Shown here piece by piece: positions 1 to 64,000 of a DNA stretch of 64,000 nucleotides (position 1 is the first letter of the stretch; every line of letters begins with the position of its first letter). Location: assembly GCF_000026145.1 (NCBI RefSeq), contig NC_009445.1, positions 7,377,001-7,441,000 on the forward strand, in the 5' to 3' direction. The position numbers and the translations under genes are program-made. The notes under the pieces are model-generated. The model saw only the letters and a list, made by a program, of their open reading frames with translations. It searched no databases and was not told the origin of the DNA. Source of the DNA: Bradyrhizobium sp. ORS 278. Lineage in GTDB: Bacteria > Pseudomonadota > Alphaproteobacteria > Rhizobiales > Xanthobacteraceae.

Positions 1-1171
1 GGAGAACGTTGAGCAGCTGCGGCAATTCGTCGATGCTTCGCCGCCGCAGGATGCGCCCAACCCGTGTGACACGCGGGTCATTCGGCTGCGCCTGCTCGAC
101 CTTCGGCCCATCCTCCTGGACGAGCATCGTACGGAATTTGAAGATCCGGAATGTTCTTCCGTCGAACCCGTTTCTCCGCTGCCGAAAAATGATCGGTCCG
201 GCCGAGTCGAGCTTGACCGACAACGCGGCCGCCACCATCACCGGGAAGAAGACAATCAACAGAGCCGATGCGGCCAGGATGTCGAATGCTCGCTTGCAGG
301 TCCGTTCAAGTCTGGATAACGGCGCACGCTGCATTTCGACCGTTGGAAGCGGTCCCGTCGCCAGGATCGGCAGCGACAGGAACTGCTCTGCGGTCTGATC
401 CGGAAGGAGATGAATCGGCAGCGGAGAGGCGCGGAACAGTTCGCAAATCCGATAGATGCGCGCCTCATCACTCCATCGCAGCGCAAGCACGATTTCGTCG
501 ACCCTCAGTTCCCGAGCCCTCTGAATGACGGCCTGAGATACGGCACCGTCTTCACTTGCAGCGTCGCTGTCAGGCTTCGCCGACAAGAAGATTCGATGAA
601 CCTCCGAGAGGCCATAGTTCTTCAACAGATCCACCGGGCGCAGACGAGACAGTTCGTCCGGCGATCCGACAACGATCGCCCTTCGGGTCGCGAGCACACC
701 GCGATCAATCGCCTTGCGGAGAGGTCGCTCGAAAACGGCTCGTCCCACCACCAAGGCGGTGCAGCCGACGAAACCGAACACGATCATCGAGCCGCGCGAC
801 ACCTCCGCGCCGGCCTTCAGCAGAAACAGGATGAGCGTCAGGAACAGGACGACCAGAAGCCAGCCGCAGATCAGCCGGCTCCAACGCCGGTCCAGGCCCG
901 CCAACACCGGCGCATCATACAATCCCTGGGATTTAGCAATGAACATGTGAAGAACGGCCGCGAAGATGCCGATCCCCACGAAGCTCTCGAGCTTCTGGAA
1001 TACGCCGTAATAGGTAATATGATAGGCATAGCCGGCGATCAGGCTTGCGCCGAACACCACCAGCATTTCGTAAACGATTGCAAGGAGCTCGAGCAGCCCT
1101 ACGTTTGCCGACGCTGCGCCGAAATATATCGCTGTTCGCCGCTCCGCCCTTGATTCCGATAGCTCGGTCAC
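1..1171 (-). CDS. Polyprenyl glycosylphosphotransferase (sugar transferase), C-terminus cut by window edge
   Basis: Predicted to attach the first sugar-1-phosphate to undecaprenyl phosphate at the inner membrane, starting exopolysaccharide repeat-unit assembly. The open frame starts at a GTG (1169-1171) directly after an in-frame TAA and runs 390 codons to base 1. Hydrophobic segments lie near residues 25-50, 63-80, 100-120 and 127-145. A CoA-binding-like middle domain follows at about 160-260, then the sugar-transferase domain with a hydrophobic segment at about 297-320 and the hallmark KFRTM (345-349) and SIDELPQLLNVL (379-390) motifs. Family members end some 80 residues later, so the catalytic domain is incomplete only because of the window edge. 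It heads an EPS locus. An inner ATG near residue 36 is a less likely start because it would remove the first membrane segment. Confidence 0.9.
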   Translation of the reverse strand, partial: MTELSESRAERRTAIYFGAASANVGLLELLAIVYEMLVVFGASLIAGYAYHITYYGVFQKLESFVGIGIFAAVLHMFIAKSQGLYDAPVLAGLDRRWSRLICGWLLVVLFLTLILFLLKAGAEVSRGSMIVFGFVGCTALVVGRAVFERPLRKAIDRGVLATRRAIVVGSPDELSRLRPVDLLKNYGLSEVHRIFLSAKPDSDAASEDGAVSQAVIQRARELRVDEIVLALRWSDEARIYRICELFRASPLPIHLLPDQTAEQFLSLPILATGPLPTVEMQRAPLSRLERTCKRAFDILAASALLIVFFPVMVAAALSVKLDSAGPIIFRQRRNGFDGRTFRIFKFRTMLVQEDGPKVEQAQPNDPRVTRVGRILRRRSIDELPQLLNVL

Positions 1172-1214
1172 GGAGAGTTAACACCTATTAACGTTTCAGC
1201 GGATGGTTATCAGT

Positions 1215-1340
1215 CCGTTAGCGACGAGGCAAGCTGCTCCGAGCGGCGCCAATGGGTCAAACTCGACCTGCACACACCGCGTTTGACGATCAGTCGGCGT
1301 CATATGGCACCACTTCGCGGTCGGATGAGGTCGCTAACGG
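1215..1340. repeat. 11-bp inverted repeat flanking a 104-bp spacer
   Basis: CCGTTAGCGAC at 1215-1225 is exactly inverted as GTCGCTAACGG at 1330-1340. It lies in the gap between the glycosylphosphotransferase gene and the OrfA-like ORF. No gene is seen between the arms. It could be a remnant of an element end or a folded leader. Confidence 0.5.
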
Positions 1341-1463
1341 GGGTCCCGCAGCGCTCAATAGCTGACAAATCTCGACCGAACATCGTCCAGAAGGCTGCTG
1401 CCATCTGGACCCGACCGATGGCCGCTGACGAGGGAACCAAGCGACTGACGGGCTTGCCCAGGC

Positions 1464-1823
1464 TCAACCCCGGCCGACAGTCTTGTCCCGACCGCTCAAG
1501 CCAAGCCGCTCCTCGATTTTCATCTTCTCGAGGAGCAGATCGGTCACGATGCGTCTCAAGCGCTCGTTCTCGACCAGCAACTCGTCGATTCGCTTTTCAT
1601 CAGCGTCCGCCTTCTGTTCGAAGACCCCGCGGATGGCTGGTTCATCAGATCCCCGAAGAAGCCCAGTCCCGATGACGGAAGATTGCGATTTGCGCCACCG
1701 ATGATAGGTCATCACGCTGACCCCGAGCGCCTTGCAGGCTTTTGCCTGCGATTGACCGCTCGCGATCAGGTCTCCCGCCTGGCGCAGCTTAGCTGCGATT
1801 TCTTCTGCCGAATGCCGCTTCAT
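1464..1823 (-). CDS. IS3-type OrfA-like protein (helix-turn-helix plus leucine zipper), orphan
   Basis: The product of about 119 residues begins like IS3-family OrfA (MKRHSAEEIAAKLRQAG), continues into a helix-turn-helix ending in GVSVMTYHRWRK, and closes with a heptad coiled coil (LLVENERLRRIVTDLLLEK). OrfA proteins bind element ends and regulate transposition. Here there is no OrfB with a DDE domain downstream and no terminal inverted repeats, so it is either a transposon relic or a domesticated DNA-binding protein. The frame is open to an ATG at 1907 and would add 28 residues. I chose 1823 because the family starts there and a TATAAT lies at 1907-1912, immediately upstream of the longer start. 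Function is not established. Confidence 0.55.
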   Translation of the reverse strand: MKRHSAEEIAAKLRQAGDLIASGQSQAKACKALGVSVMTYHRWRKSQSSVIGTGLLRGSDEPAIRGVFEQKADADEKRIDELLVENERLRRIVTDLLLEKMKIEERLGLSGRDKTVGRG

Positions 1824-2298
1824 CTGGGTTCGTTCAGTCCAAGGCTTCGAAACTTCCACCCAGCGACGCCGGGACCGGAATTCGGCAGGGAGGACATCTG
1901 GTAACATTATATATTATCAAAACCCCCTCCGTTAAGAGACGTTTCCATTCCCCACCATAATTATCGCACCCTTTTTGCCCCTATTGGGGCCGAACGCGGG
2001 CTGTTGAGGGGGGAAAGGAGGGCGGAAACGGCTCCGAACGACGGTATGGAAGCCTTGTTTCCGCCCTGGACTCGCCGAGTCTGCGGCGATCGAGACGATC
2101 AAGAGAGACGCGCAATTGTGAACTGGTTCACAATTTTCCCCAGCTCCGTGTAGTAGCGTGACCGGGCATGCAAGCTCGGTTGAGCAACGCGCCAGAATAT
2201 GTGCTAAGTTGCAAATCATATAGGCACGGACTACCAAAGGTACCGATCTACACTCCATAGGTTTTGATATTTCGGGGTCTAGCTCAACGAGCTCAATA
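1824..2298. other. Intergenic region with a long palindrome
   Basis: No supported gene in 475 bases. A TATAAT-like box on the minus strand (about 1907-1912) could serve the OrfA-like gene. The notable element is the near-perfect palindrome at 2114-2135, listed separately. A GC hairpin at about 1979-1992 has its T-run on the wrong side for a terminator on either strand. Confidence 0.5.
2114..2135. promoter_or_regulatory. 22-bp near-perfect palindrome, candidate operator
   Basis: Arms AATTGTGAAC (2114-2123) and GTTCACAATT (2126-2135) are perfect reverse complements around a 2-base centre. It lies about 165 bases upstream of the small coiled-coil ORF at 2299. The binding protein is unknown. Confidence 0.55.
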
Positions 2299-2493
2299 AT
2301 GGCAAAACAATCCAAGGCGTTAAAACAGGCGATCCCGACAGGCGTACCGAGCGAGAAGCTCAAAAGGCTTGTTCTCGAAAATCTGGAACTGAGGCAGACC
2401 GTCGCCGACTTGGCACTGGAAACTGCAATCCTGAAGGAAGCCCTGACCCACGACGCAACGCACAAATCGCTGCGAAGAGAAGATCTTCATTAG
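2299..2493 (+). CDS. Small leucine-zipper protein resembling the IS3 OrfA tail
   Basis: A 64-residue ORF whose centre (KRLVLENLELRQTVADLALE) has the heptad pattern of the OrfA coiled coil. It lacks the helix-turn-helix seen in the neighbour at 1464-1823. The start is ATG at 2299 with no convincing Shine-Dalgarno sequence. It may be an OrfA remnant or a small interacting protein that pairs with other zippers. A 177-codon ORF on the opposite strand covers the same bases and looks like a shadow. Expression is unproven. Confidence 0.45.
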   Translation: MAKQSKALKQAIPTGVPSEKLKRLVLENLELRQTVADLALETAILKEALTHDATHKSLRREDLH

Positions 2494-2672
2494 TGGTGGC
2501 AGACAGGGGTCCGGCTGCGCCGCGCCAGATGCGGCGTCGCGCTCAAGAGACTGATTACGATCGAAACGGCGCTTGAACCGATCCATCGCGAACTGCGATG
2601 ACATCGGGTCGGTTCACTGATTAATAGCCCTGTCACCGCCATCGAGAATTCTGAGAATTTGGCAGCCTCCAA

Positions 2673-2731
2673 TGGCTCCCACTGGTGGCTCCCACTGGTG
2701 GCTCCCACTGATGGCTCCCCTTAATGGCTCC
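2673..2731. repeat. 13-bp tandem repeat, about 4.5 copies
   Basis: Unit TGGCTCCCACTGG repeats head to tail from 2673 (2673-2685, 2686-2698, 2699-2711, 2712-2724, then a partial copy). The first two units are identical and the third differs only in its last base; later units degenerate. It overlaps the 3' end of the minus-strand ORF ending at 2721 and supplies its stop codon. Confidence 0.85.
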
Positions 2732-2930
2732 GCCGCCAGCGCCGACCTCGGCAAGTGTGGTAATTCTCGGCGCTCGGATCGAGATCATCCGCCTGCTCTC
2801 GCAGCACCTCGATCTCCACAAGGAGCGAAACCACCTTCTCGCGCAGCAGTCGGTTCGCGTCGGACAACTCGTTGATCCGCCGGACCGAGCGCAACAGCGG
2901 AATTAGGCGCGGCTTGTTCGAGTTCACCAT
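2721..2930 (-). CDS. Small coiled-coil ORF, OrfA-tail-like
   Basis: A 69-residue ORF with a heptad segment (RINELSDANRLLREKVVSLL) similar in pattern to the coiled coils of the ORFs at 1464-1823 and 2299-2493. The C-terminus (HTCRGRRWRRSH) runs into the 13-bp tandem repeat and stops within it, suggesting that the original reading frame was cut or rewritten by repeat expansion. The start is ATG at 2930 without a clear ribosome binding site. It could be a pseudogene fragment. Confidence 0.35.
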   Translation of the reverse strand: MVNSNKPRLIPLLRSVRRINELSDANRLLREKVVSLLVEIEVLREQADDLDPSAENYHTCRGRRWRRSH

Positions 2931-3223
2931 CGGGGAAATGTTTCCATTTCTTTATCGTATGGTATGCGCACCCCGGCGCGTAGTTCAACGAAACTTCTGT
3001 CTTAAGGTTAGAATCGCTCGACAGAGACTGACGAACGTCGCCGCGGCCAACTCATAAATCCCCGCACTCGTTCCCCGCCCGTGGACGCAACTCGGCCACG
3101 TCCGGAGCCAGTGACAATATCCAAACCTTATAACAGGATCGCGAAACTGGCCTGCCCGGTTGCGGCGACCGGCGCCGCGCGCTTCACCCGCCAACGAGAC
3201 TTCCATCATTGCGCCCCGTTTCG

Positions 3224-3649
3224 CTACCGCGGCGACGGCAGCGCCTCCAAGATCAACTGTCCGGCCGCCTCGCGTCCGCGGAGCACAAAAGCTCCCTTGT
3301 TGGTGACGATCACATCGCCAACTTGAAGTGTCTCGTCGCGCAGGATGCGTTCCGTCGCAAGATCGTCGGGAGATGGCGCTGGCAGATCTGTCTCACGCGG
3401 CCGCGCTGCAGCGTCGCGCCGGGCGCGCTCGGCGCGCTGACGCGCCTGTCGTATTCTTTCCTTCCAGGCCTCACGGGAGATTGCGCTGTCGAGCGGAACC
3501 GTCTCCGCAGCTTCGGTCTGATCGGGAGTCTCCGCGTACGCAGCCGGCATGAGCGCCGGAAGCGCAAGTCCGATCAGGATCAGCAAACATGATCGAATGA
3601 CGTCAATCGACTGCGCGACGCGGTCCCGCGCCATCTGGGCCGCCGACAT
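3224..3649 (-). CDS. Secreted hypothetical protein with signal peptide
   Basis: From ATG 3649 the product is about 141 residues. A hydrophobic stretch (CLLILIGLALPALMPAAYA) ends in a signal-peptidase-like AYA, predicting export to the periplasm. The mature part is charged, with an Arg/Ala-rich helical segment (about residues 55-80) and a compact C-terminal part (VGDVIVTNKGAFVLRGREA). I do not recognise the family. The frame is open upstream to 3766, but that would overlap the acyltransferase-like gene ending at 3696 and bury the signal peptide. An ATG five codons further in is possible. It follows the acyltransferase-like gene on the same strand and may share its transcript. Confidence 0.65.
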   Translation of the reverse strand: MSAAQMARDRVAQSIDVIRSCLLILIGLALPALMPAAYAETPDQTEAAETVPLDSAISREAWKERIRQARQRAERARRDAAARPRETDLPAPSPDDLATERILRDETLQVGDVIVTNKGAFVLRGREAAGQLILEALPSPR

Positions 3650-3695
3650 TCCCGTGACGATCGCTGTCACCGCGTCGAGATGACGATGCGTTCCT

Positions 3696-4610
3696 TTACC
3701 CGTCGAACAGTGCGGCCTCGCTGAAGGCGAGGTCGCCGAGGCGTGGTGCATGGGGACCTTTTGCATATTTGCGTCCGCGTCTTTCCGAGTACCAGCCAGT
3801 GATTATCTTCATCGGCCCATTGGCGTCGAGCCGGACCAGCGCGCCACCCTTTCGCGCCAGGAAACGTCCGAGATTCCCAGCATTGAGCTCGATATCGGCT
3901 AGATCGCGACAGTAGAGCAACCGATGGACTGGCAGAATATTCTTCACGTGGTGCTTTTGGAACACGAACGGATGCGCCCGGTCGGCATCACGCGCTACCA
4001 GACTGAGACAGCCCCAGCCAGCATGTGCCCGTAGGAGATCGGACTCGTAGGGCGACAGGCCGACACGCTCACGCTCCGAAAAAGCCTCGACGGTCACGCC
4101 GGCGCGCGGCTTCGCCAGTGCGAGCGCCGCGTAGATCTGGCCCTTGCAATAGACCGAGAAGCCCTGTGCCTCGACCTGCGGCCAGGTGTGCGGCGCGGGG
4201 GTGATGTTGAAATAAGTGACGGTCTTGTCGCGCGTCGCGGCGCGCACCAGCATCGAGCCGAAGGCGCGGAACGGCGGCTCGACATACCAGCTCGAGACAT
4301 TGGCCCTGACGATGGATACGCCGTCATCGGCCTGGACGTTCGAGAACAGCAGCAGGACGACGCCGACCGGCATGCCCTGATGATCGAGGCAATAGCCGTA
4401 AGCCGGGTAGCCTGCCGGCCTCGGCCGCGCGGCGTGACGCTCCAGCCCGCGCAGCCAATACGCTTCGCTGCGGAAGGCAAAGCCGCGCGTCAGCAGCGCC
4501 GCGACCGCCGGCAGGTCCGCCGTCTTGATCTCGCGAACGCGCACGCCCGCAGCGGGCTGCGTCGCTGCCCTATCGTCGTCTCCACTCTCAGCCTTCCTGA
4601 TCGGCTGCAT
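3696..4610 (-). CDS. GNAT-like acyltransferase, EPS-associated
   Basis: The 304-residue protein has an N-terminal GNAT-like half (VREIKTADLPAVAALLTRGF at about 25-44, then a strand-rich segment VGVVLLLFSNVQ and SSWYVEPPFRAFGSMLVRAA). Acyl-CoA acyltransferases of this kind are often encoded in EPS loci and may decorate sugars or precursors. The acyl-CoA loop is not a textbook Q/RxxGxG/A. The C-terminal half carries another fold-like segment (GRFLARKGGALVRLDANGP). It lies between the glycoside hydrolase and the small secreted protein on the same strand. Substrate is unknown. Confidence 0.75.
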   Translation of the reverse strand: MQPIRKAESGDDDRAATQPAAGVRVREIKTADLPAVAALLTRGFAFRSEAYWLRGLERHAARPRPAGYPAYGYCLDHQGMPVGVVLLLFSNVQADDGVSIVRANVSSWYVEPPFRAFGSMLVRAATRDKTVTYFNITPAPHTWPQVEAQGFSVYCKGQIYAALALAKPRAGVTVEAFSERERVGLSPYESDLLRAHAGWGCLSLVARDADRAHPFVFQKHHVKNILPVHRLLYCRDLADIELNAGNLGRFLARKGGALVRLDANGPMKIITGWYSERRGRKYAKGPHAPRLGDLAFSEAALFDG

Positions 4611-4790
4611 TCCAGCCTCAACCCCAGCGACGTCCCGCGCGCCTTGCGCGGGATGGACCCGTCATGGCTGCAATTAGCGTAAAAAGATCGAGTAGCAGTG
4701 AACCGCGTCGTGTGGACCTTTCCACTCAGTTAATGGAATTGCTGAAAGGCCGTCGCCGTCGGCCTTCGGCGTCGGCTTCGTGACGGCAGA

Positions 4791-6119
4791 TCACGGTCTG
4801 GGTAAGCGAAACATGTAAGTCTCGTTGCCGCTGAGCCCGTCGACGAAGAGACGTCCCGGCGCGGCGTCGATGCGACGCTGCAGACCGTTCCAGCCCCACA
4901 CCTCGACGCTGCGCGCCCAGGCCGGCAGCTCGATCTCGACGGCACGGCCCGGGCGGTCGGTCCAGCCGGCAATGTTCTGCCAGACGATCAGATCGGCATC
5001 CGCGCCGCTCAGCGTATACAGTGCCAGCCGCCGATCGATCGACACGATCTTCATGTGGCCGGCGAGTTGCAGCACGGTCTTCAGAACCGCGCTGCGCGCC
5101 TCCGGCACCCATGGATCCTTGCCGCTGGCCATCGCATAAGCGAGCCCGTCGACATCGGGCGTGTCGCCGAGGTTCCAGGGAAACGCGATGACGGACACTG
5201 GCGTCCGGCCATCCGTCCCGACGACGGCGAGCTGATCCCAGATCGCGCTCAGAAACAATTTGGCGGTGGTCTCCTCGCTCTCCCAAGCGCCGGCCCGCGC
5301 GACGTTGAACTCGGTGCTGTAGAACTTCACCTCACGGGTGAGACCCATCGCCTGCTTGATGCGATCGAAGCACGTCTGCACCGAAAACGCGCGCCCCCTG
5401 GACATCGGATACCAGCGATCGTTGTAGTAGGTGTGCAGGTCGATGCCGTCGAGCCGGCCGTCCGCGAGCAGATCGGCAATCGCGGGGCCGTAACCGCGCA
5501 GCGTGGCGTCACCATGCGAGTTGCAGGTTGCGAAGCCGCCGGGAACCACGCGCAGCTCGGAATCCACGCTGTGGACGCCGTCGGCCAGTCCCGCCAAGGC
5601 GTCGTGATAGTCCCGGTGCGGGATCGTCGCCTGCACGTCGGGCTCGTTGATCGCGGTGAAGATCGTTGCGCCCCAGTCTGGAATGCCGTTCTCCTGGCCC
5701 CAATCGCCGCCGGGCCGAAAACGCTGCGCCATCGCCTTCCCGGCTGCGAACCAGTCCTGATAGGAGCCGATCGGCTGCGGCGGATCGAGCGTCTGATAGC
5801 TGCCCTCATATTCGAGCAGAATCACCGGCGTGATACCGTTCTGGTGCGCCTCGAGCATGGCGGCATCGAAGTCGTGCGGCGTCGGCACCCGCGCGAGCGT
5901 ACGCCAGCCGTAGGAATCCATCCGGCCCATCCCGGCCCCGACGCCGTGCAGCGCCTGATAGAGCTGCGCGCTCCTGCCGGCGAGATGCGTCACGAGATTA
6001 CCGCCGCCGATGCGATCGCGGATCGCGGGACCGATCATATCATCGGCGAGCCCCGGCCGTGCCAAGCCAAACGTTAAGAACGCGATGCTAATGAACAGCA
6101 GGTTGGAACGAAGTCGCAA
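4791..6119 (-). CDS. Secreted glycoside hydrolase, clan-A-like TIM barrel
   Basis: The 442-residue protein starts with a signal peptide (LLFISIAFLTFGLARPGLA) and should act in the periplasm or outside. INEPD (about residue 161) matches the acid/base Asn-Glu-Pro of clan GH-A enzymes, and STEFN (about 269) is a good candidate nucleophile segment. A beta-sandwich-like tail with an alternating pattern fills the last 100 residues, as in GH39 and related families. It probably trims or cleaves the polysaccharide made by this locus. The start is TTG (6117-6119) preceded by GGGA; no ATG precedes the signal peptide. Its 5' end is only 24 bases from the divergent gene at 6144. Confidence 0.8.
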   Translation of the reverse strand: MRLRSNLLFISIAFLTFGLARPGLADDMIGPAIRDRIGGGNLVTHLAGRSAQLYQALHGVGAGMGRMDSYGWRTLARVPTPHDFDAAMLEAHQNGITPVILLEYEGSYQTLDPPQPIGSYQDWFAAGKAMAQRFRPGGDWGQENGIPDWGATIFTAINEPDVQATIPHRDYHDALAGLADGVHSVDSELRVVPGGFATCNSHGDATLRGYGPAIADLLADGRLDGIDLHTYYNDRWYPMSRGRAFSVQTCFDRIKQAMGLTREVKFYSTEFNVARAGAWESEETTAKLFLSAIWDQLAVVGTDGRTPVSVIAFPWNLGDTPDVDGLAYAMASGKDPWVPEARSAVLKTVLQLAGHMKIVSIDRRLALYTLSGADADLIVWQNIAGWTDRPGRAVEIELPAWARSVEVWGWNGLQRRIDAAPGRLFVDGLSGNETYMFRLPRP

Positions 6120-6143
6120 GATCTGATCCCGTAGATTTCCGTA

Positions 6144-7328
6144 ATGGCTTTTGAGATCGTCCAGGTCGTTCAGGAGATAAGCAACGCCGGCGGCGTGGAA
6201 ACCGTCGCCATCGAGCTGGCGCGCGTTTTCGGCCGGAATGGTTTATCGAACGTCGTGCTGGCGAGCGCGGTCGCCGAGAATCTCGACCAGTCCATCAAGG
6301 TCGAGCGCGTTGCGCCATGGCTGGCGCGGATTCCGACCCGCGGACTGTTCCGTCACATCGGCCGCGCCATCGTGGTGCCGCTGTTCACCCTGGCGGCGAC
6401 GCGGGCGTTGGCGCGCCATCCCGACGCCGTCGTCATCAGCCATGGTGACAGCCTCAAGGGTGACGTGCTGATCGTGCATGCGGTCAACGCGCAGAGCCTG
6501 GCCGAGAAGCGCGCGGCCGGCAGCTGGCGCTGGCTGCTCAATCCGATGCATCTCTGGGTCGCCTTGCGAGACCGGGTCATGATCGGCGGCCTACGCTATC
6601 GCGCCTTCGTCGCCGTCTCCGAGCGCGTGACGGCGGAGCTGCAGCGCTTCTACCACGTGCCGCCCGCGCGCATCCACGTCATCTCCAACGGCATCGATCT
6701 CAACCGGTTCAAGCGCGACGAACGGGCCGGCCAAGCCATCCGAAGCGAACTCGGCATTCCGGCGGAGGCACGCGTGCTGCTGTTCGCCGGCCACGAATTC
6801 AGCCGCAAGGGATTGGCGCACGCGGTCGGCGCGTTGGAAAAGCTCGGCGACGATGTCTGGCTGCTGGTGGCAGGCTCGGACAATCCGGCCCCCTACCGGA
6901 AGCTTGCCCAAAGGTCGCGCGGCCGGCTGGTTTTCGCAGGTGCCCGCTCCGACATGCCGGCGCTCTATTCTGCCGCCGACGCCTTCGTGCTGCCGACGAG
7001 CTACGAAACATTCTCGCTGGTCTGCATGGAAGCGATGGCCTGCGCGCTGCCGGTGTTCGCAACGCCGGTCGGGGGCATCGAGGATTATCTCTACGACGGC
7101 ATCAACGGCTTCCGTATCGCGATGGACGCCGACGACATCGCGACGAAGGTCGGCGCCGCCTTTGCCGATCCCGCGCTGATGCAGCGGCTTAGCGAGGGCG
7201 CGCGGGCAACCGCTGAGGCCTATGGCTGGGACCAGGTCGGGCTGAAATACATCGAGCTGCTGCGACGGATCGATGCGGCCAAGCGCGCGCCGAGCCGGTC
7301 CGCCATGGCGCTGTCAGCGAAAGCATAG
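6144..7328 (+). CDS. Glycosyltransferase family 4
   Basis: The 394-residue GT-B enzyme is predicted to add one sugar to the lipid-linked EPS unit on the cytoplasmic face. An N-terminal Rossmann half holds the family-like GGVETVAIELARVF; the C-terminal half has ISNGIDLNRF, FAGHEFSRKG and the nucleotide-sugar ExxxxxxxE motif (ETFSLVCMEAMA at about 286-297). It is the only plus-strand gene of the EPS locus and is transcribed divergently from the glycoside hydrolase. Acceptor and donor cannot be read from the sequence. Confidence 0.92.
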   Translation: MAFEIVQVVQEISNAGGVETVAIELARVFGRNGLSNVVLASAVAENLDQSIKVERVAPWLARIPTRGLFRHIGRAIVVPLFTLAATRALARHPDAVVISHGDSLKGDVLIVHAVNAQSLAEKRAAGSWRWLLNPMHLWVALRDRVMIGGLRYRAFVAVSERVTAELQRFYHVPPARIHVISNGIDLNRFKRDERAGQAIRSELGIPAEARVLLFAGHEFSRKGLAHAVGALEKLGDDVWLLVAGSDNPAPYRKLAQRSRGRLVFAGARSDMPALYSAADAFVLPTSYETFSLVCMEAMACALPVFATPVGGIEDYLYDGINGFRIAMDADDIATKVGAAFADPALMQRLSEGARATAEAYGWDQVGLKYIELLRRIDAAKRAPSRSAMALSAKA

Positions 7329-7349
7329 TATACAGCGGCCAAACTGCAG

Positions 7350-7418
7350 CCCGGATGAGCGCACGGACTTCCGGCTTCAAATGCACGAGTCCCCGGATAT
7401 CGCTGCGCTCATCCAGGC
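7350..7418. repeat. Extragenic palindrome between convergent glycosyltransferase genes
   Basis: GCCCGGATGAGCGCA (7350-7364) is inverted as TGCGCTCATCCAGGC (7404-7418) with one mismatch. It resembles genus-typical intergenic palindromes and sits between two convergent genes, so it may act as a bidirectional transcription terminator. Confidence 0.7.
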
Positions 7419-7425
7419 TCCGATG

Positions 7426-8604
7426 TCACTGAAGCGCTTTGACCGGCCGTGACACGAAGGATCCATAGGCCGAGCGCGCCGTGTCGGCCGCCCGGCAGGC
7501 GTCTTCGATCGCGATTGCCACCGCATCGTAGGTGAAGCGCTCGATGACATTCGTCCGCGCGGCCTGCGATCGCGCCGCCAGCTGAGCGCGATCTGCGGCG
7601 AGTTCATCGATGATCCGGCACAGGCGTCCCGGATCCTGCTCCGGCACCACCCAGCCGCCGTCGCCGATCACGCTGGGAATGGCGCCGCAAGTCGACCCGA
7701 TCACCGGGATGCCACAGGCCTGGGCTTCGATGATGACGCGGCCGAATTGCTCCCGCACCGCGCCGGTCGTGCGCGTCAGCAGCAGCAACGCATCGAGGCC
7801 GCGCAGGAAGGACGCCACTGCGGCAGGCGCAGCCCAGCCCTGGAACTCGACGCGACCGCGCAGGCCGAGGTCGTCGACGCGCTGGCGCAGATGCGCCTCA
7901 TGCGGTCCCTCGCCCATGATGCTCAGCGTCGCCGCCGAATGGCTGCGCGCGAGCGCCTCCAGCGCATCGTCGAGCCCCTTCTCGACCACCAGACGTCCGA
8001 CATAGCCGAGCCGCAACGGAACATCGGCCCGCTGCAGCGACGGCGCGTCCGCCGGCCTGAAGGTGGCGAGATCGACGCCGTAGCCGATCGGCGTCACTGG
8101 TCCGGTGTAGCCGCTTGCCCTGACGACGTCGGTCGCATCGGGGCTGCGCGACAGGATGTGATCCGTGCGGCCGAGGACATATTTACGGATCGCCTCGAAC
8201 GGCGGCGGAAGCCGCTTCAGAATGTTCTGATCAACCTCCAGAACCAGCGCCGCGCGGCCGCGCAACAGCTGCGCCTGCAGCGCCACGATGCTCCATGGCT
8301 CCTCCCAGAGATGGATCACGTCGGGATCGAGCTCGCGCAGCAGCCGGCGGAGCGCCGGATAGAAATGCAGATACCACTTCATCGGCCCGGCCTCGGGCAG
8401 CCTGATCGGCAGCCGATGCACCGGAAACCCCTCGTCGAGCTGTGGCGCCGTGATCGTGCGGCCGAACTCCTTCCAGACCTCGGGCATGACCAGATGCAGA
8501 TCGATGTCGGGACGAGATGCGAGATGGCGGTAGCGCAGCCGGCCAGCCTCGCTGCTGGTGGCGGGATGCGCGATCGAGACGATTCTCAGGCGCCGGCTAC
8601 ACAC
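7426..8604 (-). CDS. Glycosyltransferase family 4
   Basis: A 392-residue GT-B protein. Visible features are an N-terminal donor-independent half (DPDVIHLWEEPWS), the linker region PIGYGVDLATFRP, LGYVGRLVVEKGLDDA, and EQFGRVIIEAQACGIPVIGS, which carries the ExxxxxxxE pair. It starts at a GTG that overlaps the end of the upstream deacetylase gene by eight bases in another frame, so the two are translationally coupled. It is the last gene of the long minus-strand EPS operon. The specific sugar is unknown. Confidence 0.92.
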   Translation of the reverse strand: MCSRRLRIVSIAHPATSSEAGRLRYRHLASRPDIDLHLVMPEVWKEFGRTITAPQLDEGFPVHRLPIRLPEAGPMKWYLHFYPALRRLLRELDPDVIHLWEEPWSIVALQAQLLRGRAALVLEVDQNILKRLPPPFEAIRKYVLGRTDHILSRSPDATDVVRASGYTGPVTPIGYGVDLATFRPADAPSLQRADVPLRLGYVGRLVVEKGLDDALEALARSHSAATLSIMGEGPHEAHLRQRVDDLGLRGRVEFQGWAAPAAVASFLRGLDALLLLTRTTGAVREQFGRVIIEAQACGIPVIGSTCGAIPSVIGDGGWVVPEQDPGRLCRIIDELAADRAQLAARSQAARTNVIERFTYDAVAIAIEDACRAADTARSAYGSFVSRPVKALQ

Positions 8605-9619
8605 GGCCCATCACCCGCGCTGCCGTGCCGCTGAGGCCGGTGAGGTGCAGCTCCATCGCGCCGAGGCTGCGATGCGCGCCGTTCATGGTGTTGCGCGGAA
8701 TCGAGAACGCATCCTGACCGGCGTGCACCAGGCCCTTGCGGGTCGTCGCAGCGCTGGAAAATCCTGCCTCGCGCGCCAGCGCGAAATCGCGCGGTCCGCA
8801 ATCCGCGGCGCGGCCATAAGGAAAAGCGAAATGCTTGACGTCGATGCCGAGCCGCGCGTTCAGGCGCAGCCGCGCATCGGCCAGTTCCTTCAGCGCGTCC
8901 TCGGGCGAGAGCGCGGAGATCCGGGCATGCGACACCGTGTGCGCACCGATCTCCACCAGCGGATCCGGCACGAGCGTCTCGAGCATCTCCCAGGAGATCG
9001 CGTGCTTCCAATGCATGGCGTCGATGTCGATCGCATTGGCCGCGCAGAAGGCGGCGTAGCAGCCCGCGGCCTGCGGTCCGTCCCAGCACGCCGCGATGTC
9101 GGCGAAGACGGCGCGGCGCTGCTCGTCGCTCGAGAGCATGATGCGCTCACCGTCGATCCAGAGACTGTCCTTGTTCGCCAGCGCATCTTCAAGGCCGGCG
9201 GCCCAGAGCGGCAAGGTGCCGTCGGGAATGCCCGTGGTCACGAACAGCGTCACCGGCACGTTGTGCCGGCGGAACACCGGCACCAGCAGCTCGAACGTGT
9301 CGCGATAGCAATCGTCGATCGAGAAATTCACATAGCGGCCCGCCGGCTCCTCGGCCGCGGAACGGCGCAACGCATCCTCCATCGTGACGACATCCCAGCC
9401 CTGCTGCACGACGTAGCCGAGGAATCGATCAAGAAAATCCGCATCGACATAGAAGTCGCGATTGGGCAGACGCTCCCACTGCGCGGACGGCGCCGTGCGA
9501 TGAAAGGTCAGGCAGCAGCCGCGCGGACCGAGCACACGATCGACGGCCTTAGCAAGCGGCAGGACGAAAGAGCTGGAGGCCATCATGGCCTTGGCTGCGG
9601 CGAGGGCCAGAATGGTCAA
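8597..9619 (-). CDS. Polysaccharide deacetylase (NodB-like, CE4)
   Basis: About 340 residues. CE4 motifs are present: FSIDDCYRD (motif 1, the Asp pair), HTVSHARIS (His-x3-His metal site) and FAFPYGR (motif 3). It probably removes N- or O-acetyl groups from the growing polysaccharide or its lipid-linked unit. The N-terminus has a hydrophobic stretch. The start is uncertain: TTG at 9619 overlaps the flippase stop (TTGA) and has GGGAG a few bases upstream, whereas ATG at 9586 would give 329 residues. The TTG fits the coupled organisation of the operon. Confidence 0.85.
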   Translation of the reverse strand: MTILALAAAKAMMASSSFVLPLAKAVDRVLGPRGCCLTFHRTAPSAQWERLPNRDFYVDADFLDRFLGYVVQQGWDVVTMEDALRRSAAEEPAGRYVNFSIDDCYRDTFELLVPVFRRHNVPVTLFVTTGIPDGTLPLWAAGLEDALANKDSLWIDGERIMLSSDEQRRAVFADIAACWDGPQAAGCYAAFCAANAIDIDAMHWKHAISWEMLETLVPDPLVEIGAHTVSHARISALSPEDALKELADARLRLNARLGIDVKHFAFPYGRAADCGPRDFALAREAGFSSAATTRKGLVHAGQDAFSIPRNTMNGAHRSLGAMELHLTGLSGTAARVMGRV

Positions 9620-11136
9620 CTCAGCTCTCCCTTCATCTTGAACGTGCGACGTACATGCCGGAACGCCGCGCCCACCGCGTTCGGCAGCAGAATGCCGATC
9701 GCGAAGGCGAGGCAGACAAGATAGGCGATGCCGCCGGCGAACAGGCGCGGCAGCAGGCCCGGCACGGCGTTCTGGATCATCAGGCCGAGCACCGCCATCA
9801 ACGCGGTCGGCAGCAGCGCCAGACCGATCACCAGCAGCAGCCTGCGCGCGTCGCCGAGCACGAACACCACGCCGAGCAGCAGCACCAGGCTTCGGATCGC
9901 CTCGCCGATGCCGAGCAGCTGCATGCCCGCAGCAGGCGAAGGCTCGAACAGCGGGATGAGCAGATTGAAGCTCATATTGGCGAGATAGGCCGCGACGATG
10001 ATCAGGGCGGCGACACCATTCCGGCCCGCGCCGTTGAGCAGACGGATCAGGATCCAGCCGAGCGTCGCGGCCCAGATGCCGCAGGCGATGCCTTTTAGCG
10101 CATGCGACGTCAGCAGCAACGCCTCGTCGCCGAACGCACCTCGGAAATAGATCAGGCGCACGATGTCGGTCGAGAACACCAGCAGGAACGCCGACGCGGG
10201 CAAGGTCAGCGCCAGCAATGGCCGCAGCAGCGCCTCGGTCTGGGCGCGCGGATCGCGCGGCGCGTGCTGCGACAGCACGGCCATGCCGAGCGGCTGACTG
10301 ATCAGGAGCAGCGCGCTTTCCGTCAATGAGCGGGCGTAGTCCAGCGAAGCGACGGCACCGGTGGTCAGCCGCGATGCGGTCAGGCGTTCGATCCAGACAT
10401 TGCCCTGCTCCGCGAGCGGCAGGGCGAGCAACACGCGCAGCCGGCGGAAGAACTCGATGCCCTTGTCGACGATGATGCTGGTGGTCAGGCCGGAGAAGCT
10501 CAGCTCGCCCTCGCGCCACAGTGAGATCAGCCCCCATGCCGCCAAGCCGTTGAAGGCCACCGTGAACGCGCAGGCGAGCATGTAGGGGTCGCCGCTGAGC
10601 ACGAGCAGGCCGATGCCGGCGATGACGGCCACGTTCAGCAGGCTGGCGCGAATATTCGTCAACCGCGTGCGGCCGAGCGCGATCTCGCCCGCTGCAAGCA
10701 CGTTCAGCACAGCCGACGCCGGCATGGCGAGCGACATCATGCGAACGAAGTGCAAGGTCAGCTCGCGGCCTTCGTCCGAAAAGCCGCCGACCACCGCGTT
10801 CACCCAGAGTTCGCCGAGCAGCAGGATCACCGCCATCACAAGCGTCGAGACCGCGCCGATCACAATCGCAAGCGCACCCAGGCTGCGCGCGGCATCGGGC
10901 CGCTGCAGCGCCTCGCGATGCATCGGGATCATGATCGCAGGCACGCTCTCGTTCTGCAGAAAGGCGAGCGGAATCAGCACGGCCGCCATGGCGGCGCGAA
11001 AGCCGTCGGCGATCAGCGAGGCACCGAGCACATGGGCCATCAGCACCTCCCGGCCGAAGCCGAGCAGCTTGCTGGCGAGCGCACCGCTGATCAGGAGCGC
11101 GCTGAAGCGCCGAAGCGAAGGGCCGGAGGCGTTCAC
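9616..11136 (-). CDS. MurJ/MVF-type lipid-linked oligosaccharide flippase
   Basis: The 506-residue polytopic membrane protein has about 14 hydrophobic segments and a MurJ-like start (ISGALASKLLGFGREVLMAHVLG). It likely flips the undecaprenyl-linked EPS repeat unit across the inner membrane. It uses a GTG start (11134-11136) overlapping the stop of the polymerase gene (GTGA) with GGAGG eight bases upstream, so I rejected the much longer upstream reading, which is shadow of the polymerase gene. MurJ normally serves peptidoglycan; the location among EPS glycosyltransferases argues for an EPS role. Confidence 0.9.
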   Translation of the reverse strand: MNASGPSLRRFSALLISGALASKLLGFGREVLMAHVLGASLIADGFRAAMAAVLIPLAFLQNESVPAIMIPMHREALQRPDAARSLGALAIVIGAVSTLVMAVILLLGELWVNAVVGGFSDEGRELTLHFVRMMSLAMPASAVLNVLAAGEIALGRTRLTNIRASLLNVAVIAGIGLLVLSGDPYMLACAFTVAFNGLAAWGLISLWREGELSFSGLTTSIIVDKGIEFFRRLRVLLALPLAEQGNVWIERLTASRLTTGAVASLDYARSLTESALLLISQPLGMAVLSQHAPRDPRAQTEALLRPLLALTLPASAFLLVFSTDIVRLIYFRGAFGDEALLLTSHALKGIACGIWAATLGWILIRLLNGAGRNGVAALIIVAAYLANMSFNLLIPLFEPSPAAGMQLLGIGEAIRSLVLLLGVVFVLGDARRLLLVIGLALLPTALMAVLGLMIQNAVPGLLPRLFAGGIAYLVCLAFAIGILLPNAVGAAFRHVRRTFKMKGELS

Positions 11137-12512
11137 GCCGGATCCTCCATGACACCGGGCGGCACGAGCAGCACCGCGAACGTCCAGAACAGGAAGCCGT
11201 TCTCGCCGGACGTGATGTTGGCGAGCGGCAACTGGATCAGCGCCCCGAGCGCAAGCGCGCCGACGATGACGGCGTCCGGGGACCGGTCGGACCAGGCGGA
11301 GGCGAGCGCGTTGCCGATGGCCCAGAGCAGCGCCGTCAGGCAGAAGCCGCCGACGACGATGCCCATCGTCAGCCAGCAGGCGATGATCATGCCGTCGATC
11401 GGCATGGCGCCGGCAGCGCCGACGTCGGTGATGGTAAAGCCGGTGCCGAACAGCGAGCTGTCCGGAAGATTCCACAACGTCACGAATTCCTGCAGCCGTT
11501 CCTGCGCGCTGCCATCCTGTGTGCCCTCGCCGAGCGAGGACAGCCGATCCGCAACGACATCGCCGAAGGGCGTGAGCGTCGCCGCCAAGACGACGGCCGC
11601 GGCGATGCTGACGAGGATCAGGCCGGCGCGGCGGCGCGTCTTTGCGAACAACAGACAGAACAACAGGCCTACCGCGAGCGAGATCCAGGCGGTACGATAC
11701 ATCGAGAGCAGGAAGCCGAGCCCGGCGGGCAGCACCAGCAGCAACGCCGGCTTGGCCCGTCGGCCGAAGGCGATGAGCAGCAGGCCTGCCGCGGTGAAGG
11801 TCGCGTAGGCCGCGGGTGCATTCATCGTGCTGAAGGAGCGCACACCGTAGGGCACGGGCTGGCCGATCGAGATGATCGGCGCGAACTCCATCCAGTAGCG
11901 ATCCCAATCCGGCGGATCGATATATTGATAGAGCGCGTAGAGGCCGGTGATCGGAAGGATGATCACAAAGGCCGACGTGGCCGCATCGATCAGCTCGCGC
12001 CGGTCGGCGCTCAGCATCAGCACCGCGGCATATAGCAGCGGCGCCAGCCATTTCAGCGGACCGGAGGCCGCATTGTTCCAGTCCGCCTGTGCCAGTGAGA
12101 GCAGACCTGCATAGACGACGCAGACCGCAACGATGCCGAGCGGCCAGACCCAGCGCGCCGGCACCTCTCGCTCTACCAGCAGCCGCGGCAGCGACAGCAC
12201 CGGCGCGAGGATCGCGAACAGCGGACCGATCAGCATCAGGCCGAGCTGATCATAGCCGGCCGAGAGGTCGACGATGCGCCGCACGAAGGGCGCGAAGCTG
12301 AACAGGATGAGCGCAGCCTGCAGATGCACGGCAGGTCCCTGCCGCCACGCGTACCAGCCAGCACCGCCGCAGCCGAACACGAACAGCGCCCGCGATGCGC
12401 CGCCGAGGACGCCGGCCGCGAGCGCCGTGGCCATGAGGACGGCGATCGCCGCAGCCCAGCCGGGAACGCGCCAGTCGCGCGCGGCCGGCGCGGATGTGAG
12501 GATCGTGCTCAC
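11133..12512 (-). CDS. O-antigen ligase / Wzy-like polysaccharide polymerase
   Basis: The 459-residue protein has about 11-12 membrane segments and a large loop around FAPIISIGQPVPYGVRSFS and FGDVVADRLSSLGEGTQDGS, the layout of the Wzy/O-antigen-ligase superfamily (Wzy_C domain). It should join repeat units in the periplasm after the flippase acts. The start is GTG at 12510-12512, overlapping the stop codon of the preceding glycosyltransferase (GTGA). The longer open frame upstream is shadow of that gene. Confidence 0.85.
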   Translation of the reverse strand: MSTILTSAPAARDWRVPGWAAAIAVLMATALAAGVLGGASRALFVFGCGGAGWYAWRQGPAVHLQAALILFSFAPFVRRIVDLSAGYDQLGLMLIGPLFAILAPVLSLPRLLVEREVPARWVWPLGIVAVCVVYAGLLSLAQADWNNAASGPLKWLAPLLYAAVLMLSADRRELIDAATSAFVIILPITGLYALYQYIDPPDWDRYWMEFAPIISIGQPVPYGVRSFSTMNAPAAYATFTAAGLLLIAFGRRAKPALLLVLPAGLGFLLSMYRTAWISLAVGLLFCLLFAKTRRRAGLILVSIAAAVVLAATLTPFGDVVADRLSSLGEGTQDGSAQERLQEFVTLWNLPDSSLFGTGFTITDVGAAGAMPIDGMIIACWLTMGIVVGGFCLTALLWAIGNALASAWSDRSPDAVIVGALALGALIQLPLANITSGENGFLFWTFAVLLVPPGVMEDPA

Positions 12513-13666
12513 ACCGCCGCTCCCGCACGAACATTGCGGATCAACAATCCGATCGAATCGAGCATGCGCGACAGGCTGTAATGTGTCCGCGCGCGGCGCG
12601 ATGCGTAGACGAGCTGCGGCTCGAGGATCGCCGGCTCCGACAGCACCGCGTCCAAGGCTTCCGCCAGCGCCCGCGCATCGCCCGGAGGCACGAGCAGTCC
12701 GGCCCGTCCATGTTCCAGAATGTCCGGCGCAGCTCCCGCATCGGTGGCGATGACCGGCACACCCGCCAGCATCGCCTCGACCAGCGTGCGGCCGAACGGC
12801 TCCGGATCGATCGATGGATGGACCATCACGTCGACAGCCTGCATCAGCAGCGGCACGTCGCGGCGGTGACCAAGGAAATGAATGCGGTCGGCGAGACCGA
12901 GCTCGGCGACCTGCCGCTTCAGCTGCGCCGCATAGTCCTGTTCGCCGAACAGCGCATCGCCGACGATGACGCCATGCACGCCTGGCAGTTGGGCCAGCGC
13001 TTCGACCAGGACATGCTGGCCCTTCCATTGGGCGAGCCGGCTGAACACGCCGACCAACGGTCCCGACGGCAGGCCGAGCCGCTGCCTCAGTTCCTGCCGC
13101 GACACCGGCACGGGTTCGACGGACAGACCGTTGGGCACGATCTCCACGAGCGCGCGCCGTCCACCCGCCGCGATGAACGCGGCAGCTGCCGCTTCCGACG
13201 GGACAATGACCTTCGCGGCGACGCGATTGGCCAGGAACACCTGCGTCCGGCGCTGCATCGCGCCGAAATGCACCGGGCTGATGATGTCATGCAGATGCCA
13301 GATCAGCGGCTTGCGCGCGACGACATTGGCGATCGCAGACAGCACGAAGGCCTTCTGCGAATTGGCATAGACGACGTCATGGCCGCGCGCGACGCGCGCC
13401 AGTTCGGCGGTGATCGCGGCCAAGCCGCCGGCCAGCGGCAAGGCCTTCATCCACGAGCTGTCGCGCCGGAACGTCGACAGGCCGAGACCCCAGCGCGACG
13501 TGATCACGGACAGGCCGCGCTCGGCGAGCGCCTGGGCAAGCGGTCCGCGCTCGAACAGGAACGCCGAAGACTCGTTGCGCCCCTGCACGACGTCGAGCAG
13601 GATCAGCTCGGCGCCGCCGATCTGTCCGGTGTGATCGACAAACAGGACGCGTTCGCGCGACATCAT
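12509..13666 (-). CDS. Glycosyltransferase family 4
   Basis: A 385-residue GT-B enzyme. Motifs: N-terminal GQIGGAELILLDVVQG, HLHDIISP, VPSEAAAAAF, the hinge IVPNGLSVEP, VFSRLAQWKGQHVLVEA, and EPFGRTLVEAMLAGVPVIAT with the ExxxxxxxE pair. It lies in the EPS operon between the Wzz-like gene and the polymerase. Its ATG ATG start overlaps the stop of the Wzz-like gene. Confidence 0.92.
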   Translation of the reverse strand: MMSRERVLFVDHTGQIGGAELILLDVVQGRNESSAFLFERGPLAQALAERGLSVITSRWGLGLSTFRRDSSWMKALPLAGGLAAITAELARVARGHDVVYANSQKAFVLSAIANVVARKPLIWHLHDIISPVHFGAMQRRTQVFLANRVAAKVIVPSEAAAAAFIAAGGRRALVEIVPNGLSVEPVPVSRQELRQRLGLPSGPLVGVFSRLAQWKGQHVLVEALAQLPGVHGVIVGDALFGEQDYAAQLKRQVAELGLADRIHFLGHRRDVPLLMQAVDVMVHPSIDPEPFGRTLVEAMLAGVPVIATDAGAAPDILEHGRAGLLVPPGDARALAEALDAVLSEPAILEPQLVYASRRARTHYSLSRMLDSIGLLIRNVRAGAAV

Positions 13667-15927
13667 CCGGCCTCGGCATAGGCTGCAGCCGCGACCGGGT
13701 GGGACGCCACGCGCTTCTCGGACTCGGTCATCGTGACGACGATGCCGACATCGCCGGCGCCCAGCGCCCTGCTCCGGTTCACCGTGGTCACGGCGGGCTC
13801 GATCAGCGACCGGTCGCTGCGCACGCAGACGATCGCCCAGTCGATGCCCGCCAGGAAATCGGCGCGGGCCGGCAGCGGGGTGTCGATCAGGATGACGTCG
13901 TAGCCCTCGACTCCGGATAGCAGCGTCTCAAGCGTGATGGCTTCGAGAATATCCCCGACGGCTCCGGATGCGGCGCCGAGCGGCAGCACATCCAGATGCG
14001 GATGCTCAGTCGTCAGGACTTCCGCACGTAGCGGCCTGCCCAGCTCCAGCGCGCGCAGCCAGCCACGCCCCGGCGGCAGCATCATCACTGGCGCGAAAGC
14101 GGGATTGGCGAGATCGCACTCCACCAGCAGCACGCGAGATCCCGCGGCGGCAAGATGCTCGGCAAGCGCGCAGACCGTCACCGTCTTGCCATCGCCGGCT
14201 TCCGGCGAGGTAACCGCGATGCGCTGCGGCGCTGTGGCCTGATCAAGGCCGAGTTCGTGGACGAGGTCGTGCAGCGTCTGCTGGAATTCGCCATCCTCCG
14301 AAGCAAGGCGCAGGACCTGCGGAACCGCGAGCGGCTGATAGCCCTGCAGGATCGCTCCGAGCGCGGACATCTGCCGCAGCGTCTTCAGCCGCGGCAGGCA
14401 GGTGAGGATTGAGACATCGGCCACGCTGGGAAGATGCGACCTCCGCTCGGGAGACGATGATGGCGCGCTCGATACCGTCGGCGCGACCACCGGCTCCGCA
14501 AGATCAGGGACGCTCGCCGGCGCATCGGCCACCGGGGCGAGCACGACGTCGTTGACCGGCTCCGCAGCAGCCGGCGCGCGCTTGAGCTTCGGACCCAGGC
14601 GCGCGAGCTGATCGGCGAGCAGCGCAGCCGCGACACCGAAGATGATCGCAAGCGTCAGGCCGGCCGCGAGGAACGGTGCCTTCTTCGGGAAGAACGGCTT
14701 GCTCGGCAATTCGGCCAGACTGACGAGCCGCGTGCTGCCGCGCAGGACGCGTCGCTCTGTCTCGAGCTCGCTCGCCTTCTTGTAGAGCTCGGCATATTGC
14801 TGGCGCTTGATCTCGGTGTCGCGCACCATGCTCTCGATGGACGCTTCGTCCAGAGTGGCCGAGCCGGCCTCGGCCTTCGCCGTGTCCATCTGCTTCTTGA
14901 GCGAGTTCACCAGCGCGTTGTTGGCGTCGAAGGTCTTCTGCGCGCTCGCCGCGATGGTCTGCATCTCCTCTACGAGGCGCTGCTGGATCGTTGCCTGCTC
15001 GCGCGTCAGCGCCAGGATCGAGGGATGCTTGGGCCCGAGAACGCCTGCAGCGCTGGCCAGTTGCGCGCTGACGGTGGTCAGCTGCTGCTTGAGGTCGGCG
15101 ATGGTCCGGCTTTGCAGCACGGAGGGCGCATCAGTCGGCCCGCGCTGCTGCTCCGACTTGATCTCCTGGAGGCGCGCCGCGGCGTCCGCACGCGCCGCCT
15201 CCGCCTGCGACAGCTGCTGCCCGATGCTGGTCAGCCGCTCCGAGGAGATCGGCGCGTTGGCGCCGCGCATCAGGCCCTTGGTGCGGCGAAATTTCTGGAT
15301 CTTGTCGTCGGCCTCGCGCAGCTGCTGATCGAGCTGCTTGAGCTCCTGCCACAGCCAGGAACTCGCCACCTCCCGGCTGTTGGCGCCCTCGGTGCGCTGA
15401 TCCTCGAGGAAAGTCTGCGTCAGCGCATTGGCGAGCAATTTCGCCGCCTCGGGGCTGCCCGACTGATAGGAGATGTTGATCACCCGCGACCGGCCGGCAG
15501 AGGCAACGCTGAAGCGGCTGTCGACGTGATCGATGAACGCGCTCGGATCGGTGCTGAGGCGCTGGCAGGCATCCGCCGAGCCCCACATGCGGCCACGCTC
15601 GCATTCGCCGACGACGGCGTCGACGACGCCGGGGGTCGACATGATCTGCCGCAGCAGGCGCGGCGAACGGATCACCAGCAGCTGGCTTTCCATGTCGGCG
15701 GGATCGCCGATCTTCTGCGCCCACGCCGCCGACGTATTGGCACCCGGCTCCTGCTCGGCGATGATCACGGAGGCCGTCGCGAGATAACGCACCGGCAGCA
15801 CGACGAGCGCGACCGCGGCGAGCGCAAGCACGGCACCGGCGACGAGCGCGAACACGCCGCGACGACGCCAGATCCGTGCAACGGCATCAAAGCCGGAGAG
15901 GGCCTCGTTGAGCGCCGCCTGCCTCAT
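13663..15927 (-). CDS. Wzz-type chain-length protein fused to BY-kinase-like ATPase
   Basis: About 754-759 residues. The N-terminal Wzz domain has a first membrane helix (about 30-52), a long periplasmic coiled-coil region (about 190-390) and a second helix near LAAGLTLAIIFGVAAALLA. The cytoplasmic part holds a Walker A-like SPEAGDGKTV (579-588 in the longer numbering), a modified Walker A' (LLVECDLANP instead of the usual DxDxR type) and Walker B ILIDTP. In BY-kinases such proteins control EPS export and chain length. The C-terminus (HPVAAAAYAEAG) has one Tyr rather than a Tyr cluster, so autokinase activity is doubtful. Start: ATG 15927; a GTG at 15942 adds five residues. Confidence 0.9.
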   Translation of the reverse strand: MRQAALNEALSGFDAVARIWRRRGVFALVAGAVLALAAVALVVLPVRYLATASVIIAEQEPGANTSAAWAQKIGDPADMESQLLVIRSPRLLRQIMSTPGVVDAVVGECERGRMWGSADACQRLSTDPSAFIDHVDSRFSVASAGRSRVINISYQSGSPEAAKLLANALTQTFLEDQRTEGANSREVASSWLWQELKQLDQQLREADDKIQKFRRTKGLMRGANAPISSERLTSIGQQLSQAEAARADAAARLQEIKSEQQRGPTDAPSVLQSRTIADLKQQLTTVSAQLASAAGVLGPKHPSILALTREQATIQQRLVEEMQTIAASAQKTFDANNALVNSLKKQMDTAKAEAGSATLDEASIESMVRDTEIKRQQYAELYKKASELETERRVLRGSTRLVSLAELPSKPFFPKKAPFLAAGLTLAIIFGVAAALLADQLARLGPKLKRAPAAAEPVNDVVLAPVADAPASVPDLAEPVVAPTVSSAPSSSPERRSHLPSVADVSILTCLPRLKTLRQMSALGAILQGYQPLAVPQVLRLASEDGEFQQTLHDLVHELGLDQATAPQRIAVTSPEAGDGKTVTVCALAEHLAAAGSRVLLVECDLANPAFAPVMMLPPGRGWLRALELGRPLRAEVLTTEHPHLDVLPLGAASGAVGDILEAITLETLLSGVEGYDVILIDTPLPARADFLAGIDWAIVCVRSDRSLIEPAVTTVNRSRALGAGDVGIVVTMTESEKRVASHPVAAAAYAEAG

Positions 15928-15954
15928 GATCTGCACTCGCACCCCATCGCAACA

Positions 15955-17109
15955 CTACGCAATCAGCCGCGTCGCGCGGCCGTGATGGCCATCGCGGAAA
16001 TTGTCGAGCTCTTCGTTGACCGCCGCGACGAACTGGCTGCGGAAACGCTCCGCCGAGAAGAAGCCGGCGCGCTGGCGGCAATCGAGACGCGAGAACGCCT
16101 TCTCCCTGGCCACGAAGGCGCGCACGCAGCCGGCGATCGCGTCGGGCTCGGCGGACTCGAAGAACATGCCTGTGGGCCGCGGCCCCGTCGTGAGGATCGA
16201 CTCCCGCACGCCGCCGCGACCAAGCGCCAGCACCGGCGCGCCCTCGGACTGCGCCTCGACCGGGATGATGCCGAAATCCTCCTCCGCCGCGAACACGAAT
16301 GCGCGCGCCGTGGTCATGAGATCGCGCAACTGTCTGTCCGGCACGAAGCCCGCGAACGTCACGTTCGGTCCCGCAATCGACTTCAGGCGCGCGGCTTCCG
16401 GGCCGTCGCCGGCCACGACCAGCTCGAGGTCCGGCATCGCATTGAAGGCCCGCACGATCGGCTCGATGCGCTTGTAGGGAACCAGCCGGCTCGCGGCGAG
16501 GAAGTGACTGCCCACGGGGAGGATCGCGTCGCGCTGCGCAATGGTCACCGGCGGATAGATCACCTTGGCGTCGCGGCCATAGATCTTCTTGATGCGGCGG
16601 GCGACGAATTGCGAGTTGGTGAAGATGGCATCGGGGCCATGCGCGGTGCGCGCGTCCCAGATCCGCATCTTATGCAGCAGCGCGCGGGCGATCAGGCCCT
16701 TGACGCCGGTGGCGTAGCCGCTCTCCTGCAGATATTGGTGCTGCAAATCCCAGGCATAGCGCATCGGCGAATGCACATAGGCGATGTGCAGCTGCTCCGG
16801 TCCCGTCAACACACCCTTGGCCACCGCGCAGCTCGAGGAGATCACGAGGTCGTAGCGCGACAGGTCGAGCTGCTCGATCGCGAGCGGCATCAGCGGCAGA
16901 TAGGAGCGGTGATACTTCCCCAAGCCCGGCATCTTCTGCAGGAAGCTGGTGTGCGATGTCTCGAACCCGAGCCTGGCGCGGTCCTCGGGACGCAGCAGGT
17001 CGAACAGCGTGAAGACATCGGCGCCGGGATAGCAGCGCAAGATCTCCTGCAGGACCTTCTCGGCGCCGCCAATAACGTAGAGCCAATCGTGGACGATCGC
17101 GACGCGCAT
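15955..17109 (-). CDS. Glycosyltransferase family 4 (mannosyltransferase-like)
   Basis: The 384-residue GT-B protein begins MRVAIVHDWLYVIGGAEKV, a start common in WcaI/WbaZ-like mannosyl- or fucosyltransferases. Other motifs are YVHSPMRYAWD, FTNSQFVARRI, VIYPPV, FLAASRLVPYKR and EDFGIIPVEAQSEGAPVLA with the ExxxxxxxE pair. I chose ATG 17109 because GGGAG sits eight bases upstream; an in-frame ATG at 17169 would add an unconserved 20-residue leader. It is the first gene of the minus-strand EPS operon, so the operon promoter is expected between 17110 and about 17250. Confidence 0.9.
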   Translation of the reverse strand: MRVAIVHDWLYVIGGAEKVLQEILRCYPGADVFTLFDLLRPEDRARLGFETSHTSFLQKMPGLGKYHRSYLPLMPLAIEQLDLSRYDLVISSSCAVAKGVLTGPEQLHIAYVHSPMRYAWDLQHQYLQESGYATGVKGLIARALLHKMRIWDARTAHGPDAIFTNSQFVARRIKKIYGRDAKVIYPPVTIAQRDAILPVGSHFLAASRLVPYKRIEPIVRAFNAMPDLELVVAGDGPEAARLKSIAGPNVTFAGFVPDRQLRDLMTTARAFVFAAEEDFGIIPVEAQSEGAPVLALGRGGVRESILTTGPRPTGMFFESAEPDAIAGCVRAFVAREKAFSRLDCRQRAGFFSAERFRSQFVAAVNEELDNFRDGHHGRATRLIA

Positions 17110-17488
17110 CGCACTCTCCCAAATCCCGGGGTATTTGAACAAACCCTTAAGGGAGGCGTTCATGCGCACAAAACCAATCCTAAACTTCTAGTTAATCGCC
17201 CTTCTCCTCCGACCTGTCGAATCCGCTGCTATCAGGTAAGGATCAGTTAAGGATCGATAAGCCGCATCACGTCTCAAGTCGTGACATGCGTGTGCCGGAC
17301 CAGAACGCGATACGAGGCCATGGTCCGCTTCGGCACACTCGGGCACCATAGGCCGTCTTGCTTAACATGCTCTTGCCGGGCGCAACGGCCGCGCGCATGG
17401 CGCCATGCAGGGGACGACGGCCGCGACGCTGCGCCACACCTGTTTGTTAACCCTGCGCGGCCGCACGCGAACGTGATCGCGCGCGCGA
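17110..17488. other. Intergenic region, probable EPS operon promoter area
   Basis: No supported gene in 379 bases. The half facing the EPS operon is less GC-rich and has several TTAA boxes (for example CTAGTTAATC and CAGTTAAGGATC around 17185-17250), but no clear -35/-10 pair could be fixed by eye. The rest is GC-rich with no recognisable element. Confidence 0.4.
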
Positions 17489-18181
17489 TCAGCCGGCGAC
17501 GACGAGCCGCGTGATCGCGTAGCCGTGGCGGATCGTGCGGTTCAGCACGGGATCGACCAGCTCGAACTCGAATCGATCGGCGGGTCGGATGCCGCCCTTG
17601 GCCGCGAAGGTCCCGCCGAACATCGCGGTTCCCTCCGGCAGCCCGGCCTCGCCATACCGGCGCGCAACCAGATCGCCCGGCGCCAGCATGCCGCTCAGCG
17701 CGCCCTCCTGGTACAGCACACGCTCGCCATCGATCGTCGCGTAGGCGCGCAGCATCAGCCGGTCCCAATGCGCGGCGAGGTCGTCGACCCGCCACAGCTC
17801 GGGCGCGACCGGCTTGTCGCACATCTGCTTCGAGACCGTGATGTTGTAGGTCTCGACCTTGCGGTCGGTGTGATCGGAGCCGACGCCGACGAGCAGCCTG
17901 CCGCCGGATTTCACCAGCACGAACTCGACCTCGCCGGAGGAGTCGCGGCCGGAGACCTCGATGACGTCCGATACCGTCAGCCGGCTCGCCGCGACCTCGT
18001 AATAGATCGGCGTGGTCGCCGGGCGCGGGATGCCGAGCTCTTCCAGTTCGGCGATGTGCTTGTCGCGGGCGACCGGATCGCGCCCGGTCCAGCCGGCGAT
18101 GACGAGGCGGCTCAGCGTGACCGGCTGCCGCGCCGCAGTGCCATCGGTGTGAACCAGGAAGTCGATCGTCGTGCCGCTCAT
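17489..18181 (-). CDS. DUF2848 family protein
   Basis: The 230-residue protein matches the DUF2848 pattern from memory: LSRLVIAGWTGRD near the start, an EELGIPRPATTPIYYEV segment, the SSGEVEFVLV strand, VGVGSDHTDRKVE, and a C-terminal FGGTFAAKGGIRP. This fold is related to fumarylacetoacetate-hydrolase-like proteins, but no reaction is established. It has no signal peptide. The gene is monocistronic as far as can be seen, with a palindromic repeat upstream at 18251-18302. Confidence 0.8.
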   Translation of the reverse strand: MSGTTIDFLVHTDGTAARQPVTLSRLVIAGWTGRDPVARDKHIAELEELGIPRPATTPIYYEVAASRLTVSDVIEVSGRDSSGEVEFVLVKSGGRLLVGVGSDHTDRKVETYNITVSKQMCDKPVAPELWRVDDLAAHWDRLMLRAYATIDGERVLYQEGALSGMLAPGDLVARRYGEAGLPEGTAMFGGTFAAKGGIRPADRFEFELVDPVLNRTIRHGYAITRLVVAG

Positions 18182-18250
18182 CGTGTCATTGCCTCTGTGA
18201 GATCAGCACGCCGCTTAGCCTGATCCCGGCGGACCGACAAGCAGCTCATC

Positions 18251-18302
18251 GGGGCCTCATGTTTCGAGACGCGCCGCACGCGTCGCTCCTCACCATGAGG
18301 GT
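18251..18302. repeat. Short extragenic palindrome (CCTCAT...ATGAGG)
   Basis: CCTCATGTTTCGAGACGCG ... CGCTCCTCACCATGAGGG forms an imperfect inverted repeat in the gap between the DUF2848 and DUF3422 genes. The layout resembles other bradyrhizobial intergenic palindromes. It may terminate transcription of the DUF3422 gene, whose stop is at 18320. Confidence 0.5.
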
Positions 18303-18319
18303 TGAGATGCCCACGGCCC

Positions 18320-19645
18320 TCACTCCTTGCCCGCCTTCTCCGCCTCATGATCCTCCCTCAGATGCCGCTTGCGGATCTGGTGCGTGGTGAACCAGATCAG
18401 CGCGATCGCCACCGGCACGAAGGCGGCGGTGGCGAAGGTCGGCTCGACCGGCAGGCCGGCATCGTGCGCGCCCTTGGCGAGATAGCCGAACAGGCTGACG
18501 ACGTAGTAGCCGATCGCGGCCACCGAGAGCCCTTCGACGGTGCTCTGCAGCCGCAGCTGCAGCTTGGTGCGCTCGTTCATCGAGCGCAAGAGATCGCGGT
18601 TCTGCTCCTCCAGCTCGACGTCGACACGGGTGCGCAGGAGATCGGCGGCGCGGGCCAGCTTGCGCGACAGGTTGTCCTGCCGCCGCTCCAGCGTGGTGAG
18701 CGTGCGCATCGCCGGCGCGATGCGGCGAGAGAGGAACGAGGACCAGCTCGAATAGGGCGTGATCGGCTCGCCCTCGATCACCGTGAGCCGCGCCTGCACC
18801 AGCTCCCAATAGGCGCGGCTGGCGCCGAAGCGGAACAGCGAGCCGGTGGCATCGCGTTCCAGCGACGCCGCGAGCTCGGTCAGCTCGTCCAGCAGGTGGT
18901 TGTTGATCTTCAGCGTCTCGGCGCCCTGCATCTCCTCGAGCACCTCGCCGAGCCGCCGCTCGATGCGATCGACCTGCGGCGCCAGCTCCAGCGCGGCCGG
19001 CAGGCCGAGCAGCGCCAGCGTGCGATACGTCTCGAGCTCCAGCACGCGCTGTACAAGCGCGCCGAGACGTTCGGGCGTCGGTCCCTCGATGCACACCAGG
19101 ATGCGGGTGAAGCCGTCCTCGTCGAGGCGGAAGTCGGACGCGAGCGCGCCGATCGAGCCCTTGACCGCGACCAGCGCGAGGCTGCTCTTGTCGAACAGCG
19201 CTTCGGCACGCTTGACCGGATCGGTCACGCTCTCGACCCCGAGCTTGACCGCGACCAGGAGCTCGCCGGAGAGCTTCAACGACGCGATCAACGCCTGCAG
19301 CTCCGGCGCGATCGCACCGAAGGCGAGCTTCGGCACACTGGCCGGCGGGCTCCAGATCCAGGTGAAGGTGGCGAACTCTGAATGCTGCTCCCAGCGCAGC
19401 CGCGCGGAGCCCACCACGACCTGGTGATGCTTGATGCCCGGCTCCGGCGGTGCCGCGCCATGTCTGGCGCAGAACGCCGCGAGGCTGTCGCGGTCCGCCG
19501 CGGCGCTGTCGCCTTTGGCCATGACCGCGAAGCGGATGACGGACACCGGCTGCGTCAGCGGCGTGAACGGCCGCGCATGCACCTCGTTGAGCACGCTGTC
19601 GCGCAGCGGATGCGGGGTGAAGACGGACATGTCCAGCGCGGTCAT
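18320..19645 (-). CDS. DUF3422 family membrane-anchored protein
   Basis: The 441-residue protein starts with HPLRDSVLNEVHARPF, the hallmark opening of DUF3422. It continues with a strand-rich domain (to about 250), a helical coiled-coil region rich in Arg/Glu (about 330-395), and two C-terminal membrane segments (VAAIGYYVVSLFGYLA and FATAAFVPVAIALIWF) before a charged tail. The arrangement suggests a large cytoplasmic domain anchored to the inner membrane at its C-terminus. Function is unknown. ATG 19645 is preceded by GGAG; ATG 19630 is the alternative. Confidence 0.85.
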   Translation of the reverse strand: MTALDMSVFTPHPLRDSVLNEVHARPFTPLTQPVSVIRFAVMAKGDSAAADRDSLAAFCARHGAAPPEPGIKHHQVVVGSARLRWEQHSEFATFTWIWSPPASVPKLAFGAIAPELQALIASLKLSGELLVAVKLGVESVTDPVKRAEALFDKSSLALVAVKGSIGALASDFRLDEDGFTRILVCIEGPTPERLGALVQRVLELETYRTLALLGLPAALELAPQVDRIERRLGEVLEEMQGAETLKINNHLLDELTELAASLERDATGSLFRFGASRAYWELVQARLTVIEGEPITPYSSWSSFLSRRIAPAMRTLTTLERRQDNLSRKLARAADLLRTRVDVELEEQNRDLLRSMNERTKLQLRLQSTVEGLSVAAIGYYVVSLFGYLAKGAHDAGLPVEPTFATAAFVPVAIALIWFTTHQIRKRHLREDHEAEKAGKE

Positions 19646-19914
19646 CGGCGGACTCCGCGGCTGCCGTGGTGCCGCGCCGATCGAACGCCATCCGTTGTCG
19701 ATGAACTCCGAGCCGCGACGCGCGGCGCCTGCAATGCCGTCACGCCTGAAACGTTCACCCCCATGATGCCGCCAACCGCCTCCCCACTGGTCCCGCCGGC
19801 GCGACTCGCGCACGCCGCACGTGTTGAAGCCAGTGTAGCGCAATTCGATGACGACGCCACGGCTGCGGCCGTGTGTGCATCCGGTGATGTCACCGCAACC
19901 TCGCGACAACAACC

Positions 19915-20041
19915 GTCGTCCCGGCGAACGCCGGGACCCACAGCCACCGGCCGGCATGCGGCAGGCAACCGGCAGTGACATCCCTCGGCAGATCACGCGG
20001 TATGGGTCCCAGCGTTCGCCTGAGCGTTCGCCGGGACGACG
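19915..20041. repeat. Extragenic inverted repeat (GTCGTCCCGGCG family)
   Basis: GTCGTCCCGGCGAACGC at 19915 is inverted as GCGTTCGCCGGGACGAC ending near 20040. Between them an inner pair GGGACCCA/TGGGTCCC extends the stem. It is typical of bradyrhizobial intergenic palindromes that can fold into long hairpins. Confidence 0.7.
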
Positions 20042-20138
20042 ATGGTGGATCCACCTCATCCTCACGCAGACATACCAAAACCTCCCGCGGCGCGTCCGCA
20101 CCCAAGATCATGTTCAACAAAAGCCTCCGGCGATGCCG

Positions 20139-20466
20139 AGGGCGCAGGGAAGGCCGGGCCTCGACTGAGGCCCGTGGCCCCCGTGCGGGAAAAAATGCAC
20201 GGGGAAGGAACCACAGGTCCAGCCGGACGACCCGGCCCTCCCTGCGCGATGGTTTGAACGTCTGCTCCGCGCTCTCCCCGGGGACCGGGCTTGTTTGCCC
20301 CCGTCACCCGCGCGACACGTCATGTCACGCCGGCTTGGCGCCAGCATCGGGGCGCCAGGACCACACGGCTTGAACGTCCGCAGGCTCGCCAATCGTCCAG
20401 CGCTTGAGCACCTGACAGGCCCGCGGCCACCGCTCCCCGCCTCAACGTATCGTGACGACGCGCACG
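20139..20466. repeat. Dispersed repeat, long copy
   Basis: The 5' part (GGCGCAGGGAAGGCCGGGC) and the 3' 75 bases (20392-20466, containing CGGCCACCGCTCCCCGCCTC) match the copy at 39353-39485. The central 200 bases are missing from that other copy. No coding capacity is evident. Confidence 0.75.
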
Positions 20467-20564
20467 CCCCTCTGGATGAGGACGGGATGCGGGGAGTAGA
20501 GCATGATTTCGGAATTTTAGCAAGAAGAATTTGGCCAGAAGGCCGAGAGCCGATTCCGCCCCAC

Positions 20565-20670
20565 GCTGTCATCGTCCGCGAAGGCGGACGATCCAGTACG
20601 CCGGGACGTCTCGGTTCGATTTCGACTGCCGCGGCGTACTGGATGCCCCGCCTTCGCGGGGCATGACAGC
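20565..20670. repeat. Extragenic inverted repeat (GCTGTCAT...ATGACAGC)
   Basis: Outer arms GCTGTCAT and ATGACAGC, with inner arms ATCCAGTACGCC and GGCGTACTGGAT, flank a short core. It follows directly after the dispersed repeat and is another intergenic palindrome family. Confidence 0.7.
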
Positions 20671-20714
20671 GGTGGAAACGGCGAGCGCGCACCCCGCCGC
20701 ACGAAAGCCGGGCT

Positions 20715-21275
20715 TCAGGAGAATTCCACGCAAGCGAAGTTCTTGATCCGCTTGAACGCGATGTAGAGCTGCAGCTTGGTTTCCTGCACGTCGTCGCCGA
20801 GCGCCAGCATATAGGCCCGCAGCGCCTCGAAACGGTCGATCATGGCAGCATCGAGCTCTTCCATGACCGAGCTGATCGTCTTGTATCGACCGGAGCCGGC
20901 CAGACCTTGCTCCGTGGCCTGGGAGCCGGACACGGACCTTGCCGTCGCCTTGACGGAGGTGGCAACCAGCAGATTGAGCATCAGCAGGTCGGGACCGAAG
21001 CGGCGGTAGCGGATCAGCTCGATGTTGCGCTGAAACTGCTTCACGGCGTGATCGTCGTAGCGGTTGAAGTCGCCGGCGATGCAGATCAGGCGCGGCGCCG
21101 ACCAGTCGACCGTCCGGGCTTGCTCCTTGCCGAGCTTCTCCATGACCAGCCATTGGAAATCCTTGCGGTAATCCATCAGCTAGTCGAGATAGAACAGGCC
21201 CTGATTGATGACGTTCTCGTTCGAGGCCCGCCTGTATTTGGCGAGGCGATGGCAACCGTTGTGGCGAGACTCTGA
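20715..21275 (-). pseudogene. Broken DUF5655-like gene (5' truncated, internal stop)
   Basis: The C-terminal ORF (20715-21176, 153 codons) holds PRLICIAGDFNRYDDHAVKQ and a DUF5655-like tail (KLQLYIAFKRIKNFACVEF). Reading the same frame upstream gives LAKYRRASNENVINQGLFYLD, then TAG, then LMDYRKDFQWLV. Related proteins have a residue such as Tyr or Trp at that point, so a nonsense mutation splits the gene. Further upstream the similarity fades within about 100 bases, and the N-terminal part is gone. Intact relatives are predicted nuclease- or transport-related proteins of uncertain role. The downstream piece could still be translated from its ATG-type start at 21176, but it would lack a domain. 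Confidence 0.65.
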
Positions 21276-21372
21276 GGACGAATTGGGTTTTGGCGGACAC
21301 GGTAGCCAACATCGTCGCGCACGGCGCCTGGGCGAACATGTTTCGACGCTTGCACGGCCGCGACGCCGAGAT

Positions 21373-21409
21373 TATGGTCAAGATAGTCATATTGGTCATA
21401 GGACGTGAC
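21373..21409 (+). promoter_or_regulatory. AT-rich toxin-antitoxin promoter/operator candidate
   Basis: An AT-rich stretch with repeated GGTCA/AGTCAT boxes (TATGGTCA, TAGTCATA, TTGGTCATA) immediately precedes the antitoxin start. Phd/VapB-type operons are usually autoregulated at such sites. Exact boundaries are a guess. Confidence 0.35.
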
Positions 21410-21694
21410 ATGATGACGCCCAAACCGAAACAACCTGCCGCCCCCGCGGACGTCCCCTGGACGCTGGCCGGCGCCAAGGCGCGTCTGTCCGAGCTTGTGG
21501 ACCGGGCACAGACAGGCCCGCAAGTGATCACCCGGAACGGCAAGCCGGCGGCCGTGGTCGTCTCCGCCGAGGAGTGGGCGCGAAAGACTGCCCGCAAGGG
21601 AACCCTTGCGGAATTCCTGCTGGCTTCGCCGCTGCGCGGCGCCGACATCGACCTGACGCGCAGCAGCGACAAGCCACGCGACACCGACCTGTGA
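21410..21694 (+). CDS. Phd/YefM-type antitoxin
   Basis: The 94-residue protein has the Phd/YefM fold signature: LAGAKARLSELVDRAQTGPQVITRNGKPAAVVVSAEEW at about 18-55, an N-terminal DNA-binding part, followed by a flexible acidic/basic tail that should wrap the toxin. ATG 21410 is preceded by GGACGTGAC; ATG 21413 is equally possible. Its stop overlaps the toxin GTG start (GTGA), which is the usual antitoxin-first coupling. The longer open frame upstream lacks family similarity. Confidence 0.88.
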   Translation: MMTPKPKQPAAPADVPWTLAGAKARLSELVDRAQTGPQVITRNGKPAAVVVSAEEWARKTARKGTLAEFLLASPLRGADIDLTRSSDKPRDTDL

Positions 21695-22116
21695 ACTTCC
21701 TGCTCGACACCAATGTGTTGTCCGAGGTGCGGCGCCCCGCGCCAAACCCGCGCGTGATCGGCTGGCTCGATACGGTCGATGAAGATCGGGTCTTCATCAG
21801 CGTGGCATCGATCGCAGAGCTTGCGCGTGGCATCGAACTGATGGCTCAAGGCCGCCGCCGCGCAGCTCTGGCTTCGTGGCTCAATCACGACCTTCCCGCG
21901 CGGTTCGCGGACCGTGTTCTTCCGATCGATCTCGCCGTCGCGACGCGGTGGGGAGACCTCATGGCAGCGAGCCATCGAACCGGCATCGCCCTCTCGGTGA
22001 TGGACGGATTCTTTGCCGCGACCGCGCTCGTGAATGAGTTGACCCTCGTCACGCGCAATGTGAAGGACTTCGCTGCGACCGGCACGCGCCTGTTCAATCC
22101 ATGGACGGATGGATAG
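21691..22116 (+). CDS. VapC-type PIN-domain toxin
   Basis: The 141-residue PIN ribonuclease has the acidic residues of the active site: FLLDTNVLSE (first Asp), an SIAELARGI segment with Glu, ALSVMDGFFAATAL (Asp) and LVTRNVKDF (final Asp). VapC toxins cleave tRNA or rRNA and are held inactive by the antitoxin encoded just before. GTG start at 21691 overlaps the antitoxin stop. The frame also opens earlier, but the family begins at NFLLDTN. Confidence 0.9.
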   Translation: MNFLLDTNVLSEVRRPAPNPRVIGWLDTVDEDRVFISVASIAELARGIELMAQGRRRAALASWLNHDLPARFADRVLPIDLAVATRWGDLMAASHRTGIALSVMDGFFAATALVNELTLVTRNVKDFAATGTRLFNPWTDG

Positions 22117-22267
22117 CAAGGCTCATCCCTCGACACGTTCCGCAGCCCCGCTCCGCCGCGCACGCAGTTGTCACGTTGGGCGTGGTAGATCATAACGACC
22201 TTGCCGTTCCGCCATCGCCCGATGGCCGCTCACCACATCCGTCGATCCAGCCCGAAACAGGACTCCC

Positions 22268-23572
22268 ATGACCACGCTTTCCTCGATCGTCGCGCGCGGT
22301 GTCGCGCTGGTTGGCAATGCGGCGCTGCAGTGGCGCAAATTGCAGGGGGACACGCCGCAGCCGGCGTGGGGCGCGGCGCCGCAGATCCCGGTGGCGAAGC
22401 CGCAGGGGATGCTGCCGACCTTGAAGATGCCGACGGCGCGCGGCTGGCGCGACGGCGAAAAGCCGGTGGCGGCGCCGGGGCTGAAGGTGAATGCGTTCGC
22501 GACCGGGCTCGACCATCCGCGCTGGATCTATGTCATGCCGGACAGGTCGGTGCTGATCGCGGAGGCGACGCAGGTGCCGAGCCCGGTGCGCAACATGTTC
22601 GGCTACGCGATGCAGGCGACGATGCGCCGCGCCGCCGCGCTCGGTGTCAGCGCCAACCGCATCACGCGGCTGGTCGATGCCGACGGCGACGGCACCGCCG
22701 AGCGGCGCAACGCGTTCATGGAGAATCTCAGCCAGCCGTTCGGCATGGCGCTGGTCGGCGATACCTTCTATGTCGGCAATACCGACGGCATTGTTGCTTT
22801 CCCTTATAGCCCGGGCGCCGAGCGCATCAGCGCTGCCGGCAAGCGGCTGACGACGTTCAAACCGGGCGGGCACTGGACGCGCAGCCTGCTGGTCAGCCCC
22901 GATGGCACCAAGCTCTATGCGGGCGTCGGCTCGCTGAGCAACATCGCCGAGCAGGGTTTTGCGGTCGAGGAAGGCCGCGCCTGCATCTATGAGCTGGACA
23001 TCGCGAGCGGGGCGAGCCGCATCTTCGCGGCCGGACTGCGCAACGCGGTGGGGCTGGCGTTCGAGCCGACCACGAAGGTGCTGTGGACCGTGGTCAACGA
23101 GCGCGACGGGCTCGGCGACGAGACGCCGCCGGACTATCTCACATCCGTGCGCGATGGCGGCTTCTATGGCTGGCCCTATTGCTACTGGGGCAAGACGGTC
23201 GACGACCGCGTGCCGCAGGATTCCAAACTGGTCGCGACCGCGCTGACGCCGGACTATGCGCTCGGCGGCCACACCGCCTCGCTCGGCCTGTGCTGGCTGC
23301 CGGCGGGCACCCTCCCCGGCTTCCCCGATGGCATGGTGATCGGCCAGCACGGCTCGTGGAATCGCAGCAAGCTGTCCGGCTACAAGGTCGTGTTCATCCC
23401 GTTCGAGAACGGCAAGCCGTCGGGACCGGCGCGCGACATCCTGTCCGGCTTCCTCGCGCCCGATGAGAGCTTTTCTTATGGCCGCCCGGTCGGCGTGACG
23501 CTGGGGCCGGACGGCTCGCTGCTGGTCGCCGACGACGTCGGCAACTGCATCTGGCGGGTGACGGGCGCTTGA
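22268..23572 (+). CDS. Sorbosone/PQQ-dependent glucose dehydrogenase-like beta-propeller
   Basis: The 434-residue protein has repeated beta-propeller strands, with NAFATGLDHPRWIYVMPDRSVLIAEA near residue 76, DADGDGTAERRNAFMENLSQPFGMAL, GGHWTRSLLVSPDGTKLYAGVGS, FAAGLRNAVGLAFEPTTKVLW, ERDGLGDETPPDYLTSV and GQHGSWNRSKLSGYKVVF. These are the blade motifs of the GSDH (soluble quinoprotein glucose/sorbosone dehydrogenase) family. Such proteins oxidise aldoses in the periplasm with PQQ. No cleavable signal peptide is obvious; the N-terminus has only a weak hydrophobic stretch. Substrate and cofactor are not proven. Confidence 0.85.
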   Translation: MTTLSSIVARGVALVGNAALQWRKLQGDTPQPAWGAAPQIPVAKPQGMLPTLKMPTARGWRDGEKPVAAPGLKVNAFATGLDHPRWIYVMPDRSVLIAEATQVPSPVRNMFGYAMQATMRRAAALGVSANRITRLVDADGDGTAERRNAFMENLSQPFGMALVGDTFYVGNTDGIVAFPYSPGAERISAAGKRLTTFKPGGHWTRSLLVSPDGTKLYAGVGSLSNIAEQGFAVEEGRACIYELDIASGASRIFAAGLRNAVGLAFEPTTKVLWTVVNERDGLGDETPPDYLTSVRDGGFYGWPYCYWGKTVDDRVPQDSKLVATALTPDYALGGHTASLGLCWLPAGTLPGFPDGMVIGQHGSWNRSKLSGYKVVFIPFENGKPSGPARDILSGFLAPDESFSYGRPVGVTLGPDGSLLVADDVGNCIWRVTGA

Positions 23573-23645
23573 CCCGGGCGTGACGGAACCGGGCTCGCCT
23601 CGGGCCGTTGTCGCGGGGACAATGGAACAGTCCCAGGAGAGTCAC

Positions 23646-23819
23646 ATGGCCGACAACGTCAATCCGAACCAGAAGCAGCCCGGCGAGAAGCAGGAAGGGC
23701 AGTATCATTACAATCCCGGCAATCAGTCCGGGAAGACCATCGATGCGGGCAAGCCCGAAGGCGAGCAGGTCAACAACAAGGACCGCATCGAGCAGCGCGA
23801 GGAGCCGCAGTCGCGGTGA
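23646..23819 (+). CDS. Small hydrophilic, probably disordered protein
   Basis: The 57-residue product (MADNVNPNQKQPGEKQEGQY at the start) is rich in Asn, Gln, Glu, Lys and Gly with almost no hydrophobic residues. A strong AGGAG eight bases before ATG 23646 favours real translation over the longer upstream reading. Such proteins resemble stress-induced hydrophilins in composition, but no family is recognised. Confidence 0.7.
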   Translation: MADNVNPNQKQPGEKQEGQYHYNPGNQSGKTIDAGKPEGEQVNNKDRIEQREEPQSR

Positions 23820-23840
23820 GGTCCTTGAACGTCACCACTC

Positions 23841-23954
23841 GTCATGCCCGGGCTTGACCCGCCTGCGCGGCCGAAGCGCTTCGGCGCGGCGAAGGCCCGG
23901 GCATCCATCGCCTTGCGAAGAGGGATGGATGGCCGGGTCAAGCCCGGCCATGAC
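23841..23954. repeat. Extragenic palindrome, GTCATGCCCGGGCTTGACCC family
   Basis: GTCATGCCCGGGCTTGACC at the left edge is inverted as GGTCAAGCCCGGCCATGAC at the right edge. It lies between convergent genes (the small hydrophilic gene and the sirtuin gene) and may act as a terminator. Relatives are at 37361-37444 and, as a fragment, at 48245-48273. Confidence 0.85.
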
Positions 23955-23972
23955 AGCTGAGGGAGTGTAGGT

Positions 23973-24800
23973 CTACCCCTCCAACAAGAACGCCAGCGCC
24001 TCGTCGCACGGCGCTTCGACCTTCAGCGAGAGCAGATCATCCGCGCGGGTGCGGCCGAGATTGACGGCGGCGATCGGGATGTTGCGGTCGGCGGCGGCGC
24101 GGACGAAGCGGAAGCCGGAATAGACCATCAGCGAGGTGCCCACGACGAGCATGGCGTCGGCGCGATCGACGTGATCGCGCGCGGTGGCGACGATGTCGCG
24201 CGGCACGGTCTCGCCGAAGAACACGACATCCGGTTTGAGGATGCCGCCGCAGGCGCGGCACGCGGGCACAACAAAGGCGGCGAAATCGACGCCGTCCAGA
24301 TCGGCATCGCCATCAGGCGCGTCAGCGGCATCATGCGCCAGCCAGTGCGGATTGGCGTGCGCCAGTTCGTCCTGGAATTCGGCGCGCGACAAGGTCGCGC
24401 CGCAGCCCATGCAGCGCACGCGATCGAGCCGGCCGTGCAGGTCGATGACATTGCTGGCGCCGGCGGCCTGATGCAGCCGGTCGACGTTCTGTGTCACCAG
24501 CAGAGAGCTTTTGCCCTGCGCCTCCAGCCTTGCCAGCGCGTGATGCGCGCCGTTCGGCTGGGCGCGGCCGAAGCGGCGCCAGCCGACCATGCTGCGCGCC
24601 CAATAGCGCCGGCGCGTATCTTCGCCGCCCATGAAGGCCTGATAGGTCACTGGCGGCGTGCGCTTCCACTGGCCGTCGGTGTCGCGATAATCGGGAATGC
24701 CGGAATTGGTGCTGCAGCCGGCGCCGGTGAGGACGACGATGCGGCTGTGGCTGTCGAGGAAGGATTTCAGCGCTGTGGGATCGACCATGACCTCGCACAT
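23973..24800 (-). CDS. Sir2-family NAD-dependent protein deacylase (class II-like)
   Basis: About 275 residues. Signature elements: GAGCSTNSGIPDYRD (NAD site), TQNVDRLHQAAG, the catalytic His in DLHGRLDRVRC, a zinc site made of CMGC and CRAC, KPDVVFFGE, and VGTSLMVYSGF. Class II sirtuins remove lipoyl, acyl or acetyl groups from lysines using NAD. ATG 24800 is chosen; an ATG at 24788 with GAGG just upstream is equally plausible, and the frame is open to 24920. It is divergent from the 50-residue acidic gene at 24900. Confidence 0.9.
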   Translation of the reverse strand: MCEVMVDPTALKSFLDSHSRIVVLTGAGCSTNSGIPDYRDTDGQWKRTPPVTYQAFMGGEDTRRRYWARSMVGWRRFGRAQPNGAHHALARLEAQGKSSLLVTQNVDRLHQAAGASNVIDLHGRLDRVRCMGCGATLSRAEFQDELAHANPHWLAHDAADAPDGDADLDGVDFAAFVVPACRACGGILKPDVVFFGETVPRDIVATARDHVDRADAMLVVGTSLMVYSGFRFVRAAADRNIPIAAVNLGRTRADDLLSLKVEAPCDEALAFLLEG

Positions 24801-24899
24801 GTAGTCGCCGGAACCGGGCTGCGCCAGACCGTCGCAGCACCGACGCGCCGGCATGAACCAATGAGGGCCGCAGCGCTTGTCCCGCCGGGAGGACCTGCC

Positions 24900-25052
24900 A
24901 TGACGCCACGCAACGGACACGACCGCGGCCTTTGGCCGCTGGACGAGCCGGACGACGAGCTGTCGGCCGAGGACGAGCGCGACCTCGCCACCGGCGAGGG
25001 CGGCGACATCGAGCTGCCGCTCACGCCGGACGATCTCGCCGAGGACGACTGA
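24900..25052 (+). CDS. Small acidic protein
   Basis: A 50-residue, strongly acidic product (about 18 Asp/Glu) with no hydrophobic segment. A near-consensus GGAGG sits eight bases before ATG 24900, which is the main evidence for the gene. It lies between a divergent sirtuin gene and a convergent deacetylase-family gene whose stop is three bases after its own. No function is recognised; DNA mimicry or chaperoning are only speculation. Confidence 0.6.
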   Translation: MTPRNGHDRGLWPLDEPDDELSAEDERDLATGEGGDIELPLTPDDLAEDD

Positions 25053-25055
25053 GCC

Positions 25056-25961
25056 TCAGCGCGCCGGCGGCACCGTCGTCAGCCAGTGCCTGGCGATCTC
25101 GGCGCGCGGCGCGATCCAGGCGGCCCCGCTGCCGGTGATGTGCGCGAGGATGCGGTCGAGCGCACCGATCCGGCCGGGGCGGCCGATCATGCGCAAATGA
25201 AGTCCGATCGAGAGCATCTTCGGTGCGGTTGCGCCCTCGCGCATGAGCCAGTCGAAGGCATCGACGACGTAGTCGGCGAAATCGGCGCCGCGAAAGCGCG
25301 AGCCGTTGAAGAACTGCATGTCGTTGCTGTCGAAAGCATAGGGCAGCACGAGATGCGGCCGGCAGCCGACGGCGACGTAATACGGCAGATCGTCATTGTA
25401 GGCGTCGCTGTCGTAGAGGAAGCCGCCATCCTCGACCAGCAGCCGGCGCGTGTTGGCCGAGCTCGCCGACCGCGTATGCCACCCCAGCGGCCGTTGCCCG
25501 GTGATGCGTTGGATCGTCTCGACCGTGCGCGCGATGGCCCGTCGCTCCTCGCTCTCGTCCATCCCCGCATGGCTCTGCCAGCGCCAGCCATGCGCCGACA
25601 CCTCGTGGCCGCGCGCGATCGCATCGCGCGCCAGATCCGCCGAGCGCTCGACGGCGCGGCCGCAGGCGCTGACCGTGACCTTCACACCATGGGCGTCGAA
25701 CAGGTCCATGATGCGCCACCACGCGGCGCGCGTGCCATATTCGAAATGGCTGTCGATGCAGGGATCGGGGCCGTCGAGCCGGTGCACGACCTCGTAGATC
25801 GCCTCGTTGGTCGCATCGCCGTCCGACACCGAGAATTCCGAGCCCTCCTCGAAATTCACCACCAGCGACACCGCGACACGCGCCTCACCGGGCCAATGCG
25901 GATGCGGCGGCTTGCTGGCGTAGCCAACGAGATCGCGACGGATGACGGGCTGTGAGCTCAT
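25056..25961 (-). CDS. Polysaccharide-deacetylase-fold hydrolase, PuuE allantoinase-like
   Basis: The 301-residue protein has the PuuE-type layout: RVAVSLVVNFEEGSE, a YGTRAAWWRIMDLFDAHGVK segment, the metal/active motif HEVSAHGWRW, LGWHTRS, and YDSDAYNDDLPYY. PuuE enzymes open the allantoin ring without the usual dinuclear metal centre. It follows an ABC transporter operon of the polyamine/opine type on the same strand (the permease stop is five bases upstream), so its substrate is probably imported by that transporter. Allantoin itself is not proven. Confidence 0.82.
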   Translation of the reverse strand: MSSQPVIRRDLVGYASKPPHPHWPGEARVAVSLVVNFEEGSEFSVSDGDATNEAIYEVVHRLDGPDPCIDSHFEYGTRAAWWRIMDLFDAHGVKVTVSACGRAVERSADLARDAIARGHEVSAHGWRWQSHAGMDESEERRAIARTVETIQRITGQRPLGWHTRSASSANTRRLLVEDGGFLYDSDAYNDDLPYYVAVGCRPHLVLPYAFDSNDMQFFNGSRFRGADFADYVVDAFDWLMREGATAPKMLSIGLHLRMIGRPGRIGALDRILAHITGSGAAWIAPRAEIARHWLTTVPPAR

Positions 25962-25965
25962 GGTG

Positions 25966-26766
25966 TCAATCCGCGGTTCCGGCCATGCGATGCAGGCCGA
26001 CCAGGCGATCGCTGATCAACAGTAGCACCAGCGTGCCGCCGAGAATGAGGGTGGAGAGCGCGGCGAGGGTGGGATCGGGCGCCTCCTCGATATATTGCAG
26101 CATGCGGATCGGCAGCGTCTTGGAGCGGACATCGGTCAGGAAGATCGAGACCGGATAGTTGTCGAACGAGGCGAGCAGGCTGAACAAGCCCGAGATCAGG
26201 AACGACGGCGCCAGCGCCGGCACCATCACCCGGAGCACGCTGCCGGCATAGGTGCAGCCGAGTGTGCGCGCGGCCTCGATCAGGGTGAAGTCGAAGCGCG
26301 ACAGGCCGGCGATCATGGTGCGCGCGACATACGGAAGCGTCACCACGAGATGAGCCACCAGCAGCGCGCTCCAGGTCGCGGTGAAGCCGATCATGCGGAA
26401 ATATTGCAGCAGCGCGATGCCGAGCACGAGGCCGGGCATCATCAGCGGCGACACCAGCAGCGTGCCGAGCGCCGTTGCGCCGGGCAGCCTGCCGCGGGCG
26501 ATGGCGATGGCGGCCAGCGTGCCGGCGACCAGCGACAACGCGGTCGACAGCACCGCGATTTGCAGCGACAGCGACAGCGACGGCCAGAAGCCGTCGAGCC
26601 GGCCGACGCGGCCGTACCAGCGCAGCGACGCGCCCGACAGCGGCAGATCGAACACCGGCGTCGGCGAGAACGACGCCGCGGCGATGACGGCGAGCGGCAG
26701 GATCAGGAACAGCGCGAGGCCGATCGCGAGCATCCAGCAGATGATAATGGCCGTGCGCGTCATCAT
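25966..26766 (-). CDS. ABC transporter permease, PotC-like
   Basis: The 266-residue inner-membrane protein has about six membrane segments and the BPD permease loop EAARTLGCTYAGSVLRVMVPALAP (EAA motif at about 180). With the permease at 26763-27629 it forms the channel of a spermidine/putrescine-type importer. ATG 26766 overlaps the upstream stop (ATGA). The next gene, 25056-25961, starts five bases after its stop. Confidence 0.92.
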   Translation of the reverse strand: MMTRTAIIICWMLAIGLALFLILPLAVIAAASFSPTPVFDLPLSGASLRWYGRVGRLDGFWPSLSLSLQIAVLSTALSLVAGTLAAIAIARGRLPGATALGTLLVSPLMMPGLVLGIALLQYFRMIGFTATWSALLVAHLVVTLPYVARTMIAGLSRFDFTLIEAARTLGCTYAGSVLRVMVPALAPSFLISGLFSLLASFDNYPVSIFLTDVRSKTLPIRMLQYIEEAPDPTLAALSTLILGGTLVLLLISDRLVGLHRMAGTAD

Positions 26767-27629
26767 TTCGGCTCCCGCGACAGCATCGTGCTGAGCGCCA
26801 CGACGATCACCGCAATCGCCAGCAGCACGACGCCGGCGGCGGCGCCGAAGCCGGGCTCGCGCGCCAGCAGATAGGCCTTTGCGATGGTGGTGGCGAGCGT
26901 CGGGTATTTCTCGCCGATCAAGAGCGTCGGCACGACGTAGGCGGAGACCGACAGCGAGAACACCAGCGCGACGCCGGCGATGATGCCGGGCAGTGTCAGC
27001 GGCAGGATGACGCGCAAGAACACGACGATCGGCGAGGCGCCGAGCGTCGCCGCGGCTTCCGCATAGCGGCTGTCGAGCTGCGCCACGACGGCGTAGATCG
27101 GCAGCACCATGAACGGCAGGAAGATGTTGACCGCGCCGACGATCAGCGCCGTCTGGGTGAAGATCATGCGGATCGGATCCTCGATGATCCCCAGTGCGAT
27201 CAGCACCGTGTTGATCAGGCCGTCGCTGCGCAGCAGGATGGTCCAGGCGAACGCCTTGACGATGACGGAGGCCGCGAGCGGCAGGAATAGCGTCGCGAGC
27301 AGGATCGAGCGCAGCGGGCCGCGGGCGCGGGCCAGCGCGAAGGCGGCGGGATAGGAGATCAGGAAAGCGATCGCGGTGACCAGCAGGCCGAGCCGCAGCG
27401 AGTTCCAGATGACGCCGAGATAATAGGGCGTGCCGAGCAGCCTGACGTAATGCGCCGCCGTGAGGCCGCCCTTGGGATCGAGCACGCTCACGCCGAGCAG
27501 CAGCGCCAGCGGCAGCACGAACACCAGCGCAATGATCAGCAGCGATGGCGCGACGAAGCCAAAGGCCGCGAGCCGCTCGCGGTCCGGTGCGGGCTTGAGG
27601 ATCGGAGCTGACAGCACCGCGTCGGTCAT
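26763..27629 (-). CDS. ABC transporter permease, PotB-like
   Basis: The 288-residue membrane protein has six predicted helices and the permease EAA loop (EAAATLGASPIVVFLRVILP). I chose the ATG at 27629, which overlaps the ATPase stop (ATGA), rather than the start 45 bases upstream. It pairs with the following permease gene to form the importer channel. Confidence 0.92.
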   Translation of the reverse strand: MTDAVLSAPILKPAPDRERLAAFGFVAPSLLIIALVFVLPLALLLGVSVLDPKGGLTAAHYVRLLGTPYYLGVIWNSLRLGLLVTAIAFLISYPAAFALARARGPLRSILLATLFLPLAASVIVKAFAWTILLRSDGLINTVLIALGIIEDPIRMIFTQTALIVGAVNIFLPFMVLPIYAVVAQLDSRYAEAAATLGASPIVVFLRVILPLTLPGIIAGVALVFSLSVSAYVVPTLLIGEKYPTLATTIAKAYLLAREPGFGAAAGVVLLAIAVIVVALSTMLSREPK

Positions 27630-28705
27630 GGCGCGGCCTCGGCGGCAAACGCGAATGTCTCGGCGACGGGCCACGCGAAGCGGACCTCGTCATGGACGCG
27701 CGGCAGCTCGGCCTCGCGCCCCGACAGCTCGGCGAGGAGGCTCGCGCCAGCGCCGGCATCGACATCGACGAGCGTCCGGGAGCCCTGGAACACGACCGAG
27801 CGGACGCGGCCAGCCGCAGTGTTGGCGCCGTCCCGAGCGCCGAGGCGCAACTGCTCCGGCCGCGTCGCCACGATCACCGACGCGCCAGGCTGAAACGCGC
27901 CGCGCGCCGACAGCCGTCCGACGGGAGTCACGACATCCACCGTGCCGTCGCGCCCGTCGACCACCTGGCCAGCAATGCGCGTCGACAGGCCGACGAAATT
28001 CAGCGCGAACAGGCTTGCGGGGCGCGCATAGAGCTCCCGCGGCTCCGCCAGCTGCTCGATGCGGCCCTTGTTCATCACGGCGACGCGGTCCGACATGGTC
28101 AGCGCCTCGTCCTGGTCGTGGGTGACGAAGATCGCGGTCGCCTTCACGTCCTGCAGCAGGCGGCGTAGCTCGACCTGCATCTCCTCGCGCAGCTTGCGGT
28201 CGAGCGCCGACAGCGCCTCGTCGAACAGCAGCACGTCGGGTTCGACCGCGATGGCGCGCGCCAGCGCGACGCGCTGCTGCTGGCCGCCCGACAGCGCCGA
28301 GATGCGGCGGCTGCCGAGATGGCCGAGCTTGACCAGCGAAAGCGCCCGCTCGACCGCGCGGTCGATCTCGGCCTTGGGCGCGCCGCGCACCTTCAGGCCG
28401 AACGCGACGTTGCCGGCGACGGTGAGATGCGGAAACAGCGCGTAGCTCTGGAACACGACGCCGACATTGCGCCGGTGTGGTGGCTCGCGGGTGAGGTCGC
28501 GTCCGGCCAGCCGGATCGTGCCGGCATCCGGCGGCGCCAGCCCCGCGATCGCGCGCAGGAGCGTGGTCTTGCCGCAGCCGGACGGGCCGAGCAGCGTGAC
28601 CAGCTCGCCGCGGCGGATGGTGAGGTCGACATGCTCGATCACGGTCGCCGCACCATAGCGCTTGCTGACTCCGCTGAGGACGAGATGCGGCGCGGCCTCG
28701 CTCAT
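27626..28705 (-). CDS. ABC transporter ATP-binding protein, PotA-like
   Basis: The 359-residue ATPase has Walker A GPSGCGKTT (about 40-48), Q-loop region VFQSYALFPHLTV, signature LSGGQQQR, Walker B VLLFDEALSALD (an Ala after DE rather than the usual Pro) and the switch His in FVTHDQDEA. A TOBE domain occupies the C-terminal third. It powers the permeases encoded next. Its ATG lies within the end of the substrate-binding-protein gene, so the genes are coupled. Confidence 0.94.
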   Translation of the reverse strand: MSEAAPHLVLSGVSKRYGAATVIEHVDLTIRRGELVTLLGPSGCGKTTLLRAIAGLAPPDAGTIRLAGRDLTREPPHRRNVGVVFQSYALFPHLTVAGNVAFGLKVRGAPKAEIDRAVERALSLVKLGHLGSRRISALSGGQQQRVALARAIAVEPDVLLFDEALSALDRKLREEMQVELRRLLQDVKATAIFVTHDQDEALTMSDRVAVMNKGRIEQLAEPRELYARPASLFALNFVGLSTRIAGQVVDGRDGTVDVVTPVGRLSARGAFQPGASVIVATRPEQLRLGARDGANTAAGRVRSVVFQGSRTLVDVDAGAGASLLAELSGREAELPRVHDEVRFAWPVAETFAFAAEAAP

Positions 28706-29736
28706 GTCATTTCCTTGCTCCAGCGATCGACCCAGCCGGCGCGGTTCTTGGCGATGAAGGCCCAGTCGGGCGCGAACAGGGTTGCAGGATCCGGATAGCC
28801 GTCCGGCAGCGGCGTCGCCTGGTTGGTCGGCGCGATGAAGGCGGTCTTGGCCAGGATGCTCTGCGCCTCCGGGCTGAGATAGAAGTCGATCACGGCGTCG
28901 GCGAGATCACCGGCCGGCGCGCCGTTCACCTTGGCGATGCCCGACGGCATCGAGAAGCCGCCATCCTTCGGAATCGCGAGATCCACCGGCGAGCCGTCGG
29001 CTTTCCGGATCAGCGTGTAGGCCGAGAACTGGCCGCCGATCATCCACGCCTCGCCCTGCTCCAGCAGATTGATGGCCTGCGGCGCGTTGGTATAGACGTT
29101 CAGCAGATTGGCCTTCAGGCTCTTCATCTTCTTGAAGGCGGCGTCGATCTCGTATTGCGCCTCCTTGAACGGCTTGCCGGTCTCGAGATGCGCGGCGGCC
29201 AGCAAGTTCCAGAAGCCTTCGGTGTTGGACAGCGAGGGGATGACGATCTTTGACTCGTATTTCGCGTCCCACAGCTCGGCCCAGCTCGTCGGCGCCGTCT
29301 TCATGCGCTTGGTCGAATAGGCGATGCCGACCCACGGTTTCTGGTAGTTGGCCCACATGCCGTCCTGGTGCACGCTGCCGTCGACCAGTTTGCCGAGATT
29401 GGGAATCGAGGACGCCGACATCTTGGTGATCAGCCCTTCGGCGGCCGCGGGCAGCATCACCGGATCGTCCATGATCACGACCGAGATCTTCGGGCTCGCC
29501 TTGTCGGCCTGCATCTTCTGCAGATTGGTCAGCGAGTTGGTGCCCTCGTAGAGCACCTTGCAATCGAGCTTCTTCTCCAGCACCGGGAACAGATCGGCGT
29601 TGAAGTACTTCGCGGCGCCGGCGGGGCCGCCGATCACGATCTCTTTCGGGGCGGCGCGCACCAGGGCGGGCGCGGCAACAGTGGCGGCGAAGGCCGCTCC
29701 GGTCTTCAGGAGGCTGCGGCGGGAGAAGGGCTGCAT
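28702..29736 (-). CDS. Periplasmic substrate-binding protein of the PotABCD-like importer
   Basis: The 344-residue protein starts with a twin-arginine-type leader (SRRSLLKTGAAFAATVAAPA) ending near APALVRAA, so it is probably exported folded. The rest fits type-2 periplasmic binding proteins (EIVIGGPAGAAKYFNADLFP, KISVVIMDDPVMLPAAAEGL, FYLSPEAQSILAKTAFIAPT). It should capture the ligand for the ABC importer encoded downstream. ATG 29736 is chosen over the longer frame because it starts the Tat leader. First gene of the operon, preceded by the GntR operator region. Confidence 0.9.
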   Translation of the reverse strand: MQPFSRRSLLKTGAAFAATVAAPALVRAAPKEIVIGGPAGAAKYFNADLFPVLEKKLDCKVLYEGTNSLTNLQKMQADKASPKISVVIMDDPVMLPAAAEGLITKMSASSIPNLGKLVDGSVHQDGMWANYQKPWVGIAYSTKRMKTAPTSWAELWDAKYESKIVIPSLSNTEGFWNLLAAAHLETGKPFKEAQYEIDAAFKKMKSLKANLLNVYTNAPQAINLLEQGEAWMIGGQFSAYTLIRKADGSPVDLAIPKDGGFSMPSGIAKVNGAPAGDLADAVIDFYLSPEAQSILAKTAFIAPTNQATPLPDGYPDPATLFAPDWAFIAKNRAGWVDRWSKEMT

Positions 29737-29797
29737 GAGATGATCCCGTGTGAGCTGTCGCGCGATTTGCGCGGAGGGATCAGCAAGCCTCGTGCCA

Positions 29798-29809
29798 AAT
29801 GTGCACATT
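29798..29809. promoter_or_regulatory. Operator palindrome copy 1 (AATGTGCACATT)
   Basis: A perfect 12-base palindrome followed by a T-run, 61 bases upstream of the substrate-binding-protein start. An identical copy lies 80 bases away at 29878-29889. The divergent GntR gene makes its product the natural binder. Confidence 0.7.
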
Positions 29810-29877
29810 TTTTATTGCTCATTGATCTCAATCATTTAGCCAATCGGCCGGTGCGCGCTGTGCCTCCTCGCGTGCAT

Positions 29878-29889
29878 AATGTGCACATT
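29878..29889. promoter_or_regulatory. Operator palindrome copy 2 (AATGTGCACATT)
   Basis: Identical to copy 1, including the flanking TTTT run, and 44 bases before the GntR start. Two identical sites in a divergent promoter suggest autoregulation plus control of the importer, possibly with looping. Confidence 0.7.
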
Positions 29890-29933
29890 TTTTGGAGATG
29901 ACCTGCCGCGGCTTTGGGCCTAGTGAGGCCGGC

Positions 29934-30671
29934 ATGGCGATGCGAGCGCAGCGAATCGGGAAGGCCAATCCCGCCGAGGACGAGGCGGTGTATCAGGCCA
30001 TTCTGCGCGCCCTGCTGGAGGGCAAGCTGAAGGCCGGCACCAAGCTCGCGGAGACGCCGCTGGCGTCGATCTTCGGCGTGTCGCGCGAGCGCATCCGGAA
30101 AGTGCTGCACCGGCTCGGTGCCGAGCGGCGGCTGGAGATGATTCCGAACCGCGGCGCGCGGGTGCCGCGGCCGACGCTGGAGGATGTCCGCCGTGTCTAC
30201 GAGGCGCATCGCGTGCTCGAGGCTGGCGTGCTCAGCCAGCTAAGCTTGCGGATCGACGAGGTGCTGCTCGCCCGGCTCGACGCGCACCTCGCCGAGGAGC
30301 GCATCGCCGCGCAGCGCGGCGATCGCGCCGCTTCGGTCCGGCTGTCCGGCGCGTTCCATGTCCATCTCGTCGATGCCCTCGGCAATCCCGAATTGTCGCG
30401 CATGCTCGCCGACCTGCTCAGCCGTTCCTCGGTGATGGTCTCGGTGTACGAGCCGGCGGCGCAGTCGATCTGCGCGGTCGACGAGCACGGCGCCATCGTC
30501 GCGGCGCTGCGCGACCGCGACCTGCTGCGCGCCATCGCGGTGTCGCGCGAGCACTTCCTACATGTCGAAGGCCGGCTGCGGCTCGACGAGGACGAGGCCG
30601 CGCCGACCCAGGATCTCGCCGCCGTATTCGCCGGACGGCGGCCGCTGCGCGGCAAGCTCAAATCGGCCTGA
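29934..30671 (+). CDS. GntR-family regulator (FCD/FadR subfamily)
   Basis: The 245-residue protein has an N-terminal winged helix (LLEGKLKAGTKLAETPLASI, then FGVSRERIRKVLHRLGAERRL) and a C-terminal FCD ligand domain with metal-site His residues (FHVHLVDALGNPEL, SREHFLHVEG). FCD regulators usually sense a small acid or sugar and repress a neighbouring catabolic or transport operon. It is divergent from the ABC importer operon. The start is ATG 29934, with GAGG seven bases upstream; ATG 29940 is possible, and the TTG at 29892 would sit inside the operator. Confidence 0.9.
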   Translation: MAMRAQRIGKANPAEDEAVYQAILRALLEGKLKAGTKLAETPLASIFGVSRERIRKVLHRLGAERRLEMIPNRGARVPRPTLEDVRRVYEAHRVLEAGVLSQLSLRIDEVLLARLDAHLAEERIAAQRGDRAASVRLSGAFHVHLVDALGNPELSRMLADLLSRSSVMVSVYEPAAQSICAVDEHGAIVAALRDRDLLRAIAVSREHFLHVEGRLRLDEDEAAPTQDLAAVFAGRRPLRGKLKSA

Positions 30672-30683
30672 TCGCCGCACGCT

Positions 30684-32777
30684 CTATTTGCTCGTCAGCG
30701 CGGTGACGGCGCGCCAATGCTGATCCGGCTGCGTCTCGGCCCATGTCCGGCAGCGCGCGATCATGACCTCGGCGGCGCGATCGCCGGGCTTGAGCGCCAC
30801 CACGGCTTCGAAGGCGACGATGGCAGCCTCGAAATCGCGCGCGCGATAGTCGCGAAGCCCGCGGGCATAATGCGCGATCCAGCTCCGCTGCTGCGCGCCA
30901 ACGTCCTCGGCCAGCCCGACGAGCTCGTGCACCGCCAGGCCTTCCTCGCGGCCGTAGACGGCGATGCGGTCGATCTCGCGAGCCACGAACGCATCGCCGG
31001 AAAGCCGCGCCGTGGCCTCACCGATCAGGATCGTCGTGCCATAGGTCTTGTTGGCGCCTTCCAGCCGGCTCGCCACGTTCACGGCATCGCCGATCACGGT
31101 GTAGTTGAGCCGCAGCTCGGAGCCGATATTGCCGACCAGCATGCGGCCGGAATTGATACCGATGCGGATGCGCAGCGGCTGCCCATCCTCGTCGCGGAGG
31201 TCGCTGCCCTCGACCGCCGCCCGGCAGGCCAGCGCGGCGCGGCAGCACAGCACGGCATGATCCGGCTGCGCCGCGGGCGCGCCCCAGAACGCCATCACCG
31301 CATCGCCGATGAACTTGTCGATCGTGCCGCCATGATCGACGATGACGGTCGAGATCAGATCGAGATAGCGTGACAGCAGCGGCACGACGCGATCGCCCAT
31401 CCGCTCCGACAGGCCGGTAAAGCCGGCGATGTCGATGAACATCACGCTGAGCTCCTGGAGGTGACCGCCGGGCCTGGCGTCGACGCCTTGGCGCAGCAAT
31501 TGCCGGACGAGATCAGCCGGAATGAACTTGCCGAACGACGACAGCCCGCCGGCCATCTCGGCGATGGCCCCGGACAGGCTCGCGATCTCGCGCAGCCGCG
31601 AGGGATGGCGGCGGACTTGCGCGAGCGCGAACGCCTCGACATGGCGCAGCTCGGCGACGACGCGGCCGAGCGGCGCCGCGATCACCGCGCGCGCCAGCGC
31701 GGCGGAGGCGAGCGCGGCGAGCACCGCGCCGATACCGAGGCCGATGATCACCCGTCGCAGCGCGGCATCGACCGGGCCGAGAAATTCGGCTTCCGGAATC
31801 ACCGTGACGAGCGACCAGCCCGGGAACGGCAGCGGCGTACGCGCGACCTCGAACGCGCCGTCACCCGATTGCACCCGGCCTCGCCAGGCCTCGTCACCCT
31901 CGACCGCGGAGCGCATCGCCTGCTGTGCGACCGGCAGCAGCGGCTGACGGTCTCGTCCGGCATGTTCCTCGTCCGCATCGGCATCGGGCGCGGCCACCAC
32001 CGCGCCATCACGTTCCAGGATGAAGGCGCTGCCGGTCTGGCCGACCTGCAGCTGGGCGAGAAAGCGTGCGATCCGCGCATGCTCGACGATGATGGCGAGC
32101 ACGCCCTGCCGCTCCTGGTAGACATCGATCGGCCCTGCCAGCGCGATCGCGGGACGTCGTCCCACCGGATGCTGATCGACGCTGAACCAGCGCGGCTCGT
32201 CGGCGGCGAGACCCTGCTTGAACCAGGGCTGATCGGCGACCTTGAAGCTGGTCGGCTCGAACCGGCGCGAGGTAAATTCGATGTCGCCGGGCACGACGTC
32301 ATACGCGTCGACACGGCGCTGGCCCGGATGATCGGTCAGCGAGATCTCCATCATTTCGAGGCGCTGATCGCCGAGCTTGTGCGCGGCGAAGAACGAGCCG
32401 TCCGGCCAGCCGAACGCCGCCCACGAGATCGTCGCCTGCGACTGCAGCTGCGACAGGAACACGAACTCGCGCTTGTCGGCCTCGCGGGTGTCGAGCACGT
32501 TCTGCAGAAACAGGGTGCGGATCGCGGTGTGCGCGGCTTGCGCCTCGCCGACGATCGCCGTCACCTCCTTGCGCACCGCTCCGGCAATCTGGCTGTTGAT
32601 GGTGCTGGCGAGCTGCCGGCTGATCGCCTCCGACGTCCGCCACCACAGCAGGCTGGAGCCAAAGGCCGTGAGCAGGATCGCGGCCAGGACGAGCGCGGAC
32701 ACCGCGAAGCGGATGCTGACCGTCAGCTGCTCGGAGCGCTGCGCGGGGGTGGGCGATGAGCCTGGGGTCGCCGTCAC
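30684..32777 (-). CDS. Class III adenylate/guanylate cyclase with periplasmic Cache-like sensor
   Basis: About 697 residues from GTG 32777. One membrane helix (VSALVLAAILLTAFGSSLLWW) is followed by a large periplasmic domain of the double-Cache type (about 45-310), a second helix, a linker, then the cyclase domain: VMFIDIAGFTGLSERMGD (metal Asp), FIGDAVMAFWGAP (second metal Asp), NYTVIGDAVNVASRLEG. The Lys before FIGD and the NxxxR pair fit ATP as substrate. A TPR-like tail ends the protein. An open frame to 32951 is probably not translated; GGAGG lies 12 bases before the GTG. Confidence 0.85.
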   Translation of the reverse strand: MTATPGSSPTPAQRSEQLTVSIRFAVSALVLAAILLTAFGSSLLWWRTSEAISRQLASTINSQIAGAVRKEVTAIVGEAQAAHTAIRTLFLQNVLDTREADKREFVFLSQLQSQATISWAAFGWPDGSFFAAHKLGDQRLEMMEISLTDHPGQRRVDAYDVVPGDIEFTSRRFEPTSFKVADQPWFKQGLAADEPRWFSVDQHPVGRRPAIALAGPIDVYQERQGVLAIIVEHARIARFLAQLQVGQTGSAFILERDGAVVAAPDADADEEHAGRDRQPLLPVAQQAMRSAVEGDEAWRGRVQSGDGAFEVARTPLPFPGWSLVTVIPEAEFLGPVDAALRRVIIGLGIGAVLAALASAALARAVIAAPLGRVVAELRHVEAFALAQVRRHPSRLREIASLSGAIAEMAGGLSSFGKFIPADLVRQLLRQGVDARPGGHLQELSVMFIDIAGFTGLSERMGDRVVPLLSRYLDLISTVIVDHGGTIDKFIGDAVMAFWGAPAAQPDHAVLCCRAALACRAAVEGSDLRDEDGQPLRIRIGINSGRMLVGNIGSELRLNYTVIGDAVNVASRLEGANKTYGTTILIGEATARLSGDAFVAREIDRIAVYGREEGLAVHELVGLAEDVGAQQRSWIAHYARGLRDYRARDFEAAIVAFEAVVALKPGDRAAEVMIARCRTWAETQPDQHWRAVTALTSK

Positions 32778-33016
32778 TGCAGGTCTGTCCCTCCCACCGG
32801 ACGGCCGCGCCGGGCATATGATCGGCCGATCCGTCGCGCGGTTCGCTCGCGGCAACAACGAGCTATCAGCATTGCCCGCGGCCGTCTCCCCGGCCAATGC
32901 CGGATCGCTAACTCCGCGATGCCCGCTAAGCATTGGCATCCGCCGAACCACCGCGGCCTAATGAGCCAGCTCCCGAGCACTCGGATACCTTCGCGAGGTC
33001 GTAAACGGCACGGGCC

Positions 33017-33041
33017 GTAACGAATCGCATCCGCGGGCGAA
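33017..33041 (+). promoter_or_regulatory. Candidate ECF-type promoter for the bufferin operon
   Basis: GTAACG, 15 bases, CGAA precede the bufA start by 52 bases. In Caulobacter, a bufferin operon is controlled by an ECF sigma factor with a GTAACC-like -35; I recall this only approximately. The call rests on resemblance. Confidence 0.3.
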
Positions 33042-33092
33042 GGAGAGATGCGCGTCGCCGACGAAGCGATGCAGAAACCGAGAGGGAATGTC

Positions 33093-33398
33093 ATGTCCGC
33101 GAAGAAAACCGTCACCTCGCTGGCGCTGGCCGGCGCCGTTACCACCGCGCTCGCCAGCCTCGCCGTGGCCGGCCCGCTGACCAAGGCCGAGGTCGATGCC
33201 GCCGTCGCCGCCAAGAAGGAGAAGTGCTTCGGCATCTCACTGAAGGGCCAGAACGACTGCGCCGCCGGCCCCGGCACCACCTGCCAGGGCACCTCGACCG
33301 TCGATTTCCAGGGCAATGCCTGGAAGTTCGTCGCCGGCGGCACCTGCACCAGCATCGACGTGCCCGGCGGCAAGAAGGGCTCGCTGAAGCCGATCTGA
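33093..33398 (+). CDS. bufA: BufA-type bufferin precursor (DUF2282)
   Basis: A 101-residue precursor. The leader ([20 protein letters not shown]) is a cleavable signal peptide. The core has four Cys at 45, 56, 64 and 85 in the DUF2282 pattern [14 protein letters not shown] ... TCQGT ... GGTC. In characterised bufferins, the neighbouring DUF692 enzyme modifies core Cys into thiooxazole-type groups and the exported product binds copper. GAGAGGGA precedes ATG 33093. First gene of bufA-bufB-bufC-DoxX. Confidence 0.9.
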
Positions 33399-33437
33399 TC
33401 GACCTCCATCACCCCAGGCGGAAAGCGGAGACGCAGC

Positions 33438-34358
33438 ATGCGCACCGAGACTCCCCCTGCTCCGTGCCCGGACCTGCCGCTTCGCTTTCCGCCGCCCCTC
33501 GGCGGTATTGCCGGCACCAGCTTCAAGCCGTCGCACCTCCAGGCCATCCTCGGCGAGGCGCCGCAGCGCGGCTTCTTCGAGGTACATGCCGAGAACTACA
33601 TGGGCGCCGGCGGACCGCCGCATCATCAGCTGGCGGCGATCCGACGGGATCACCCGCTGTCGATCCACGGCGTCTGCATGTCGATCGGCGGCCCGCAACC
33701 GCTCGATCGCGATCATCTCGCGCGTTTCCGGAATCTCATTGCGCGCTATGAGCCGAGCCTCGTCTCCGAGCATCTGGCCTGGTCGACGCACGACACGAAC
33801 TATTTCAACGACCTGCTGCCGCTGCCCTACACCGCGGCGACGCTGGAGCGGGTGTGCGACCATGTCGACGAGGTGCAGAACGCGATCCGCCGGCCGATCC
33901 TGCTGGAGAATCCATCGACCTACGTCGCCTTCCGGGAGTCGACGATGAGCGAGACGGATTTCCTCCGTGCCATCGTCAGCCGCACCGGCTGCGGGCTGCT
34001 GCTCGACGTCAACAACGTGTTCGTTTCCGCCGTCAATCATGGCTTCTCGCCACAACACTATCTGGCCAATGTGCCGCTGGCCGCGGTCGGTGAAATCCAC
34101 CTCGCCGGCCACGCGGTCCAGGCCGACGACGACGGCGAGCCGCTGCTGATCGACAGCCATGACGGTCCTGTCGCAGACGATGTCTGGTCGCTCTATTCGG
34201 ATGTGATCGCCGGTCTTGGTCCAGTGCCGACGCTGGTCGAATGGGACGGCAACATTCCCGAGTGGCCGGTGCTGAAGGCGGAAGCCGCGGCGGCGCAGGC
34301 GATCCTCGATCGCCACGCAGGCGATCGCACGCGGGAGGTCCGCCATGCTGCAGCCTGA
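33438..34358 (+). CDS. bufB: MNIO/DUF692 multinuclear iron-dependent oxidase, BufB
   Basis: The 306-residue TIM-barrel enzyme holds the DUF692 metal ligands in expected order: [46 protein letters not shown]692 enzymes use an iron cluster and O2 to rewrite cysteines in RiPP precursors. Here the precursor should be the bufA product. Start ATG 33438, GGAG upstream. It overlaps the next gene by 14 bases, indicating coupling. Confidence 0.95.
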
Positions 34359-35127
34359 ACCAGCCTCGGACTACGCTACGCAGTTCGCCGCGGCGCTGCT
34401 GAATCCCGATCGCGAGATGCCCGCGGCGGTGACGGGGCCGCGAGGCACGGCCGCGGGACGGCGCTTCAATGTCTATCGCAACAACGTCACCGTCAGCCTG
34501 ATCGAGGCGCTAATCGCGATCTATCCGGCGGTGCAGCGCATCACCGGCGCGGATTTCTTTCGCGCGATGGCGCGGGCGCATGTCCGCGAAACCCCGCCGG
34601 CATCGCCGCTGCTGCTCAACTACGGCCGCGACTTCCCGGCCTTCATTGCCGCCTATGAGCACGCCCAGGCGATGCCCTTCCTGGCCGATGTCGCGCGGAT
34701 CGAACGGGCCTGGCTCGACGCCTATCATGCCGCCGACGCAGGCCCACTCGATCCGGCGGCGCTGGCTGCGGTCCCGCCGGAGCAGCTGGCGGAGCTGCGC
34801 TTCACCGCTCATCCCGCCACCCAGATCATCCGCTCGGCTTTCGCCGCGGTGACGATCTTTTCCGCCAATCGCAGCGATGCGCCGGTGCCGCGGATCGATG
34901 GATCGATCGCCGAAGACGCGCTGATCACGCGTCCCGAACTCGACGTCACCGTGCGCCGGCTGCCGCTGGGCGGCACCGTGTTCGCGAGCCAGCTGATCGC
35001 CGGCGAGCCGCTCGGCGCCGCCGCCGAGGCCGCGTTCGAGGCGGCGCCGGAGTTCGACCTCGCCGCCAACATCGCCGGCCTGATGGAGGCCGGCGCCTTC
35101 ACCGAGATCCGTTTCGAGGACGCATGA
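34345..35127 (+). CDS. bufC: DUF2063 partner protein, BufC
   Basis: The 260-residue protein fits DUF2063 ([61 protein letters not shown]), which acts as the precursor-recognition partner of DUF692 enzymes in bufferin systems. Its C-terminal half is more variable. The ATG lies inside bufB and its stop overlaps the ATG ATG of the DoxX gene. Confidence 0.92.
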
Positions 35128-35657
35128 TGACCACCGATCAATCCATGGCTCCTGGCCCGGCGCTGTCGCTGCCTGCCCTGGCCGACAAGGCCGTGCGGCT
35201 GCTGCGGGCCGCAACGCCGCTCTCCTTCGTCCAGCTCGTCACGCGCGTGGCGCTCGCGGTGCCGTTCTGGCGCTCGGGCATCCTGAAATGGGAGAGCTTC
35301 CTCAAGCTGAGCGATACGGCGGTGACGCTGTTCACCGACGAATTCATGCTGCATCTGCCGGGCGGGCCGTATCCATTCCCGCTGCCGAAGGTGATGGCGT
35401 TCATGTCGGGCTGCGGCGAGGTCGCCTTCCCTGTCCTCCTCATTCTCGGCCTCGGCACCCGCTTCGCGGCGCTTGGCCTGCTGTTCATGACCTGCATCGT
35501 CGAGCTCACCGTACCCGATGGCTGGCCGATCCATCTGACCTGGGCGGCGATGGCGCTGACCTTGATCGCGCATGGCGGTGGCAAGCTGTCGCTCGATCAC
35601 GTCCTCGGCGCATTGTTCGGCGGCGCGCACCAGGGCAGCGCCAGCCGCGGCAGGTAG
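35124..35657 (+). CDS. DoxX-family membrane protein of the bufferin operon
   Basis: The 177-residue protein has four predicted membrane segments and the DoxX opening VQLVTRVALAVPFWRSGILKWE. DoxX proteins often accompany bufABC and may handle redox or maturation at the inner membrane; the exact role is unknown. Its start overlaps bufC. Its last 61 bases overlap, tail to tail, the 3' end of the membrane protein gene at 35597-37240. Confidence 0.9.
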   Translation: MMTTDQSMAPGPALSLPALADKAVRLLRAATPLSFVQLVTRVALAVPFWRSGILKWESFLKLSDTAVTLFTDEFMLHLPGGPYPFPLPKVMAFMSGCGEVAFPVLLILGLGTRFAALGLLFMTCIVELTVPDGWPIHLTWAAMALTLIAHGGGKLSLDHVLGALFGGAHQGSASRGR

Positions 35658-37240
35658 TAGCCGTTCCACTCGCAGACGTCCTCAGGCCCCTTGCGCTTGA
35701 ACGCCATCTTGACCGGCTCGGCCTGTCCGATAGCGACGTGCAGCACCAGCAAGGTGGCGCCGATCGGATAGGCGACGCGCGACAGGCTCACATCGATCAG
35801 GCGATCCAGCAGGACCATGCCGGCGAGGATGATCAGCGGGTCGGTGAAGACGAAATACTCCACCTTGAGGCCGCGGCGGACGCCAAGCGTGTCGATGCCG
35901 ATGGCGGCAAGCATCAGCAATGTCGCCTTTAGCGCGACCTGCCGTTCGCCGCGGCGCCATGCGAGGACGATGCCGGGAATGATCAGCCACGTCAGGAAGA
36001 CGGTGGGCCGTGCCGACGGCTGCAGCATGAACGTGTAGCGCCGGATGACGCCCAGCAGACCTGACAGAAACAGGCCGATGGCGCCACTGATACTGCCAGC
36101 GGCCTCGGGCGCATCGACATAGGTGATCATCTTCTCCAGCGGGTTGAGCACGACGATGACGTCGTTGAGGTCGTAGCTCAGATCGAGCGCGAGCAGGCCG
36201 AGGCCCGCGCCGGCAACCCAGGCGATCAGCGCCGCGAGCGTTTCAGCCGCGCTGATCCGCCACAGCTGTGCAAAGACGATCATGCTCGTGGCGATCACGG
36301 CCAGCAGCGCAAACTGGTAGACGCCGAACCGGCCGAGCAGCAATGGCTTCAGGCCGGCGGAGGCCGCGTTGACCGGATTGAACCCGACCGCGAGCAGTGG
36401 CCGCGCTGCGATGAGTATGATGAACGCGACTGCCGCCGCGAACAGGACCGCGATCCAGGCCCGTGACGTCCGCCAGAACGCCACGCTCGCGCTGGTCGCG
36501 GTGCCGAATGGCACGACCAGCACCGGAATCGCGGCGATCAGCAGGATCGCGTGCACCTTGTTCTCCAGTCCCAGCATGCAGAGCATGGCTGCGACCGCGA
36601 CCATGAGCGGCCGCCCAAGGCTGGCGCGGCGCGCCGCCGCGATCAGGATCATCAGCGCCAGAATGCAGAACGAGGCCGCGATCATCTCGCTGCGCAGGAT
36701 CCGCAGATGCATCTGCACGCCGCCGGAGAAGGTGAAGGCGGCGACGCCGAGCATGGCGATGCGCCAGTCGGAGACGAGGCGGCGGGCCGCCCAAGCAAAG
36801 GCCAAGATGATCAGGGTCGCCGTGAGCAGCGCGGCGACACGTCCGGCGTGCACGGCCGACGTCATCGCCGCATCGAACGCAGCGCGGTCGGCGCCTTGCG
36901 GGATCGCCGACAGGGTCCAGGCGTCGAGCAGGCCGGCGCGGTGCAGTTGCGCAAACCAGGCCTTGACGCAGAGAATGGTGAGATAGGCAGGGTGATCGAA
37001 GAAGACCTGCGCGCCGCCGTCGTTCATGGCGAGCGCGTTGTAGATCACCATGAAGTCCATGTCGGCGTTGCGCCAATACACGGTGAAATAGCCGGCGGCG
37101 AGGAACGAGACGAGCATCAGCAGCAGCGCGACCAGGATGCCGCCGCGCCAGCCGAACGGAGTGAGACGATCGAGCGGGTCGCGCGACGCCACGGTCAAAC
37201 TCGGTGAGCCAACTTGTTCTGACGCGTCAACGCGGACCAC
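35597..37240 (-). CDS. Polytopic membrane protein, possible GT-C glycosyltransferase
   Basis: The 547-residue protein has about 11-12 membrane helices and a first loop with paired acidic residues (RNADMDFMVIYNALAM, then FFDHPAYLTI), a layout reminiscent of GT-C enzymes that use polyprenyl-phosphate sugars. The next same-strand gene upstream encodes a GT2/methyltransferase fusion of the dolichol-phosphate-mannose-synthase type, which would supply such a donor. I do not recognise the exact family. The start is GTG 37240 or GTG 37192. The 3' end overlaps the DoxX gene. Confidence 0.7.
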   Translation of the reverse strand: MVRVDASEQVGSPSLTVASRDPLDRLTPFGWRGGILVALLLMLVSFLAAGYFTVYWRNADMDFMVIYNALAMNDGGAQVFFDHPAYLTILCVKAWFAQLHRAGLLDAWTLSAIPQGADRAAFDAAMTSAVHAGRVAALLTATLIILAFAWAARRLVSDWRIAMLGVAAFTFSGGVQMHLRILRSEMIAASFCILALMILIAAARRASLGRPLMVAVAAMLCMLGLENKVHAILLIAAIPVLVVPFGTATSASVAFWRTSRAWIAVLFAAAVAFIILIAARPLLAVGFNPVNAASAGLKPLLLGRFGVYQFALLAVIATSMIVFAQLWRISAAETLAALIAWVAGAGLGLLALDLSYDLNDVIVVLNPLEKMITYVDAPEAAGSISGAIGLFLSGLLGVIRRYTFMLQPSARPTVFLTWLIIPGIVLAWRRGERQVALKATLLMLAAIGIDTLGVRRGLKVEYFVFTDPLIILAGMVLLDRLIDVSLSRVAYPIGATLLVLHVAIGQAEPVKMAFKRKGPEDVCEWNGYYLPRLALPWCAPPNNAPRT

Positions 37241-37647
37241 GGCGCGTCAAACCCCTGGGCCAAAAACGCTGTAGGGGCGATCTTCGCGAGATCCAGAACG
37301 ATCTCGTTGTGCAGTCGTTGGGTAGAAGGCCAACGTATTGCACTTATCTGTCTCGAGGCCGTCATGGCCGGGCTCGTCCCGGCCATCCACGTCGTTCGGC
37401 TTCCGGGGAAGGACGTGGATGCCCGGGTCAAGCCCGGGCATGACGGAGTCACTCACTGACAGTGTTGCGAGGCGCCAGAGCCGCGTGCCGTCCGGCGAGG
37501 TCGCGCTGCTGCGTCCGAGGAAAGGAATAGGCTTCAGGGGCACAGCGTGTGGAGCGTTCCCCTCACCCAAATCGCATCTGCGACGCCATCGGGCCTCTCC
37601 CCGCACGCGGTGAGAGGCAACGATCGCGGCAGCGTCGCCCGCCATGC
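37241..37647. other. Intergenic region with an extragenic palindrome
   Basis: About 400 bases with no supported gene. The main element is the palindrome at 37361-37444. The rest is GC-rich and shows no promoter-like pair that I could fix. Confidence 0.5.
37361..37444. repeat. Extragenic palindrome, GTCATGGCCGGGCTCGTCCC family
   Basis: GTCATGGCCGGGCTCGTCC pairs with GGTCAAGCCCGGGCATGAC across 84 bases, and inner arms CCACGTCGTTC/GGACGTGG also pair. It is related to the repeat at 23841-23954. Confidence 0.85.
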
Positions 37648-39156
37648 TCAGATCGCCTTGATCTTGAAGAACGCGAACACGACCATCTTCAGCAGCATCC
37701 AGCCGTGGCGGAAGCGGGAGATCTGGGTTTCGCCGTAGCTGCGCGCGGCGTAGCGGATCGGCAGGTCGATGGTTTTCAGGTTCAGCTTGGAGGCGCCGAA
37801 GATCAGGTCGAAATCGCCGAACGGATCGAAGTCGCCGAAATACGCCTTGCCGGCCTTCAGCCTGAGATAGTCGCTGCGGCGCAGGACCTTGGTGCCGCAG
37901 AGCGTGTCCGTGTAGCGCTGGTTGAGCAGCCACGAGAACAGATAGGAGAACGTCTTGTTGGCGATCAGATTGAGGAACCGCATCGCGCCCTCGTCCATCG
38001 GATAGACCAGACGCGAGCCGTTGATGAACTCGCCCTTGCCGGAGCGCAGCGCCTCGAAGAATTTTGGCAACTGCTCCGGCGGCATGGTGAGGTCCGCATC
38101 GAGGATCATCAGCACGTCGCCGCGCGCGGCATCGAACGCCGTGAACACCGCATCCGCCTTGCCCTTCCCCGGCTGACGCATCAGCTTGATGTCGTGGTTC
38201 GGATAGGCCGCGCGCACACGCTCCATCTCCTCATAGGTGCCGTCCCTGCTGTGGCCCTCGATGAAGATGATCTCGATATCCTTGCAGAACTCCGCGATGC
38301 GCTGCACTGCCGGCTCGATGTTGCCGCGCTCGTTGCGGGCGGGGATGACGACGGTGGCCGAGCGGACGTCATCGCTGACGCAGCGCATCGACCGCGCCAC
38401 CAGATAGTGCCGCAGCGACAGCGCGCGCAGGCTCGGAAGCACGCTGAGGAAACGATTGACGAAGCGGCCGATGCCGGCGAGCCGCAGCGGCGACAGCACG
38501 CGCTGCTCGGACTTCACGGGATCGAAATCCGCGAGGACGGCGAGGTTGCGCAGGTCGGCCGGCGACAACACGTTCTGCTCCGGTTGCGGCATGCGCCAGC
38601 CCATCGCCTCGGCGGCCTTGAGCAGCGGATACCAGAGGTGCGAGAAGTAGCCGATCACGAGCCGCGTCTCGCGCGTGCACAAGGGATGCAGTTGTGCGAT
38701 GAACTGCTGGCAGTCGTCGAGCGAGCCGATCGTATCCAGCACCAGGATCGCGTCGAACGGACCGGACACCGCGGCAAGCGTCGCGGGGTCCTCGGCATCG
38801 CCGGTGACGAAGGTGAGGTTCGGATGGCGGGTCCGCGCCTGCGAGATCTGCGCCTCGCTGAAATCGATGCCGACACCGTAGGAGGGCTGCAGCGACGCCA
38901 GCGTGTCGCCAAGCCCGCAGCCGATCTCCAGCACACGGCTTCCGGGCGGGATCAGAAAGCGCAGATAGCACTCGTCCTCGCCATGGAAGAACGCAGCTTT
39001 CTCGCGCCAGCCGGCGCGGTCGGCGGCAAAGCGGTTGGCATGAGCGAGGATCGCGGCCTTGCGCGACGACAGAGCCTTCGGCGCCGGCGTGTCGATTTCC
39101 GCAGCCGGCGGCTGCTCATGCGCGTCCTGCAGGACCTGACCGTCCAATTCCGCCAC
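37648..39156 (-). CDS. SAM-dependent methyltransferase fused to GT2 glycosyltransferase
   Basis: The 502-residue protein joins an N-terminal class I methyltransferase (VLEIGCGLGDTLASL at about 75-90, DFSEAQISQAR, FDAILVLDTIG) to a C-terminal GT2 of the DPM1-like type (SATVVIPARNERGNIEPAVQ, IIFIEGHSRDGTYEE, VLMILDADLTMP with the DxD, NGSRLVYP). A short hydrophobic end (LLKMVVFAFFKI) may associate with the membrane. Together it may make a lipid-linked sugar and modify a nearby moiety. The methyl acceptor is unknown. Confidence 0.88.
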   Translation of the reverse strand: MAELDGQVLQDAHEQPPAAEIDTPAPKALSSRKAAILAHANRFAADRAGWREKAAFFHGEDECYLRFLIPPGSRVLEIGCGLGDTLASLQPSYGVGIDFSEAQISQARTRHPNLTFVTGDAEDPATLAAVSGPFDAILVLDTIGSLDDCQQFIAQLHPLCTRETRLVIGYFSHLWYPLLKAAEAMGWRMPQPEQNVLSPADLRNLAVLADFDPVKSEQRVLSPLRLAGIGRFVNRFLSVLPSLRALSLRHYLVARSMRCVSDDVRSATVVIPARNERGNIEPAVQRIAEFCKDIEIIFIEGHSRDGTYEEMERVRAAYPNHDIKLMRQPGKGKADAVFTAFDAARGDVLMILDADLTMPPEQLPKFFEALRSGKGEFINGSRLVYPMDEGAMRFLNLIANKTFSYLFSWLLNQRYTDTLCGTKVLRRSDYLRLKAGKAYFGDFDPFGDFDLIFGASKLNLKTIDLPIRYAARSYGETQISRFRHGWMLLKMVVFAFFKIKAI

Positions 39157-39352
39157 CTGATACCATCCTCATTGGGAGACCCGCCTTCTAAGGCCAGCCG
39201 GGTGGGGCAGAGTCAAGGCGGGTCGGAGACGTTCTCCGTGTCAGGCACGCGGCGCGAGCAGCCTTGTGCAACCCATCGCAACAGGCAGCCGCCATCGTTC
39301 ACGCGGCGCCGACCGCCCCGCGACTTGCAATTCGGTCGCGCTTTCAACATGC

Positions 39353-39485
39353 GAGGCGCAGGGAACGCCGGGCTTCGAGGCGCCACGGCTCGAAGGGCCG
39401 CGAGCCATCTATCGTCCAGCGCACCAGCCCCTGACAGACCCACGGCCACCGCTCCCCGCCTCTAAGTATCGTGACGATGCGTACG
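39353..39485. repeat. Dispersed repeat, short copy
   Basis: GGCGCAGGGAACGCCGGGC followed by a 75-base block (39411-39485) that matches 20392-20466 with about ten differences. It lacks the central part of the other copy and lies between the methyltransferase-GT2 gene and the YchJ gene. Confidence 0.75.
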
Positions 39486-39494
39486 TAGATCCGC

Positions 39495-39992
39495 TCACCG
39501 TCCGCAGCAGAATTTGTATTTCTTGCCGCTGCCGCAGGGACACGGATCGTTGCGGCCGACCTTGGCCGCACCGGCGGCGCGCTTCGGCTCGGTGGCGATC
39601 GCGCGCGTGTCGCCCGCGACGAAGCGCCAGGCGCCGTCGTCGGCGCGGCGGAACTGCGAGACCTCGTGATGCTCGATGGTCTTGCCGGCCTCCCGATAGG
39701 TCGCAACGAAACTGACCACGCCGTCGACATCGCTCTCCGTCCCGCGCGTCGTCGACACGATGCGCAGACCGAGCCAGGTCACGCGTGTCGCCCAGTCCTT
39801 CGCCGCGTGGGCGTCGAAGGCGCCGTGCTGATCGGCGGCGAGCGTCGCGGCGATGTAGCCGATGTCGCCGCGCGTATAGGCCGTATAGCGCGACCGCATC
39901 AGCGCCTCGGCCGTCGGCGGCAAGGCATCGCCAATCAGGTAGGGACCGCAGCAGCGATCGAAGGGACGCGGTGATCCGCAAGGGCATGGCAT
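39495..39992 (-). CDS. YchJ-family protein with two SEC-C metal-binding motifs
   Basis: The 165-residue protein begins [19 protein letters not shown] and ends [18 protein letters not shown], two SEC-C zinc motifs flanking an NTF2-like middle ([46 protein letters not shown]). YchJ proteins are widespread and of unknown function; SEC-C motifs in other proteins bind Zn and mediate interactions. Start ATG 39992. Confidence 0.9.
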
Positions 39993-40150
39993 GACGTGAC
40001 GCTAGCACCGAAGAGGCAGGATGAAAAACGATGCGGCAATAAGAACCTGCATGGCACCGGCCGATCCGCAGGGCGCTGTCAGCCGGCGTTCCGCGGCCGC
40101 AAATCGATCCTATCCAGGCGGGCCTCCGCTTGAACAGGCATTGGTCTGAC

Positions 40151-40486
40151 ATGCCGATCACTATCGCCGGACGGATCGTCGTCATCGCTCTCGCGCTGCT
40201 GGTCGCCTGCGCGACCGCTGCAACCAATGCGCTTTGCGCCGATTCATCCCGAGCCTATCCGACGCGCCATGTTGCCGATGGGCGGCTTTGGCTGCTCGCC
40301 GGCGGTGGCCGGCTGTCGCAGATCGCGGAAGCGCGGGCGGGCCGACGCCGCGACGCCACCAGGAGCGAGACGTTGGTGACCGTGATATCCGTCAGCTTCG
40401 ACGTGCCGGATATCGTGCTGCTGCTGATCACCGGCACGCAGGGCCGGTCGCCGAACAGCGGCGCATCGATGATGGTGCCGCGCTAG
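40151..40486 (+). CDS. Uncertain small ORF with signal-peptide-like N-terminus
   Basis: From ATG 40151 the product is 111 residues. It opens with a signal-like stretch (IVVIALALLVACATAATNA) and continues with Arg-rich sequence without a family. An alternative ATG at 40130 exists. The rest could be read on other frames too, so the gene is doubtful. No good Shine-Dalgarno sequence is seen. Confidence 0.3.
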   Translation: MPITIAGRIVVIALALLVACATAATNALCADSSRAYPTRHVADGRLWLLAGGGRLSQIAEARAGRRRDATRSETLVTVISVSFDVPDIVLLLITGTQGRSPNSGASMMVPR

Positions 40487-40981
40487 GCGCGGCGCGCACG
40501 ATGGCGCTCAGACCGGCACGTTCGACTATCGCACAACCACGTGCCCGCCGGTTCATCGCGCCGCTTGCTGCTCACGCGGCAGTTGTGACTCCAAAGCCGC
40601 AGTCACCACTCTTCACTACGCATCGTCCACCCACACGCGCCGCGCGGTTTCGAAACCGGCGAATCCGTGTTAACCATTGGTTAAGAACAAGGGTGTTGGG
40701 CAATTGCTGACCGGCCCGGCCCCGCGCGGACCAGAACCTTCCGGGCGCCGCCTCATTACGTGGCGCTTGTGACCGCAGCCCTCCGCATCATCGGCGGCGA
40801 GGGCGCGTGAGACGCCAACGATTTCTTCGCGCGACGCCAGCCACGGCCGCAAAACACTAAGGCCCGCCTTCGATACGGGCCGCAGCTCAGCTCCCGATCC
40901 TTGAGTGACCCCGATGCCGGCGCGATCAGCGCTGCGTGCAAACGCAGAGTCGCGCCCGTCGCCAACCGCTGGAGCAGCCCG
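40487..40981. other. Intergenic region with two perfect palindromes
   Basis: About 495 bases without a supported gene. Two sites stand out: a 14-base perfect palindrome CGGTTTCGAAACCG at 40645-40658 and a CtrA-like TTAA-N7-TTAA site at 40670-40684. Both are about 300 bases upstream of the membrane protein gene at 40982. Confidence 0.5.
40670..40684. promoter_or_regulatory. Candidate CtrA binding site TTAACCATTGGTTAA
   Basis: The sequence matches TTAA-N7-TTAA exactly and is palindromic around its central T. CtrA is the alphaproteobacterial cell-cycle regulator. The next gene on the plus strand begins at 40982, so the regulated promoter is not certain. Confidence 0.45.
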
Positions 40982-42022
40982 ATGGCTGATGAGTCTGTCG
41001 TTGCGTCGATCATTCCCTGGCGAGAGCCGAAGACAGCCAAGCCGCGCCCGAAGCGTCCCAAGGTCGTCAAGCCAAGGTCGCGGCCGAAGGCTGACAAATC
41101 GGAGCGGATCAAGGCGGCCGCGCTCGATGACGAGATGCTGGCGTCCGAAACCTTGATCATGCCGGACTTCCTCGAGCTCGTGAATGAGCCGGCGAAGGCG
41201 GCCGCCGCCGAGCAGCAGCGCACCGAGGCCGCGGCCAGCGCGGCCGCCGCCGCGATCTCTGCGCCCGCGAGCTCGGCGGTGACGCTGCCGCGCGAGGCGC
41301 CCGCCCCGATCGAGATCGAACTCCCTGCTCCGGCCACGCCAGCAGCGCCGGCCGCAGAGGTGAAATCCACGCGGCCGCGCATTTCCGCCTCATCGATCCT
41401 GCTGCAGCTCGCGGCGCTCGCACTCGCAGCGGTCGGCATGGCGATGAACGGCTGGTTCGCACATTCGCTCGGCTCGAACAGCACCGCTGGTTACATGTTC
41501 CTCGCCGTCGGCGTCACCGCCGACCTCGTCGCGCTGGTGATGCCGACCTGCGCGGCGCGGCTGTGGCAGGCGCGGCATCGCGGCTCGGCGCTGACCGGCT
41601 GGACGGTGTGGCTGATGACCTTCGTGTTCGCGGTCACTGCCGGCATCGGCTTCGCCTCGACCAACATCAGCGATGTCACGCTCGCCCGCGCCTCGCGCGT
41701 CACGCCCGCCGTGCAGGCGGCGCAGACCGCGCTGTCCGATGCGATGACCGCGCGTGACCGCGAGTGCAAGGGCGGCGTCGGAAAATTCTGCAGGGAGCGC
41801 GAGGCGGCGGTGGCGGAGCGGCGGCAGGCGCTGGATGCGGCGATGGCTGCGGTGAGCCAGACCGCCGATCCGCAGACCGAGGCTGCGATCAAGCTGGTCG
41901 CCTGGGTGTCGCGCGGCACCGTGAAGCCGTCCGCCGACGACTTCATCATGCTCCGCCTGGTGCTGCTGGCGCTGCTGCCGCAGATCGGCGGCATCCTGCT
42001 GATGGTCGGGCGCCGGGTGTGA
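40982..42022 (+). CDS. Membrane protein with Pro/Ala-rich cytoplasmic N-terminus
   Basis: The 346-residue protein has a basic and Ala/Pro-rich N-terminal region (to about 130), then four predicted membrane helices (ILLQLAALALAAVGMAMNGW, YMFLAVGVTADLVALVM, VWLMTFVFAVTAGIGFAS, VLLALLPQIGGILLMVG). A loop between helices three and four is helical and has two Cys (RECKGGVGKFCRERE). ATG 40982 has GGAG eight bases upstream, so I prefer it to the longer frame. Family not recognised. Confidence 0.7.
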   Translation: MADESVVASIIPWREPKTAKPRPKRPKVVKPRSRPKADKSERIKAAALDDEMLASETLIMPDFLELVNEPAKAAAAEQQRTEAAASAAAAAISAPASSAVTLPREAPAPIEIELPAPATPAAPAAEVKSTRPRISASSILLQLAALALAAVGMAMNGWFAHSLGSNSTAGYMFLAVGVTADLVALVMPTCAARLWQARHRGSALTGWTVWLMTFVFAVTAGIGFASTNISDVTLARASRVTPAVQAAQTALSDAMTARDRECKGGVGKFCREREAAVAERRQALDAAMAAVSQTADPQTEAAIKLVAWVSRGTVKPSADDFIMLRLVLLALLPQIGGILLMVGRRV

Positions 42023-42060
42023 CACATTGGAGGCCCGGCTCAGCCGGCTCCACACTCGGC

Positions 42061-42393
42061 TCATTTTCGACGCGCACGCGGCGGCTTCGACGGGCTTGCG
42101 AGCTGCCACGCCTTGGCGAGCACGTCGCACATCAGCGCGGCATCGACCTCCGCGAGCGTGACGGTGGTCCAGCCCTGATCGCCCCATTTGTTGGCGACGC
42201 GGCGGATGCCCGCGGGGTTGAGGCCGCTGTAGAACTCCTGCTCTTCCGGCGTCAGCAGCAGGTTGGCGGATCGTTCATCCGCCGCCAATGTCGCGTAGGT
42301 GCGCCTGACCTTGAACGCGGTGCGATCGAAGTGGGGCGCCGCTATCGTCCCGGCGAACGACAGCGCCAGCGTGCGAAACTCGTGACCGGTCAT
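42061..42393 (-). CDS. MmcQ/YjbR-family protein
   Basis: The 110-residue protein fits the MmcQ/YjbR fold (TGHEFRTLALSFAGTIAAPH, FKVRRTYATLAADER, LLTPEEQEFYS, VANKWGDQGWTTVTL). These proteins resemble double-wing DNA-binding domains, but targets are unknown. I chose ATG 42393 because the family begins there; the frame opens 22 codons earlier. It is convergent with the preceding gene, with about 38 bases between them. Confidence 0.85.
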   Translation of the reverse strand: MTGHEFRTLALSFAGTIAAPHFDRTAFKVRRTYATLAADERSANLLLTPEEQEFYSGLNPAGIRRVANKWGDQGWTTVTLAEVDAALMCDVLAKAWQLASPSKPPRARRK

Positions 42394-42596
42394 GTCGGCG
42401 GTGTCTCCGCTGCGAAGCAATTCGTCCCTGATTAGCATTCCCCTGAGGCGCATTTCCATGCGCTCCGCCTGCGTCAGCGTCGCGCGCGGGCGCGCACGCG
42501 AACGTGATCCCCCCGGCCTCGCCAGGCTTGAGGCAAGTCAAAACGATGTCGTTTCATTTCCCTAAGCTCACGGCACGATCATCAAGGAGATCAACG

Positions 42597-43205
42597 ATGT
42601 CAGAGCAGAGCAGCATCAGCGTCTACCTGAACTGGGCCAGGGAACGCCTGCACGAGATGGATGCCGTGCTGGACTCGCTTGGCGTGAAAGCAGCGGAAGC
42701 CGAGGCCGCCTCCAAGGCCAAGACGCAGGAGATCCTCGCCGACCTGACGAAGCGCCGCGACGATCTCGAAGCGCTGCTCAAGACCCAGGCGGCCGCCGGT
42801 GAAGCCGCACTGGCCGGGGCGAAGGCCGAGCTCGACCAGCATTGGGCCGGATTCGAAGCCCAGACGAAGGCCTATTTCGAGACCGCCGGCAAGCAGGCCG
42901 CGCAGCAGCAGGCGACGTTCAAGGACATCGCCGCCGCGCAGGCGAAGGCCTGGAGCGAGGCCGCGGACCGCTTTCGCGAGGCGGCCACGCAGGTGACGGC
43001 CGCCGGCACGGCCGATCTCGACACGGTTCTCAGGCAGCTCTCATCCGACGCCGCCCAGGCCGGAGCCCATCTCGAAACGCTGAAGCAGACCGGCAGCCAG
43101 TCCTGGTCCGTGTTCAGCGCCGCCCTGAGCGATTCCCGCAAGGCGTTCGACCAGGCCAACCAGGCCGCCTGGAATGCCTTGAAAGGCTTCAGCGCCAAGA
43201 GTTGA
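42597..43205 (+). CDS. Alanine-rich coiled-coil protein, phasin-like composition
   Basis: The 202-residue protein is almost wholly helical, with Ala/Lys/Glu-rich heptads (about 30-130) and no Cys or signal peptide. AAGGAG lies eight bases before ATG 42597. The composition and length recall phasins and similar coat or scaffold proteins, but no phasin motif is secure. Downstream is a convergent AhpD-like gene. Confidence 0.7.
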   Translation: MSEQSSISVYLNWARERLHEMDAVLDSLGVKAAEAEAASKAKTQEILADLTKRRDDLEALLKTQAAAGEAALAGAKAELDQHWAGFEAQTKAYFETAGKQAAQQQATFKDIAAAQAKAWSEAADRFREAATQVTAAGTADLDTVLRQLSSDAAQAGAHLETLKQTGSQSWSVFSAALSDSRKAFDQANQAAWNALKGFSAKS

Positions 43206-43248
43206 GCATTCGCTGGCTGCGGCGCGTCACTTCTTGAAGGGCCTCGCC

Positions 43249-43620
43249 TCACGCGCTCGGCTCCTTGTTGTCGCCGCTTTGGCAGGATGTGGCGTGCCGC
43301 TCGAACAGCCGCAGCGCCAGCAGCGCATGGGCGAGCGTGCCGCCGGCGCGCACGGCGGCGGCGATCATCGCCACCTCCGCCAGCTCCTCGCGCGTCGCGC
43401 CGGCCTTGGCGGCCGCGGCGGTGTGGACGTCGAGACAATAGGCGCACTGCGTGGTCAGCGCGACCGCGAGCGAGATCAGCTCGCGATACTTGGGCGGAAC
43501 GACGCCGTCGCCGCGCGCGCAGGCGTGGTTGAACGCCAGGAACGCCTTGGCCTCGGTCGGCGCCAGCGCGACCAGTTGCGGCACCGTCTGAATGTCTTCG
43601 GGGGTCTGGTAGCCGGACAT
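43249..43620 (-). CDS. Carboxymuconolactone decarboxylase / AhpD-like protein
   Basis: The 123-residue protein has the AhpD-type redox pair CAYCLDVH (about 59-66) within the helical fold (LISLAVALTTQCAYC, AGATREELAEVAMIAAAVRA). It probably acts in peroxide or alkylhydroperoxide handling in the cytoplasm. It begins three bases after the sigma factor stop, so the two are in one operon. Confidence 0.88.
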   Translation of the reverse strand: MSGYQTPEDIQTVPQLVALAPTEAKAFLAFNHACARGDGVVPPKYRELISLAVALTTQCAYCLDVHTAAAAKAGATREELAEVAMIAAAVRAGGTLAHALLALRLFERHATSCQSGDNKEPSA

Positions 43621-43623
43621 GGG

Positions 43624-44145
43624 TCAACCTTTCAGGTAATCGCGCAGCAGCAGGCGGGCGCGATGCAGCCGCGCCTTGACCGCCTGCCGCGTCAGGCCGA
43701 GTTCGGCGGCGATGTCGTCGATCGTCATCTCCCTGAGATCGCGCATCAGCGCGACCTCGCGATAGCGCGGCGGCAACGCCTCGAAGGCAGCGGCGAGATC
43801 GAGCCGCAGTTCGGCCTCCGGACGTTCAGCGAGCCGCGCCTCGAATTCCGCCTCGTCGAAACCGCTGATGAGCCCGATCCGCCGCGCCAGCCGGAGGCAT
43901 TCGCGTTGGACCACACGAAACAGCCAGGAGGACAGCGCGGCGACGGCGCGGATGCTGCCGACATGGCGCGACAGCAGCCATAGCGCCTGCTGGGCCGCAT
44001 CCTCCGAATCCGCCGACGTCCGGCACGAGGCGCGGGCATAGCGGCGGATATCCGGCTGCACCCGCTCGAGCAGCCTCACGACAGCGTCACGGTCGCCGAG
44101 CCGCGCCGCCTCGAATGTTTCGTCGATGATCGACATGGCGCTCAT
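43624..44145 (-). CDS. ECF-like sigma-70 family RNA polymerase sigma factor
   Basis: The 173-residue protein has region 2 (ERVQPDIRRYARASCRTSAD, SEDAAQQALWLLSRHVGSI, FRVVQRECLRLARR) and region 4 (AAFEALPPRYREVALMRDLR, DIAAELGLTRQAVKARLHRA). No anti-sigma factor is encoded nearby; instead it is coupled to a DUF2892 protein with a CPxC motif before it and an AhpD-like redox protein after it. The start is ATG 44145, GGAGG six bases upstream. Confidence 0.88.
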   Translation of the reverse strand: MSAMSIIDETFEAARLGDRDAVVRLLERVQPDIRRYARASCRTSADSEDAAQQALWLLSRHVGSIRAVAALSSWLFRVVQRECLRLARRIGLISGFDEAEFEARLAERPEAELRLDLAAAFEALPPRYREVALMRDLREMTIDDIAAELGLTRQAVKARLHRARLLLRDYLKG

Positions 44146-44351
44146 GGCCGGCCTCCAGTGCCGATCCCGGCGACGGCACACGCCGGACAATAGCCGACCG
44201 CGCCTGTCACGGCGAAGCCAAGCCCGCCGGCCGCCAACAGCCACGCACCAGGCCCGTTCAAGACCGTGAGAGCAACGACCGCAGTGCCGAGCCCGAGCAC
44301 GATCCGAACTATCTGATGCGATCTTCCGATATTTTTGCGCAGCCATGCCAT
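44142..44351 (-). CDS. Small DUF2892-type membrane protein with CPxC
   Basis: The 69-residue protein has two predicted membrane helices (IVRIVLGLGTAVVALTVL, WLLAAGGLGFAVTGAVGY) and ends YCPACAVAGIGTGG. DUF2892 members often carry a C-terminal CP-rich motif. The CPxC could bind a metal or be a thiol switch. GGAGG seven bases before ATG 44351 supports this start. Its stop overlaps the sigma factor start (ATGA), so the genes are coupled. Confidence 0.82.
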   Translation of the reverse strand: MAWLRKNIGRSHQIVRIVLGLGTAVVALTVLNGPGAWLLAAGGLGFAVTGAVGYCPACAVAGIGTGGRP

Positions 44352-44628
44352 GGCTATTCCTCCAATGCCGATCCAGGACGGGTCGTCCTGACTGCTGAGG
44401 AGATGGCGACGGCGGCAAAGGATTCGCCCAGGGACAGTTTTCGCGGTTAGAATCGTTCTATCAACCCGGCCTCGCGTGTGCCTCACCTCCGGCCTCTCGA
44501 TCGAGCCGTTACCTTGCCGGAAGACCACGCCACGACGCGCGCCGTCTCACTCAAATGGATGACGCCGCGAGTCGTCAGCGTCGCTAAGCAGAAAGCGCGC
44601 GAGCTGGCACAAACGGGTAACTCTGCGA

Positions 44629-45255
44629 ATGTTCTTGTCTCAATCTGCTGCAACGCTCATGGCCGGCGTCGGCGTTGGGCTGACGGTGGCTGCGCCTATC
44701 GGACCGATGGGAATTCTCTGCATCCAGCGCACGTTGACCTCCGGCGCGGCAGCGGGGTTGGCGACGGGACTGGGCGCGGCAACGGTTCATCTGACCTACA
44801 GCGTGCTTGCCATCGTTGGAATCGGCACGATCGTCCAGCCATGGGCTGAGACGAATTCGCTCGTCCTCGGCCTGCTATCCGGTTTCACCCTGTTGTGGTT
44901 CGCGATCCGGACGCGCCGATCGGCGCCGCTGCCGGCCGGTGACGATGCCGACCGGGTCCAATTGATCAGGGCCTATGCGAGCGCGATCGGGCTTGGCGTC
45001 ACCAACCCGCTCACAATCATTCTGTTCTGCGCGGCGCTGCATACGCTCATGGTTCATTCAGCAGGGCTGCTGCTGGCCGCCGGCGTGTTCCTCGGCTCCG
45101 CGCTCTGGTGGACCCTCCTCAGCGCGACGATCGCGATCGTCCGCCACCGATTCGATTCGAATGTGCTCGCCCTGAGCAGCAAGCTCGCCAGCCTGGTGCT
45201 CCTGGCGCTCGGCGCGCTGGCTCTCGCCAGAGCATGCGGACGCCTGATGACCTGA
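44629..45255 (+). CDS. LysE-family amino-acid exporter
   Basis: The 208-residue inner-membrane protein has about six helices and the LysE opening GVGVGLTVAAPIGPMGILCI with the conserved GAAAGLATGLGAA region. It likely exports an amino acid or analogue. Start ATG 44629 with a weak ribosome binding site. It is convergent with the LuxR gene. Confidence 0.9.
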   Translation: MFLSQSAATLMAGVGVGLTVAAPIGPMGILCIQRTLTSGAAAGLATGLGAATVHLTYSVLAIVGIGTIVQPWAETNSLVLGLLSGFTLLWFAIRTRRSAPLPAGDDADRVQLIRAYASAIGLGVTNPLTIILFCAALHTLMVHSAGLLLAAGVFLGSALWWTLLSATIAIVRHRFDSNVLALSSKLASLVLLALGALALARACGRLMT

Positions 45256-45269
45256 CGCGGCGATGTCGC

Positions 45270-46412
45270 CTATTTGCGAGGCAGCGCGACTTGCACGCTT
45301 CTCAGCAAGGCGACGAGCTGGCTCTGCTGGCGGGTGCCCGTCTTGCTGAAGATCCGCCCGAGATGGGTGCGCGCGGTGCTCACCCGAATCCCGATCAGGT
45401 CGGCAGCCTGTTTGAGCGATTGCCCGGCCGCGATCGCCGCGCCAACGCGCGCCTCCTGCGGCGTCAGCTCGAAGACCTGCGCGATGGCGTCGTCGAAACC
45501 GGCAGGCAGCTGCTGCGACAACCGGCGCGCGATCACGACCGCACAGGGCTCGAGAGCGTGGGTCGGCACACCGGCTCCCAGCGACGGACCAACTGAGATC
45601 GCGAGTCCTGCAGAATCATTCGTCTGCGCCGGCGGTACGACGAGCAGATCGCCGCCGAGGCCTGGAAGGCTTCCGGACTCTGCCGCACAGGATGCGACGA
45701 CGAGCCGCTGCAGCTTGATCGTGCTCTGGACGTCCGATGTCGCGAGCACGCCCCGGCGCTGCGACAGGCCGCTGTCACGATCCGACAGGATTTGCTCCGC
45801 CGCCGCATTGCTGGCCAGAATACGCAACCCCGCATCGACGGCCATCACGGCGAACGGCAGATGCGACAGGCTCGTGGAGACCAGCTGCGCAATTCGCGTC
45901 TGTCGCGAAATCTCGATGGCGCGGGAGAGATGCGGCGCCAGCGTTCGCATCAGGTCGAGATCAGCCGCATCGAACGATGTTTGGCAGCGGCCACGCTGCA
46001 CGTCGAAGAACCACGTCGATTGACCGGCCGAGGCGAGCTTGCAGGTCAAGCCGCCATACATGTCCTGCGGCGCCATCCACTCGTTCCACAGGCGGCTCGA
46101 TCGCAGCGTCTCCCTGCCGATGAAGCGCAGATCGCTGTAGGCCGAGCCGACCTCCGCCCTCGCAACCGCCTGCTCGATGATGTTGGGCTCGTCGGCGAAC
46201 TCGGCAATGTAGCGGCCCTGGAAGGCGGGATCGTTGTTAGGGGCGATCAGATCGTCCGGCCGCCGCTCGGGCCCGATGCGCACCAGGCAGGCCCTCGATC
46301 CGTCGAACAACATCCGTAGCGATTCGACAGCCTCTGGCCAGAGGATCGGATCGTACGCGGCCTGATAGACGTTGCCGACGCAAGCGATCACAGAGCTTTC
46401 CGCAACCTGCAT
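45270..46412 (-). CDS. LuxR-family regulator with N-terminal sensor region
   Basis: About 380 residues. The C-terminal LuxR helix-turn-helix (FELTPQEARVGAAIAAGQSL, AADLIGIRVSTARTHLGRIF) is clear. The middle has a PAS-like segment (LSHLPFAVMAVDAGLRILAS) and the N-terminus lacks a receiver domain or a recognisable acyl-homoserine-lactone pocket. I chose ATG 46412. An in-frame start at 46439 would add a hydrophilic NWNWNWN encoded by the hexamer repeat. Confidence 0.85.
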   Translation of the reverse strand: MQVAESSVIACVGNVYQAAYDPILWPEAVESLRMLFDGSRACLVRIGPERRPDDLIAPNNDPAFQGRYIAEFADEPNIIEQAVARAEVGSAYSDLRFIGRETLRSSRLWNEWMAPQDMYGGLTCKLASAGQSTWFFDVQRGRCQTSFDAADLDLMRTLAPHLSRAIEISRQTRIAQLVSTSLSHLPFAVMAVDAGLRILASNAAAEQILSDRDSGLSQRRGVLATSDVQSTIKLQRLVVASCAAESGSLPGLGGDLLVVPPAQTNDSAGLAISVGPSLGAGVPTHALEPCAVVIARRLSQQLPAGFDDAIAQVFELTPQEARVGAAIAAGQSLKQAADLIGIRVSTARTHLGRIFSKTGTRQQSQLVALLRSVQVALPRK

Positions 46413-46896
46413 ATTATTCCAATTCCAATTCCAATTCACTCGAGCGGCCAGCTGCGCGCTGCGGCTCCCGTCCGATACGGTCGGATATGACCCTCATTGG
46501 TCGCGGAAAAGCGACCGCCGGACGGGTGCGATCACCTAAATCTGCACTTTTTCTTACAGACATCCATCCGATCGGAGAGCTCACGACGCCAACAGCACGC
46601 GACCTGATCACCCGAACGCGACAAGACGAAGTCCGTCGCGGTCGGGCGTCTCTGATGGACCGGGAACAACAAAGATGCTTCGCCGAAGCACCTTCTATTC
46701 GTCTTCGCGATGCTGGTCGGGAGCGGGTTCATCACGGCCGGCGTCGGCCGTGGGGCTGGTGCTGTGGCGCGCGCTGATCCGAGAAGCGCGCGCAAACTGC
46801 GGCTCGCGAACCGCCGCTGGACTGATCTGCGCATGAACGCGCCGGTGGGGATGCCGCCGGCCGCGGAAGCTCGACGGGTGCCGCGTGGCGCAATGA
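46413..46896. other. Intergenic region without a supported gene
   Basis: About 480 bases. It opens with a short GGAATT-type hexamer repeat at the LuxR start (46416-46438). Several overlapping ORFs exist, but none has a family or ribosome binding site. A run of A/T around 46540-46560 may hold a promoter, but no pair is convincing. Confidence 0.5.
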
Positions 46897-48093
46897 TCAG
46901 TCGCGTACCACGCCGGCACGCGACTTCAGGAATTCGCGCGCGACGATCAGCTTCTGCACTTCGGTCGCGCCCTCGTAGATGCGCAGCGCGCGGATCTCGC
47001 GGTAAAGGCCTTCCACGATCTCACCCTTGCGGACGCCGCGGCCGCCGAACATCTGCAGCGCACGGTCGATGACGCGTTGCGCGGTCTCGGTGGCAGTGAG
47101 CTTGGCCATGGCGGCCTCACGCGTGGTCGGCAGCTTCTGGACGTCGCGGCGCCAGGCGGCCCGGTAGGTCAGGAGCGCCGCGGCGTCGGTGTCGGTGGCC
47201 ATCTCGCCAAAGGCGGCCTGCGTCATCTGCAGGTCGGCCAAGGCGCCGCCGAACATTTGGCGGCTCTGCGCATGCGCCTGCGCCTCGTCGAGGGCGCGGC
47301 GGCCGAAGCCGAGCGCGGCGGCGGCGACAGAGGCGCGGAAGATGTCGAGCGTCTGCATGGCGAGCTTGAAGCCGCCACCGGGCGCGCCGAGCCGCCGGCT
47401 CACCGGAATGCGGCAGTTCTCGAGGCGCAAGGTCGCCAGCGGATGCGGCGCGATCACCTCGATGCGCTCGGCGACCGAGAAGCCGGAATCATCGGGATAC
47501 ACGACGAAGGCGGAGATGCCGCGCGCGCCCGGTGCCTCGCCGGTGCGGGCGAACAGCGTATAGACGTCGGCGATACCGCCATTGGAGATCCAGGTCTTCT
47601 CGCCGTCGAGCACGTAGTCGTCGCCGTCGCGCCGGGCGCTGCAGGCCATCGCGGCGACGTCGGAGCCGGCCTCCTTCTCCGACAGCGCGAAGGCCGCCAG
47701 CCATTCGCCCGATCGCACCTTCGGCAGCACGCCTGCGCGCAGCTCCTCGGAGCCGCCGAGCGCGATCGCGCCGGAGCCGAGCCCCTGCATGGCGAAGGCG
47801 AAATCGGCGAGGCCGTCCGCGTAAGCCAGCGTTTCGCGCGACAGGCAGATCGCACGGGAATCGATCGCGCCAGCATCCGCATCCGGCGCCACGACAGCGC
47901 TGTCGAGCAATCCCGCGGCGCCGAGCGCGCGCACGAGTCCGCGACACGCCGCGTCGACATCGCCGTGATCGACGTCGTCGAGCACGCCCGAGCCGACGAA
48001 ACGATCAAGCCGCTTGCACAGGTCGCGGTGCCGCGGTTCGAAAAACGGCCAGTCCAGCCAGTCGCGGGGAATCACCTTCGCCGATGCACTCAT
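46897..48093 (-). CDS. Acyl-CoA dehydrogenase
   Basis: The 398-residue protein has the acyl-CoA dehydrogenase fold: [20 protein letters not shown] (FAD/substrate segment), [19 protein letters not shown], and a C-terminal helical half with [40 protein letters not shown], and [17 protein letters not shown], which holds the catalytic Glu. It should remove hydrogens from an acyl-CoA and pass electrons to ETF. Start ATG 48093 is preferred to 48111. An AT-rich inverted repeat lies just upstream. Confidence 0.93.
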
Positions 48094-48111
48094 GACAGGA
48101 CCCGTCCGCAA

Positions 48112-48133
48112 ATTATTTTAAACATAAAATAAT
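48112..48133. promoter_or_regulatory. AT-rich inverted repeat upstream of the acyl-CoA dehydrogenase gene
   Basis: ATTATTTTA (48112-48120) and TAAAATAAT (48125-48133) are perfect arms around a 4-base spacer. In this GC-rich setting it stands out. It lies 19 bases before the gene start and may be an operator for an unidentified regulator. Confidence 0.55.
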
Positions 48134-48244
48134 TGGCGGCAGATCGCCCTGTCAAGCTTTCGTCGGGCTCCGGGCAGGTGCAAAGACCGTCGCATACGGA
48201 GGGCGGAGACGTTCCGGCGAACGATCCTGCCGATGAATTACTCC

Positions 48245-48273
48245 GTCATGCCCGGGCTTGTTCCGGTCATGAC
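48245..48273. repeat. Extragenic palindrome fragment
   Basis: GTCATGCCCGGGCTTGTTCC with a short CGGTCATGAC arm is a shortened relative of the repeats at 23841 and 37361. Confidence 0.5.
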
Positions 48274-48344
48274 GATGTGGAGAGTGACGGGCGCAAACCT
48301 CTGATCGCCGCATGCGACAGGCTCAGGGAGGGCCCGCCGTCCCT

Positions 48345-49358
48345 TCACTCCGCCGCCTTGGCCATCTTTCCGAACACGCGCGTCGGCGCGGGGAAGCCGC
48401 AGGAGGTGCCGTCGGTGATCTTGACCTGGTCCTCCCAGGGCAGCCGGTAGGTGCCGGCGACCATGTCGTGCATGAAGGTGTACGGGCAATCCATCGCGCC
48501 GCCCTTCACCGCGACATAGCCGCGGTGCCAGAGCTGATAGATGTTGTTCTCGACGCCCCAGCCGATGCGCGCCTCGCGCACGAGATCGGGACGCACCTCC
48601 GCGGTGATAATCTCGTCGGCCCGGCCGGTCGTGCCGTGCGCGAGAATGCTGCCGTCGAAATTGACGATCATGCCCTCGCCCATCGAATCGAACGAGCCGT
48701 CGGAGCCGCACATACAGACGTTGGCGGTCACCATGAGATTCTGGAATGCATTCGCCTGGTTGGTGAAGCGCCAGCTGTCGCGGATCGGGGCGGTGTAGCC
48801 CGCCGTGCGGATCATGATCTCCGCGCCCTTGTAGGCGCATTCCCGCGCCATTTCCGGGAACATGCCGTCATGGCAGATGATCAGCGCGATCTTGGCGCCG
48901 CGCGGCCCCTCGATGACGGGAATGCCGAGATCGCCGGGCTCCCACGGCTCGACCGGGATCCACGGATGAAGCTTGCGATAGTACAGCTTGATCTCGCCAT
49001 TGCTGTCGATGATCAGGCCGGAATTGTAGGGATTGCCGTCGGGGTTGTACTCCATGATGGAGAAGCAACCCCAGATCTTGTTGTCGATGCAGGCCTGCTT
49101 GAACGCCGCGACCTCCGGCCCATCCAGCCGGCACATGATCTCCGGATTGGTGTCCATCGACAGCCCGTGCAGCGAATATTCCGGGAAGACGACGAGGTCC
49201 ATGGTGCCGAGATTGCGCCGGGCCTTGCCGACCATCCAGACGATCTTCTCGGTCTGCTTCGCGAGATCCTCCTTGGTCACGACGACCGGCAATTGGAGTT
49301 GCACGAGGCCGATGACCACGCCGTGTTCGGATTTGTTGAGACCGCCGAGCCCATTCAT
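48345..49358 (-). CDS. amiF: Formamidase
   Basis: The 337-residue nitrilase-superfamily enzyme has the Glu-Lys-Cys triad: VFPEYSLHG (Glu60), LYYRKLHPW (Lys129), ALIICHDGMFPEM (Cys162). Overall sequence resembles formamidase (formamide to formate and ammonia) more than aliphatic amidase. GGGAGG seven bases before ATG 49358 supports the start. The enzyme is cytoplasmic. No transporter lies next to it. Confidence 0.92.
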   Translation of the reverse strand: MNGLGGLNKSEHGVVIGLVQLQLPVVVTKEDLAKQTEKIVWMVGKARRNLGTMDLVVFPEYSLHGLSMDTNPEIMCRLDGPEVAAFKQACIDNKIWGCFSIMEYNPDGNPYNSGLIIDSNGEIKLYYRKLHPWIPVEPWEPGDLGIPVIEGPRGAKIALIICHDGMFPEMARECAYKGAEIMIRTAGYTAPIRDSWRFTNQANAFQNLMVTANVCMCGSDGSFDSMGEGMIVNFDGSILAHGTTGRADEIITAEVRPDLVREARIGWGVENNIYQLWHRGYVAVKGGAMDCPYTFMHDMVAGTYRLPWEDQVKITDGTSCGFPAPTRVFGKMAKAAE

Positions 49359-49471
49359 GCCGGACCTCCCTGTGTGGCTGCCACCTGAATTTTGACCAAG
49401 ACAACCACGATTTGGCGGACGCCGCGCGCCGATATTTCAGCGCGCGCTGCCGATTGCGCAGGCAGTTTCCG

Positions 49472-50035
49472 TCAGAGTGAGGGTGGCTGCTGCAGGCGTC
49501 GCTGAAGCCGCGCCAGCGCGCGGCCGAACACCGCGGCGTCGTTGGTCGCGCGCGCCAGCACCAGCGCGCCCTGGATGCCGAGCACCACCTCCTCGGCGCT
49601 GTCGGCCGCCTGGGCTACCGGCCAGCCGCCCCTCACCAGGGCATCGCGCAGCGCCTCGATCCAGCGGGTGAAATAGCTGGCGATCACGGCGGCGAAGCGG
49701 TCGCGGGTCTCGTCGAGCGCGAAGGCGCCGACCAGGCACACCCGGCGGCCGGAGCGGAAGTAGCCGTCGACGCCTCGCCACATCCGCGCGATCGCCAGGC
49801 CGGGCGCGTCGTCGCGCAACGGCGCATAGATCTCGCGCTCGAACCAGCCGTCGACGTGATCGAGCACCGCCCGCGCCATGTCGTCCTTCCCGCCGGGAAA
49901 GAAGTGATACAGGCTGCCTTTGCCGAGTCCGGTCGTCTCCGTGATGCGGCTGAGCGAGGTGCCCTCGAAGCCGTGCTCACGGAACACCTCGGCGATCAGC
50001 GGAATGACGTCGGCCCGCTCATATAGCGTGCGCAT
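49472..50035 (-). CDS. TetR-family transcriptional regulator
   Basis: The 187-residue protein has an N-terminal TetR helix-turn-helix (IAEVFREHGFEGTSLSRITE, TTGLGKGSLYHFFPGGKDDM) and a helical ligand domain. It follows the DUF1348 gene in the same direction with 12 bases between them, and the promoter of that pair holds a palindrome fitting a TetR operator. GGAG is found before ATG 50035. It likely represses its own operon until a small molecule binds. Confidence 0.9.
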   Translation of the reverse strand: MRTLYERADVIPLIAEVFREHGFEGTSLSRITETTGLGKGSLYHFFPGGKDDMARAVLDHVDGWFEREIYAPLRDDAPGLAIARMWRGVDGYFRSGRRVCLVGAFALDETRDRFAAVIASYFTRWIEALRDALVRGGWPVAQAADSAEEVVLGIQGALVLARATNDAAVFGRALARLQRRLQQPPSL

Positions 50036-50047
50036 GACGCTCCTGGC

Positions 50048-50509
50048 TTACAGTCCCAATTCGGTCAGGCCCGGATGATCATCCGGTCGGCGGCCGAGCG
50101 GCCAGTGGAATTTGCGCTCGGTCTCCTTGATCGGCAGATCGTTGATGCTGGCGAAGCGGCGCTGCATCAGGCCCTGCGCGTCGAATTCCCAATTCTCGTT
50201 GCCGTAGGAGCGGAACCAGTGGCCGCCGTCGTCGTGCCACTCATAGGCAAATCGCACGGCGATGCGATTGTCGGTGAAGGCCCAGATGTCCTTGATCAGC
50301 CGGTAGTCGAGCTCCTTGCGCCACTTGCGGGTCAGAAACGCGACAATCTCGGCCCGGCCGGTGATGAACTCGGCTCTGTTCCGCCAGCGGCTGTCGGGCG
50401 TGTAGACCATCGACACCCGCTCGGGGTCGCGACTGTTCCAGCCATCCTCGGCCATCCGCACCTTTTGTGTCGCCGTCTCCAGTGTGAAGGGCGGGGCAAG
50501 CGCAGTCAT
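50048..50509 (-). CDS. DUF1348 / NTF2-like protein
   Basis: The 153-residue protein has the DUF1348 opening ([40 protein letters not shown]) and the tail [23 protein letters not shown]2-like folds hold a small ligand or catalyse simple reactions; the reaction is unknown. A GGAG before ATG 50509 is clear. First gene of a two-gene operon with the TetR regulator. Confidence 0.88.
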
Positions 50510-50528
50510 TCGACCTCTCCTGTGTACC

Positions 50529-50557
50529 TATATCGATATATTGTACCAATCGGTACA
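50529..50557 (-). promoter_or_regulatory. TetR operator candidate and AT palindrome at the DUF1348-tetR promoter
   Basis: TGTACCAATCGGTACA (50542-50557) has perfect 6-base arms (TGTACC/GGTACA). Next to it lies the perfect palindrome TATATCGATATA (50529-50540), which may overlap the -10 region. Both sit 20-50 bases upstream of the DUF1348 start. The co-encoded TetR is the likely binder. Confidence 0.65.
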
Positions 50558-50782
50558 TGATGTCAATGAGCGCCAGCTGGCGCGGGGCGGCACCGCCACC
50601 GGCTGGGCTCCCGACCGAGTCATGATCGCAGACCGAACGCCCGGTGCGCCCCTACCGATCTTCGCCACGCGGCAGTCAGCACCCTTGTGTGCTCAACGGA
50701 AATTTGAATGATCTGCTAAGGGAACTGGCCCGGGCCGCGGGGACGACACGGTCCGTCGGCTGCACGTTTGGGGACGCTGGAG

Positions 50783-52372
50783 ATGTCGATGCTCACGCCG
50801 CACGGCGAGTGCCTGCTGTGGACGCCTGAATTGATTTGGGTGAACGCAGTCTCCGACGTCCTTATTTCCGTCGCGTTCTTCACGATCGCTTTCGTGCTCG
50901 GCTACATCGTGTTTCGCCGCCGCGACTTCCAGTTCAGCTACATCTTCTGGGCGTTCGCGCTGTGGGTGTCCGTCTGCGGACTGACGCGCCTGATCGAGGT
51001 GCTCACGCTCTGGGTGCCGGCCTATGTGCTGGAGGCGGCGACGAAGGGCTTCCTGGCTTTCATGTCTGTCGGCATCGCCGCGGCGCTGATGCTCTTGTTG
51101 CCGAGGGTTCTGACGATGCCTTCGCGCGCCGATTTGAAGCTCGCCTATGCGCAGCTCGAGGAGGAGACGCGGCAGCGGCGCACCGCCGAGGCCATGGTCA
51201 AGCGCTTCCAGGAGATCGAGGCCACCGAGGCGCAGGTGCGTCAGGCGCAGAAGATGGAGGCGATCGGCCAGCTCACCGGCGGCGTCGCCCACGACTTCAA
51301 CAACATCCTGACCGTGATCACCGGCACGATTGAGATCCTCGCCGAGGCAGTGAAGGACCGTCCGCAACTGGTGCAGATCACCAGCCTGATCAACTCGGCG
51401 GCGGCGCGCGGCGCCGACCTCACCAAGCACCTGCTGGCCTTCGCGCGGCGCCAGCCGCTGCAGCCGCGCAGCGTCGACATCAACGGCATGGTGGTCGACA
51501 CCGCGCGGCTGCTGCGCCGGACCCTCGGCGAGCAGATCGAGATCGAATCGATGCTGGCGCACGATTCCGCGCCGGCGATGATCGACCCGAGCCAGCTGTC
51601 GACGGCGATCCTCAACCTCGCGCTGAACGCCCGCGACGCGATGCCGAACGGCGGCAAGCTCACGCTCGAGACCAAGAACGTCCTGCTCGACGACGCCTAT
51701 GCGCGAATGAATCCGGAGGTCATACCCGGCAACTACGTGATGATCGCGGTCAGCGACACCGGCGAAGGCATTCCATCCAATCTGCTGGACAAGGTGTTCG
51801 AGCCGTTCTTCACCACCAAGGACGTCGGCAAGGGCGTCGGCCTCGGACTCAGCATGGTGTACGGCTTCGTCAAGCAGTCCAACGGCCACATCAAGATCTA
51901 CAGCGAGCCCGGTCACGGCACGTCGGTGAAGCTGTATCTGCCGCAAGCTACGGCAGATGCTGACGTGCTGCTGCTGGAGGCCAGTCTGGCCAGCATGGAG
52001 CGCGGTGACGAAACGATCCTGATCGTCGAGGACGATTCGCTGGTGCGCGAATATGTCATTGCGCAGATCAAGCGGCTTGGCTACACGACCTTGGCCGCGA
52101 GCAAGGCCGACGAGGCGCTGTCGCTGATCGACAGCCCGGCGCGCATCGATCTCTTGTTCACCGACATCATCATGCCCGGCGGAATGAACGGGCGTCAGCT
52201 CGCGATCGAGGCGCTGAAGCGGCGGCCGAACCTGAAAGTGCTGTACACGTCCGGCTATACCGAGAACGCGATCGTGCATCACGGCCGCCTCGACGCCGGC
52301 GTGCTGCTGCTCACCAAGCCGTATCAGAGTGCGGATCTCGCCCGCATGATCCGGACCGCGCTGAACACGTGA
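50783..52372 (+). CDS. Hybrid histidine kinase with ethylene-receptor-like membrane sensor
   Basis: The 529-residue protein has three membrane helices that resemble the plant ETR1 ethylene-binding domain. With the start at ATG 50783 the pattern aligns by position: Asp25 (VSDVLISVAFF), Cys65 (SVCGLTRLIE), but Arg69 where ETR1 has the copper ligand His69. A coiled coil (about 115-155) leads to a HisKA domain (GGVAHDFNNI, His170), then an HATPase (LNLALNARDAMPNGG, DTGEGIP, GVGLGLSMVYG), and a receiver (ILIVEDDS, LLFTDIIMPGG with the phospho-Asp, LLTKPY). A TTG at 50768 is an alternative start. Confidence 0.9.
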   Translation: MSMLTPHGECLLWTPELIWVNAVSDVLISVAFFTIAFVLGYIVFRRRDFQFSYIFWAFALWVSVCGLTRLIEVLTLWVPAYVLEAATKGFLAFMSVGIAAALMLLLPRVLTMPSRADLKLAYAQLEEETRQRRTAEAMVKRFQEIEATEAQVRQAQKMEAIGQLTGGVAHDFNNILTVITGTIEILAEAVKDRPQLVQITSLINSAAARGADLTKHLLAFARRQPLQPRSVDINGMVVDTARLLRRTLGEQIEIESMLAHDSAPAMIDPSQLSTAILNLALNARDAMPNGGKLTLETKNVLLDDAYARMNPEVIPGNYVMIAVSDTGEGIPSNLLDKVFEPFFTTKDVGKGVGLGLSMVYGFVKQSNGHIKIYSEPGHGTSVKLYLPQATADADVLLLEASLASMERGDETILIVEDDSLVREYVIAQIKRLGYTTLAASKADEALSLIDSPARIDLLFTDIIMPGGMNGRQLAIEALKRRPNLKVLYTSGYTENAIVHHGRLDAGVLLLTKPYQSADLARMIRTALNT

Positions 52373-52490
52373 TTGGCCTTGCGGGCGACACATGATCCGG
52401 CTCTCATCGGCGCGCGTTGTGCGCTCACATCAAGCGCTGCATTCATTGAATGCTGCGCGCCTGTCGACTGCGGATTCGAGGTTGGAGTGA

Positions 52491-53051
52491 ATGGGTAAAG
52501 TGTTCGGACGCTGGCTGGCCGCCGTGCAGGCCTATGCATCCGCCGACGATCCGCAGTCCGACATCGCCGCGAAGGTCGCGCTGGTCATCGTCTCCAACCA
52601 GCCGTTCTACCCGCTGTATCTTCACGCCATCGCCGGCACGGCGGCATGGCCGGCCTGGCTGACCCTGATCACGACGCCATTGTTCGCCGCGGTGCCGGTG
52701 CTCGCCCGTCGCAATCCGTTCGCCGGCCGCGCTCTGATGGTGCTGGCCGGCACCGCGAACACGGTGTTCTGCGTCAAGCTGTTCGGCGCGCAGAGCGGCG
52801 TCGAATTGTTCCTCATCCCGTGCGCGCTGCTTGGTGCCCTGCTGTTCCGCCCGGACGAGCGCATCCCCTCCCTACCGCTCCTCGCGCTCCCCTTCGTATC
52901 GTATCTGTTGGTCGATTTCCGGCTCGGCGCGCCGGTGATGCGCGTCGCCGACGCCAGCTACGCCTCGCTGGTCTCCATCAACGCGATGAGCGTCGCCGCG
53001 CTGACCGCCCTGATCGGCCTGCTCGCCGCCGCGCGGATGGCGACGGAGTAG
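52491..53051 (+). CDS. Hypothetical membrane protein
   Basis: The 186-residue protein has about five hydrophobic segments (LYLHAIAGTAAWPAWLTLI, LMVLAGTANTVFCVKLFG, LFLIPCALLGALLF, LPLLALPFVSYLLV, VAALTALIGLLAAARM). GGAG five bases before ATG 52491 supports it. The family is not recognised. It follows the histidine kinase gene by about 118 bases. Confidence 0.72.
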   Translation: MGKVFGRWLAAVQAYASADDPQSDIAAKVALVIVSNQPFYPLYLHAIAGTAAWPAWLTLITTPLFAAVPVLARRNPFAGRALMVLAGTANTVFCVKLFGAQSGVELFLIPCALLGALLFRPDERIPSLPLLALPFVSYLLVDFRLGAPVMRVADASYASLVSINAMSVAALTALIGLLAAARMATE

Positions 53052-53178
53052 CACCCTTTTCGCAGTCATCCCGGACAAGCCTGACAATGCGACAGCGTTT
53101 GCGGGCGCATCGCGGAGGGTCCCGTGCAGCACCAGCTCGGGCGAGGACCGCGCCACGGGACTGATGCCGCTTGTCGAA

Positions 53179-53436
53179 CTAGGCCGCGGCCATCTGCCAG
53201 GGCGAGGGCGTGTAAGCGGGCGTGTGATAGTTCAGATTGGCCGGCGGCTGCGAAGGCGCCTGGCGGGAAACAAAGTAGTCCTCGAGCTCGGCGACGGCCC
53301 GGCTTTCCCATTCCGCGGCCTGCGCGAGCAGCGAGTCGCGCTGATGCGGACGGAATGCGGCCGTCTGGCGGTACAAGGAGGCGATGGTGCGATAGCGCCG
53401 CACATTTTCGAGAACCGCTTCCCCAGTCGTCGTCAT
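53179..53436 (-). CDS. Small hypothetical protein
   Basis: The 85-residue protein is helical in its first half (EAVLENVRRYRTIASLYRQT, RDSLLAQAAEWESRAVAELE) and Pro/Gln/Tyr-rich in its tail. GGGGAG eight bases before ATG 53436 supports it. No membrane segment or known domain is seen. Confidence 0.68.
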   Translation of the reverse strand: MTTTGEAVLENVRRYRTIASLYRQTAAFRPHQRDSLLAQAAEWESRAVAELEDYFVSRQAPSQPPANLNYHTPAYTPSPWQMAAA

Positions 53437-53801
53437 GATTGCTCTCCCCTCTCCGTCCCCTCGGGACGTGCCGAAGGTGCACGCCGCCGCTTTGCGAAAT
53501 CGTTAGCGGCCGGGATGGCGCGTTCTCATGGTTGGCAAATCCTTGCCTAAGCGAATGCATCGAATTGTCCGGGTCTTGTCAGCGGGAGGATATCAGCGGA
53601 CCGGCCCTGACCCCTCCCGGCACGCTTACAGGTCCTTAAGGTTAAGCGGACGGGCTCTGAAAGTGACGTTATCACAGATACTTAGTGACATCGTCACAGA
53701 CGCATAGGGATGCGAGTGTTGTAGTTCGACTACAGCCGGGCAGCCCGAAGTGTGAGAAGAACATGTCCGAACGTTGCTGAATTTGTATGAGGATTGTGGT
53801 C
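53437..53801. other. Promoter region of the outer-membrane protein gene
   Basis: No supported gene. It holds two tandem operator-like sites (53662-53678 and 53684-53700) and a hairpin TGTAGTTCGACTACA at 53720-53734 in the likely 5' leader of the beta-barrel gene. Confidence 0.6.
53662..53700 (+). promoter_or_regulatory. Two tandem operator-like sites, AGTGAC-N4-TCACAGA
   Basis: AGTGAC-GTTA-TCACAGA (53662-53678) and AGTGAC-ATCG-TCACAGA (53684-53700) share all but their four central bases and are spaced 22 bases apart, two helical turns. They lie about 100 bases upstream of the beta-barrel gene. A dimeric regulator binding in tandem is the simplest reading. Confidence 0.65.
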
Positions 53802-54623
53802 ATGAAAACGCTTGCCTCGGCTGTCTCGCTGCTCATCGCGAGTTCGCTCAGCACCTTCGCTGCCGATCTGTCCGCCCGCTACACGAAGGCGCCGCCTCCG
53901 GCCGCGATCTACAACTGGACCGGCGGCTATTTCGGCGGCAACATCGGTTATGGCTGGGGCCGCTCGAACCTTGGCACCACGCTCGATCAGACCAGCAGCT
54001 GGGCGACCGAACCCGTCCCCTTCCAGAATCAGTTCGTGGCGATCAGCAACAACCGCCTCAATCCGTCCGGCGTCGTCGGCGGCCTGCAGGCAGGCTACAA
54101 TTGGCAGGCCGGTCCCAGCGTGTTCGGCATCGAGGCCGACATCAACGGATCGGGCGTGAACAAGCGTGTCGTATACACCGGCGTGAACGTGCCGACGACC
54201 CGGACGTTCAACGAGAGCATCCGAAACGATTGGTTCATGACGCTGCGTGGCCGCGCCGGCTACGCCATCGACACGACCCTGCTCTACGTCACCGGCGGTC
54301 TGGCCGTCGGCAATGTGAAGGGCAGCTGGGACCTGACCTCCGGCAACGGCTACAACAAGACGGGCTCGGCCGATCAGACCCGTGCCGGCTGGACCATCGG
54401 CGCCGGCGTCGAGCATGCCTTCGCGCCGAACTGGACCGTCAAGGCCGAGTATCTCTACACCGACCTCGGCAGCATCAACTACACTTCCGGCTATGTTCCG
54501 GGCAGCACCTTCGCGCCTCCCGGCTTCAACTATGTCGAGCGTCTGTCCCAGGACTTCACCTTCCACACGGTCCGGATCGGCGTGAACTACAAGCTCGGCA
54601 GCCCGGTCGCCGCCCGCTACTGA
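53802..54623 (+). CDS. Outer-membrane beta-barrel protein (Omp25/porin-like)
   Basis: The 273-residue protein has a signal peptide (LASAVSLLIASSLSTFAA) and the common alphaproteobacterial beta-barrel start (YNWTGGYFGGNIGYGWG). Alternating aromatic strands follow (GVVGGLQAGYNWQAGPSVFG, FMTLRGRAGYAIDTTLLYVT) and the last strand is VRIGVNYKLG. It likely forms an eight-stranded outer-membrane barrel. ATG 53802 is preferred over 53787. Confidence 0.9.
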   Translation: MKTLASAVSLLIASSLSTFAADLSARYTKAPPPAAIYNWTGGYFGGNIGYGWGRSNLGTTLDQTSSWATEPVPFQNQFVAISNNRLNPSGVVGGLQAGYNWQAGPSVFGIEADINGSGVNKRVVYTGVNVPTTRTFNESIRNDWFMTLRGRAGYAIDTTLLYVTGGLAVGNVKGSWDLTSGNGYNKTGSADQTRAGWTIGAGVEHAFAPNWTVKAEYLYTDLGSINYTSGYVPGSTFAPPGFNYVERLSQDFTFHTVRIGVNYKLGSPVAARY

Positions 54624-54644
54624 TCGCCGCCTTCTCTCCGAAGG

Positions 54645-54663
54645 GCCTCGGGTCAGCCGAGGC
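54645..54663 (+). terminator. Hairpin after the beta-barrel gene
   Basis: GCCTCGG (54645-54651) pairs with CCGAGGC (54657-54663) over a 5-base loop, 21 bases after the stop. No T-run follows. It lies between convergent genes, so it could work as a weak terminator. Confidence 0.4.
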
Positions 54664-54691
54664 TCTTCGATCCGGGACTGGCGGGCATCGC

Positions 54692-55822
54692 CTATGCGCC
54701 CGCCGACGCGATCGCCGCCCTGAATCGCCGCAAGGTCAGCGCAAGCACCAGCGCACCGATCGCCCCGACCGCGACGAATTGCGGCCACACCACATCGATG
54801 CCGGCGCCGCGATACAGGATCGACTGCGCGAACGACACGAAATGCGTCGAGGGCGACGCCTTCATGATCGTGGACAGCCACACCGGCTGGCTCTCCACCG
54901 GCGTCATCCCGCCCGAGAGCATGTTGATCGGCACGGCGACCAGAATGTAGAGCAATCCGAGCTGCGGCATCGAGCGCGCGATGGTGCCGAGGAACAGTCC
55001 GACTGCGGTCGCGAAGAACAGATAGAGCGCGGTGCCGGCCAGGAACAGCGGGATCGAGCCCATGATCGGCACCTGCAGGTACCACCTCACGACGACGTAG
55101 AGCGCCACTCCAACGGCGACCGCGATGACCAGCGCATTGGCCCAGATTTTCGATATCGCGATCTCGAACGGCGACAGCGGCATGACCAGCAGATGATCCA
55201 TGGTGCCATGCTCGCGCTCGCGCACCAGCGCGGCACCTGCCAGAATGATGGCCAGCATGGTGACGCTGTTGATGATGCCCATCACGCCCTCGAACCATGC
55301 GGTCGTCACGTTGGGATTGAAGGCGATCCGCGTCACCAGATTGACGGGCGACTCCACCGATGCATCCGAGCGGGCGACGAACCAGCCGACCTCGGTCGAG
55401 ATGATCTGCAGCGCATAGCCCGAGCCGATGCCGGCCTGGATCATCGCCGTGGCGTCGACATTGACCTGCACCGACGGCTTGCGCCGGGCCAGCATGTCGC
55501 GCTGGAAATTCGGCGGAATGTCGAGCACGAAGGTGAAGCGGCCGCTGTTCATCCGCGGCTCGACCTCGCGCTGGGTAACGAAGACGGGATTTTGGAAATA
55601 AGGCGGCAGGAACGCCGCCGCGATGCGGCGCGACAGCTCGGAATTGTCCTCGTCGACCACGGCGATCGAGGCGCGGTGCAGCTCCTGCGAGTTGCTCTGC
55701 GCCTGGCTGATCACCGCCACGGTGAACGAATAGATCACGAGCCCGATCAGCACGACATCGCCGAACAGGCTGCGCAGCTCCTTGGTGCCGAGCCAGAAGA
55801 TATTGGCGAGCGAGCGCAGCAT
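54692..55822 (-). CDS. ABC-2 type permease, YhhJ-like
   Basis: The 376-residue protein has one N-terminal helix, a periplasmic domain, and five C-terminal helices (VTMLAIILAGAALVREREHG, AVPINMLSGGMTPV). It pairs with the ATPase-permease fusion upstream and the HlyD-like adaptor to make an exporter of the RbbA/YhhJ/YhiI type. GGAG nine bases before ATG 55822. Last gene of a three-gene operon. Substrate unknown. Confidence 0.9.
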   Translation of the reverse strand: MLRSLANIFWLGTKELRSLFGDVVLIGLVIYSFTVAVISQAQSNSQELHRASIAVVDEDNSELSRRIAAAFLPPYFQNPVFVTQREVEPRMNSGRFTFVLDIPPNFQRDMLARRKPSVQVNVDATAMIQAGIGSGYALQIISTEVGWFVARSDASVESPVNLVTRIAFNPNVTTAWFEGVMGIINSVTMLAIILAGAALVREREHGTMDHLLVMPLSPFEIAISKIWANALVIAVAVGVALYVVVRWYLQVPIMGSIPLFLAGTALYLFFATAVGLFLGTIARSMPQLGLLYILVAVPINMLSGGMTPVESQPVWLSTIMKASPSTHFVSFAQSILYRGAGIDVVWPQFVAVGAIGALVLALTLRRFRAAIASAGA

Positions 55823-55825
55823 GGC

Positions 55826-58570
55826 TCAGCGCTCCTGCTTCGGCAGCATCAGCAGGCTGAGCCCGGTCAGCACCGGGATGAAGACGAGCAGCATCAGGAT
55901 ATCGGCGCCGAGATCGGCGAAGCCGAGCCCCTTGGTGAAGGTGCCGACGGTGATCGGGCGATAGTAGGTCATCGGAAAGCCCATCCCGATCATGCGGGCG
56001 ACGCCGGACAGCGACGACACCGGCACCAGCATGCCCGAGAATTGCGTGGCCGGCAGCACAGTGAGGATTGCGGTGCCGAACAGCGCCGCGATCTGGGTGC
56101 GGCAGAAGGTCGAGATCAGCATGCCGAAGCCGGTCGTGGTGACGACATAGACGATCGTGCCGGTGACCAGCGGCAGGCCGTCGCCCTTCATGGGCACACG
56201 GAACAGCGTCAGCGCCATGACGACCATCAGCGCGAAATTGACCAACGCCACCGCGATATAGGGCAGCTGCTTGCCGACCAGGAACTCCAGCCGCGTCACC
56301 GGCGTGACGTAGAGATTGGTGATCGAGCCGAGCTCCTTCTCGCGCACCACCGCGAGCGCCATCAGGATCGCCGGAAACAGCGCCAGCAGTAGCGCGATAG
56401 TGCTCGGCGCCATCGCATAGATGCTGTCGAACGCCTGATTGTACTTGAAGCGGATCTCGACACCGACCGGCGAGGCGGCCTGCGGCCGCGCGGTCTTGAC
56501 GGCCGGGTCGGACAGATAGAGCTGATGCGTGCCTTCGAGATAGCCGCGAATCGTTTCGGCGCGGAACGGCATCGCACCGTCGATCCAGGCCGACACGAAG
56601 GCCGGCCGGCCGCGCTTGATGTCGATGCCGAAATTCGGCGGGATCTCGATCGAGGCCTTGATGTCCCCGCTCTTCATCCGCCGCTCCAGCTCGGCGTAGT
56701 CGGCAAGCGGCGGCTTCTCGACGAAATAGCGCGAGCCGCGCAGCTCCGCGAGGTAGGCCCGGCTCTCCGGCGACTGATCGCGGTCGAGCGCGGCGAAGGT
56801 CAGGTTGTTGACGTCGGTCGAAATGCCGAAACCGATCACGATCATCAGGAACGCGGTCCCGAACAGCGCGAACATCAGCCGGATCGGGTCGCGGAGCAGC
56901 TCGAGCCCCTCGCGGATCGTGTAGGCGAGCAGCCGCCGCGGGCTGAAGGCGCGCTGGACCATCGGCCGCTGCTGACGATGAGGAGCGGGCTGCGCCTGCG
57001 TCAGCGTGGCCGGCGGATCGGCGACACCGGCATCCTGCTCCAGGAACGCGATGAAGGCCTGCTCGAGCGTCTGCGCCTGCTTGGCGCGGATCAGCCCGTC
57101 CGGCGTGTCTGTCGCCAGCACACGCCCCTCATGCATCAGCGACAGCCGGTCGCAGCGCGCCGCCTCGTTCATGAAATGGGTCGAGACGAAGATCGTCATG
57201 CCGTCACGGCGCGACAGCTCGATCAACAGGCGCCAGAACTGATTGCGCGCCACGGGGTCGACGCCCGAGGTCGGCTCGTCCAGGATCAGCAGATCGGGCT
57301 TGTGCACGATTGCCACAGCGAGCGACAGCCGCTGCCGGATGCCGAGCGGCAGCTCGGCCGCGAGCCCGTCGAGATGATCGGCCAGGTCGCAGCGCTCGAT
57401 CAGCTCGGCGATCCGTTGCTCGGCCGCGGCCAGCGGCAGATGAAACAGCCGGGCATGCAGCACGAGATTCTGCCGCACCGTGAGCTCGCCATACAGCGAG
57501 AACGCCTGCGACATGTAGCCGACGCGGCTGCGGGATTCGTGATTGCCGGCCTCCATCGAGCGGCCGAAGATCAGCGCCTCGCCGCTGGTCGGCGGCAACA
57601 GCCCGGTCAGCATCTTCATCGTGGTGGTTTTGCCGCAGCCGTTGGAGCCGACGAAGCCGAAGATCTCGCCCTTGCGGATCTGGAAGCTGACGTCGTCGAC
57701 AGCGGTGAAGTCGCCGAAGCGGCAGGTGAGGTTGCGCGCGACGATGACGGTCTCGTGGCTGCCGTCGAGCGCGGTCTTCACCGGCATGTCGGTGTCGGCA
57801 TGATCGCGCGATGCATCCAGCGGCAGCAGCGCGACGAACGCATCCTCGATCGTCGCGGCGCCGGTCTGCGCCTTGAGCTCGGCCGGCGTGCCGGTCGCAA
57901 GGATGCGGCCGTCGTTCATCGCGATCAGCCAGTCGAAGCGGCTCGCCTCCTCCATATAAGCGGTGGCGACGATCACGCTCATGCGGCTGACACTGCGCGC
58001 ACGCAGCCGGTCGATGAGGTCCCAGAACTGGCGCCGCGACAGCGGATCGACGCCGGTGGTCGGCTCGTCGAGGATCAGGAAGTCCGGATCATGGATCAGC
58101 GAGCAGCACAGGCCGAGCTTCTGCTTCATGCCGCCGGAGAGCTTTTTCGCGGGACGGCCGGCGAAGTCGGCGAGCGCCGTGGCGCCCATCAGTTCGGCGA
58201 TGCGCCAGTCCCGCTCCGCCCTCGCCTGCCCGAACAGACGCGCGAAGAAGGCGATGTTCTCATAGACGCTGAGATCGGGATAGAGGTTGCGGCCGAGCCC
58301 CTGGGGCATATAGGCAATGCGCGGGCAGACCTGCTGGCGCGCGCGCCGGTCGGCCATGTCGGCGCCGAGCACGACGGCCTCGCCGGCCTGGATCGCGCGT
58401 GCGCCGGCCAGGATCGACAACAGCGACGACTTGCCGACGCCGTCGGGCCCGATCAGGCCGATGACGCAGCCACTCGGAATCTCGATCGAGACGTCGTCGA
58501 GCGCGGTGACGTCGCGGTAGCGATGGGACAGATGCCTCACGACCGCGACCGGAGGCGCGGCGATGCTCAT
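55826..58570 (-). CDS. RbbA-type fusion: two ABC ATPases plus ABC-2 permease
   Basis: The 914-residue protein has a first ATPase (Walker A GPDGVGKSS, signature LSGGMKQK, Walker B FLILDEP), a second ATPase (GSNGCGKTT, a degenerate signature LPLGIRQR, LLILDEP), then an ABC-2 permease from about residue 560. RbbA was first linked to ribosomes, but in this gene setting an export role is more likely. ATG 58570 overlaps the HlyD-like gene stop (ATGA). Confidence 0.92.
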   Translation of the reverse strand: MSIAAPPVAVVRHLSHRYRDVTALDDVSIEIPSGCVIGLIGPDGVGKSSLLSILAGARAIQAGEAVVLGADMADRRARQQVCPRIAYMPQGLGRNLYPDLSVYENIAFFARLFGQARAERDWRIAELMGATALADFAGRPAKKLSGGMKQKLGLCCSLIHDPDFLILDEPTTGVDPLSRRQFWDLIDRLRARSVSRMSVIVATAYMEEASRFDWLIAMNDGRILATGTPAELKAQTGAATIEDAFVALLPLDASRDHADTDMPVKTALDGSHETVIVARNLTCRFGDFTAVDDVSFQIRKGEIFGFVGSNGCGKTTTMKMLTGLLPPTSGEALIFGRSMEAGNHESRSRVGYMSQAFSLYGELTVRQNLVLHARLFHLPLAAAEQRIAELIERCDLADHLDGLAAELPLGIRQRLSLAVAIVHKPDLLILDEPTSGVDPVARNQFWRLLIELSRRDGMTIFVSTHFMNEAARCDRLSLMHEGRVLATDTPDGLIRAKQAQTLEQAFIAFLEQDAGVADPPATLTQAQPAPHRQQRPMVQRAFSPRRLLAYTIREGLELLRDPIRLMFALFGTAFLMIVIGFGISTDVNNLTFAALDRDQSPESRAYLAELRGSRYFVEKPPLADYAELERRMKSGDIKASIEIPPNFGIDIKRGRPAFVSAWIDGAMPFRAETIRGYLEGTHQLYLSDPAVKTARPQAASPVGVEIRFKYNQAFDSIYAMAPSTIALLLALFPAILMALAVVREKELGSITNLYVTPVTRLEFLVGKQLPYIAVALVNFALMVVMALTLFRVPMKGDGLPLVTGTIVYVVTTTGFGMLISTFCRTQIAALFGTAILTVLPATQFSGMLVPVSSLSGVARMIGMGFPMTYYRPITVGTFTKGLGFADLGADILMLLVFIPVLTGLSLLMLPKQER

Positions 58571-59664
58571 GGCGCGGCTTGCAGGCGGGCCGGCCAGGCG
58601 ACATCGGAACCCCATCGGACATACGCGACACCCGGCAACCCACTCCTCACCGCGTCGGCATGGGCCGCAAGCCTGGCCGGATCGACGCGCACGCGGACAC
58701 GGAACATCAGCTTGTCCCGCTCGCTGCGCGTCTCGACGGTTTTCGGCGTGAACTGCGCCTGGCTCGCGACGAACGACACCTTTGCCGGAATGGGATGATC
58801 GGCATAGGCATCGAGCAAGATACGGGCGTCGCTCCCGATCTTGATCTTCCCGACCTCCTCCGTCGGCAGGAACACGTCCATGTAGACGTAACCAGTGTCG
58901 AGCATGGTGAAGACCTTGCCGCCCGCGCCCAGCACCTCGCCGACATTGGCGAGGCGATACTGGATGCGGCCCGCCTTCGGCGCGATCAGCGAATTGTCGG
59001 CGATCTGCACCGTATAGAGCGCGACGTCGTGACGAACGGCCTCGAGCGCGCGCTCGGCCTCGGAGATGCGCGCCTGCGATCCGGCGAGGCCGGCGATGGC
59101 GGCATCGAGCGCCTGCTGGCGCTGGTCGGCGGTCTCCTTGGTGGTCCAGCCGTTCTGCAACAGGCTGCGCGTCCGCTCCATCTCCTGCTCGGCCAGAGTT
59201 TTCTGCGTCTGCAATTGCGCGAGACTGGCCCGCGCCTGATCGACCACGTGCTGCGCCTGCTCGGCCTGCGCCTGCGCCTTGGCGAGCGACTGCTGCAGCT
59301 CCTTGCTGTCCATCCGCGCGACGATCTGTCCGGATTCGACGAGGTCGCCGATGTCGGCGCTGAGCTCGGCGACGCGGCCGGCATATTTGGTCGCAATGTC
59401 GATTTCATCGGCCTCGACGCGGCCGTTGCTGACGCTGATGCCGGGCGGCAGCGGCGGATGCAGGCGCTGCCACCAGACATAACCGCCGCCTCCGGCGGCA
59501 CCGACGGCGAGCAACAAGAGCAACAAAGGCCAGCGCAGCCGTTTTTTCGCCGGCACATGCGGCACGGGCACATGTGTCGCGGCTTCCGTGGGAACAGGGG
59601 CGACAGCGTTGGTGTTCGCCAGCGGCGGCGCATCCGCCACGAGCTGCGTATCCTTTTGACTCAT
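58567..59664 (-). CDS. HlyD-family membrane-fusion (periplasmic adaptor) protein
   Basis: The 365-residue protein has a membrane helix (PLLLLLLAVGAAGGGGYVWW), a lipoyl half (GRVEADEIDIATKYAGRVAE), a helical hairpin (about 115-210), a beta-barrel part and the second lipoyl half (NSLIAPKAGRIQYRLANVGE). It should link the inner-membrane exporter to an outer-membrane channel, which is not in the window. The start is ATG 59664; the next gene starts before its stop. Confidence 0.92.
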   Translation of the reverse strand: MSQKDTQLVADAPPLANTNAVAPVPTEAATHVPVPHVPAKKRLRWPLLLLLLAVGAAGGGGYVWWQRLHPPLPPGISVSNGRVEADEIDIATKYAGRVAELSADIGDLVESGQIVARMDSKELQQSLAKAQAQAEQAQHVVDQARASLAQLQTQKTLAEQEMERTRSLLQNGWTTKETADQRQQALDAAIAGLAGSQARISEAERALEAVRHDVALYTVQIADNSLIAPKAGRIQYRLANVGEVLGAGGKVFTMLDTGYVYMDVFLPTEEVGKIKIGSDARILLDAYADHPIPAKVSFVASQAQFTPKTVETRSERDKLMFRVRVRVDPARLAAHADAVRSGLPGVAYVRWGSDVAWPARLQAAP

Positions 59665-59790
59665 CTCCGAACGCCTCGGCCATCCTCGACACGCGTCCGG
59701 TTTGCCACAGCGCAGCAAAATTCCGTTGACTCAGCTCAAACGGTCCGGCGCAGCGACGCCGCTCGTCGCACGAACGCGATCACATTCCGG

Positions 59791-61749
59791 TTAGCGTGTG
59801 ACAGTCGTTGCGAACACCGCCACGCGCGGTTTCAGGGCCGCGCGCACGCGCGCAACGACATCGCCATAATCACGGCGCGCATCCTGGCGGAACAGCCGCA
59901 GGCTCGGATACCAGGGGCTATCGTCACGATCGAGCAGCCAGCGATAGTCGGGTGTGTATGGCAGCATGATCCAGGTCGGCCTGCCCATGGCGCCGGCGAG
60001 ATGCGCGACGCTGGTGTCGACGGTGATGACGAGATCGAGATCGTCGATCAGTGCGGCGGTGTCGACGAAGTCGCGGATATCGGCTGTGAGGTCGAGGATG
60101 TCGCCACGCGCGGCGAGCACCGTCTGGTCGGCGGGCCGTATGCCCTTCTGCAAGCTGACGAACTGCGCATCGAGATCGAGCAGCGGCGCGAGCATCGCCA
60201 GCGGCATCGACCGGTTGTGGTCGTTCAGATGCGCGGGGTTGCCGGACCACACGAGGCCGACGCGCAGACGGTCGCGCGGCCCGAGTCGCTGCTGCCACAG
60301 GGCGCGGCGCGCGTCGGGCGGGCGCGGCAGATAGGCAGGCGCAGCTGGAATCGTGTCGAGGCGGGTCGCGAAGGCGAGCGGCAGGCTGGACAATGGACAA
60401 TGGATGTCGATCGCAGGCACCGCGTCGACGCCGCGCGCAAGGCATTGCGCCACGCCGTCCACGCCCGACAGCAACGGCTGCAGCACCGCATCGACCTCGA
60501 GCACAACGCGCGCGCCCCGCGCGGCGACCATCGTCGCGTAGCGCGCGAACTGAATGGTATCGCCAAGACCCTCATCGCTGTGGAGCAGGATGGTCCGGCC
60601 CTCCAGCGGATCATCCCCGAGCCACATCGGCACGTCGAAGCTGCGCTCCACGAAACCGACGGCGCGGCATTGACGCCCCCATTCACGCGCCGCCCAGCCG
60701 CGCGCGAAATCACCCGCCAGCAGGCGGAACAAGGCGGCATTCCAATGCGCATCGGCGAAATCCGGCCGCAACGCGATGGCGCGGTCGAAGCTCGCGAATG
60801 CCTCGTCGAATCGATGCAATTCGGCCAGCGAGGTGCCGCGGTGATTGTGGAAATCCGCGGTCTGCGGCCGGATGGCGATCGCCTTCTCGAACACCGTGAT
60901 CGCTTCGTCATGGCGGCCGAGATTCTGCAGGATGCAGCCATAGCTGTTGGCGATGTCGGGGTCGTGCGGCGCCAAAGCATGCGCGCGCTGGCCGAAAGGC
61001 TGCGCCTCGTCGTAGCGGCGCAGCCGCCGCAGCGAGATGCCCTTCAGGCACAGCACGCCGGCCTGGTCCGGCTGCTGCCGCAGCGACTGATCGAACTGCG
61101 CGATCGCCTCGACATACCGCCCGGCATCGAAATGGACCGCGCCGGCCTTGTTGGCGGCGTCGACATGATCCGGCTGCAGCTTGAGCACCTGTTCGAACGC
61201 CAGCGCCGCCTCGTCGCGACGTCCCTCGGCCTCCAGCGACTCGCCGAGACGAAACCATGTCGGGGCGCGGTCGGGCGCCAGCTGCAGCAGCCGGTCACAC
61301 GCCAGCGCCGCCTCGGCATGACGGCCGGTCAGCTGCAGCAGTTCGCTCAGCGCGTCCCAGCTCTCGACGGCGTCCGGCCGCAGCTGCAGCGCGCGATCAT
61401 AGGCCTTGATCGCTTCGTCGAGCCGGCCGGCAAGCCGCAGCGCCTGGGCGAGGCCGATGAAGGAGTCGGGGACCGAAACGTCCTGCCGGATGGCACGGGC
61501 AAACCATTCGATGGCATCGTCGAACCGCTTGAGCGCGACACAGACGCGTCCCATCGCCTGCAGAGCATCGATCGAGGCGGCGTCCAGCGTCAGCGCGCGG
61601 CGGCAGGTCTCCTCCGCCTTCGTTAGCTGGCCGGCCCGCAACAGCCGCAGCGCCGCGTCACACAGCGCTTCCGCCGTATCGGCGCGGCCCGCCGACCCGG
61701 ACTTGACCGGAGATTTGCCGGCGGACCGGTGCGGCTTGTGCTTCATCAT
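59791..61749 (-). CDS. TPR-repeat protein with GT9-like C-terminal domain
   Basis: The 652-residue protein has about nine TPR units (about 25-330; YDRALQLRPDAVESWDALSE is typical) followed by a C-terminal region like GT9/heptosyltransferase domains (ILLHSDEGLGDTIQFARYAT, RVGLVWSGNPAHLNDHNRSM, LDLVITVDTSVAHLAGAMGR). TPR-GT9 proteins are common in bacteria that glycosylate surface structures; the sugar target is unknown. Start ATG ATG at 61749. Confidence 0.88.
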   Translation of the reverse strand: MMKHKPHRSAGKSPVKSGSAGRADTAEALCDAALRLLRAGQLTKAEETCRRALTLDAASIDALQAMGRVCVALKRFDDAIEWFARAIRQDVSVPDSFIGLAQALRLAGRLDEAIKAYDRALQLRPDAVESWDALSELLQLTGRHAEAALACDRLLQLAPDRAPTWFRLGESLEAEGRRDEAALAFEQVLKLQPDHVDAANKAGAVHFDAGRYVEAIAQFDQSLRQQPDQAGVLCLKGISLRRLRRYDEAQPFGQRAHALAPHDPDIANSYGCILQNLGRHDEAITVFEKAIAIRPQTADFHNHRGTSLAELHRFDEAFASFDRAIALRPDFADAHWNAALFRLLAGDFARGWAAREWGRQCRAVGFVERSFDVPMWLGDDPLEGRTILLHSDEGLGDTIQFARYATMVAARGARVVLEVDAVLQPLLSGVDGVAQCLARGVDAVPAIDIHCPLSSLPLAFATRLDTIPAAPAYLPRPPDARRALWQQRLGPRDRLRVGLVWSGNPAHLNDHNRSMPLAMLAPLLDLDAQFVSLQKGIRPADQTVLAARGDILDLTADIRDFVDTAALIDDLDLVITVDTSVAHLAGAMGRPTWIMLPYTPDYRWLLDRDDSPWYPSLRLFRQDARRDYGDVVARVRAALKPRVAVFATTVTR

Positions 61750-61836
61750 GAGATCTCTGCGCTCGTGACACGAGCGGTAGATGATTCCCGGATGCGCGGA
61801 AAGATTGCGCGGTCACGGTCAGTGGGAGATCGACTG

Positions 61837-62577
61837 TCAGGACGTTGCCGGCGCGAGCGGCACGGCCTCAAGGCCACCGAAGCGGCGCTCCCGGCCATGA
61901 AACGAGGCCAGCGCTTCGGCAAGGTCGGCCGCGTCGAAATCGGGCCACATCCGATCCGTGAAGTGCAGCTCGGCATAAGCGCCTTCCCACAACAGGAAGT
62001 CGGACAGCCGCTGCTCGCCGGACGTGCGGATGATCAGGTCGACGTCGCGCAAGCCTGCCTCTCCGGTCACGAGATCGGAGAATGTCTGACGGGTCAGGCC
62101 CTCGATGCTGCCTGCCTTCGCCGCGGCATTGAGGATCGCGTCGCGCGCCGAGTAGTCGACGGCGATGCGCAGATGCAAGGTGCGGCCGTCGCGCGTCGCC
62201 TGCTCGGCGCGAGCGATCGCATCGGCGATGCCGCCCGGCAGCCGATCGCGGCGGCCGATCACGTTGAGGCGAACGCCGTTGCGCACCAGCGATTCCACCT
62301 CGCTGGCGAGATAGACCCGGAGCAGCGCCATCAGGGCGGCGACCTCGGCACGCGGCCGACGCCAATTGTCGCTGGAGAACGCGTAGAGCGTCAGCGTGCC
62401 GATGCCCTGATCCGGCGCGGCCTCGACGATGCGGCGGATCGCCTCGACGCCCGCCTCGTGGCCGCGCAGCCGCGACATGCCCTTGCGCGTCGCCCAGCGG
62501 CCGTTGCCGTCCATGATGATGCCGACATGAAGGCCGTCGACCACAGCAGGCGATTTCGGTTGCAGACTACTTTGCAT
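61837..62577 (-). CDS. uppS: Isoprenyl (undecaprenyl-type) diphosphate synthase, UppS-like
   Basis: The 246-residue cis-prenyltransferase has [15 protein letters not shown] (catalytic Asp), SSDNWRRP, and [20 protein letters not shown] plus [13 protein letters not shown]. It extends an allylic diphosphate with IPP, giving the carrier lipid for EPS and wall synthesis. It is away from the usual cdsA-dxr-bamA cluster, so it may be a second copy. ATG 62577 lies inside an ACTTTG-N5-CAAAG palindrome, suggesting repression at the start. Confidence 0.9.
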
Positions 62578-62585
62578 TGCAAAGC
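62569..62585. promoter_or_regulatory. Palindrome ACTTTG-N5-CAAAGC over the uppS start
   Basis: ACTTTG (62569-62574), CATTG, CAAAGC (62580-62585). It closely matches the site at 63625-63641. It overlaps the ATG of uppS and follows the regulator gene by about 30 bases. Confidence 0.6.
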
Positions 62586-62613
62586 TCCAGGTCAAAAAAA
62601 CGCGATGAAACGG

Positions 62614-62994
62614 TCAGGCGCGGCCGTGGATGAGACTGGCCGAGGATGGGGTGGGGTCCTTGCCGGCCGCCGCGGCCGCGTCGCGGACCAGCCGCTCGAG
62701 CACGGCGAGATAATCGAGGAAGCGATGACGTCCGGCCTTGGTCAGGCGACAACTCGTATGCGGCCGGTTGCCCTCGTAGCCCTTGGTGACCTCCACCAAG
62801 CCGGCTTCCTGCAGCACCTGGAGATGGCGCGACAGGTTGCCGTCGGTCAGGCCACAGAGCTGCTTGAGGTCGGCGAAGGCCAACCCCTTCGGATGTGCCA
62901 TCAACGAGGTGAGCAGGCCGAGCCGGGCCTTCTCGTGAATGACGCGGTCGAGCCCGTCATAGGAGAACGGCGCACTGCCGTCAGTCTTCGACAT
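62614..62994 (-). CDS. Winged-helix transcriptional regulator
   Basis: The 126-residue protein is a compact winged helix (HEKARLGLLTSLMAHPKGLA, FADLKQLCGLTDGNLSRHLQ, VLQEAGLVEVTKGYEG, TSCRLTKAGRHRFLDYL), similar to MarR/ArsR-type dimers that act without a large ligand domain. It overlaps the upstream membrane protein gene by 14 bases and is followed by uppS. Two similar palindromes in this operon are its probable targets. Confidence 0.88.
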   Translation of the reverse strand: MSKTDGSAPFSYDGLDRVIHEKARLGLLTSLMAHPKGLAFADLKQLCGLTDGNLSRHLQVLQEAGLVEVTKGYEGNRPHTSCRLTKAGRHRFLDYLAVLERLVRDAAAAAGKDPTPSSASLIHGRA

Positions 62995-63598
62995 CGGAAT
63001 CTCCGGTCGCGAAATACAGAATGCCGGCCATCAGCGCCTGGCCGACCGCAAAGGGCAGCCCCATCGTCCAGGGCGACAGCTGATGCGTGAGACTGCCGAG
63101 CAGCAGCACGGCGAAGCCGGCGATGAAGTAGAACGCGCCGGCCAGCGCGACCGAGCGCGGCAGCGAGCGCACCGAGGCGAAGACCCCGAGCGACATCAGG
63201 ATCTGCCACAGCCCGGGCAGCGTCCACAGCGCCTCCGGCGCGAACTTCCACAACAGCACGGCGAGCAGCACGCCGGCGATGCCCGCGGGCAGAAACTGCT
63301 CCACGGCCTGATGGATCATCGCATCGGCAAGGCCAGAATGATGCCGCTGCGACCGGGCGCGCATTTCGACCCAGATGATGATCAGCGAGACACAGGCCGC
63401 GGCCGCCCAGCCGAGCAGGAACACCAGTGGTTCGGCGGTCGGATCCAGCAGGACGAACTGCTGGACAAGCGCGGTGATCAAGGCGACGGCGGCCGTTCCG
63501 GCCATCGTTGCGGGTCCGTAGCCGCGAAACGCGGTTCCAGCGGCGAGTTGGCTGCGGATGGCGATGATGTCTGCCAGCGCCTTGTCGAGGTCGCGCAT
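62981..63598 (-). CDS. Hypothetical membrane protein upstream of the regulator
   Basis: The 205-residue protein has about six hydrophobic segments and a short cytoplasmic start (MRDLDKALADIIAIRSQLAA). The pairing with a small winged-helix regulator is seen in many bacteria, where the membrane protein is of unknown function. Start ATG 63598; a palindrome lies 27 bases upstream. First gene of the operon membrane protein-regulator-uppS. Confidence 0.82.
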   Translation of the reverse strand: MRDLDKALADIIAIRSQLAAGTAFRGYGPATMAGTAAVALITALVQQFVLLDPTAEPLVFLLGWAAAACVSLIIIWVEMRARSQRHHSGLADAMIHQAVEQFLPAGIAGVLLAVLLWKFAPEALWTLPGLWQILMSLGVFASVRSLPRSVALAGAFYFIAGFAVLLLGSLTHQLSPWTMGLPFAVGQALMAGILYFATGDSDVED

Positions 63599-63624
63599 GT
63601 CTGACGTAGGTCCCGCCCGAATTA

Positions 63625-63641
63625 ACTTTGCGATACAAAGT
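63625..63641. promoter_or_regulatory. Palindrome ACTTTG-N5-CAAAGT at the operon promoter
   Basis: ACTTTG (63625-63630), CGATA, CAAAGT (63636-63641), perfect arms. It overlaps a possible promoter (TATACA just beyond). It matches the site at 62569-62585 and suggests autoregulation by the winged-helix protein. Confidence 0.65.
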
Positions 63642-63725
63642 ATACACGATCACAAAGTCGTTGCAAGACGGCTCCTCGCGGGCGACCCGGATACCCTTGT
63701 CGGGCATCCGGACGGTCAGGACGGC

Positions 63726-64000
63726 TCAGTAGTAATTGTAGCGGTGCACGCGCTGAGGCGGCGGCATGTCGACATAGACGGTCGGGCCCCGCCGGGCCGG
63801 ATCGAACGCCACGCGCGGGTTGATGCCGCATGCGACGCCGCGCCCCGAGGCGCTCGCCTTGCATTGCTCCAAGGTCTGGTAGGAGCAGTCGCCGGGATAA
63901 CCGACACCCCTGCCCTGCACGCACCAGGGATAATCGTAGCCTCCGGCGGCGGCCGGCGTGGCGTCACCACCGCTGACGAGTGCAACGCCGACGAGGCCGG
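63726..64000 (-). CDS. DUF3551 secreted small protein, 5' end cut by window edge
   Basis: The open frame runs from the window edge to a stop at 63726, at least 91 codons. The visible part has YDYPWCVQGRGVGYPGDCSY, TLEQCKASASGRGVACGINP, and a VYVDMPPPQRVHRYNYY tail, the Cys pattern of DUF3551. The segment before it (GLVGVALVSGGDATPAAAGG) looks like the end of a signal peptide. The start codon is outside the window. Function is unknown. Confidence 0.82.
   Translation of the reverse strand, partial: GLVGVALVSGGDATPAAAGGYDYPWCVQGRGVGYPGDCSYQTLEQCKASASGRGVACGINPRVAFDPARRGPTVYVDMPPPQRVHRYNYY

Follow-up and report, generated by a model that had tools for sequence, protein, structure and literature searches.

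An arginine-for-histidine change at the copper-ligand position in an ethylene-receptor-type hybrid histidine kinase of Bradyrhizobium sp. ORS 278

The gene under study lies at positions 50783..52372 (+) of the window, the 64,000-nucleotide stretch of the Bradyrhizobium sp. ORS 278 genome that was analysed. It encodes a hybrid histidine kinase of 529 amino acids with the domain order ETR1_N, HisKA, HATPase_c and receiver, as judged by translation, Pfam and homologues. The start codon is backed by the homologues, with Met at that column in 118 of 121 sequences (the query and the best 120 of 160 homologues, its nearest relatives by design; hereafter the R69 alignment). The three-helix membrane domain ETR1_N (PF25487; residues 16–111, 50828..51115, +) was matched with an E-value of 3.7e-24 and 85.2 bits against a curated cut-off of 27, so that the profile similarity to ethylene-binding domains, on which the original prediction of an ethylene-receptor-like sensor depended, was found. 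The gene further encodes HisKA (residues 162–224, 51266..51454, +) with the phospho-acceptor His170 (51290-51292), HATPase_c (residues 268–389, 51584..51949, +) and the receiver (Response_reg; residues 412–523, 52016..52351, +) with the phospho-acceptor Asp461 (52163-52165). All three exceed their Pfam cut-offs. His170, N282 of the N-box and receiver D461 are each conserved in 110/110 sequences of at least 500 amino acids (110 of the 121 were compared), and the catalytic kinase and receiver sites in 108–110 of these 110; the phosphorelay domains are thus intact, as had been supposed from the sequence. A single-sequence AlphaFold2 model (mean pLDDT 74.1, pTM 0.44) places helices at residues 15–45, 49–77 and 80–110, which weakly suggests three N-terminal transmembrane helices, and contains nothing usable on the contacts of R69. 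No relative with a solved structure was found, the single match (E 0.48) being taken as chance.

Seven residues of ETR1 are treated here as ethylene-binding residues, namely D25, Y32, I35, P36, I62, C65 and H69, of which we take Y32 to be the seventh; the original alanine scan of ETR1 is reportedly that of Wang et al. 2006. According to the accessible text of PMC11819568, ethylene binding needs seven residues identified by alanine scanning of ETR1, D25 being listed among them. The accessible part of PMC6586836 names C65, H69, I35, P36 and I62 as binding residues and calls P36 essential, and that of PMC12643061 assigns D25, C65 and H69 to the copper site.

Translation confirmed that the window protein has D25 and C65 at the spacing of ETR1 and Arg at 69, likewise at this spacing. 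D25 (codon GAC, 50855..50857, +) is conserved in 121/121 sequences of the R69 alignment. C65 (codon TGC, 50975..50977, +), a copper-ligand position, is present here and in 111/121, the others carrying Ser (nine) or Gly (one). R69 (codon CGC, 50987..50989, +) replaces the second copper ligand and is found in 121/121, compared with His in 120/120 of the H69 relatives (the best 120 of 418 found from an Azospirillum receptor). The alignment that the original prediction had proposed as a check therefore found the Arg conserved, and because of this conservation among the query and the best 120 of 160 homologues it is neither a chance substitution nor a sequencing slip. Three further binding positions are altered: F32 (50876..50878, +) replaces the Tyr of the H69 relatives, presumably also that of ETR1 and SynEtr1 (F 114/121 vs Y 120/120), A36 (50888..50890, +) replaces Pro (A 121/121 vs P 120/120), and V62 (50966..50968, +) replaces Ile (I 13/121 vs I 120/120). 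Position 35 is Ile in the window protein and Thr in 105/121. The window domain thus keeps three of the seven binding residues (D25, I35 and C65) and has lost four (Y32F, P36A, I62V and H69R); it lacks both the complete seven-residue set and the Cys65/His69 pair of copper ligands, C65 being accompanied by Arg.

The changes extend over the binding face. In the 120 H69 relatives, D25, Y32, P36, I62, C65, H69, K88 and T91 are each conserved in 120/120. Eight sites conserved in H69 proteins (21, 32, 35, 36, 62, 69, 91 and 98) are lost in the R69 clade, and these share helix faces with D25, C65 and K88 (mean cosine 0.59 vs −0.05 for random sites, permutation p 0.002, assuming ideal helices with ends picked by the analyst). 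The R69 type has a conserved signature of its own (N21, F32, A36, R69 and L91), and R69, D25 and A36 stay at 121/121 even though the sensor identity to the query drops to 56%. Judged from these residues, the binding pocket is altered as a whole and not at a single residue. In the alignment with H69 proteins, no newly conserved His or Cys was gained by the R69 clade, and H21 and H69 were lost; H7 is the sole conserved His in residues 1–112. A conserved His elsewhere that could stand in for H69 beside Cys65, which would have spoken against the proposed ligand loss, was thus not seen in the alignment. C10 and H7 are as conserved in H69 proteins as in the R69 clade, and both precede the first long helix of the model.

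Among characterized receptors, AzoEtr1 of Azospirillum brasilense resembles the window protein in its three-helix N-terminal domain and histidine kinase output, and its D35, C75, H79 and K98 correspond to D25, C65, R69 and K88 with a constant offset of ten (accessible text of PMC11819568). K88 (51044..51046, +; 120/121), which the same source allows to be mapped to ETR1 K91, is accordingly the equivalent of AzoEtr1 K98. In contrast to the window protein with its three of seven, AzoEtr1 carries the full set of binding residues, H79 among them, and binds ethylene. A PAS domain and a response-regulator gene next to it (PMC11819568, same text) further set it apart from the window protein, which carries its own receiver and has no neighbouring gene conserved past close strains. 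Arabidopsis ETR1 and Synechocystis SynEtr1 share with the window protein the domain family, the helix order and the D25/C65 spacing, but their H69, P36 and I62 are replaced in it (accessible parts of PMC6586836 and PMC11819568). Unlike both, the window protein presumably signals by phosphorelay within a hybrid kinase. The domain is therefore placed in the ETR1_N family but outside the functional copper- and ethylene-binding domains, because the defining residues are incomplete. No mention of R69 ethylene-receptor-like kinases was found in the titles and abstract openings of the literature searched.

Three ETR1_N proteins are encoded in the genome. L001 (G000:C1:2015707) has the same order of ETR1_N, HisKA, HATPase_c and receiver as the window copy (L002), to which it is 49% identical over the full length and 46% in the sensor, and it keeps D25, Y32, I35, P36, I62, C65 and H69. 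As it retains the binding residues, it is likely the true ethylene receptor of the strain. L003 (G000:C1:5955103, outside the window) retains C65 and R69, whereas its residue 25 is His and its residue 88 Asp; its kinase part is 80% identical to that of the window copy, its fast-drifting sensor 37%, so that a kinase can outlast the decay of its sensor. The idea of a degenerate sensor fits this paralogue, which has lost D25 and K88. Ten L003-like sequences spanning all three positions (L003, L122, L123, L127, L221, P0242, P0244, P0246, P0247 and P0262; hereafter the drifted group) have lost D25 and K88 in 10/10 and kept R69 in 9/10. The placement of L127, which has Cys at 69, in this group is unsure because the kinase tree puts it with R69 rows. 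The record of P0254 begins past helix 1 and has Trp at 69. Among the genome loci of the whole clade, loss of D25 is confined to the drifted group. A search from the drifted paralogue (46 matches) added 18 members of the type, 15 with R69 and three with H69.

R69 copies were detected in 24/34 named genome loci, all 24 of them titled Bradyrhizobium. The remaining ten had H69 only and included two Bradyrhizobium, Tardiphaga, Azospirillum, Phenylobacterium, Polymorphobacter and a Ktedonobacterales genome. Since the scan patterns were built from the R69 clade, R69 copies may also occur outside Bradyrhizobium. A search of the family (296 genomes) with an R69 profile gave eight matches of at least 196 bits, all in Bradyrhizobium, and 15 lower-scoring matches that were left untyped. 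In the genus sample, 28/146 genomes have an R69 copy, and 17 of these 28 are without a full-length H69 copy. Mutual exclusion of the two types was considered and set aside, the counts (11/28 vs 71/118, Fisher p 0.057; made by hand, the 71 called H69 by score and not all typed) giving a weak trend only.

The R69 group forms one supported clade. Of the 146 rows of the EBD tree, 61 fall under a single branch with support 100; residue 69 is Arg in 59 of them, Cys in one and His in one. Left out of this tree were eight named matches (fragments, split genes and a full-length but divergent copy), a short row and the row duplicating the window, and the protein rows added to it were hand-picked and rich in members without C65. 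A kinase-only tree (102 rows), which took only proteins with the HDFNN motif, placed the R69, drifted and returned-His rows together on a branch of 56 rows (support 87).

Four clade members (P0250, P0266, P0267 and L082) have His69; D25, C65 and K88 are present in 4/4 and A36 in 3/4. In the kinase tree they are scattered over four positions within the R69 rows and hence look like returns. With His in these four members, R69 is not absolutely required. In L082:6001-9548, from a Bradyrhizobium metagenome assembly, two genes of the R69 clade lie in tandem, one with Gly65/Arg69 and the other with Cys65/His69 and still with F32 and A36. Among other diverged ETR1_N proteins, L224 and L225, from the same taxonomic order, have C65, R69 and A36 in common with the window protein but carry Glu at both 25 and 88, where it has D25 and K88. 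Their R69 is probably of separate origin, because they are far apart from the clade on long branches of a tree drawn up without 12 names and 46 loci (canonical copies almost throughout). In the sequences of L225 (848-2299, +) and L224, a PAS-like stretch and another type of kinase seem to come after the sensor. L213 combines R69 with S65, and further divergent members, whose alignment is less sure, have Q, N, D, E or F at 69. On far branches of the family, His69 is, as read from these alignments, lost repeatedly, and Arg is one outcome among several.

The charges around residue 69 were compared next to E84 (51032..51034, +), an acidic residue of helix 3 conserved in 121/121. The net charge over positions 25, 69, 84 and 88 is 0 in 38/38 R69 rows, which were selected for Arg and kept apart from the drifted group, and, with copper excluded, −1 in 65 and 0 in 23 of 88 H69 rows. 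It is 0 in 3/4 and −1 in 1/4 of the drifted-group loci, and −1, 0, 0, +1 and 0 in the drifted proteins P0242, P0244, P0246, P0247 and P0262. This suggests that the guanidinium group of R69 may substitute for the charge of the copper ion; the argument is only suggestive because a copper-bound C65 may be a thiolate. A coupled change of R69 and E84 was discarded as an idea, E84 being common in H69 relatives too (56/89 H69 loci rows), the genome's own H69 copy among those that have it.

The 38 rows chosen for Arg69 use CGC (25), CGG (8), CGT (4) and CGA (1) at codon 69, so the codon varies while Arg stays. The median dN/dS of the domain is 0.34 in these 38 rows and 0.18 in 41 H69 copies from Bradyrhizobium and its close relatives, which indicates weaker, still purifying constraint on the R69 domain. 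In a tree of the whole clade (49 genome loci, drifted rows included), residue 69 changed twice, residue 65 five times and residue 25 once; C65 was thus lost several times yet kept by most members. C65 is absent in 10/121 R69 and 0/120 H69 proteins (Fisher p 0.0016; best 120 of 160 plus the query, and best 120 of 418). With every usable locus row kept, C65 losses numbered three in a tree length of 5.7 (R69) and six in 54.4 (H69; p 0.047). A smaller set gave three in 6.4 (R69) and four in 52.9 (H69), and a set enriched by hand-picked proteins without C65 gave eight in 9.6 and four in 54.5; both had dropped 18 names, including the H69 rows L203 and L228 that lack C65, an omission that favoured the R69 reading and is restored in the count with p 0.047. 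With all divergent rows kept, the R69 clade exceeds the H69 proteins in C65 losses only modestly. The R69 rows behind the E84, codon, dN/dS, charge, and smaller and enriched C65 counts were selected for Arg69 with the drifted group out, while the R69 alignment, the EBD tree and the 49-locus count are unselected.

These data lead us to consider it rather probable that the gene encodes a neofunctionalised kinase of the ethylene-receptor type, whose domain would bind neither Cu(I) nor ethylene, would be maintained by selection as the input module of an intact hybrid kinase and would answer another signal. In a Bradyrhizobium ancestor, a receptor copy would have changed His69 to Arg and lost Tyr32, Pro36 and Ile62, after which the domain would no longer hold Cu(I) for ethylene and purifying selection would retain it as input of the kinase. 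Inside the bundle, R69 may pair with D25 and/or E84 in a buried charge network that would include K88 and would hold the helices together, so that a permanent positive charge would stand next to the place once taken by copper. The kinase would respond to a non-ethylene signal, most likely a membrane-dissolved compound or a membrane state, that would act, probably via the membrane, on helix 3 and the kinase, and the phosphoryl group would travel from H170 via D461 to an unlinked partner. The fuller reading is put forward tentatively, as plausible and a little short of probable: a copper-free sensor built in one genus from the ethylene-receptor fold, in which a buried Arg replaces the copper charge and the remodelled pocket serves a different membrane-phase signal, the drifted paralogues and the four His69 returns being further evolution. 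Of the options named in the original prediction, a different ligand fits best, because N21, F32, A36, R69 and L91 are conserved and the lost sites lie on the binding face; a different metal is unlikely, and a degenerate sensor is poorly supported for the window gene. Overlooked in the prediction were the further changes at positions 32, 36 and 62, the wide occurrence of the type in Bradyrhizobium and the intact H69 receptor encoded elsewhere in the genome.

It is unlikely, though worth weighing, that the helices form a ligand-blind membrane anchor that only holds the kinase dimer, the kinase being constitutive or set by a partner. L003, with its well-kept kinase and a sensor without D25 and K88, would suit such a role, as would the fact that neighbouring genes are not conserved past the nearest strains, but the conserved signature and the changes on the binding face exceed what an anchor needs. 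That the protein is still a copper and ethylene receptor, with Cu(I) held by C65 together with D25 or another donor, appears very improbable. C65 and D25 are kept in the window protein, C65 also in most sequences of the R69 alignment, and D25 belongs to the copper site with C65 and H69 in the accessible part of PMC12643061; against this, more than half of the seven binding residues are altered, including the P36 described as essential (accessible text of PMC6586836), and C65 changed more often in the clade than residue 69. We hold the view of a degenerate pseudo-sensor heading for loss to be equally remote. The dN/dS above that of the H69 copies, the repeated C65 losses and the existence of a drifted third group agree with it, yet for the window gene it is poorly supported, because the dN/dS of 0.34, the invariance of R69, D25 and A36 and the intact kinase speak otherwise, as do the synonymous changes at codon 69. 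A different metal held by C65 and other residues is hardly credible, because, although C65, C10 and H7 stay conserved, the latter two are no less so in H69 proteins and lie ahead of the first long helix, no new donor was gained, and with H21 and H69 lost H7 is the only conserved His.

The neofunctionalised kinase bears on annotation, as a domain match tends to be enough for bacterial ETR1_N proteins to be taken for ethylene receptors; domain-based annotation would credit 17 of the 28 R69 genomes with an ethylene receptor that they probably lack. The rewritten binding site is found in a whole clade of a soil- and plant-associated genus, and the clade offers a natural set of sensors (H69, R69, apparent H69 returns and drifted) for testing the role of copper in this fold.

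A conserved operon partner was also looked for and rejected, the window neighbours recurring only in the five nearest named strains; if frames that overlap the kinase gene are set aside, no neighbouring family was present in more than 12 of 42 R69 loci. Three consecutive genes at 48345-50509 (−), oriented divergently from the kinase gene, encode a DUF1348 protein, a TetR regulator and a formamidase (NF009803, 588 bits). Downstream, 52491-53051 (+) encodes a protein of 186 amino acids that consists almost entirely of a membrane sensor domain of the MASE7 type (28 bits, cut-off 26.2), with no detected output domain. This gene follows the kinase gene in five more named strains (L061-L065) and was not found beside the kinase in the other R69 loci compared. 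Elsewhere in the family, P0192 and P0198 combine canonical H69 domains with GAF and GGDEF domains and are candidate ethylene-controlled diguanylate cyclases.
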